From a virus, in IMG/VR virus record IMGVR_UViG_3300007539_000089, positions 1 through 33,502 of that record: a stretch of 33,502 nt of DNA, one strand, 5' to 3'. Within the stretch, counting starts at the first letter, position 1; each line of letters opens with the position of its first letter. This document shows positions 1 to 33,502 of this stretch, piece by piece. Below the pieces are notes generated by a model that worked only from the letters and a program-made list of their open reading frames with translations, was not told where the DNA came from and did no database searches. Both the position numbers and the translations under genes were made by a program.

Positions 1-38
1 AACTGAACAGCGCCTTGTTCACCGCGAAGAGTAGCCAT
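1..38 (-). CDS. Start of the tail tube (major tail) gene, partial
   Basis: An ATG at 38 opens a minus-strand frame that runs off the left edge and begins MATLRGEQGAVQ. It starts two bases after the stop of the tail terminator gene, the tight spacing seen through this whole head-tail operon. In siphophages the gene after the tail terminator is normally the major tail (tube) protein, so position is the main argument. Only twelve complete codons are visible, too few to confirm a fold. Confidence 0.5.
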   Translation of the reverse strand, partial: MATLRGEQGAVQ

Positions 39-40
39 GG

Positions 41-466
41 TCAGAGTTCCTCGATAAATTCAAAGGTCACACGGACCTGAGTTTGAAAATAGCCCTCGGG
101 TACAGGCGAAGCCAATACTGATGGGCCGTTAGCTGCATCGAAGTAAACCCCCGACACGATGACTCTATTGTAGAGGTCTCTTACGCGCTTAGCTATCACA
201 TAGTTGGCGCCAGGACCTTCGCCTTGCGGCGTAAAAATGTTCAGCAAAAGAATCCCGACTACACGGTTTCTTGAGTCTGAAGTGAGGCCTTGGCTTAGGT
301 ATTCGTTTTGCCCGTAGCTAACCAAGCACTGAACCCACGAGTCATCAACGGCAGGCGCATAGTCCATGTTGTGAAACACCACCGGCACAGGTGGCGTGTT
401 CTGCAGCTCTGCAACTAGCCGTTCTTCAATGACGGCGCGAACAGTGTTTAGGTTTACGGCTGCCAT
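41..466 (-). CDS. Tail terminator-like protein (DUF4128-type)
   Basis: A 141-residue protein with an N-terminal helix (LNTVRAVIEERLVAEL) followed by strands and a C-terminal VRVTFEFIEEL. This is the layout of phage tail terminator or tail completion proteins such as the DUF4128 family, which cap the tail tube and join it to the head. It lies between a gp10-like neck gene (sharing one base with its stop) and a probable tail tube gene, exactly where a terminator belongs. The call joins overall resemblance with position; no catalytic motif is expected. Confidence 0.65.
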   Translation of the reverse strand: MAAVNLNTVRAVIEERLVAELQNTPPVPVVFHNMDYAPAVDDSWVQCLVSYGQNEYLSQGLTSDSRNRVVGILLLNIFTPQGEGPGANYVIAKRVRDLYNRVIVSGVYFDAANGPSVLASPVPEGYFQTQVRVTFEFIEEL

Positions 467-873
467 TAGCTCTTGCGCTTGATACGCTCATATTCTGACT
501 GCGCATAGCTCTGCATCTCTTTGGCGATCAGATCAGTCCAACCTGCCTTGGCTTGCGGGCTATAGCCATCAGCCAGTGGCTCCGCATATGGCAAATTGTT
601 GTGAATACTGTAAAAATTGCCTAGCTTTTCATTGCCTGGTCTGTAATTGAGGCCTTTAGGCGGTGCTGGCTGTCCGCGGTAATCACCCTTAGGGATGTTT
701 TCGCTTGAGTTAGTATTCTCGCCAATTGTCCAGTTCATTCGGAACCTACCCGTATCAACTGGGCTTTCTAGTTTTAACCGCGAATCAGTCTCCAACACAA
801 CTGCACGCAAAAGCTGCTCAACTTGACCTTCCATAAAATCAGCAATCTGATTTAGCTTGATAACTCGTGCCAT
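466..873 (-). CDS. HK97 gp10-like head-tail (neck) protein
   Basis: A 135-residue protein with the features of the HK97 gp10 family: an N-terminal amphipathic helix, the motif SPVDTGRFRMNWTIG around residues 37-51, then YSIHNNLPYAEPLADGYSP and a Gly-Trp before the C-terminal helix. Proteins of this family act at the head-tail interface during assembly. The gene lies between head closure and tail terminator genes, which supports the call. The C-terminus is basic (YERIKRKS). Confidence 0.75.
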   Translation of the reverse strand: MARVIKLNQIADFMEGQVEQLLRAVVLETDSRLKLESPVDTGRFRMNWTIGENTNSSENIPKGDYRGQPAPPKGLNYRPGNEKLGNFYSIHNNLPYAEPLADGYSPQAKAGWTDLIAKEMQSYAQSEYERIKRKS

Positions 874-875
874 AA

Positions 876-1232
876 CTATGCCCTCAGAAACAGGTTATAA
901 ACGATTGCCGTGCCAGCCTGATCAATCGTGTTGATCTGCACGATCTGATAACGCACGCTGCTGATTTCAACTTGATCGTCAGTGCTTGGCACACTGTCAA
1001 GGTCAAGCGCAGCAACCGTTAGCTTTTTGTCAGTAGACCGCACTAGCTCATTTGTCTCAGAACTACGTACGTCATCCAGTACGCCTTTGATGCTTGCCGT
1101 CGTAGCAGTTGCACGCACCTCACCGGTCTCGGCGTTATAGGTGCCAGGCTTCAGAAAACGAAACGTCACGGCACCGCCAAACTTGGCGATAACCTTTTTA
1201 GCAACCTTTTGCAGCGATCCAGCAAGTGCCAT
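876..1232 (-). CDS. Head closure / head-tail joining protein
   Basis: The likely start is the ATG at 1232 (MALAGSLQKVAKK), which shares one base with the TAA of the upstream gene (TAATG); a longer frame to 1253 would overlap needlessly. The 118 residues contain an SH3-like series of strands, and the segments KKLTVAALDLDSVPSTDDQVEI and VRYQIVQINTIDQAGTAIVY are typical of SPP1 gp16 or HK97 gp9 type head-closure proteins. Such proteins plug the connector after packaging and form the tail docking surface. Gene order supports this. Confidence 0.6.
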   Translation of the reverse strand: MALAGSLQKVAKKVIAKFGGAVTFRFLKPGTYNAETGEVRATATTASIKGVLDDVRSSETNELVRSTDKKLTVAALDLDSVPSTDDQVEISSVRYQIVQINTIDQAGTAIVYNLFLRA

Positions 1233-1486
1233 TAGATGCGATAAGCAATACAAGCTCCATTCTGGAGCTGAATGCTGGTGAAGTAACCCGTCAAGTGGGC
1301 GCCTTGATCCACGCTCACGCCACCAAAGCTGTCATTGATCACGTTTTTGCTGACAATTGCAGTGATCGTGCTGCTTTCGTAAAAGTCAATGTGCATGAAC
1401 CTTCCTGTATGCACTGCCGTGTCGTTAATGACTTCAGCGCCTAGTGACCAATTGATTGCGCTTGTTCCACCAAAAGATTTAGCCAT
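1232..1486 (-). CDS. Small tandem virion-like protein, paralogue 1 of 3
   Basis: An 84-residue protein and the last of three adjacent paralogues in transcription order. It shares with its neighbours a core of GAEVINDTAVHTGRF, a middle ending in an aromatic-rich edge, and the terminal pattern GYFTSIQLQNG..IAYRI. The fold is probably all-beta with a short C-terminal strand. In this position, next to connector genes, a head decoration or fibre role is plausible but unproven. It is slightly longer at the N-terminus than paralogue 3. The TAA overlaps the ATG of the head closure gene by one base. Confidence 0.7.
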   Translation of the reverse strand: MAKSFGGTSAINWSLGAEVINDTAVHTGRFMHIDFYESSTITAIVSKNVINDSFGGVSVDQGAHLTGYFTSIQLQNGACIAYRI

Positions 1487-1488
1487 GG

Positions 1489-1746
1489 TTAGATCTTGTA
1501 AGCGATAGCAGCACCGCCACTGTTCAAAGTGAAGGCAGTAAACACGCCTTGAATTTCAAACCCAGCCGGTAAACCTTCACCAACAAGACTGTTACCAGTC
1601 CAGTTTTCTGCTGTGATCGCACTAAAACTTGTATTGTTTTTAAGCACAGTGATTCGATTCCAACGCCCAGTGCGCGCTGTTGTGTCGCTCACAAAATCTG
1701 CGCCAATGCTATAAGCAGGGTCAATTACAACGCTGTTGTGAGGCAT
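1489..1746 (-). CDS. Small tandem virion-like protein, paralogue 2 of 3
   Basis: An 85-residue protein with the same plan as its two neighbours: GADFVSDTTARTGRW near residues 15-29, a central TAENWTGNSLVGEGLPAG, and the ending GVFTAFTLNSGGAAIAYKI. The shared residues are DT..(H/R)TGR(F/W), a central (D/N)..G, and IAY(R/K)(I/L) at the end. Only two bases separate it from each neighbouring gene, so the three are co-transcribed with the head genes. Function unknown; a structural or decoration role is an inference from position. Confidence 0.7.
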   Translation of the reverse strand: MPHNSVVIDPAYSIGADFVSDTTARTGRWNRITVLKNNTSFSAITAENWTGNSLVGEGLPAGFEIQGVFTAFTLNSGGAAIAYKI

Positions 1747-1748
1747 GA

Positions 1749-1976
1749 TCAGAGCCTATAAGCGATGACAGAGCCGCTGGTCAGCGTGACACTAGTGATC
1801 ACGCCGCAGATCTCACAGTCTGCTTTCAGCACAACAGCGGTTAAAGCGTTGCCTGTAATGTCCTCTGCACTCAGAGTGGCAATCACAGAATCCTCAAGAG
1901 CAACAACCTTGCCAAAACGACCTGTATGGGCGGCAGTGTCGCTGATGTATTCAGCGCCAGGGTACTTGTAACCCAT
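1749..1976 (-). CDS. Small tandem virion-like protein, paralogue 3 of 3
   Basis: At 75 residues this is the shortest copy of the three-gene array and first in transcription order. It has GAEYISDTAAHTGRFGKVV, a central SAEDITGNALTAVVLKADCEICG, and ends ITSVTLTSGSVIAYRL. Small phage proteins of this pattern (TGR, LTDxTGxALT, TSxTLTSGSVIAY) are frequent in structural regions of tailed phages. No enzymatic motif is present. It follows the connector gene by two bases. Its compactness suggests it may be closest to the ancestral unit of the tandem duplication. Confidence 0.7.
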   Translation of the reverse strand: MGYKYPGAEYISDTAAHTGRFGKVVALEDSVIATLSAEDITGNALTAVVLKADCEICGVITSVTLTSGSVIAYRL

Positions 1977-1978
1977 AA

Positions 1979-2539
1979 TCAGCTCCGTTTGACGGCGATG
2001 TTGCCAGGTCCACTAATTCTAAGGCCAATCAGATAACGCTCAATCATCGGCGGGATACGATCCGCACCAACAGCACCAAACTGATTTGGGGTGACGTTCA
2101 AACTACCAATTTGAACGTTCTTGTAATCATCAAGACCACTTAGGCCAAGACCATCCTTGTTGTTGTTCAAATAAACAGCAAGCACAGCCTGTGCTTTTTT
2201 CACCTGATCCGGGATCTCGGTGTCGGTGAAATAATCTGTGGTGATCCTGAACGGAAAACCAACCGCATAAGTGTTGATGTAGGTATCCGGCTTGCGAACA
2301 CCAGTGCGCGGCCACTGCAATGCCTGCGTGTCAGTTGCTCTCGCGCCAAGATACCGCTCACGATCAAGTCGTTCCGTTGCGGTATAAAGTGCACGGTTTT
2401 TCTGGTCATCCGTAGCAGATGACCAGGCAACGACATCATCATCCTCAACCAAACCATCAATGATGGCTTGAGCGTCACTCAGCGTCAGGTAGCTGTTGGC
2501 GCTTGCGCTTCCCGGTGTTGCGTTTAGTGAGATTGCCAT
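1979..2539 (-). CDS. Head-tail connector/adaptor protein (DnaT-like fold family)
   Basis: A 186-residue, mostly helical protein. Features seen are SASANSYLTLSDAQAII near the N-terminus, a KNRALYTATERLDRERYLG helix with the downstream QALQWPRTGV, and the late VKKAQAVLAVYLNNN helix. The QWPRTG motif following a tyrosine-bearing helix is characteristic of phage head-tail adaptor proteins often annotated as DnaT-like ssDNA-binding. It would sit on the portal as the first connector ring. Neighbours fit: capsid genes upstream, head closure downstream. Confidence 0.65.
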   Translation of the reverse strand: MAISLNATPGSASANSYLTLSDAQAIIDGLVEDDDVVAWSSATDDQKNRALYTATERLDRERYLGARATDTQALQWPRTGVRKPDTYINTYAVGFPFRITTDYFTDTEIPDQVKKAQAVLAVYLNNNKDGLGLSGLDDYKNVQIGSLNVTPNQFGAVGADRIPPMIERYLIGLRISGPGNIAVKRS

Positions 2540-2651
2540 CGGGCTTCTCGGAGGTCGTTTCAGGCTGAGCAGGCTTTACAGGCGCGGAGGCTGCCGCGTT
2601 AGCAGCAGCCTCACGTTGCGCTTGTGCCCGCTTAAAAGCGAACATTCCCAT
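2475..2651 (-). CDS. Small Ala/Lys-rich protein after the capsid gene
   Basis: An ATG at 2651, just after the capsid stop at 2657, opens a 58-codon frame starting MGMFAFKRAQAQREAAANA; a second ATG at 2645 could also serve. The body is rich in Ala, Pro, Thr and Lys and ends with a very basic stretch. The last 65 bases overlap the connector gene in another frame, which lowers confidence in the tail of the protein, but the gap between capsid and connector genes would otherwise be empty. Function unknown. Confidence 0.45.
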   Translation of the reverse strand: MGMFAFKRAQAQREAAANAAASAPVKPAQPETTSEKPDGNLTKRNTGKRKRQQLPDAE

Positions 2652-2656
2652 GGTTA

Positions 2657-3685
2657 TCAATCCATGTTGCTGACATTGGTGGCGCGAACCATACCAATGT
2701 TTTTCAGTTCGTAAACCTTCGACCAGTTGCCAACGGTTGCCAGTTGTGCGCGAGTCGGGTTGACAGTAGTCACGCCCCACTTAGCACCAACAGGGTGATA
2801 GCAGTAGTGAAGATCAACCGACATGGCATCGCTCTTGGCGAGGATGTCACGATCAGTTTCGATCTGAGTACCAGCTTGCTCGCCAGAAGCAACAGCACCT
2901 TCAGTGAAGAAATAGGTGCCATACTCAGTAGTTGCACCGGAACCGGTGGTTTCCACATCGTCGGACACGATCACACGCAGACCCATATAGGTCGGCACGG
3001 AAGGCGAACCGTAAGCGCCAGCCATAGAACCACCAGATTGAGTGGTGCTAGTGCCGCGAGCATCGTCAGAGCTGACGTAATCAATTGCACGACGCTCAAC
3101 CAGGTCGTAATACACTTTGGAGTGCATTGCAACGGCGGTCAGCTTTTCGCCTTGATCACCAAGCAGTGAACGAGCTTCTGCAACGTGACGGGGAGACAGT
3201 GCAGTAGGCGTGTCAGTGGTTTCAGAATCGATGCAAAGATCGAAGAAAGCACTGCTGTTGGTGTTAGCGTTCAGCGAACCGAACACACCGCTCAGGCAGT
3301 TGATCAGATCCTTCTGACGCTGGTTAGCGATGTACTCGCCCAGCTTGGTGCCAATGGCAGCCATAGGATCAGAACCTGCAGCCAGAGCAGCAAGGTCACG
3401 CGATTCAAACGCACGACCACGGTGCAGAATCACACCAATCTGCTTGTCAGCAGTGATGTTGCCGACGGTCAGTGAGGTGCTATCGGTAAGCACTTCAAAG
3501 TCGCCGGACAGGTTTGCCTTCCAGAAAGGCACATTTACGAAATCACCGCCCTCGGTGGCATTCAGCTCAGCCATTGGACGCACCACACCGGAAGCCAGGA
3601 AGGCATCACGCTGAGTGGTTTGCTCGATGACGTAAGGCGTAAATACCTCGGGGATGATCACGTCAGAACGCACAGTGGCGGCCAT
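2657..3685 (-). CDS. Major capsid protein (HK97-like fold)
   Basis: A 342-residue protein at the expected place after a scaffold gene. The N-terminal IPEVFTPYVIEQTTQRDAF and MAELNATEGGDFVNVPFWK match the N-arm and early domain of a common phage coat protein family. The central HVAEARSLLGDQ...TAVAMHSKVYYDL is the classic helix and strand pair, and MGLRVIVSDDVE with GTYFFTEGAV follows. The last quarter (DLHYCYHPVGAKW, NPTRAQLATVGNW) is also typical. A good Shine-Dalgarno (GAGGA) lies nine bases before the ATG. It forms the icosahedral shell. Confidence 0.88.
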   Translation of the reverse strand: MAATVRSDVIIPEVFTPYVIEQTTQRDAFLASGVVRPMAELNATEGGDFVNVPFWKANLSGDFEVLTDSTSLTVGNITADKQIGVILHRGRAFESRDLAALAAGSDPMAAIGTKLGEYIANQRQKDLINCLSGVFGSLNANTNSSAFFDLCIDSETTDTPTALSPRHVAEARSLLGDQGEKLTAVAMHSKVYYDLVERRAIDYVSSDDARGTSTTQSGGSMAGAYGSPSVPTYMGLRVIVSDDVETTGSGATTEYGTYFFTEGAVASGEQAGTQIETDRDILAKSDAMSVDLHYCYHPVGAKWGVTTVNPTRAQLATVGNWSKVYELKNIGMVRATNVSNMD

Positions 3686-3764
3686 GACAAAAAATCCTCA
3701 AGAAAATGTTTACGGTGTGGGCGTAACCCGATCTGGCGCCGCGTAGCTTTGCCGTCAGTTCATA

Positions 3765-4445
3765 TTAACGAGCTGCGGCAGCTTTCAACCTTTCGTACAA
3801 ATCGCGGTCGGTTTTGTACAGTCGTGACTGTTCTGTCAGGTTGAAGGATTCAGGCGCGAATGGATTTTTGGTGCCTGCAGGAATTTCACCAGAGCTACGC
3901 CCAGCAGGTGCGCCGCTGCCTTGCGGCTTTGGTTGCTTCTGCATCCAGCTAGGCAATGACTGCTTTGCCCAGTCACCAACAGGTGTGCGCTGATAACCGT
4001 CAACCACAACGACAGTACCGTCAGCTTCACGCTGAATCTGATCCCTGTTTAGCTTCGTTTTAAGCACAAGGTCAGGATCATGCACAATATCCGCTAAGGC
4101 AGAAACGGCAGGTGAAATCAACTCAAGTTCTTTGACACGCGCTTCAAGCTCAGCGATGCGCTTGTCTTTTTCTGCCGTAACTTCACGAAACTGATGCTCA
4201 AGTGCTTGCCGAGCTTCGGTGTACTTGCCTTCAGATTCGAGCTTTGACTGCTCAGCCTGACGCTTAAATTCTTTTAGAGCTTGGTAATCGTCGGGAACTT
4301 CGCCAATCAGTTCCTTCTTTTGAAGCTTGCCGATCAGCTCAAAATTCTTCTTTTCCAGAGAGTCAATGCTGCTTTTCAGCTTTGCGATCTCTTCAAGGCT
4401 TGCGCCTTCAACAGGCGTAACCTGCTGATTTTGTTCTTCTGACAT
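3765..4445 (-). CDS. Capsid scaffolding protein
   Basis: A 226-residue, highly charged protein with a long predicted coiled coil from about residue 18 to 112 (EEIAKLKSSIDSLEKKNFEL, RIAELEARVKELEL). A Pro/Gly-rich linker and a basic C-terminal helix ending YERLKAAAAR follow; such C-terminal helices often bind the coat protein. It directly precedes the major capsid gene, as scaffold genes normally do. It would guide procapsid assembly and then leave the shell. No protease domain is visible in it or next to it. Confidence 0.78.
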   Translation of the reverse strand: MSEEQNQQVTPVEGASLEEIAKLKSSIDSLEKKNFELIGKLQKKELIGEVPDDYQALKEFKRQAEQSKLESEGKYTEARQALEHQFREVTAEKDKRIAELEARVKELELISPAVSALADIVHDPDLVLKTKLNRDQIQREADGTVVVVDGYQRTPVGDWAKQSLPSWMQKQPKPQGSGAPAGRSSGEIPAGTKNPFAPESFNLTEQSRLYKTDRDLYERLKAAAAR

Positions 4446-4492
4446 GAATAACTCGTAGAGTTAATTACAGTCAAATAATATCACCAGCTAGG

Positions 4493-4717
4493 TTATTTGC
4501 GCTTTGGCGCTTTGCGCAATTGAGATTCACGTTTGAGCACAGAATTGCCAGTTGATTCAGACTTGATCCGAATCACGGGATCATCTTTGCTGCCAACACG
4601 AACAATGTTGCCGCCGGTAGGGCCTTTGATCATTGCACGCTCACCAGCCACTCCAGTAACAACGCCATACGTGCGCTTGCCTTGGTAAGTCCAGCTAACC
4701 CGATCGCCGCGTTTCAT
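4493..4717 (-). CDS. Small SH3-like basic protein (DUF2945-like)
   Basis: A 74-residue protein starting MKRGDRVSWTYQGKRTYGVV and continuing with short strands and a basic tail (LRKAPKRK). The opening matches small phage and bacterial proteins of the DUF2945 or hypervariable type, which look like one SH3 barrel. It lies upstream of the scaffold gene in the head operon, with 47 bases between. Role unknown; it may bind nucleic acid or protein through the SH3-like surface. The assignment is by resemblance only. Confidence 0.6.
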   Translation of the reverse strand: MKRGDRVSWTYQGKRTYGVVTGVAGERAMIKGPTGGNIVRVGSKDDPVIRIKSESTGNSVLKRESQLRKAPKRK

Positions 4718-4720
4718 GCT

Positions 4721-4752
4721 TTGCTAAGCTTAAATCAATTTAGTCTAAGCAA
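4721..4752. repeat. Imperfect inverted repeat in a divergent intergenic space
   Basis: Two 15-base arms separated by CA (TTGCTAAGCTTAAAT and ATTTAGTCTAAGCAA) pair at 12 of 15 positions. The repeat fills almost the whole gap between the minus-strand start at 4717 and the plus-strand ATG at 4752. That position suits an operator or a hairpin at the plus-gene start rather than a terminator. No clear -35/-10 pair was found inside it. Confidence 0.5.
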
Positions 4753-4964
4753 TGCTTGTCCGCGATCTTCGCAAATTCTTGAGCCACACGCTAGACGTTG
4801 ATGACGATGGCAATGAAATGGAAGTCTATATTTGCTGCGGCAACCTGCATTCATCAAAAATGGCCACCGCCTTCGTAGATGAAGACGGTGACCTTGTGCT
4901 AGTTCCTGAGTTCTGGAAAGAAACGATGGAAGACTTGGGAAGCTGGGAAGAATTTACTTCTTAG
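4752..4964 (+). CDS. Lone plus-strand acidic small protein
   Basis: A 70-residue protein rich in Asp and Glu, starting MLVRDLRKFLSHTLDVDDDG and continuing MEVYICCGNLHSS, then DEDGDLVLVPEFW. The N-terminal pattern (a short helix, acid loop, strand) resembles small phage proteins of the 'MTVKELIEKL..PDMEV' kind whose function is unknown. It is the only plus-strand gene within the head operon, reads against its neighbours, and overlaps the end of the next minus gene by 11 bases. It may be a moron-like insertion. No strong ribosome site is seen. Confidence 0.6.
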   Translation: MLVRDLRKFLSHTLDVDDDGNEMEVYICCGNLHSSKMATAFVDEDGDLVLVPEFWKETMEDLGSWEEFTS

Positions 4965-5433
4965 CGCGGCGACGTTTTTTAGGTGTCGTTTTGGCAGCAA
5001 ATTCACGCCTTGCTTTCAGCTCTTGATTGATCCTGGCGTCTCTTTTTGCTTGTGCAGCAGCTTTCCGCTGAGCTTTGACTGCAGGGCTGACTGGCTTGTT
5101 GGCTGATCTTGTGCGCTGGTAGCCAGTGTTTTGCGCTGCACGCTTTGCAGTTGACCTTTTGCGTTGCTGGCTACCTCCGCTATAGCGCTTGGATCCGGCA
5201 TCTCGTTTAGACAAATTAGTCAAGCGGCGCTGACCTTCTTTTGCTTTGTATGCAGCTTTAGCCGCACGACCAGCTTTTACGCTAGTGCCACCACCCTTGC
5301 CAGACTTTTGGAAGGCAATATCAGACTTGCGCGGCTTTTTGGATTTACTGCCACCGCGTCCACCTGAGCGGCCACCACCTCCGCCACCTCCGGCAAAGCG
5401 TCCCCGAGCATCGCGCTTGTATCTACGTGCCAT
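4954..5433 (-). CDS. Very basic Gly/Lys/Arg-rich protein of the head operon
   Basis: The preferred start is the ATG at 5433, giving MARRYKRDARGRFAG then a run of seven glycines; an in-frame GTG lies at 5454. By my count about 51 of 159 residues are Lys or Arg with only about 7 acidic, so it carries a large positive charge. The rest is low-complexity Ala/Ser/Gln with repeated KR and RR steps. A 'RYxRDxRGRFA' start is a recurring motif of small phage proteins near MuF genes. The composition suggests DNA or RNA binding, perhaps inside the head, but this is inference. Confidence 0.7.
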   Translation of the reverse strand: MARRYKRDARGRFAGGGGGGGRSGGRGGSKSKKPRKSDIAFQKSGKGGGTSVKAGRAAKAAYKAKEGQRRLTNLSKRDAGSKRYSGGSQQRKRSTAKRAAQNTGYQRTRSANKPVSPAVKAQRKAAAQAKRDARINQELKARREFAAKTTPKKRRRAKK

Positions 5434-5469
5434 TGACCGTAACGCATTTTCCACATCTTACTAACAGTT

Positions 5470-6660
5470 TTACACTTTGCCGTAACGCCTGCGAAGCTGT
5501 TCAAGCGTCAGCTCTGAACCGTCATCGCGAACCATCTTGGCGATTGCGTCCTTTGGCCCATACTTGTTCGACAACCTTGTGAAATAAGCAACCTTTTCGC
5601 TGCCCAACACGTCTGCTTGCGTAGCTTTTGACTGCTTGCTCAACCACTGTCCATAGCTTTGATCCGCAGGGACTGGACCATCCATGCTTGCTCGCCTGCC
5701 AGGCTTTGGTGGTGTAAGGCCTAAACCTTCATAGTCAACAACCGGCACCGTCGTTGACCTGCAGTTGAAATGCTGCGGTGGTTTTGGACCTTTGCCATAC
5801 TCAAATTCACGACCGTCAAGCGCTCTGCAAATTGCAGACGTACGCGTGTCAAGCGTTGCAACGTAGCGATATTTTTGAGTTACGTCTTGATTTGCCTCGT
5901 AAACCTGTTGTGATGCAGCGTTGCTCACCTGATTGACGCTTGTCCTGACAATCGTCATTACCTGGTGATTTGCCATTTTTGTCAGCTCACCGCCTGCAAG
6001 CTGCAACTGCTTGACCGACCGGGCTGGTTGGCCAAATTCAAGCCGACCTTTCAAGCGTCGCGCAATCTCAGGCGTAGGCTCACCCGTCAGCAATCCTTGC
6101 CGCACAATTTGACCAAAACGCTCAGCCTGGCTTTCGGCTAAACCACGAAAGGCTTTTTCAACAACCTTGCCGTTTGGCATCGTGATCGTTGCACCTTGTG
6201 CAGCGGTCAAGCTAAACGTCTGCGGCGCACCCTGCACAGCAGCAAACAAATCATCGGACAACACAACAGCATTAATCTGCGTTGGGTCAGTCGTCACCAC
6301 AGCCTGTGCAAACTGCGGCGAGATCTCAACCGTGTTGACAATGCTGCGGCTGCCAGCAGGTAAAACCTTTTTCAGCTGCTCTTCGACAAATTCAGATTGC
6401 AGCTCAGCCAAGCCTTGCAGCTCAGGCACCATAACTTCCGTTGAATCACCGGCCCAGGTCGCAAGTGATTCCTTCAACTGCGCCAAAATCGACCTCAACC
6501 TTGCGGCTTTGACCGATTCGTCAAGATCCTCAATTGCACGAAGCTGAGCAACAGAATCCAGAATAATATCGTTGTAAGCATTGATAATCCGCCTTGCAAC
6601 ACTGTTGCTATATCGATTGAGGTCAATCGCGTTTCGATACAGACTGGCGGGTGTTGTCAT
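5470..6660 (-). CDS. MuF-like head morphogenesis protein
   Basis: A 396-residue protein with a helical N-terminal half and the Phage_Mu_F signature near residues 265-302: a YVATLDTRTSAICRALDG segment, then PPQHFNCRS with Cys278, His297 and the NCR triplet. Families with this signature are minor head proteins made next to the portal and often carried into the virion. The gene lies two genes downstream of the portal. Its ATG overlaps the stop of the preceding gene by one base. The C-terminal region has no recognised effector domain. Confidence 0.85.
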   Translation of the reverse strand: MTTPASLYRNAIDLNRYSNSVARRIINAYNDIILDSVAQLRAIEDLDESVKAARLRSILAQLKESLATWAGDSTEVMVPELQGLAELQSEFVEEQLKKVLPAGSRSIVNTVEISPQFAQAVVTTDPTQINAVVLSDDLFAAVQGAPQTFSLTAAQGATITMPNGKVVEKAFRGLAESQAERFGQIVRQGLLTGEPTPEIARRLKGRLEFGQPARSVKQLQLAGGELTKMANHQVMTIVRTSVNQVSNAASQQVYEANQDVTQKYRYVATLDTRTSAICRALDGREFEYGKGPKPPQHFNCRSTTVPVVDYEGLGLTPPKPGRRASMDGPVPADQSYGQWLSKQSKATQADVLGSEKVAYFTRLSNKYGPKDAIAKMVRDDGSELTLEQLRRRYGKV

Positions 6661-6953
6661 CAGTCAAGAATTCCCAGAAGCTCCGGCTCAATCTCAGTCA
6701 AAATTGAAACATCAGCGCCGCCGCGTAAAGCTTCTCCGACAATCATTGCAAATTGTGGAATCATGTCTTCTGCAGACTCATCTTCGTAGATGAGCTTAAT
6801 TTCGCTGACATCGTATACGCCTTCTTTTGTGAACCAAGAAAGCCGCACAATTGCAAATGTGTCATCAGGCAATTCACGCTTGCTAACGAATAACATTCGC
6901 TGACGCTCAAGCTCATCCTTCATGCCGAACAGCTTCCGCAACCATTTCATCAT
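6660..6953 (-). CDS. Small protein between portal and MuF genes
   Basis: A 97-residue protein, basic at the start (MMKWLRKLFGMKDELERQRM) and strongly acidic later (EDESAEDM, EIEPELLGILD). The middle has strands such as TFAIVRLSWF and VSEIKLIYE. It overlaps the portal stop by four bases (ATGA) and the MuF start by one, so it is translationally coupled in the head operon. I do not recognise the family. Conservation between portal and MuF in relatives would suggest a head assembly role. Confidence 0.7.
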   Translation of the reverse strand: MMKWLRKLFGMKDELERQRMLFVSKRELPDDTFAIVRLSWFTKEGVYDVSEIKLIYEDESAEDMIPQFAMIVGEALRGGADVSILTEIEPELLGILD

Positions 6954-8395
6954 GCCGGGATTTCATCCTCTTGATCGGATTCCGCCGAAGCCTCAGGCAT
7001 TTCAGGAGACGCTTCGGGTTCAGGCTGCTGCATCTCGATCAAGCCGCCGTTTTGAGTTGCCTCGAGTTCAGCCTCAACTTCGAAATCATCGCCTAGCACT
7101 TCGCCGTCTGCAAGCTGAATTAACAAAGTTTCTTGAGTGATGGTGCCTGCCGTGTAAAGCTGCAGCAGCGCCTGAATCTCTTGCGGCTCAAGGCGTGTGC
7201 CAAGAAAATCACGGTTGACCAGGCTGCTGCCAGCCTGCGCTTCCTGCAGGTAATCAGCATGGAACTGCAGACAATTGTCGATCAGATCCTGCATGTTTTG
7301 CGCGATCACCATCATGGTGGAATCGCCTTGGCTGCGGTCTAAACGCTTAGCCTCTGCAGTCTCTGCGCTTAGCTTTTGGCCTAGCACAGCAGACAAACCA
7401 AGGTCGTTGATCTGCTTTTCAATCTGATCAAGACGCTTGAATGATGCGTCAAACGATGCAGGATTAGGCGAGATGTATTCTGCACGGCCTTCAGCTGGGA
7501 ATGCAATAGCCTCACCAGGACCAGCGCTAACTTCTTCGGCTGCAGACGGGAAACCAAAAAACGCAAGCATCGGCACGTTTGACACGTGCATGATATTGTC
7601 GAGATCACTTTGAATCTGATAAGCCTTAAGGTTCAGCTCTGCAATGTCTGACAGCGGTGGGCGTGATTCAAATACGTTGACGCGGTTGCTGTAAGCAACG
7701 CTGAACGGAATGTAATCAAGGCTGGTTGTGCCTTCTTCAACAATTTTCATCTGACCTTTTTCATCGCGTTGGTGAATTTCAAATACACCAGGCGTCAACA
7801 CGCGAATCTGCTCAACTTCCTTTTCGCCGTAATCACCATCGGCAACAATAACCTTTTCAGCAAGGCGAAGCTGCACAAGCTTCTGTGCGCCGTCGACTAG
7901 CTCAAATCTTGCGCCAAGTATTTCGCGTGGCGTGTAGGTTACCCAATAGGGCCTGCCGTTACTCCCAGCAGCAGGAGCATCAACGAGCACACCAACGTGA
8001 CCGTAACGAATGCACCTACGAGCGGTTTCATAACACCAGACGTTGAGGTCGTTTCCTTGTAAGTCAACGTCAAACAGTTGCTCACGAATGTTGTCCGAAA
8101 CATCGTCCAACCTGACAGGCTTGCGCGTCAACATGCCAGCAAGCAAACGTTCGAGTCGATTTACGTAGGGCGGACAATTTGAACGGCTCAAACGATTGTC
8201 ATATGCGTCATCCAATTCACGAGGTTCTTGCGGCAAGTAACGCCGATGCTTTCGGCGCATCTCATATGTGCCGCCCAATAAATCTTCAATCAGGATCCAA
8301 TGTGGCTCTTGATTTACCCACGCCGCATTCGGATCGTTGACTTGTGAGACCTTTGCCGCCAATTGACGGTCGTAGAAGTTGTAACCGGAATACAC
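6950..8395 (-). CDS. Portal protein (DUF4055 type)
   Basis: A 481-residue protein of the DUF4055 family, which serves as the phage portal. Seen are the N-terminal YLPQEPRELDDAYDNRLSRS and the following NRLERLLAGMLTRKP, a central WVTYTPREILGARFE, DIAELNLKAYQIQSDLDNIM, and a late ETAEAKRLDRSQGD and helix region equivalent to the portal stem and crown. The acidic C-terminus is Glu/Pro/Ser rich. Translation starts at a GTG (8395). Portals form the dodecameric DNA channel at one capsid vertex. Neighbours (terminase upstream, MuF downstream) agree. Confidence 0.88.
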   Translation of the reverse strand: MYSGYNFYDRQLAAKVSQVNDPNAAWVNQEPHWILIEDLLGGTYEMRRKHRRYLPQEPRELDDAYDNRLSRSNCPPYVNRLERLLAGMLTRKPVRLDDVSDNIREQLFDVDLQGNDLNVWCYETARRCIRYGHVGVLVDAPAAGSNGRPYWVTYTPREILGARFELVDGAQKLVQLRLAEKVIVADGDYGEKEVEQIRVLTPGVFEIHQRDEKGQMKIVEEGTTSLDYIPFSVAYSNRVNVFESRPPLSDIAELNLKAYQIQSDLDNIMHVSNVPMLAFFGFPSAAEEVSAGPGEAIAFPAEGRAEYISPNPASFDASFKRLDQIEKQINDLGLSAVLGQKLSAETAEAKRLDRSQGDSTMMVIAQNMQDLIDNCLQFHADYLQEAQAGSSLVNRDFLGTRLEPQEIQALLQLYTAGTITQETLLIQLADGEVLGDDFEVEAELEATQNGGLIEMQQPEPEASPEMPEASAESDQEDEIPA

Positions 8396-8425
8396 GGCGC
8401 GATCTCACAAGCCTATGGCAACAGT

Positions 8426-8770
8426 TTAGACCGATGCAGTTGCAGCAGTTAGCTGAACGCTATTACGTCCAAGCTTGATCTCAAACTCTTGACCAGGTTC
8501 AAAGCCAAGCTCTTTGACGTAAGCGCTGCCAACCAGCAAGTTACCATTGCCCTGCACTTTGGTGCGATGGGTAAGCTTGCGGCCCATCTTTTTAGGCTTT
8601 TTCAGGTCAATGCCTTTTGCCAACAGCACAGCTTCGTAAAAAGCGGTGTAGTTGATGGATTCGCTGCCATCAGTGTTAGCGCTGACGTAACCGCATTCGC
8701 GAATCAGCTCAGAACGAGGAACATCGCCAAGCTGACGAATGCGCTTGAGTAGTTCAGTGCCTTCGAGCAT
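8426..8770 (-). CDS. cyAbrB-type cyanobacterial transcription regulator
   Basis: With the ATG at 8770 this is a 114-residue protein: LEGTELLKRIRQLGDVPRSE and a RECGYVS segment at the N-terminus, SINYTAFYEAVLLAKGIDL in the middle, and an AbrB-like C-terminal domain TKVQGNGNLLVGSAYVKEL then GFEPGQEFEIKLGR. That order of motifs is the hallmark of cyanobacterial AbrB (cyAbrB, as in Synechocystis Sll0359 and Sll0822), which regulates carbon, nitrogen and stress genes. It sits between terL and portal with its own promoter (8794-8822). Its presence implies a cyanobacterial host and capture of a host regulator. Confidence 0.88.
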   Translation of the reverse strand: MLEGTELLKRIRQLGDVPRSELIRECGYVSANTDGSESINYTAFYEAVLLAKGIDLKKPKKMGRKLTHRTKVQGNGNLLVGSAYVKELGFEPGQEFEIKLGRNSVQLTAATASV

Positions 8771-8793
8771 GTTGAGTAAACAGGAACACTGAA

Positions 8794-8822
8794 AAGATAA
8801 CAAACAACATTCCCTTTGTCTA
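8794..8822 (-). promoter_or_regulatory. Sigma-70 promoter for the cyAbrB gene
   Basis: On the minus strand TAGACA (8822-8817, containing the terL stop codon), a 17-base spacer, and TATCTT (8799-8794) preceded by TG in the extended -10 position. Transcription would start near 8787, about 17 bases before the cyAbrB ATG. Here the -10 begins with the usual T, unlike the early-region promoter family. Confidence 0.5.
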
Positions 8823-10154
8823 GTACAATCTGATTCCTGTTCCGCGACCTGATCGTGCGTGCAGTGGGTTGAACAACCTCCAAACTGTGTAGCCCAGCGC
8901 ATCGTTCATGTGGTCGTAGCCTGCATCTTTGTCGGGCTCGCCTTTTTCGCTGTAACTTTGAAGTTCAAGGCATTCGATCGTGCGCTTGCAGTTTTTGGTG
9001 ACCTGCAGCCTTATTTGACCTTTCCCGTTTTCCAGCAAAGCTTGAACAGAAGCCACCCGATCACGGACGGGAGGATTTGACCGGCCCGACTGGTTGCTGA
9101 AACCATAGGTCTCCAAGATTTGAATGTCAGTCTGCGCGGCATTCGTGCTTCGATTTCCGCCTGATGCGTCAGGGTAGACATAGATGCGACGGTCGGCATA
9201 TCGTCGTTTGATCTCCTGGGCCAACGTATCGGTGTCATGGCTGCCGCTTACTTCGTCAATAATCATCAGTTTGTCATTCAGTCTTACACCGATGACAGCA
9301 GACATATTGCCAACGTTAAAGTCAACGCCAACATGCAAAGGCTCATTACCTGTATCAACGCTGTCTATGACATGCTTTTCGCGATCGAAGCGGTCGTAAA
9401 CCTGACCGGTGGTTAAATTAACAAATTCTCCCTCCAAATACGCTTTTAACAAACTAGGATCATAATTAGCCTTGAGTCGCTCAACGAAGTCATCCGGCAA
9501 ATGTGGATTATCCGTTGTCTTCATCTTGATCAACTTGCGATCAGTGCGCGTAAGCGCATCAGGGCTGCCAAATTCGTTGTAAAGCCACTTGAAGCCCTCT
9601 GGCGTGGATGCAGCAGCAAACTGCCGTACTACACCGGAGCGAAGACGACCAAGAATTTTCGGGAACGCTTTTGAGGTGATCGAATAGTTAACAACGTCTA
9701 CCTCATCAGCGACGCAAAAGGCTAAGTTTAAGCCGATAATGCGCTGGTAATTTTCAAAGCTGCGGCACAGAATTTTTGTGTCTCCGTTTGGAAGATGCAA
9801 CACATATTCAGGCAATGGTGATGCCCTAAACGTATGCGGGATCTCGTAGGCCTCTAAAAAATTATCAAAATCATTCAACCAAATATCACGGATCAGCGGT
9901 CCAGTGGGCTCCATAACACAGCCCACATAGCCTTGATTAGCAATCGCGAGTGATACAACTTTCGCCGCCAGGCTTCTCGTTTTGCCTGCACCGTAGCCCG
10001 CAGAGATCGCGAGGATTTGCGAGTCTTCATCGTCAACGAACGCTAGTTGGCCTGGGTGTAAGTCTGCCTTGATTCGCGCCAACAGTGCATCAGCGTCCAA
10101 TGCTGAGGCGTCGCCTAAGACATGACCAATCGGCGCAGCGTCAAGGATGCTCAA
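8820..10154 (-). CDS. terL: Terminase large subunit
   Basis: A 444-residue packaging motor. The ATPase domain has Walker A AGYGAGKT (residues 52-59) and Walker B AFCVADEVD (145-153); a coupling segment AAASTPEG follows at 180-187. The nuclease domain shows GVDFN (276-280), IIDE (298-301), YPDASG (327-332) and the late YDHMNDALGY (413-422), the pattern of RNase H-like terminase nucleases. It cuts concatemeric DNA and drives it into the procapsid through the portal. The start is a TTG at 10154 whose TTGA overlaps the preceding stop; no ATG lies near. Confidence 0.95.
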   Translation of the reverse strand: MSILDAAPIGHVLGDASALDADALLARIKADLHPGQLAFVDDEDSQILAISAGYGAGKTRSLAAKVVSLAIANQGYVGCVMEPTGPLIRDIWLNDFDNFLEAYEIPHTFRASPLPEYVLHLPNGDTKILCRSFENYQRIIGLNLAFCVADEVDVVNYSITSKAFPKILGRLRSGVVRQFAAASTPEGFKWLYNEFGSPDALTRTDRKLIKMKTTDNPHLPDDFVERLKANYDPSLLKAYLEGEFVNLTTGQVYDRFDREKHVIDSVDTGNEPLHVGVDFNVGNMSAVIGVRLNDKLMIIDEVSGSHDTDTLAQEIKRRYADRRIYVYPDASGGNRSTNAAQTDIQILETYGFSNQSGRSNPPVRDRVASVQALLENGKGQIRLQVTKNCKRTIECLELQSYSEKGEPDKDAGYDHMNDALGYTVWRLFNPLHARSGRGTGIRLY

Positions 10155-10330
10155 CGGTCAAACGCGTCATACGACTTCCGCAGACACGCCTCACGCAACT
10201 GAGAGCGCTTTTCATCAATCAGATGCATACTGCTGACGTGGCAGTGTGAGCTGACACCATCAAGGCTCATCCACACGCGGTACATGTCAGTTTCAGGCAG
10301 GTGCTCATACCAGAATTTTTCGTCAGTCAC
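10151..10330 (-). CDS. Small protein between terS and terL
   Basis: The best start is a GTG at 10330 that overlaps the terS stop as GTGA, giving 59 residues beginning (M)TDEKFWYEHLPETDMYRVW. A longer ATG frame to 10426 would overlap terS by 100 bases and is rejected. The protein has aromatic residues early and a His/Cys stretch (SSHCHVSSMHL) in the middle, possibly metal-binding, then a basic helix ending SYDAFDR. It is coupled on both sides by four-base overlaps. Function unknown. Confidence 0.65.
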   Translation of the reverse strand: MTDEKFWYEHLPETDMYRVWMSLDGVSSHCHVSSMHLIDEKRSQLREACLRKSYDAFDR

Positions 10331-10650
10331 GAACACAGCTGGGCCAGCTTGGCAGCGGTATTGATTGCGCCTAATGCTATGTGGTATTGGCCTGCCGCCC
10401 GTGCTTCCATCTGAAGCGTTGAACACTGTGACAAAAGATCAGCAACCATTTGCGGGCGTTGAATGTCCCAATCAGCCTTGATTTGATCGCGAGCTAGCTG
10501 CAGGTAGTTGTCGCAAGCGCGTTCGCTAACCCCCCAGTGCTCCGTACCATATTGAATGCAGTCAGACCTACGGCCACCATTAGCAAGGATGCGAACAAAC
10601 TCTCTTGCTCGCATTATGGTTTCAGCTTTTGTGCCTCTTTGTGCAGGCAT
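10327..10650 (-). CDS. terS: Terminase small subunit
   Basis: A 107-residue helical protein with an N-terminal helix-turn-helix-like region (AREFVRILANGGRRSDCIQY, HWGVSERACDNYLQLARD) followed by an oligomerisation helix and MEARAAGQYHIALGAINTAAKLAQL, the typical ending of many phage small terminases. It recognises the packaging site and forms a ring that feeds DNA to the large subunit. It is first in the packaging operon, behind a candidate promoter at 10677-10703. Assignment rests on HTH-like features and position. Confidence 0.8.
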   Translation of the reverse strand: MPAQRGTKAETIMRAREFVRILANGGRRSDCIQYGTEHWGVSERACDNYLQLARDQIKADWDIQRPQMVADLLSQCSTLQMEARAAGQYHIALGAINTAAKLAQLCS

Positions 10651-10676
10651 TCAAGGAAGTTTTTCCGATTGCTCAA

Positions 10677-10703
10677 AATATAACAGTTTTCGTTTTCGGT
10701 CAA
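10677..10703 (-). promoter_or_regulatory. Candidate promoter of the terminase-head operon
   Basis: On the minus strand TTGACC (10703-10698) and TATATT (10682-10677) are separated by 15 bases, with TG one base before the -10 (extended -10). Transcription would begin near 10670, about 20 bases before the terS ATG. The short spacer is compensated by the strong extended -10. It differs from the early promoters by having T at the first -10 position. Confidence 0.5.
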
Positions 10704-10752
10704 GAAATTGTGTTTGTAGCGATGTTGCAGGTCAGCAGTTGTTTGGTGGATT

Positions 10753-10926
10753 TCATGTGGTTGGATGGTCTCTTGATATGGTCCAACCGTCAGCAGTACG
10801 AACCCAGAGGATAGGTTTCGGATTTTTGGCGTTGGCGAAAGCTTGTTGAAGTCTTGCGTCATGATCTGCGATGGCTTGACGGATGTTGCTTTCTTCAGTT
10901 TGGCGAAGGCGTTCTTGCTTGTTCAT
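10753..10926 (-). CDS. Small helical protein upstream of terS
   Basis: A 57-residue frame beginning MNKQERLRQTEESNIRQAI and continuing with ADHDARLQQAFANAKNPK, then ILWVRTADGWTISRDHP. The first 35 residues read as a charged amphipathic helix, which is far more protein-like than the longer 82-codon frame that overlaps it (10614-10862). Its ATG overlaps the stop of the preceding small gene (ATGA), suggesting coupling. It ends just before the candidate terS promoter. Function unknown. Confidence 0.55.
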   Translation of the reverse strand: MNKQERLRQTEESNIRQAIADHDARLQQAFANAKNPKPILWVRTADGWTISRDHPTT

Positions 10927-11036
10927 GATGATTGAGAAAATTTGATGCCGGGAGATTGATCGCGACCACTAACGCGCCCTGCTTTTCCGTCTGCCAAACG
11001 GTGTTGTATGGCTTTCAGCCGTGGACCAAACGGCAT
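10923..11036 (-). CDS. Short basic protein
   Basis: A 37-residue frame from ATG 11036, starting MPFGPRLKAIQHRLADGKAG and ending GIKFSQSS. It ends in a four-base overlap with the next gene and starts 20 bases after the previous stop, which fits operon spacing. A small CGGG/CCCG hairpin lies just before the ATG. There is no recognised family, and such a short frame could be chance; the spacing on both sides is the main support. Confidence 0.4.
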   Translation of the reverse strand: MPFGPRLKAIQHRLADGKAGRVSGRDQSPGIKFSQSS

Positions 11037-11055
11037 CGGGCTTCCCGGCAGCTGA

Positions 11056-11397
11056 TCAGGGGTAGGTTTCTTCGTTAATGGTAAATGGCGGCATGTCCTG
11101 CCATTCGCCAATGGCGTTTACATAATCATCAGAGCTTGATGTTATGTCACCATTGAAAACTTTGTAGCCTTCGCAGTCACACTGCTCAATGTCTTTTGAC
11201 TGTACTACATGAGCATTGTCTTGCCAGCCCCAATCTTTGAAGTCTTCAGGTAAATAGCCTGCAAAATGGTAATCAAAAAAACCGTGCTTAAGGTCTGATT
11301 CTGCTTCGGTGTTTTTGGTTTCAAATTCTTTGCGTGGCATTACCATTTCTTCAATGACAATGCGGTAACGCACAACGGTTACAAGCTGTTCGGTCAT
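11056..11397 (-). CDS. Hypothetical protein, early region
   Basis: A 113-residue protein with an N-terminal strand (QLVTVVRYRIVIEEMVMP), a central aromatic block (HGFFDYHFAGYLPEDFKDWGW), a CDCEG pair of cysteines, and an acidic C-terminal part with DITSSSDDYVNAIGEWQDM. Its ATG at 11397 lies two bases after the previous stop, so it is in one operon with the 11400-11624 gene, under the promoter at 11659-11687. I recognise no domain. Confidence 0.72.
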   Translation of the reverse strand: MTEQLVTVVRYRIVIEEMVMPRKEFETKNTEAESDLKHGFFDYHFAGYLPEDFKDWGWQDNAHVVQSKDIEQCDCEGYKVFNGDITSSSDDYVNAIGEWQDMPPFTINEETYP

Positions 11398-11399
11398 GT

Positions 11400-11624
11400 T
11401 CAGAAGGGCAGCGTTTCTACGGTGACCTGAGAATCATTGAAGCCGCATAACACGGCGTCGTCAAGAAGCTGTTTCAGCTCGTCATCGTTGTCTGCGTCTT
11501 GAAACCAGTCAGGCGTGGTGACGCGGTAGCTCGGACGGTGTGAGGCTTCGTAGTGAGCGTCTAAGCGTGCCTCGTACTGTTGGCGTGCTTCGTACTGAAG
11601 CAGTGATTCGTGGTGGTAGTACAT
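11400..11624 (-). CDS. Hypothetical protein, first gene of a promoter-A unit
   Basis: The ATG at 11624 (MYYHHESLLQYEARQQYEAR) is chosen because a promoter ends at 11659, so longer forms to 11687 would begin upstream of transcription. The protein has 74 residues, with an internal repeat LQYEAR/QQYEAR/AHYEAS and an acidic segment (DADNDDELKQLLDDAVL). The repeat may form a short helical array. No known family is recognised. It heads a unit followed closely by the genes at 11056-11397 and below. Confidence 0.65.
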   Translation of the reverse strand: MYYHHESLLQYEARQQYEARLDAHYEASHRPSYRVTTPDWFQDADNDDELKQLLDDAVLCGFNDSQVTVETLPF

Positions 11625-11658
11625 GAGTGAAATGCGGTGCGGTCTCCCGCTTGATTGA

Positions 11659-11687
11659 AGTATGGCATACCCGTAACGGGAATGCAA
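11659..11687 (-). promoter_or_regulatory. Early-type promoter A (GGTATGCCA family)
   Basis: Minus strand: TTGCAT (11687-11682), 17-base spacer ending GGGTATGC, then CATACT (11664-11659). TG stands in the extended -10 position. The core also forms an exact 11-base palindrome (GTATGCCATAC). Transcription would start near 11652, 28 bases before the ATG at 11624. Confidence 0.65.
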
Positions 11688-11690
11688 GCA

Positions 11691-11897
11691 TCAGGTTGGG
11701 TCAATGAGCTGATCGATGTACCAGCGTGCCTTAGCAAGCGATTCGTCTTGGCCTTTGTGCCGTTCACGCCAAGCGTACTTGAGCACGTTGCCCTTGCAGA
11801 AGCCACGAAACTCTTCAGGCGTCAACGCCGCGCGAATGGCGGTGATGCACTCAAGGCTGCCTTGGTAGTGGTCAGGATGATTAACGTTGTCGAGCAT
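11691..11897 (-). CDS. DUF3310 family protein
   Basis: A 68-residue protein containing VNHPDHYQ, ECITAIRAAL, FRGFCKGNVLKYAWR and AKARWYIDQLI, which together define the DUF3310 (SaV-like) family common in phages. Some members have been annotated as nucleotide kinase related, but the function is not settled. The ATG at 11897 comes directly after the nine-base U-tract of a strong hairpin terminator, so there is no room for a ribosome site in the untranslated part. Expression may depend on read-through or on the hairpin. Confidence 0.82.
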   Translation of the reverse strand: MLDNVNHPDHYQGSLECITAIRAALTPEEFRGFCKGNVLKYAWRERHKGQDESLAKARWYIDQLIDPT

Positions 11898-11922
11898 AAA
11901 AAAAAAGGAGGCCGAAGCCTCC
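11898..11922 (-). terminator. Intrinsic terminator with UUCG loop
   Basis: Transcribed leftwards it reads GGAGGC, loop TTCG, GCCTCC, then nine T. The C(UUCG)G tetraloop is exceptionally stable. It follows the gene at 11952-12131 and its U-tract touches the ATG of the DUF3310 gene. The 5' arm also contains GGAGG, which could act as a ribosome site only if the stem opens. Confidence 0.85.
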
Positions 11923-11951
11923 ATGCCATGAACATTCGCCCCGTGCGTAAC

Positions 11952-12131
11952 TTAGCCTGCTTTGCGCTGTTCTGCACGGGCTTCTTCATCAGCTTCAATA
12001 AGCTCGCAGGCGAGTTCTTGAAGGCTGCTGCCGCGGCGGTAGGTGATGATCAGGTCATCCCACATGCCTTCAAAGTCGTCACGGCGACCGTAATCGGCAA
12101 TGATCAGTCCGAGTGCTAGTGAGTCGTTCAT
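11952..12131 (-). CDS. Small acidic protein under promoter B
   Basis: ATG 12131 gives 59 residues: MNDSLALGLIIADYGRRDDF, then EGMWDDLIITYRRGSSLQEL and an acidic/basic helix ELIEADEEARAEQRKAG. A longer frame to 12179 is rejected because the promoter -10 lies at 12175-12170. The unit is one gene, bounded by promoter B and the UUCG terminator. Two DD(F/L) acidic turns and Leu-rich helices are seen, but no known family is recognised. Confidence 0.68.
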   Translation of the reverse strand: MNDSLALGLIIADYGRRDDFEGMWDDLIITYRRGSSLQELACELIEADEEARAEQRKAG

Positions 12132-12169
12132 TCCAGAGCTTGCGAAGTGGCGGGATCTCTCCCATACAT

Positions 12170-12198
12170 ATGATGGCATACCAGAGCGCGATTGTCAA
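12170..12198 (-). promoter_or_regulatory. Early-type promoter B (GGTATGCCA family)
   Basis: Minus strand: a perfect TTGACA (12198-12193), 17-base spacer ending TGGTATGC, then CATCAT (12175-12170) with extended -10 TG. It begins right after the stop codon of the upstream microprotein gene (12204). Predicted start of transcription is near 12163, 32 bases before the ATG at 12131. Confidence 0.68.
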
Positions 12199-12203
12199 GC
12201 ACC

Positions 12204-12383
12204 TCACGCTAGGCAGTAGTTTCTAGCCGTGGTCTGAGAGACGCTTAACCGTTGTGCAATGACACGGTAGGTGCAGCCTGAAGCTCTCATGCGTTTAGCG
12301 TGCTGCCGTGGCGTTGCTGTGATGTAGAGCAGCAGGATCAGCGGCAGCGTAATCAGGCAGAGGATGATTGCGATGGTGTGCAT
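12204..12383 (-). CDS. Membrane-anchored helix-turn-helix microprotein
   Basis: A 59-residue protein. Residues 1-23 (MHTIAIILCLITLPLILLLY and following) are a hydrophobic membrane segment. After a basic turn (RQHAKRMRA) comes a helix-turn-helix of the resolvase/Hin kind: SGCTYRVIAQRLSVSQTTAR, residues 35-54, with the usual 'AxxLxVSxxTxR' pattern. It overlaps the zinc-ribbon gene by 31 bases at its start and ends just before promoter B. The arrangement predicts a DNA-binding domain tethered to the membrane, though the HTH is too short to act alone and probably works as a dimer. Confidence 0.68.
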   Translation of the reverse strand: MHTIAIILCLITLPLILLLYITATPRQHAKRMRASGCTYRVIAQRLSVSQTTARNYCLA

Positions 12384-12634
12384 GGTTCAAGTTTTAAGAG
12401 TCGTGCTGGAAGGTGTTTGTTGTTTTTGAATGACGCAGGCAATGCGACGCGAAGCTTCTCAGGATCAACGCTGCGCTCTGGTGTTTGCAGAGTCCACCAT
12501 GAATGCTCACACCAGTCGCATTGGCGATTTCTCAAGATGCGCCCGTCTTCGGTGTAGGCCGTGTTGCGGACACGGGCATCACATTCGCTGCAGCACGGAC
12601 ACGGCGGAACAGGATAGAGCGTGCGTGCGCCCAT
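12353..12634 (-). CDS. Zinc-ribbon protein
   Basis: ATG 12634 gives 93 residues. The N-terminal half has CPCCSEC (near residues 12-18), VRNTAYTEDGRILRNRQC and CEHSWWT: four or more cysteines in two knuckles around a strand pair, close to the NrdR or Ogr/Delta zinc-ribbon plan. The rest is basic and without clear domain. It probably binds DNA or RNA as a small regulator. It has its own promoter (12726-12754) and leads into the HTH microprotein gene. Confidence 0.7.
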   Translation of the reverse strand: MGARTLYPVPPCPCCSECDARVRNTAYTEDGRILRNRQCDWCEHSWWTLQTPERSVDPEKLRVALPASFKNNKHLPARLLKLEPCTPSQSSSA

Positions 12635-12725
12635 GTTGATGAGTTGTGAATTAGGTGCCTCTGCAGCGAACTGCTGAGGCGGTAGTCGACCCGGTAGCCC
12701 GCAGGCCAATTCCGGTTCTGCAGAA

Positions 12726-12754
12726 ATGATTGCACAGCCGTGGCTGCGCGTCAA
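12726..12754 (-). promoter_or_regulatory. Early-type promoter F (variant) for the zinc-ribbon gene
   Basis: Minus strand: TTGACG (12754-12749), 17-base spacer ending CTGTGC, then AATCAT (12731-12726), with TG in the extended -10 position. The -10 begins with A instead of C and the core is TGTGC, so it is a variant of the early family. It lies directly after the U-tract of the terminator at 12756-12781. Confidence 0.5.
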
Positions 12755-12755
12755 G

Positions 12756-12781
12756 AAAAAAAAAGAGGCCCTTAGGCCTCT
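12756..12781 (-). terminator. Intrinsic terminator of the coiled-coil gene
   Basis: Read leftwards: AGAGGCC, four-base loop, GGCCTCT, then nine T. The TAA stop of the 12772-12906 gene lies in the loop. It closes the short unit driven by promoter C and separates it from the zinc-ribbon unit. Confidence 0.88.
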
Positions 12782-12906
12782 GTCTCGCGCAACCGCTGCA
12801 GTAGCGAGTGCATCCGTTCGGTGCGCTGCAGCTGACGCTGTAGGCGTTCAGTGCTGCGCTGCTCTTGCTGCTTGATCAGAGCAGTGAGCTGATCAGTGAT
12901 CTGCAT
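12772..12906 (-). CDS. 44-residue coiled-coil protein
   Basis: A frame starting MQITDQLTALIKQQEQRSTE and continuing RLQRQLQRTERMHSLLQRL, ending RETEA. Leu/Ile and charged residues repeat with a heptad-like spacing, so nearly all of it should form one amphipathic helix or coiled coil. It has its own promoter (C) and its stop codon sits inside the terminator loop, so it makes a transcript of about 180 bases. Such a compact single-gene unit argues that the small frame is real. Function unknown. Confidence 0.62.
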   Translation of the reverse strand: MQITDQLTALIKQQEQRSTERLQRQLQRTERMHSLLQRLRETEA

Positions 12907-12946
12907 GATTCAGATTTCAAGGAGCGGTGCCGTCTCCGGCTCGACC

Positions 12947-12975
12947 ATTGTGGCATACCGATCAGTGTTCTGCCA
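12947..12975 (-). promoter_or_regulatory. Early-type promoter C (GGTATGCCA family)
   Basis: Minus strand: CACAAT (12952-12947) preceded by CGGTATGC, giving the exact GGTATGCCA core and extended -10 TG. The -35 region (TGGCAG, 12975-12970) is poor and lies in the end of the upstream gene. Predicted start is near 12940, 34 bases before the coiled-coil gene. Confidence 0.55.
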
Positions 12976-13231
12976 GCGATCGGATCACAGCACTGACGAT
13001 GCCTGCCATGGCAGTGCGCGGAATGCCGCTGTATGACCGCGCAGCAGCTTCCAAGGCATCAGCGTAGACCTGTGGACCTTGCGGCAAGCCTGCTGCTTGC
13101 TGTGGCGCAGACAGTGCGCGTTGACGAATCATCTCGCCACGCGGCAAACCTAGTTGCTTCGCCTGTTCGTCCAGGATCAGCCGTTCGCTTGGCAGCAAAT
13201 AAATCTTGACAGGTGTTCTGATTTGGGACAT
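12962..13231 (-). CDS. Ribbon-helix-helix-like protein
   Basis: ATG 13231 overlaps the stop of the ATPase gene (ATGA). The 89 residues begin MSQIRTPVKIYLLPSERLIL, then DEQAKQLGLPRGEMIRQRAL: a strand followed by two helices, as in MobC and ribbon-helix-helix DNA-binding proteins. The rest is helical (VYADALEAAARSYSGIPRTA). It may be a small DNA-binding partner of the upstream ATPase or an autoregulator of the operon. The pairing with a RepA-like ATPase recalls plasmid replication units. Confidence 0.65.
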   Translation of the reverse strand: MSQIRTPVKIYLLPSERLILDEQAKQLGLPRGEMIRQRALSAPQQAAGLPQGPQVYADALEAAARSYSGIPRTAMAGIVSAVIRSLAEH

Positions 13232-19728: not shown

Positions 19729-20700
19729 ATGCAACCCGACGCCTTCAAAAGTTATCTGAACGCGATTGGGAACTACCCATTGCTGACAGCTGATCAAGAG
19801 ATTCAGCTGTCTCGGCAAATTCAACGAATGCTTGAACTGAAAGAAGCTGACCGTGAGCTAAGTTCAACTGAACAGCGCCAAGTTAAAATTGGTGAACGTG
19901 CCAAAGAAAAACTGATCAAGTGCAACCTAAAGCTTGTCGTTCATATCGCAAAACGATACACCAGGCGCCTTGTCAGCAACAACATGGAAACCCTTGATTT
20001 AGTGCAAGAAGGCAACATGGGCCTTGACCGCGCAGCCGAAAAGTTTGACGGCACACGCGGTTACAAATTCAGCACTTACGCTTACTGGTGGATTCGACAA
20101 GCGATTACACGCGCTATCGACACACATGAACGCGTCGTTCGTATTCCGGCCAATTCTCTAGAAAGGCTGTTTAAAGTTCTCAGGTTTCAACATGAGCATT
20201 TCACGACTACAAACCGCTACCCAACAATGGCCGAAATGGCTGAGCATGTTGAGATGAAAGAGCCTGACTTGCGAATGTTGCTTGAGCGCTCAACACCGCA
20301 TACCAGCTTGGACGTTTTAGCAAGAGACGAAGGCAGCAGGCTTTTAGATTTGATGGCCGACAAGTCTCATGTTGACGATGATTTTACTCCGTCAGAAACG
20401 AGAGAACGACACGATCAATTGCATGACGCTTTAGGTGCGTTGAACGAAAAACAACGCGTGATCATTGAAATGTACTATGGATTGAAAGATGGCAGAGAAG
20501 TCAGCCTAAAAGAGATTGGCGAAACATTAGGTTTGTCACGCGAAGTTGTGCGAAAGCACCGCGATCGCGGGCAACGCATTTTGCGTCAAAAATTTAGCCA
20601 GTCAATTGGAAGGCAAGAGCCGTTGCCACCAGCTACGCTCCCGGTCAGCGCACCTGTCAGCATCACTTACAGCAGGCGTTTCGAGAAGCTTTTCATCTGA
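19729..20700 (+). CDS. RpoD-like sigma-70 factor (group 2 type)
   Basis: A 323-residue sigma factor starting at region 1.2 (SYLNAIGNYPLLTADQEIQL) and lacking region 1.1. Region 2 (about 66-140) contains NLKLVVHIAKRY, the melting aromatics in YKFSTYAYWWIRQAITRAI and RVVRIP. The -10 contacts Gln124 and Thr127 and the region 3.0 Glu145 (extended -10) are retained. Region 4 (238-287) has LNEKQRVIIEMYYGL and an HTH with Arg271, Glu272, Arg275 for the -35. It would redirect host RNA polymerase. The last 33 residues are unusual and overlap the opposite-strand gene. It looks acquired from a cyanobacterial group 2 sigma. Confidence 0.92.
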   Translation: MQPDAFKSYLNAIGNYPLLTADQEIQLSRQIQRMLELKEADRELSSTEQRQVKIGERAKEKLIKCNLKLVVHIAKRYTRRLVSNNMETLDLVQEGNMGLDRAAEKFDGTRGYKFSTYAYWWIRQAITRAIDTHERVVRIPANSLERLFKVLRFQHEHFTTTNRYPTMAEMAEHVEMKEPDLRMLLERSTPHTSLDVLARDEGSRLLDLMADKSHVDDDFTPSETRERHDQLHDALGALNEKQRVIIEMYYGLKDGREVSLKEIGETLGLSREVVRKHRDRGQRILRQKFSQSIGRQEPLPPATLPVSAPVSITYSRRFEKLFI

Positions 20701-20922
20701 CTTTTCAATAAAATCCTGAGTCTCAAGCTCTGTTATCCTGCCTACTGCTTGGCTTAACAAAATCTGCTGGTAGTGCGTCTGCTTGATCAACGAAAAACAC
20801 AGCTCTGCGATCTCAGCATGGTCATCATGATGAAGGATGGCACGAGCTTGACGCTCTAGCTGAAGTTCATCTTCAAGCGACATGTCAATCACCATCCAGT
20901 CGGCCCAACCCATTAGCGACAC
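20602..20922 (-). CDS. Hypothetical protein converging on the sigma gene
   Basis: A frame of 106 residues; the start may be 20922 (MSLMGWADWMVID) or the ATG at 20883 (MSLEDELQLERQARAILHHD), which has GGATGG eight bases before it. The helical body (EIAELCFSLIKQTHYQQILL, SQAVGRITELETQDF) looks coding and may form a coiled coil. Its last 33 codons overlap the end of the sigma gene in convergent orientation by 99 bases. The C-terminal part is charged. Family unknown; an interaction with sigma has no evidence beyond position. Confidence 0.65.
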   Translation of the reverse strand: MSLMGWADWMVIDMSLEDELQLERQARAILHHDDHAEIAELCFSLIKQTHYQQILLSQAVGRITELETQDFIEKSDEKLLETPAVSDADRCADRERSWWQRLLPSN

Positions 20923-20928
20923 CTCTGA

Positions 20929-21114
20929 ATGCGTTCCTCACAACTTAGCGTCATGCAACCACCAAAGCTAGAGCAATTTGAGACGAAACATGGAAAGATT
21001 TGGCGCATTACATGCGCTGGCATGGTCAAAGAACACCGCCAAGAATGGCAGGCGCGATGTTTTTACCATCAGGCGGTGCTTATGTATGCCGGTCGTTTAG
21101 CCGACGAAGATTAG
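20929..21114 (+). CDS. Small basic protein
   Basis: A 61-residue frame with ATG at 20929 or, more likely by content, 20953 (MQPPKLEQFETKHGKIWRIT). It continues CAGMVKEHRQEWQARCFYHQ and ends with an acidic RLADED. It has several His, Arg and aromatic residues and two cysteines. It lies between the convergent hypothetical gene and the deaminase gene, whose end it touches by four bases in convergent orientation. Function unknown. Confidence 0.52.
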   Translation: MRSSQLSVMQPPKLEQFETKHGKIWRITCAGMVKEHRQEWQARCFYHQAVLMYAGRLADED

Positions 21115-21638
21115 ACAACGTTTGGCATTACGGTCTTGTGGTTGTTGTAATGACCCGTCAAGGCATACGACTTCAGCGGAATTGACGACATTCTGAAGAA
21201 GACCATTTGACCAATAAGCAGATTGGGATACAAGGGCAGCGGATGAAAGCGACGTTCGTTCTTCAGCTCAAGCGTTAAGACAGACGTTCCGGTTGAACCC
21301 CATGCTGGATCGCACCAGCCAGCAAGCATGTGGCCGTAAAAATCGCGGGCACGGCTTGACTTGAGTACAAATTGTGCGCTGATGCTGTCCGGCAAATTGA
21401 ACTGCTCAATTGTTTCAGCCAAGCAAACTTCGCCGGGCAGCAAAAGGTAGGGGTCATCCTCTGTCCTTTCTGAAATATCAATCCGCATCAGCTCTGGCTG
21501 ATCGCGAACCTCAATCATCAAGTTAAGGCCAAGACGCACGTCAAGGCTTGCGGGATTCAGTAGTTTTTCATCAAAAGGCCAAACCATTTGAGAAGCTTGG
21601 CAAAGGCTGCGGATTTCCCAATCAGCAAGAACAGACAC
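21111..21638 (-). CDS. dcd: dCTP deaminase / dUTPase-family enzyme
   Basis: A 175-residue protein of the trimeric dCTP deaminase/dUTPase fold. Seen are LLNPASLDVRLG (residues 26-37), LAETIEQFNLPDSISAQFVL, the SSRAR loop (94-98), AGWCDPAWGS (106-115) followed by SVLTLELKN with the likely catalytic Glu124, and YPNLLIGQMVFFRM (137-150). GHYNNHK closes the C-terminus. It would produce dUTP (or dUMP) from dCTP for thymidylate synthesis during phage replication. Start is a GTG (21638). Such enzymes are common in cyanophages. The choice between deaminase and bifunctional form cannot be made here. Confidence 0.85.
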   Translation of the reverse strand: MSVLADWEIRSLCQASQMVWPFDEKLLNPASLDVRLGLNLMIEVRDQPELMRIDISERTEDDPYLLLPGEVCLAETIEQFNLPDSISAQFVLKSSRARDFYGHMLAGWCDPAWGSTGTSVLTLELKNERRFHPLPLYPNLLIGQMVFFRMSSIPLKSYALTGHYNNHKTVMPNVV

Positions 21639-21677
21639 GCGTCAAAATCAGATCTGCTAACGATACACCGGCAAACT

Positions 21678-21875
21678 TTATTTATCCAGTGACTGCAGGA
21701 TTTTTCGTTCGTTTTCGTATGGTTTGCGTGCATCTATGTAATCCTGCACATAAGGCGCCAGCCATTCCTGCGGTGGCCAACAGTTCTCCCAGTTCACCGG
21801 CTTGGCGCATTGCACAACAACTGTTGACCAAAATGCGACAAGGTACGACCACAGCCAATAAAAATCACCCATCAT
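21678..21875 (-). CDS. Small membrane protein of the lysis region
   Basis: ATG 21875 (MMGDFYWLWSYLVAFWSTVV) gives 65 residues; another ATG follows immediately. The aromatic hydrophobic N-terminus (about residues 3-22) is a membrane segment or uncleaved signal, followed by a short periplasmic-like stretch with two cysteines (VVQCAKPVNWENCWPPQEW) and a basic end. It overlaps the peptidase gene end by 11 bases. Its place after a probable lysin suggests a spanin-like or holin/antiholin role; this is inference. Confidence 0.55.
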   Translation of the reverse strand: MMGDFYWLWSYLVAFWSTVVVQCAKPVNWENCWPPQEWLAPYVQDYIDARKPYENERKILQSLDK

Positions 21876-22578
21876 CAACAAGGATCAACCAACCAGATTT
21901 TTCGCCTTCAACCATCCAGCGTTCACGAAACAGTGAGCGTGGCACCTCAATGTTCTTGCCGCCAGACGTTGTGTCGTGGCCACCGTAAAGCATGTTGGGC
22001 GTTCCCATCGGATCATGCAGAACAAAATGCTCTTTGCTAAATCCGACAACAACACTCCAATGACCGCAACCGCGTTCGTCACATATTGGAGGTTCGCCGC
22101 GTGATAAATCGCCACGATGCAGCCACCCAACAAGGACAGGCCGACCGCTGGCAATTTCCGCTTCTAACACAGCCTCATCACCGTCAGTGCGAAACTCTGC
22201 ATTTAATTCAAGCTTTCGCAGCGCGTCAAGCTGAGCTGAAACTTCAATCGTGTCACCAAATTGCTCGCGCACTTTGCCATATTCTTCTGCTGTTTTGACA
22301 GCACCATGCAAAGCTGCGACCATCGCTGCAGAAGCGTCAAAACACCTGCGATACCCTTTGTCTAGGGATAGCTGGTGAAAGTACGGCACGTAAGCACGTT
22401 GAGCGATGCCGCTTTCTTTCCAGGCTTCAAACCATGCTGCATCCTCAGCCAATAGCTCTGACGGCATTGCATCTTCAAGCTCTTTGATCGCCGCCAATTG
22501 ATGCGGCGTGCCTCGGAAGAACTCGAAAAATGGATGAAGACTTAAAGCCACGGCAAAACTGCTGAGCAGTCTGATCAC
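21865..22578 (-). CDS. C39-like cysteine peptidase, candidate lysis enzyme
   Basis: A 237-residue protein starting at GTG 22578 (GTGA overlaps the preceding stop). It begins with a hydrophobic segment (IRLLSSFAVALSLHPFFEFF), then a papain-like peptidase of the C39 type: Cys79 in RRCFDASAAMVA, His173 in GCGHWSVVVGF and Asp189 in LHDPMG. Region 145-160 has a strand pair GRPVLVGWLH. C39-like peptidases hydrolyse peptides, and some phage copies act on the cell wall. The neighbours are small membrane proteins, so a role in lysis is likely but unproven; host-protein cleavage is another option. Confidence 0.72.
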   Translation of the reverse strand: MIRLLSSFAVALSLHPFFEFFRGTPHQLAAIKELEDAMPSELLAEDAAWFEAWKESGIAQRAYVPYFHQLSLDKGYRRCFDASAAMVAALHGAVKTAEEYGKVREQFGDTIEVSAQLDALRKLELNAEFRTDGDEAVLEAEIASGRPVLVGWLHRGDLSRGEPPICDERGCGHWSVVVGFSKEHFVLHDPMGTPNMLYGGHDTTSGGKNIEVPRSLFRERWMVEGEKSGWLILVDDG

Positions 22579-22748
22579 TTCTCAACCCTAGTGGCTGGAA
22601 AGAGATTTGCCTCGACAAACGCTACAACTTTGTCGTCAACTGTGTTGCTGGTCTCTTCGCTGACTTTTTTCAAGCAATCGATCAGCAGCTTTTTGACGGC
22701 ATCAGATTTGATGAACGCAAAAAGGATCGGACGCAAAAGCAAGATCAT
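22575..22748 (-). CDS. Small hydrophobic protein (cyanophage type)
   Basis: A 57-residue protein starting MILLLRPILFAFIKSDAVKK and continuing LLIDCLKKVSEETSNTVDD, then KVVAFVEANLFPATRVEK. The N-terminal LLLRPILFAF is membrane-like. Proteins of the 'LLRPILFAFI..AVK..' kind occur in cyanophages near lysis genes. Its TGA overlaps the GTG of the peptidase gene. It could be a holin-like or spanin-like component. Confidence 0.65.
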   Translation of the reverse strand: MILLLRPILFAFIKSDAVKKLLIDCLKKVSEETSNTVDDKVVAFVEANLFPATRVEK

Positions 22749-22774
22749 CGTGTCTTATCGCGATCAACTTGAGT

Positions 22775-23026
22775 CTAAGCACGTTTTTCGCGCACTTCCA
22801 ACTGCGCGACCGAACGTTCAAGAGCGCCGATCCGGTTAAACACTTCAGAGTCTTTGCTTTTGATGTCCGCGTGTAGCACGTCCAACCTGCCTGTCAGTGA
22901 TTCAACCGCAGTGGCTAGCCTGACCAGAGATTCCCTGCTCTCTTGGCCTTGTTTTGACAGGCTTGAAATGCTTACGCCGGCAACAGTAATCGAAGCCCCA
23001 GCAACTGCAGCAAGGATCTCAACCAC
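22775..23026 (-). CDS. Membrane-coiled-coil protein (XhlA-like plan)
   Basis: An 83-residue protein starting at GTG 23026: VEILAAVAGASITVAGVSIS is a membrane or signal segment, followed by a coiled coil (RLATAVESLTGRLDVLHADI, then VFNRIGALERSVAQLEVREK). The plan of one hydrophobic segment and an amphipathic rod resembles XhlA or phage antiholin/spanin components. It opens the minus-strand lysis unit. A divergent 26-base AT-rich space separates it from the plus-strand holin-like gene. Function is inferred from position. Confidence 0.65.
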   Translation of the reverse strand: MVEILAAVAGASITVAGVSISSLSKQGQESRESLVRLATAVESLTGRLDVLHADIKSKDSEVFNRIGALERSVAQLEVREKRA

Positions 23027-23052
23027 TGATCTAATTTAAAGTCTTCTCCATC

Positions 23053-23301
23053 ATGGCCGATTCTTTGCAAGAGCAGGACCAGGAGCAACATTCAAGGCTT
23101 GGTGATTTTGTAAAGCTTGCGGTACTTGGTTGGAGCATGGCAATCCTGACCGCAAATTATCTTGGCGTGTTCAAGCAATCGCTAGACCCAACGTTTCCTG
23201 CATCACTCTTGACCGGCACCATGGCGGCCATGGGTGTCAACATCAGACAAAACAAGAAAAAAGAAGATCCTAAACTGAAACAAGCAGACGCTCCGAAATG
23301 A
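23053..23301 (+). CDS. Holin-like membrane protein
   Basis: An 82-residue protein with an acidic/Gln N-terminus, a hydrophobic segment FVKLAVLGWSMAILTANYLG (residues 19-38), a second weaker segment FPASLLTGTMAAMGVN (48-63), and a Lys-rich tail (NIRQNKKKEDPKLK). Two segments with a basic tail are usual for small class II holins. It is divergent from the membrane-coiled-coil gene next to it. The following gene starts four bases before its end. The assignment is by topology only. Confidence 0.6.
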   Translation: MADSLQEQDQEQHSRLGDFVKLAVLGWSMAILTANYLGVFKQSLDPTFPASLLTGTMAAMGVNIRQNKKKEDPKLKQADAPK

Positions 23302-23654
23302 AACGCCTAGCCCTTGCTGCAGCTTTGGTCGTTGGCGTGCCTGTCAGCGCTCAAACCGTAACGCCACAGTTCACGCAAGGTTCGTACACCGCCACCACAA
23401 CCACCAGCCAGACGATCACGGAAACAATTCAGCAACAGGTTTACGGATCTGCGCTAAAGACTTGGAGTGGTACTAATGTGACGCCAAGCGCCGACATCGC
23501 CGGAGCTGGTACGACATTCTCTGTCACCGACAACACTCAGCCTTGGCAACTAGAAACCACGACAAGGGCCGCCGGTTTGATCGAACAAATCGACACCACA
23601 CGCACCATTACGACCGATTCGGTCACGGTTGGTCTAAGTGTCTTTTCGCAATAA
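23298..23654 (+). CDS. Exported cyanophage conserved protein
   Basis: A 118-residue protein with a signal peptide (MKRLALAAALVVGVPVSAQ, cleavage after SAQ likely) and a Thr/Ser-rich body with ITETIQQQVYGSALKTWSGT, then NVTPSADIAGAGTTFSVTDN and QPWQLETTTRAAGLIEQIDT, ending TVGLSVFSQ. It resembles a family seen in cyanophages, whose role is unknown. The ATG overlaps the holin-like gene by four bases. It is probably periplasmic or part of the virion. It is followed directly by a second exported protein whose start is unclear. Confidence 0.7.
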   Translation: MKRLALAAALVVGVPVSAQTVTPQFTQGSYTATTTTSQTITETIQQQVYGSALKTWSGTNVTPSADIAGAGTTFSVTDNTQPWQLETTTRAAGLIEQIDTTRTITTDSVTVGLSVFSQ

Positions 23655-24292
23655 ACCTATGCCTTCACTTTGGTTTGACCGCTCCAGCAGCAGCAAAGGA
23701 AGGCGACGTTTACAGCACCGCTCAACCGCAAGCAGCTGCAACAAGCAACAACACAAACCAGTCGGTACAAATCAACCAGAGTGGCTCGTCATCCCGTCAG
23801 CAATTTGGAGCTGGCTTGTCGTGCAATGGAGCGACTTTTAACGTCACACCTTTTTATCTCGGTAACGACTCAATCAGCAGTAACTATCAGCGCAGCAACA
23901 ATTGGGGTATTCAAGCCGGCGTGACAGTTCCGCTTGACGGAAGCATTACAGAAATGTGCAAGCAAATGGTTGAGCGCAAGCTTGAAAAGGAACGCCTTGA
24001 CTACGAGCTGGTTCGTGCTTTGAAATGTGCCGAATTGATCGACAAAGGTTATACATTCAGACCTGACCATCCCTTATTTGTCGTCTGCGAACACGTTGTC
24101 TCCATCGAAGCTTGGCGTCTGACTCAACAAGATTCACCGACCGCACCACCTTTAATGCTGCCAACTTCTTCACCGCAGTCTTCATCACAGGTTTCAGAAC
24201 TTTTGTCAGACGCTGAACCAGCGGACCAGCAGCCATCGTTGCCGCAACAGACGCCAGAGCAGCAACTCCAGCAGTTGCTGCAGCCGTGGTAA
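23651..24292 (+). CDS. Exported cyanophage protein with uncertain start
   Basis: The body (EGDVYSTAQPQAAATSNN, FGAGLSCNGATFNVTPFYLG, then EMCKQMVERKLEKERLDYEL and VVCEHVV) matches a known cyanophage pattern of exported proteins with a conserved C-terminal helix and cysteines. A signal-like segment (LHFGLTAPAAAKEG) stands just before it. There is no ATG or GTG in that frame between 23543 and the mature part: only ATA (23651) or TTG (23675), while the ATG at 23659 is one base out of frame. The true start, a frameshift, or a rare start codon must be decided. The Gln/Pro/Ser-rich tail overlaps the convergent gene. Confidence 0.6.
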   Translation: MNLCLHFGLTAPAAAKEGDVYSTAQPQAAATSNNTNQSVQINQSGSSSRQQFGAGLSCNGATFNVTPFYLGNDSISSNYQRSNNWGIQAGVTVPLDGSITEMCKQMVERKLEKERLDYELVRALKCAELIDKGYTFRPDHPLFVVCEHVVSIEAWRLTQQDSPTAPPLMLPTSSPQSSSQVSELLSDAEPADQQPSLPQQTPEQQLQQLLQPW

Positions 24293-24638
24293 GCACCTCT
24301 TCTTTTGGCACAGTTAATTTGATGCTTGTGCCCGGTAGCGTGACCTTAGTCGTCTCTCGTATCGATGAAGTCTCTTCCGGGATACTTATCGCTGGCAGCG
24401 GTACTTGCACTTGGGTTTGTGGTTGGGGTTTTTCTGCCTGCGGCTTTGACTCCTCTTCTTTTTCGGCATCTTCTTCTGCAGCCTGCATCTGACGAATTTG
24501 TTCAGCAGATGGCAAAACCAATGGCTGATATGAAGGCAATGGTGCCGATGGCACCGGCAACGTCATGCGTTGAGGAACAGGCGGCAAAACCACAGGTTCC
24601 GGCAATTTTATCGCTGGAATAATTGGCGGCTCGCCCAT
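24057..24638 (-). CDS. Pro-rich, membrane-associated cyanophage protein
   Basis: A 193-residue protein. It begins with repeated Pro pairs (PPIIPAIKLPEPVVLPPVPQ), a charged linker (AAEEDAEKEEESKPQAEKPQ), a small beta part (VTLPGTSIKLTVPKEEVL), a hydrophobic Ala-rich helix (TTAAATAGVAALASVAATMA), and a basic helical C-terminus. Similar Pro-rich proteins with this order occur in cyanophages, where they are thought to be structural. The C-terminal 78 codons overlap the plus-strand gene. The ATG at 24638 touches a terminator U-tract. Confidence 0.6.
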   Translation of the reverse strand: MGEPPIIPAIKLPEPVVLPPVPQRMTLPVPSAPLPSYQPLVLPSAEQIRQMQAAEEDAEKEEESKPQAEKPQPQTQVQVPLPAISIPEETSSIRETTKVTLPGTSIKLTVPKEEVLTTAAATAGVAALASVAATMAAGPLVQRLTKVLKPVMKTAVKKLAALKVVRSVNLVESDAKLRWRQRVRRRQIRDGQV

Positions 24639-24663
24639 AAAAAAAGGCTCCCGCGAAGGAGCC
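24639..24663 (-). terminator. Intrinsic terminator after the outer-membrane protein gene
   Basis: Read leftwards: GGCTCC, loop TTCGCG, GGAGCC, then seven T that run straight into the ATG of the 24057-24638 gene. The layout repeats the one at 11898-11922: hairpin, U-tract, ATG with no space. It ends the fibre/outer-membrane unit. Confidence 0.85.
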
Positions 24664-24692
24664 TCGGTGTAGTGTGATTGCTTTTAGCTTAA

Positions 24693-25046
24693 TCAGAACT
24701 TGTACTTCATGCCAGCCTTTGCACCGAAGGCGGCATCAGTGTCTTCAAACTTAGCAACAGACACTTCGCCGTAGAAGTCAAGCTTTTCGGCAACAGGTGT
24801 AGAAAAACCTGTCTTAGCCGAGAAACCAACTTCAGCGTCTCCGCCATCAGGCATGGCAACAGAAGGGCCGCCCTGCAGATAAAAAGCGTCCTGCTCATAA
24901 CCTACGTGAGCATCAAGCACTCCACCAAGAGAGTCGCTTCCGCTCCAACCGTGGTTGTATTCTGGATTCAAGTAAAAGCCGCCAGCCATAGCGCTGCCAG
25001 CAGACAGTGCAAGTGCGCTAGTAGCACAAAGAAAGGGCTTAAGCAT
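24693..25046 (-). CDS. Small outer-membrane beta-barrel protein
   Basis: ATG 25046 (MLKPFLCATSALALSAGSAM) gives 117 residues with a signal peptide cleaved after AMA. The mature part has alternating strands (FYLNPEYNHGW, AHVGYEQDAFYLQGGP, EVGFSAKTGF, KLDFYGEVSV) and ends MKYKF, a terminal aromatic residue as in proteins inserted by BAM. The plan is a small barrel of about eight strands. A TATTAT -10-like box lies 30 bases upstream. It would be placed in the host outer membrane, perhaps to alter phage adsorption or to exclude other phages. Confidence 0.7.
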   Translation of the reverse strand: MLKPFLCATSALALSAGSAMAGGFYLNPEYNHGWSGSDSLGGVLDAHVGYEQDAFYLQGGPSVAMPDGGDAEVGFSAKTGFSTPVAEKLDFYGEVSVAKFEDTDAAFGAKAGMKYKF

Positions 25047-25083
25047 GTGGATAGGTAAAACCACTGAAATAATAGCTTGATTG

Positions 25084-25212
25084 TCACTCGAAAGGATCTG
25101 ACTTGCCGGCCAGAATTCTGACCGCACGCTTGTAGTACCAGCTATCAGTTTTTCCTGCCTTTTCAAGAGCTGACTTGATTTTCATCCAGTTGGCTCTTGT
25201 CTCGGCATCCAT
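25084..25212 (-). CDS. 42-residue cyanophage conserved small protein
   Basis: A frame starting MDAETRANWMKIKSALEKAG and continuing KTDSWYYKRAVRILAGKSDP, FE. It reads as one or two helices with the pattern 'NWxKIKxALExAGKTdxxyYKRAvxIxAGKsDP', a sequence type I know from cyanophages. The TAATG junction shares one base with the upstream gene. Function unknown. Confidence 0.68.
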   Translation of the reverse strand: MDAETRANWMKIKSALEKAGKTDSWYYKRAVRILAGKSDPFE

Positions 25213-25346
25213 TACTTACCTTGACCGCGTGGCATTTTTTTATTATGGCGTGGCCTGCTGTTTGTGCCATTCCCTTGACGGGTTTTTTTAGGTTTTCCAG
25301 GCTTGAAATCAACGCGAGCTAAACCAGTGCGCGATTTTGCAGGCAT
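25212..25346 (-). CDS. 44-residue basic conserved small protein
   Basis: A frame starting MPAKSRTGLARVDFKPGKPK, then KTRQGNGTNSRPRHNKKMPR and GQGK. Lys and Arg are frequent and 'SRTGLxRVDFKPGKPKxTRQGNGTNSRP' resembles small basic cyanophage proteins. Both neighbours share one base with it. It probably binds nucleic acid or a phosphate-rich partner, but function is unknown. Confidence 0.65.
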   Translation of the reverse strand: MPAKSRTGLARVDFKPGKPKKTRQGNGTNSRPRHNKKMPRGQGK

Positions 25347-25546
25347 CAGTCGTTATCGGAAATGTCGGCAAAGTTTAGGCCTTTGTATTTCAAAGCTAGA
25401 CCTGTGTAGAGACCATGCTGCGGATGATCCTTGGCGTTGCGACCGTCGTGCGCGTATAAAGCATCAATCCACGACTGAATGTTGCCCATCGCCTCAACAT
25501 CTTCCGCACCAGGCTTGGACGGAATCATTGGATCAGGTCGCTGCAT
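25346..25546 (-). CDS. Hypothetical small protein of the fibre region
   Basis: ATG 25546 overlaps the tail-fibre chaperone stop (ATGA) and gives 66 residues: MQRPDPMIPSKPGAEDVEAM, then GNIQSWIDALYAHDGRNAKD and HPQHGLYTGLALKYKGLNFA. An aromatic and His-containing central helix is clear. It lies at the end of the fibre operon with two other small genes. No known family is recognised. Confidence 0.65.
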   Translation of the reverse strand: MQRPDPMIPSKPGAEDVEAMGNIQSWIDALYAHDGRNAKDHPQHGLYTGLALKYKGLNFADISDND

Positions 25547-26001
25547 CAGGACGGTTTGGTTGGCCAGGTCACAGTGTAAGGAAAGCCTTCTTGGCTTGGA
25601 ACATCCCGCAATGCTTGGCGATATTCCGTCCAAGTTGACGCGACACTAGAGTCGGACAGCTGCGTCCAATCAGTTTCAGCCAAAAGCTGATTGCGCTTTG
25701 CTCGCGTATTTTGTGCGGCGGTTGCCTGAATCTGCTGCTGCTCTTCGTCTGACAACGTGACCACGTTCCAGGCTTGCTTCCATACGCCGCTTTCCAAAAC
25801 TGGCGTAGCTTCTTCAAGGCGCTGTGAGCGACGATCGATGCTTGGCTGGGACGTAAGAGTAACCTCTACAACGCCAAAGTCTGAAAGGTCTTGACCCTCC
25901 AGCGGTAGCCGAAAACTGGTGTTAGGGAACTTGCGCTTAATTTCAACCGAACCAATCGGGTAAGCGGTGATCGCGCTGTTTTCTACGAATGCGAAAGGCA
26001 T
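25546..26001 (-). CDS. Tail-fibre assembly chaperone-like protein
   Basis: A 151-residue protein. The N-terminal part begins MPFAFVENSAITAYPIGSVE, and the C-terminal part has KRNQLLAETDWTQLSDSSVA, TWTEYRQALRDVPSQEGFPY and VTWPTKPS, matching the ending of phage tail assembly chaperone proteins (Phage_tail_APC-like). Such proteins help fold or attach fibres. It follows the large beta-propeller gene by five bases and so is well placed to serve it. Confidence 0.75.
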   Translation of the reverse strand: MPFAFVENSAITAYPIGSVEIKRKFPNTSFRLPLEGQDLSDFGVVEVTLTSQPSIDRRSQRLEEATPVLESGVWKQAWNVVTLSDEEQQQIQATAAQNTRAKRNQLLAETDWTQLSDSSVASTWTEYRQALRDVPSQEGFPYTVTWPTKPS

Positions 26002-26006
26002 GGTCC

Positions 26007-28121
26007 TTACAGATCAGTTTTGGACGAAGTTAAGCTAGAAGCCGCATCCGTCAGGCTAGGTGCGGTGGCCGATCCAGGCAAAGAATACTGGTCGACGCCA
26101 TTGCCAATGCCACTGCCTACGTACATGTGATCACCGTCAGGTGAAATGTAAAGAGAGAGAGGAGCCGTTTCCTCTGTTGCAACAGAAAACTCGCTGTCAA
26201 TGTCGGTGCTTGATGTCAACACGTTTGAAAGTGTGTATGCGGTTAATGGATTGAATTGATACACTTTGTCTCCTGAGGATCCTAAGAGATAGTACCGAGT
26301 GCCGTCTGGCTTCATAAATATACTTTGAGCCCCTGTATCTGGGGCGTAGGAGGTACTACTGTCGTGACTTAGCGTTGAAATATCCCAGGCGGTTGATAAG
26401 GTATAGCGATGAATTTTGTCATTACTGTAACCAGTAAAATACATATTTAGGCCACTGGAGCTGAAGCATATATCTTTTGGGCCTGAGTCTTGACTGCCAA
26501 GAGCGCCCAGGGACACCCTTGTGACACTAAGCGTGCTTAAATCCCACGCAGTTGACATCGAGTATTGAATTAAAGCGTTGTAAGAGTCATCTGTGCTATA
26601 AAGCTGTGTCCCGTCTGGGCTTATGAAGAGCCCCCATGGAGCATCGTGATAGACATGGAACGAGGAAGCTGGAAACGTGTAGTCAATACTTCCGTGGGTG
26701 CTAATGTCCCAAGCGGTTGACAAGGTGGTTTGAATTATTGTCTTGTTGCTACGCAACATGTAGACTTTCGTCCCATCGGACTTAAAAAACAATCCTCTGA
26801 CATCATTGCCGCCAGAATTTACATCATCAAATCGAACGTGACTTGCGTTCGCAACATCATCCCAGATAGTGCCGCTAAAAAACGACTCTTGGTCTGTCAG
26901 TGTTGACGCTGCATCGGTTAGCGTTGAGGTTGCAGTCGTCAGAGAAGTCGATGCGTAGACGAAGTTTCCATACGTGCCAGTCAAAGACCCGTCCGATGGT
27001 ACTTTTACGATAAAGCTGTCGTAATTTCCGGTTACATTTGACCTGCCGCCAAAATACAAGTTGTTAGAGCTGTCTACAGCAATCCCACCTGCGTATTCGT
27101 ATGAAGTAGTCCCAAAAGAGCGCTGCCATTGGACAACGCCAGAGCTGTTGTACTTAACAATAAGCGTGTCTTGACTTCCAGCTCCAGCAGAAAGGGTAGT
27201 TCCAAACACGTAAACATTACCCGAGGAATCTACTGCTAAATCGCTGACATTATCACTGCCAGTACCGCCAATAATGCGTTGCCATTGAATAGCTCCAGAC
27301 GAATTGTATTTAGCGACGCCAGCGTCATAACTGCCTTGACCCTCCGAAACCGTCATCGCCGGGATGTAGATATTGTCTGAACTATCTATCGCTAAGCCTG
27401 CACCAGATTCGTTGCTTGTCCCGCCGAGTGAACGCTGCCACTGAATAACTCCAGACGAGTTGTATTTAGCGATTCCTAGATCATATCCTCCTTGTCCAGA
27501 ACTGTGCTGGTATTGAATGTAAACGTTGTCCGAGCCATCTAACGCAATGCCACTGCCATCGTCATTACTCGTTCCCCCCAAGCGCCTTTGCCATTGAAGC
27601 ACTCCAGAGACGCTGTATTTGCAAATAAAAACGTCATTGCCGCCGCTACTTAAAGCGCTTGTAAATCCAACGGCGTATATATTGCTGCTTGAGCTATCTA
27701 CAGCAACTTTACGCAAATCAATGGTTGAAGTTGAATACAGAGCGCGTTGCCACTGGACAGCTCCTGAGCTGTTGTATTTGACAATATAAGCACTAGTGCC
27801 GCTTTCGTAAGATGCAGTGCTTCCAACAGCATAAATGTTGCCCGAGTCATCTATTGCCATTCCTTGGAAAAATTCGTTGCTAGAACCGCCTATTCTTCGT
27901 TGCCACTGCAGCACGCCTGAAGAGTTGTATTTAACGACTACGGCGTCGTACCCTCCCGCACCTTCAGAGTTTGTGCTCAAAACACCGTAAACATCTCCAG
28001 CGCTGTTTACACTTATTGCTTCTACTTCATAATCAGTGCCTGTCCCACCTAGCGTGGCGATCCAGTAAGCATCACCACCGACATTGCCAGCAGCTGCAAG
28101 TTGAAGTGTTTTTCCAAGCAT
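26007..28121 (-). CDS. Large beta-propeller tail-fibre protein, likely receptor binder
   Basis: A 704-residue protein. The N-terminal half (about residues 15-380) has seven or more copies of a roughly 52-residue SBBP-like repeat, each with 'D(A/V)xIxKYNSSG..QWQR' and 'G..IAxD.S.NIY..G'. A Thr/Ser linker (SLTTATSTLTDAASTLTD) leads to a second repeat set (about 420-680) with 'LSTAWDISTLS' and 'F.SPDGT..Y' blades. The two sets predict two propellers. It lies with fibre genes and directly before a fibre chaperone. Variable propeller loops would suit binding to the host surface. Confidence 0.78.
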   Translation of the reverse strand: MLGKTLQLAAAGNVGGDAYWIATLGGTGTDYEVEAISVNSAGDVYGVLSTNSEGAGGYDAVVVKYNSSGVLQWQRRIGGSSNEFFQGMAIDDSGNIYAVGSTASYESGTSAYIVKYNSSGAVQWQRALYSTSTIDLRKVAVDSSSSNIYAVGFTSALSSGGNDVFICKYSVSGVLQWQRRLGGTSNDDGSGIALDGSDNVYIQYQHSSGQGGYDLGIAKYNSSGVIQWQRSLGGTSNESGAGLAIDSSDNIYIPAMTVSEGQGSYDAGVAKYNSSGAIQWQRIIGGTGSDNVSDLAVDSSGNVYVFGTTLSAGAGSQDTLIVKYNSSGVVQWQRSFGTTSYEYAGGIAVDSSNNLYFGGRSNVTGNYDSFIVKVPSDGSLTGTYGNFVYASTSLTTATSTLTDAASTLTDQESFFSGTIWDDVANASHVRFDDVNSGGNDVRGLFFKSDGTKVYMLRSNKTIIQTTLSTAWDISTHGSIDYTFPASSFHVYHDAPWGLFISPDGTQLYSTDDSYNALIQYSMSTAWDLSTLSVTRVSLGALGSQDSGPKDICFSSSGLNMYFTGYSNDKIHRYTLSTAWDISTLSHDSSTSYAPDTGAQSIFMKPDGTRYYLLGSSGDKVYQFNPLTAYTLSNVLTSSTDIDSEFSVATEETAPLSLYISPDGDHMYVGSGIGNGVDQYSLPGSATAPSLTDAASSLTSSKTDL

Positions 28122-28528
28122 CAGGCGTAGCTCCCGACATACGCACCATACAAAGTAGTGCTAACTTTCCAAAACACAAACACATCGTTTGCAGTCAGTG
28201 TTGGTGCGCTATTTCCTGAGCCAGTTACCCAAGTCAACGTTGGCCAGGTGATTGTATAGCTCGCTCCAGCGTTAAGCAGCAGCACAACAGTTTGACCGGC
28301 TTCAAGCGATTCGGTAAACGTCGTGTTTGCCGCGACAGTCTTACTCTGAATACTGCCGTTGGCTGGATCGATGTCCGTTCCGGTCAAGCTATAGGTTGTT
28401 TCCTTCAGCTCAGCGAAGGTCTGCTGTGCCGTAAAGCTTTGCGCTGCATTTGTTGCCGCCAGTACGTTCGTCGCGGTAGACGTAGCATCAGAATGCTGGA
28501 TTGAATCTGCAACTAGCGTTCCAGCCAT
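28121..28528 (-). CDS. Tail-fibre module protein
   Basis: A 135-residue protein starting MAGTLVADSIQHSDATSTAT. After a helical segment the rest is all-beta: TYSLTGTDIDPANGSIQSKT, LEAGQTVVLLLNAGASYTIT, WPTLTWVTGSGNSAPTLTAN. Such modules occur at C-terminal ends of cyanophage and other phage fibres. It shares one base with the propeller gene (TGATG), so it is probably made as a separate part of the same fibre. Exact role unknown. Confidence 0.65.
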   Translation of the reverse strand: MAGTLVADSIQHSDATSTATNVLAATNAAQSFTAQQTFAELKETTYSLTGTDIDPANGSIQSKTVAANTTFTESLEAGQTVVLLLNAGASYTITWPTLTWVTGSGNSAPTLTANDVFVFWKVSTTLYGAYVGSYA

Positions 28529-28529
28529 G

Positions 28530-28832
28530 TCAAATCACCGTGAAGAAAGAACCGGTCGAGATAGTAAGCGTGACGCCTGTAGCGACAGTGTAACTTGGCC
28601 CAAGCACACCAGCATTAGTGCTGGACGCGATTGTCGTGTTAGACGAAAGCGTTTGCGGGTTGCTGAGATAATCTGCTGCCGCCGCTGAGGCGCCGATCTC
28701 AACAACTGAACCACCGTCTGTTTTGGTGAACAAGCCGCCGTCAGACGTGTTGATCAGCAGCTCAGCAGTTTGGCTGAAATCACCAGCAACAGGATCGCTG
28801 GTGCCGCGCTTGTGACGGATTACATTCGCCAT
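28530..28832 (-). CDS. Fibre protein with Mtd/hyaluronidase-type N-terminus
   Basis: A 100-residue protein. The start ANVIRHKRGTSDPVAGDFSQ, then AELLINTSDGGLFTKTDGGS, resembles the N-terminal 'virion-binding' part of phage fibre proteins such as Mtd and phage hyaluronidases (RHKRGT...ELLINTxxGxLfxKtDgG). A Ser/Thr-rich stretch follows. It could attach a fibre to the baseplate or tail tip. It overlaps the next gene by one base. Confidence 0.65.
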   Translation of the reverse strand: MANVIRHKRGTSDPVAGDFSQTAELLINTSDGGLFTKTDGGSVVEIGASAAAADYLSNPQTLSSNTTIASSTNAGVLGPSYTVATGVTLTISTGSFFTVI

Positions 28833-29902
28833 CAGAACGTTCCACCGTCAACAGTTGAGTTGTTGGACAGGTAGTCAGTACCCTCGGTAGCGGCAGTAAA
28901 TGCACTGGTGCCGTTGCCTTTCAAGATGCCGGTCAGGGTCGTTGCGCCAGTACCACCATCGCCAACCGCAAGCGTTCCGGTGATTGCAGATGCTCCAAGA
29001 TCGACAGCTAGTTCAGTCGATTCAATTACAAGGCCGCCGCCGGCTTTTATGTCTGCGCTGAAGACAGTGCCCGTCAGATCAAGGCCATCACCAGCGATGT
29101 AAGTGGTGTTGGTGTCTGTCGAGGCAATTGTGATCGAGCCACTACCTTCGGTAATGGTGATGTTGCTACCAGCCGTCAGCGTGGCAAGCGTGTAGCCACT
29201 GCCATTGCCGATTGCAAGTTGGCCGTTGCTTGGAGCAGCAGTAAGGCCGGTGCCGCCGTAGGCATAACCGATTGCCGTGCCGTTCCAAACACCAGTGGCG
29301 ATGGTGCCGACGGAAGTCAGGCTGGAAGCAGTAACACCAGAACCAAGAGTGCTGCCGCTAAGAACGCTGGTGCCATTGATCTTGAACTCTTTGCCGGAAG
29401 CAAGGTTGACATGCTCCGAAAAGTCCCAGCTGTCAGTGCTGTTGGTCCAAATGATCGTGTGGTCAGACGATCCTTTAAGTGTCAGGCCTCCACCGTCGGC
29501 GGTTGTGTCTGTCGGAGTAGCGACAGAACCAAGCTCGATGTTTTTGTCATCCACCGTCACCGTGGTCGAGTTCACGGTCGTGGTCGTACCATTAACGACC
29601 AAATCGCCGCCAACAGTGACGTTGCCTGTCGTCTCAAATGTGGCAATCGTTGCGCCACTAAAATCCAGCGTGCCTGTATAGGTCTTGTTGCCGGAAATAG
29701 TCTGGTTGCCGGTCAGCGTTGCATATGCTCCAGAGCCTGCAATCGCAATAACACTGCTGGCTGCACCTCCGCCTGCGTCCCCGTAACCGTAATACAGGAT
29801 ATTATCGACTTCTGAGTACGCCGGTTCTGACGGCGCAAGGCTGCTTGGAGCGCCTGCCGAACCACCAGCAGCGCGTTTCTTTAGGCGGATGGTGTTGGCC
29901 AT
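28832..29902 (-). CDS. Long Gly/Thr-rich tail-fibre protein
   Basis: A 356-residue protein, with a start like the neighbouring gene (MANTIRLKKRAAGGSAGAPS). The body is Thr/Ser/Gly/Ala-rich with repeats of short strands (TGNVTVGGDLVVNGTTTTVN, TSVGTIATGVWNGTAIGYAY, GGTGLTAAPSNGQLAIGNGS). 'GGTG' glycine turns and beta repeats are usual for trimeric phage fibre shafts. No enzymatic motif is seen. It probably forms a rod. Its C-terminus ends TDYLSNNSTVDGGTF, a pattern repeated in the neighbouring gene. Confidence 0.7.
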   Translation of the reverse strand: MANTIRLKKRAAGGSAGAPSSLAPSEPAYSEVDNILYYGYGDAGGGAASSVIAIAGSGAYATLTGNQTISGNKTYTGTLDFSGATIATFETTGNVTVGGDLVVNGTTTTVNSTTVTVDDKNIELGSVATPTDTTADGGGLTLKGSSDHTIIWTNSTDSWDFSEHVNLASGKEFKINGTSVLSGSTLGSGVTASSLTSVGTIATGVWNGTAIGYAYGGTGLTAAPSNGQLAIGNGSGYTLATLTAGSNITITEGSGSITIASTDTNTTYIAGDGLDLTGTVFSADIKAGGGLVIESTELAVDLGASAITGTLAVGDGGTGATTLTGILKGNGTSAFTAATEGTDYLSNNSTVDGGTF

Positions 29903-29905
29903 GGC

Positions 29906-30178
29906 TTAGAAATTGCCTCCAAGGACAATGGTCGAAATGGTCCAGGTATCGTCAGCCTTGTACGTGCCAGCAGTGCTGTCGTAATAGACGACGCTTTTGT
30001 CTACTTTAGCCGAATCTGAAACAGTAATTCCAGATGCGCCTTGTGGTCCTTGGGGACCTTGCGGTCCAGTAGTCGTCGCAGTAACTGTTGTCGTTACAGG
30101 TGTTTTGACAACGGTTGTCTTGCCTTCCGTCGTGACGCTGACGGTGTTTTCAGTCTTGGTGACGTTGACTGTTGTCAT
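29906..30178 (-). CDS. Small fibre protein with collagen-like repeat
   Basis: A 90-residue protein. Its N-terminal third is Thr/Val-rich (VNVTKTENTVSVTTEGKTTV), then comes the short collagen-like GPQGPQGPQGASG (Gly-X-Y, four triplets), and the last third is beta-like (DKSVVYYDSTAGTYKADDTW). It starts four bases before the end of the upstream gene. Gly-X-Y runs in phage fibres promote trimers. It probably forms part of a trimeric fibre. Confidence 0.65.
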   Translation of the reverse strand: MTTVNVTKTENTVSVTTEGKTTVVKTPVTTTVTATTTGPQGPQGPQGASGITVSDSAKVDKSVVYYDSTAGTYKADDTWTISTIVLGGNF

Positions 30179-30519
30179 GGTGCTGTATACCCCTGGCTGA
30201 CGTAGATCACACCTTCAAGGTAGTACTCTCGATTGCCCGAGGCGTCTTCAAGCAGAACGTCATAACGCAATTCGTCAGGCGTGAACGCTGCGGTCTGCGT
30301 GTCGGTCAAACTAATCGCAATCTGACCGTTACTTCTGTCCGTGTAGGCGATGGAAAAATCGGCGTATTTAGTGGTGCGGTTTTCGTTCCAGACCTGGGCA
30401 TACGCGGTGTAACCCGTTAAGTCAATTACTGCATTGTTGCTGTCCTTAAACTGCAACAACAGCGAGTAGTCAGCGCGGCGCTGAACTGTGAAGTTGTACG
30501 TTCCAGGTTGAACTGACAT
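30175..30519 (-). CDS. Baseplate/fibre protein (BppU-like N-terminus)
   Basis: A 114-residue protein: MSVQPGTYNFTVQRRADYSL, LQFKDSNNAVIDLTGYTAYA, QVWNENRTTKYADFSIAYTD and YDVLLEDASGNREYYLEGVI. 'qrRaDYsl.lqfkDs....idLtGyta' resembles the N-terminal domain of phage baseplate upper proteins and of some fibres, which provides attachment to the tail. It ends with a beta strand and a short tail. Its start follows the upstream gene by two bases. Confidence 0.65.
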   Translation of the reverse strand: MSVQPGTYNFTVQRRADYSLLLQFKDSNNAVIDLTGYTAYAQVWNENRTTKYADFSIAYTDRSNGQIAISLTDTQTAAFTPDELRYDVLLEDASGNREYYLEGVIYVSQGYTAP

Positions 30520-30521
30520 GG

Positions 30522-31454
30522 TTACACCGTATAAATTTCCATTTTGGATATCACCACTTCAACATTGGCATTAGTCAATGTTGTCATGTCTGAATAGCCA
30601 AAACCTAAGCCATATATGCCGCTAGTTCTTTGGACTATTTGATGGAGCTGAATATCTGTATTTGCGGCAAAAGTGACCCTGGCTGATATGGTTGCGACAG
30701 TAGCGGTCTCAGCAATGGTGTACATTGCCCAGTGAACCATGCTGGGCTTGCCTATATATGCTTGATTGGTTACATCGTAAAACCTTAAAACGACCCTAGC
30801 GGCGTCATAAATTTGGGCATACGCCGTTATAAAATGCGTACCTGCTTTTAGCTTTACTGTTGTGCCTGTTCCGTTTTTGACTTGATTGGCAGACTTAGCG
30901 CCAAAAACAGCAGTCTGCAGCTCATTGCCTGGTTGCCCTGTGTTTATTGAGACTTGTTCGCCAGTGTCAAACTCTACCCAGTTGAATTTTCTAGGCACAT
31001 AAACGTTTTGCGTGATTGCGCCCTGAATGTTTCCGCCGCTTGCGTCACTGTCTTCGAGGGCAAGAACTTGAGCGTGATGCCGGTAAGGCGCCGCAAGACC
31101 ATAGCTGCGTGTTCCAGCCGAATCAACGAGTAGCGCTTTTTTTGTTCCAGTCTGCAAGCCATCAAAGCTGCCAATAGCAGGTAGCGCATCTGTGATGTTG
31201 CCCTGCAGGCGAACTTCACCACCTTGCAGCTTGTAAAGGTCTAAATACGTTCCAGTGCCACCGCTGGTGCTGTCCTTGATCTTGAACGTGTTGTCGGTCG
31301 TGTCAAGGTAGTGGGCAAAGTCTGAATCAGCCAAAGCAGCAGGCTCGCTTGAGCCGCTGTTATTGGTAAACAGGGCATCCAAGCCGTCATTTAGATCCGC
31401 CCGAAACTGCGGAAAATTGACGTTGCCTATGGCCTTGTCACTTGGCTGGCTCAT
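30522..31454 (-). CDS. Tail-fibre protein
   Basis: A 310-residue protein with an N-terminal helix (IGNVNFPQFRADLNDGLDAL, probably binding the tail tip), a middle part with LYKLQGGEVRLQGNITDALP, and a C-terminal beta domain (FDTGEQVSINTGQPGNELQT, AYAQIYDAARVVLRFYDVTN, RVTFAANTDIQLHQIVQRTS). It begins one base inside the end of the gpJ-like gene. The C-terminal domain could be a jelly-roll or lectin-like head that contacts the host surface. No specific family was recognised. Confidence 0.7.
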   Translation of the reverse strand: MSQPSDKAIGNVNFPQFRADLNDGLDALFTNNSGSSEPAALADSDFAHYLDTTDNTFKIKDSTSGGTGTYLDLYKLQGGEVRLQGNITDALPAIGSFDGLQTGTKKALLVDSAGTRSYGLAAPYRHHAQVLALEDSDASGGNIQGAITQNVYVPRKFNWVEFDTGEQVSINTGQPGNELQTAVFGAKSANQVKNGTGTTVKLKAGTHFITAYAQIYDAARVVLRFYDVTNQAYIGKPSMVHWAMYTIAETATVATISARVTFAANTDIQLHQIVQRTSGIYGLGFGYSDMTTLTNANVEVVISKMEIYTV

Positions 31455-33502
31455 TAAGGTGTCCTGCCTTTTCCGAATCCAGTTGCAGTGTAACTAAAGC
31501 CCGTGCTGGTTGCACCTGTCAAGGTGGCGGTGAAACCAGTTGTTGAGACGCTGGTGAGAACAACCTTTCCGTCTGTACCTAAATCGTCCGCCTGCACGAC
31601 AACCGTTGGAGTGCCTGCGCCAAACGGGTTGTCAAATGTCACAGCAGTGCCTGACGTTCCAGTACCTCTTTGAATCTCTTCAGGCAGTAAGGCTTCAAGT
31701 TTGAGCTGCTCAACGCTAAGTGTGCTGTCGGCGTCTCCGGCGCTAAGGACAATTTTTGTTTGAAACGCTGTTCCTACGGCAACCGTACGTGTGAATTCTT
31801 CCCACTCGCTAAAGCTTGCACCAAGACCAGTTGCGTTTCCAAAGGTATTTCTAATGTAATTTCGACAGGAAGTAACGTCAATAGCCGAACCACCATCAAA
31901 CAAGCCTCGCCTTTGGTTGAATAAGCCGGAAGCAGTGTCAAACGAACCAGAACGCTTACCAGGCGTTGTTGTTAATTCATGGCGCAAAAACAAGTCAAAC
32001 ACTTTATCTATGCTGAGTATAATTCCAACACCGTCTAGGTGGTCGAGTTCACTAACAGCAAAGCCAATGCCTCTTAAAACGTATTCGCCAGTCCCGTCGT
32101 AGTTGTAATAGTTTCCAACCGCATAATCCATCGCAACATACAATTCAGTCGCAACCATCAGGTGAGCACTTTCTTCGTCTGTGTATGTTGTATGGTTCGC
32201 AGGGTCAACCTCTACGTAACGCAAAGCTTTTGAGTCCGTATCTGCATATCTTTTCTTGGGCGCTGGAGGGTCAATTGTGTAGCTGCTTAAGAACAAGTTT
32301 TCTGGGTATCCATACGCAAAGGTTGAGACAATATCGCTAAGAAAAAGAGTAGTGTTGTCTGATTCCTCAACAGTAGAGCCAAAAAGTCCGGTTGTTTGAA
32401 CTGCGGATTCACTAACTACAACTTCCGCAGCAGTCGCAGACCTCAGTGCTGGCAAGTCGTCCAAATTTTCTGTTTCTGCTTTTACAAAATACGTGCCAGG
32501 CGACAAAGGAATCGTGACGCTGTTTTGATCGCCTGAGACTGGCTCAAAAATAGGATTACTGCTTTCCCATGTAGCGCCTGATGTACGCGAGTCGTAGTTG
32601 ACTAAAATTTTGCCGCCACCAATAATTGACGGATCTTTCACCTTGTCCCAGGACAAAATGCCGGTAAGATCGGTGGTACGAGTAAACTTTAACCCTGTGA
32701 CATTGTCTGGATTTTTTCTAGACGCTCCGACTACTTCATAAGTAATTTGAGAAGTAGGTCCGCGCAAAACCCCTCGCAAAGGAGTTACAGAAATTACGTA
32801 GTTACCTCGTTTTACGTTAGGAATATCAAGAGTCGTGCCTTGTATCCTTTGAACAGTAACGTTATCGTCATCGTGCCGATATGAAACTTCGTAAAGCAGA
32901 GCATCTTTTGCGGCCTGCCAAGCAATGGCAATTTTGACCGACATCCTGCCGTTAACGCTAGTGACCACTTCTTGCACCGTTTCGCCGCTGACCAGTGCAA
33001 CCTTGAGAACTCGCAAGTTCTGCACTTGACCAGGAGGCTCGTTGAGGTTTGTGACGTCGAAGGTTGCAAGAGGTTCGTTGGTTTCAACGTTTGCGTACTT
33101 GGACGGGTTGTGTGACAACGCAGTTACGTTGTAGTTCACATCGTCTTCTTCTTCAATGCTGACAACCTTCCATGTTGTTGGTTGCACGTCCGATCCAGTG
33201 CGTGAACTTTCAACGTATAAAACCTGATTGTCTTCGCTGTAAAGCACATAACCTGGCTCTACATACTGCACACCCGACAAGCCGGTTTTTTCAAGCAGCC
33301 AAATGCTATTAACCAAAGGTTGTGTGCTATACGCCTGCTCAACTGTCAGCTGATTGATAGCGTAATAGCTTTCTTCAATGTATAAATCATCAACATAAAT
33401 ACCGCCAGAAATTACCGCACGGGCTTCGGTGCTTCCGTCAGGCAAAATTACGCTTAAAAGCGACCCCGCTCCAAACGACAGGAAATTGCCGGTTGCGCTG
33501 TC
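31454..33502 (-). CDS. Tip attachment protein J-like, C-terminal part (open at right edge)
   Basis: The frame stays open to the right edge; its beginning lies outside. The visible 680-odd residues include ESSYYAINQLTVEQ-like segments, TWKVVSIEEEDDVNYNVTALSHNP (split here as WKVVSIEEEDDVNYN and VTALSHNP), and PPGQVQNLRVLKVALVS with fibronectin type III-like modules, as in phage host-specificity protein J. It forms the tail tip and reaches the host receptor. The C-terminal part is Ser/Thr-rich with strands. It heads the fibre operon, as gpJ does in many siphophages. Confidence 0.75.
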   Translation of the reverse strand, partial: DSATGNFLSFGAGSLLSVILPDGSTEARAVISGGIYVDDLYIEESYYAINQLTVEQAYSTQPLVNSIWLLEKTGLSGVQYVEPGYVLYSEDNQVLYVESSRTGSDVQPTTWKVVSIEEEDDVNYNVTALSHNPSKYANVETNEPLATFDVTNLNEPPGQVQNLRVLKVALVSGETVQEVVTSVNGRMSVKIAIAWQAAKDALLYEVSYRHDDDNVTVQRIQGTTLDIPNVKRGNYVISVTPLRGVLRGPTSQITYEVVGASRKNPDNVTGLKFTRTTDLTGILSWDKVKDPSIIGGGKILVNYDSRTSGATWESSNPIFEPVSGDQNSVTIPLSPGTYFVKAETENLDDLPALRSATAAEVVVSESAVQTTGLFGSTVEESDNTTLFLSDIVSTFAYGYPENLFLSSYTIDPPAPKKRYADTDSKALRYVEVDPANHTTYTDEESAHLMVATELYVAMDYAVGNYYNYDGTGEYVLRGIGFAVSELDHLDGVGIILSIDKVFDLFLRHELTTTPGKRSGSFDTASGLFNQRRGLFDGGSAIDVTSCRNYIRNTFGNATGLGASFSEWEEFTRTVAVGTAFQTKIVLSAGDADSTLSVEQLKLEALLPEEIQRGTGTSGTAVTFDNPFGAGTPTVVVQADDLGTDGKVVLTSVSTTGFTATLTGATSTGFSYTATGFGKGRTP

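Follow-up and report, generated by a model that had tools for sequence, protein, structure and literature searches.

A phage-borne cyAbrB gene kept between terL and portal in uncultured cyanobacterial siphoviruses suggests a role in the takeover of host DNA control

The locus and the encoded protein

The window, i.e. the whole stretch of DNA analysed (IMG/VR record IMGVR_UViG_3300007539_000089; 33,502 nucleotides), is a linear, partial virus record of 33.5 kb with a GC content of 50%, the phage as a whole not being AT-rich. It carries terL, portal, head, connector and tail genes, together with genes for a Sak-like annealing protein, an SSB, an exonuclease and a sigma-70 factor (19729..20700, plus strand), the second regulator in the record, which might read phage promoters. 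The gene under study, abrB (8426..8770, minus strand; ATG at 8770-8768, stop codon TAA at 8428-8426), encodes a protein of 114 amino acid residues that begins with MLEGTELL, ends with TATASV and has a pI of 9.30. The original prediction had given this open reading frame without its strand; the frame exists on the minus strand, and the plus-strand interval holds no open frame. As predicted, abrB sits in the packaging operon, 49 bp from the upstream terL (8820..10154, minus strand; PF03237, PF17289; phrog_2) and 30 bp from the downstream portal gene (6950..8395, minus strand; phrog_145, 3.5e-114). Host contamination was rejected, as phage structural genes flank abrB and 0/80 host loci carry another window gene. 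Elsewhere in the window, a very basic MARRY..GRFA protein is encoded after a Mu-F-like head gene (4954-5454, minus strand), and a longer protein of similar appearance lies between terL and abrB in two related loci (L011:1888-3045 and L017:4860-5825).

Residues 43-107 matched PF14250 (3e-23; 82.1 bits against a Pfam cut-off of 25); the protein had no PHROGs family, and NCBIfam gave nothing above cut-off. The N-domain (residues 1-55; 8606..8770, minus strand), modelled as helix-helix-beta hairpin-helix, is common to host cyAbrBs and to the stand-alone gp074 of P-TIM68, whose alignment is restricted to abrB residues 1-51. It contains Cys26 of a CGY motif (8693..8695, minus strand), at the position of the conserved cyAbrB cysteine. 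The C-terminal AbrB-like DNA-binding domain (residues 64-114; 8429..8581, minus strand), recognized from PF14250 and the structural model, has no acidic tail behind it. The two conserved cyAbrB parts therefore do follow one another in the order originally claimed, and with a PF14250 C-domain above the Pfam cut-off and a conserved, CGY-bearing N-domain ahead of it, abrB is a full-length cyAbrB in domain terms. Given the phage structural genes throughout the window and the PF14250 homology, it is a phage-encoded homologue of a host nucleoid-associated protein, and there is hardly any doubt that it represents a genuine phage cyAbrB. The CGY-motif cysteine was found in 54/54 phage copies and in 169 of the 177 host copies scored (L165, cut by a contig end, was omitted from both the cysteine and the acidic-tail counts, and host proteins longer than 200 residues from the cysteine count). 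According to the available part of PMC4264147, the single conserved cysteine of cyAbrB2 is glutathionylated, which affects oligomerisation and DNA binding; because that cysteine is single and widely conserved, Cys26 is equated with it.

The AlphaFold2 model of the protein (75 sequences) reached a mean pLDDT of 77 and a pTM of 0.44. Its C-domain (residues 67-114) resembled SpoVT (Z 6.5), MazE (6.1) and AbrB (5.1-6.0), so that an AbrB swapped-hairpin fold is predicted with moderate confidence; Foldseek found no abrB match in the PDB at E ≤ 0.001. The N-domain model showed a weak resemblance to winged-helix proteins (Z up to 2.8), and such a domain could bind DNA. The structural neighbours, being folds of AbrB/MazE/VapB type, would also suit the antitoxin of a toxin-antitoxin pair or a lysogeny repressor, a reading that is very improbable. 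An antitoxin was rejected since the neighbours of abrB are terL and portal and no toxin-sized gene adjoins it; as for a lysogeny repressor, no integrase was found among the ORFs scanned in this partial record, the relative KBS2A is reported to have no integration elements, and portal relatives occur in 15 of 400 host-family genomes (best identity 53%). The top BFVD matches were P-TIM68 gp074, which aligned on the abrB N-domain with a TM of 0.94 of its own length, and A0A6S4PMF7 of the uncultured phage MedDCM-OCT-S39-C11, the one annotated phage entry of AbrB kind encountered there. The latter, a 118-residue 'AbrB family transcriptional regulator', aligned over 114 columns (E 2.8e-8) with 21% identity in the structural alignment; MedDCM-OCT phages were absent among the matches listed in the AbrB literature search.

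Promoter and leader

The promoter of its own that had been claimed for abrB is supported by conservation as a predicted sigma-70-like element, TAGACA-N17-TATCTT (8794..8822, minus strand), with TG one base ahead of the -10 box and a -35 box overlapping the terL stop codon. TAGACA-N17-TA[TC]CTT was present at 52-53 bases ahead of the ATG in 25/25 loci of the window's subgroup (L002-L018 and eight L130-type loci); the leader of other abrB subgroups differs from this type. When L005, L009 and L017 were compared with L003, the abrB region of which is identical to that of the window in protein, the block -58..-1 was 53-79% alike and the block -120..-59 26-35% alike, the upstream DNA being unrelated. 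A generic promoter scan of the window (4 found, 3.0 expected) is by itself no evidence for a promoter. Because the predicted promoter is of host sigma-70 type, abrB expression need not await the late genes.

The promoter region has a GC content of 35%, and in 14 of the 25 loci an inverted repeat, TGTTC-N8/9-GAAC, lies between the -10 box and the start codon (imperfect in the window copy, 8771-8790), a hint of a possible operator in the form of an autoregulatory palindrome. Both features would fit a regulator that binds promoters of the phage, its own among them, and sets the timing of the packaging/head operon while host cyAbrB remains untouched. This alternative, possible though unlikely, is also favoured by the terL-portal position kept over divergent phages, but the window and the L130 type both have an imperfect repeat, and the exact TAGACA-N17-TANCTT occurs once in the window, at the abrB promoter, so that no regulon is visible.

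Distribution and synteny among viruses

Two scans of IMG/VR yielded 85 relatives, of which the best 80 were kept and 53 classed as terL-portal (siphovirus) type. Among these 53 terL-portal-type loci, drawn from the best 80 of 85 relatives, 51 have portal directly downstream of abrB and 48 have terL upstream of it. The locus ends ahead of portal in L013 and L165, starts within about 300 bp upstream in L007, L015, L112 and L115, and shows no terL match in 1.5 kb upstream of abrB in L016. Gene abrB and portal are still together in the seven loci where terL is a different one, of 29-31% identity (L121, L122, L153, L156, L160, L161 and L164). A separate portal scan returned at least 80 loci, 70 of them with at least 430 bp visible upstream; among the matches listed, abrB was present in 50 of these 70 portal relatives, namely in 3/3 at a portal identity of at least 95%, 18/18 at 85-95%, 2/3 at 80-85% and 27/46 at 70-80%. 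Sorted by terL, again among the matches listed, it was present in 41/41 with at least 65% identity to the window's terL, in 4/20 with 27-31% and in 5/9 of the remainder. Absence from close relatives, which the original prediction had named as a ground against itself, was not found: among the matches listed, all 21 loci with a portal identity of at least 85% and at least 430 bp visible upstream carry the gene, so this objection fails. The four nearest cultured phages, KBS-S-2A, S-H1, MED4-117 and MED4-184, whose terL is 67-74% identical to that of the window, possess no abrB, with other genes or no gene at the site, which counts against the generality of the original reading, and a search of 50,697 phage records brought up no full-length cyAbrB. 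Known hosts of relatives include Synechococcus WH7803. The gene can serve to mark a large group of cyanosiphoviruses that are uncultured and whose cultured relatives do without it.

A second placement was met in L123 and L126, which have a lambda-family portal and a protease-capsid gene and in which abrB belongs to the head module; it is another point in favour of a regulator acting on phage promoters. Another group of viral cyAbrBs, most of them extended at the N-terminus and bearing an acidic tail, occupies an early module (L125, L127, L128, L132, L133, L138, L142, L144, L146, L150, L151 and L157) with genes for O-like replication, RecT, exonuclease VIII and, in some, a sigma factor. Of the 27 loci that are not of terL-portal type, 12 have at least one early-module gene near the viral cyAbrB. 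The basic pI, the location between terL and portal and the tracking of window-type terL (41/41 versus 4/20 among the matches listed) would be in line with a role in DNA packaging or in the virion, the protein being a basic DNA binder that works in packaging or is carried in the capsid. Its separate sigma-70-like promoter, the cultured phages that have a window-type terL (67-72%) and no abrB, and the early-module viral clade, showing that phage cyAbrBs need not adjoin packaging genes, make such a role quite improbable.

Comparison with host cyAbrB and phylogeny

The claim that the protein is strongly cyanobacterial was borne out, PF14250 being present in 61/61 genomes of the Synechococcus-type family (1-13 copies each), 40/98 of the wider phylum and 1/14 control genomes, that one being Synechococcus elongatus. 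The best 80 host loci match abrB at 53-60% identity. Host cyAbrB1 and cyAbrB2 (sll0359 and sll0822 type; PF14250) have the same two-domain order, the conserved cysteine and an AbrB-like C-domain, whereas the phage lineage is distinguished by the lack of an acidic tail, a shorter stretch ahead of the C-domain (median 27 versus 31 residues), a diverged C-domain and its location in a head/packaging operon. An acidic tail, i.e. at least two acidic residues after the last strand, was scored in 0/54 phage copies, 171/178 host copies and 25/26 other viral copies; it is usual in hosts and not defining of cyAbrB, and its loss in the phages is one evolutionary event, not many.

In the 21 phage representatives, identity to the best host protein was 65-98% in the N-domain and 43-74% in the C-domain. 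The N-domain was the closer of the two in 20 of them, the exception being the window's own type (65 versus 67), whereas in host-host controls it was higher in 29/102 (medians 91 for N and 93 for C). The Wilcoxon p of 9e-5 for this pattern ignores the kinship of the 21 related representatives and is no honest probability. Third codon positions of the best host matches of the N-domain are 26-56% alike, which argues that the match is old and selected and not due to recent transfer; a recent transfer from a present host was likewise rejected, the best host identity being about 60%. Strong host-like constraint on the N-domain, seen in most subgroups, would be unneeded in a regulator of phage promoters only, although a C-domain that differs from that of hosts and has been exchanged among close phages (see below) would suit it. 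A further alternative holds that the protein imitates host cyAbrB at carbon/nitrogen and photosynthesis promoters, much like an auxiliary metabolic gene; host cyAbrBs do act on carbon and nitrogen genes, according to the available part of PMC11368403, and the redox-sensitive cysteine is kept in all 54 phage copies. This is improbable, however, given a DNA-binding half with 43-74% identity to the best host against a host-host median of 93%, a divergence from which phage and host target sites probably differ.

The phylogenetic comparison with host cyAbrB suggested in the original prediction set the phage copies apart: in an unrooted tree of 78 rows and 121 columns, which omits five long rows (L168, L183, L186, L166 and L235), the 21 phage representatives, L123 and L126 included, fall on one side of a branch with support of 100/99. 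The 83-row tree with the five long rows in is less clean, as the divergent host rows L183 and L186, together with L168, join the phage set (96/97), which is probably long-branch attraction and still evidence against one clean lineage. A single lineage for the 19 siphovirus representatives without L123 and L126 is a candidate grouping, which the AU test did not reject (p 0.0935). dN/dS values (NG86) ranged from 0.02 to 0.21 in the 12 informative pairs of 13 related pairs computed, the 13th having two synonymous changes and no others. On these sequence comparisons abrB is under purifying selection, and its frame, kept across divergent relatives at such ratios, is beyond chance. In L130-type phages, whose terL and portal are 86-92% identical to those of the window, the N-half of abrB is 85% like that of L017 and 59% like that of the window, and the C-half is 41-48% identical to both; therefore, either the abrB locus was exchanged between close phages or its DNA-binding half was replaced.

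Possible function

According to the available excerpts of the cited articles, cyAbrB2 is a proposed nucleoid-associated protein of cyanobacteria, a status it was given only in 2024; its DNA targets are AT-rich regions and IS elements, and it also interacts with cyAbrB1 (PMC11368403). The DNA binding of cyAbrBs is of limited specificity (PMC9241938). Phage regulators of Lsr2 type are known (PMC8612146), and truncated or phage-borne silencer homologues interfere via dimerisation (PMC7074111), again as excerpted. Actinobacteriophage Lsr2-type regulators are a parallel case, in that phages encode a relative of a host nucleoid-associated protein and its synteny is group-specific; they differ from phage cyAbrB in protein family and host phylum and are over-represented in temperate phages (PMC8612146), whereas the window ORFs scanned contained no lysogeny gene. 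Phage- and plasmid-borne H-NS homologues and truncations interfere through a shared dimerisation part (PMC7074111, available part), a mode that is also proposed here for phage cyAbrB, although its main form is full length, the N-domain-only form being that of P-TIM68. Phage-borne homologues of host nucleoid-associated regulators are therefore already known, and the cyanobacterial phage case is new within the literature searched, no description of a phage cyAbrB gene having been found in the accessible portions of the literature searched on cyanophage AbrB.

The retention of this gene in this place suggests that it helps the virus to take over host DNA control, and mimicry of the host protein is plausible for a cyAbrB that has both domains and the conserved cysteine. 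In the mechanism favoured here, phage cyAbrB would assemble with host cyAbrB and redirect or block it, to which a probability of about 0.42 is assigned. A picocyanobacterial siphovirus lineage would have acquired a host cyAbrB gene once and kept it between terL and portal as a cassette of a sigma-70-like promoter and abrB. Host RNA polymerase would transcribe abrB from this promoter, and this transcription would probably precede that of the late operon or not depend on it. The phage N-domain, assumed to be the oligomerisation domain, may then form assemblies of its own as well as mixed ones with host cyAbrB1/cyAbrB2, and the diverged, tail-less, basic C-domain may alter the DNA preference of the mixed complexes. 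Host cyAbrB, coating AT-rich and foreign DNA, would be drawn off phage and host promoters or redirected, and phage cyAbrB would act as a counter-silencing and takeover factor in the manner of phage-encoded Lsr2/H-NS homologues. Several observations argue against this mechanism: the N-over-C pattern does not hold for the copy in the window itself, abrB is missing from four cultured relatives, the tail loss is a single event, the window has a GC content of 50% and the phage overall is not AT-rich, foreign-DNA silencing was demonstrated for Synechocystis cyAbrB2 and not for picocyanobacterial paralogues, and the weak winged-helix likeness of the N-domain model could mean DNA binding.

A more specific version of this reading is unlikely. 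It would have a purpose-built phage protein enter host cyAbrB complexes via a host-identical N-domain (identity up to 98% at saturated synonymous sites). Having lost the acidic tail, and with a DNA-binding domain that has acquired new targets and moved between phage lineages, this small early protein would on its own redirect the protein that coats the host chromosome. If this is true, phage attacks on H-NS and Lsr2 would have an equivalent in cyanobacteria, and the N-only protein of P-TIM68 would be its dominant-negative version. A phage lineage with a modified cyAbrB makes a phage-host conflict over cyAbrB2 directly testable, and phage cyAbrB offers a natural tail-less variant from which the role of the acidic tail can be learned.

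Other cyAbrB forms

In cyanomyoviruses the cyAbrB N-domain occurs alone in P-TIM68 gp074 (L023:3001-3159; 52 residues, no AbrB C-domain), with another C-terminus in B23 gp246 (L024:2905-3333), and without an AbrB C-domain in L269:3001-3156. These proteins are possible dominant-negative forms; N-only relatives of gp074 in viral contigs amounted to 1/51 candidate stretches. The host-family genome G264 encodes a 52-53% portal relative and, after it on the other strand, a divergent cyAbrB (L338:3010-3294, minus strand; 38% identity, PF14250 36.8 bits), possibly a prophage with a different arrangement. Finally, genomes of Candidatus Synechococcus spongiarum type carry cyAbrB and a class I tRNA synthetase in one open frame, PF14250 preceding PF00133 (L187:1-2094 and L264:2-1387, minus strand; L085:3547-6327, plus strand, from Synechococcus sp. 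SB0668_bin_13), and by our own reading of its residues the synthetase part looks ValRS-like.
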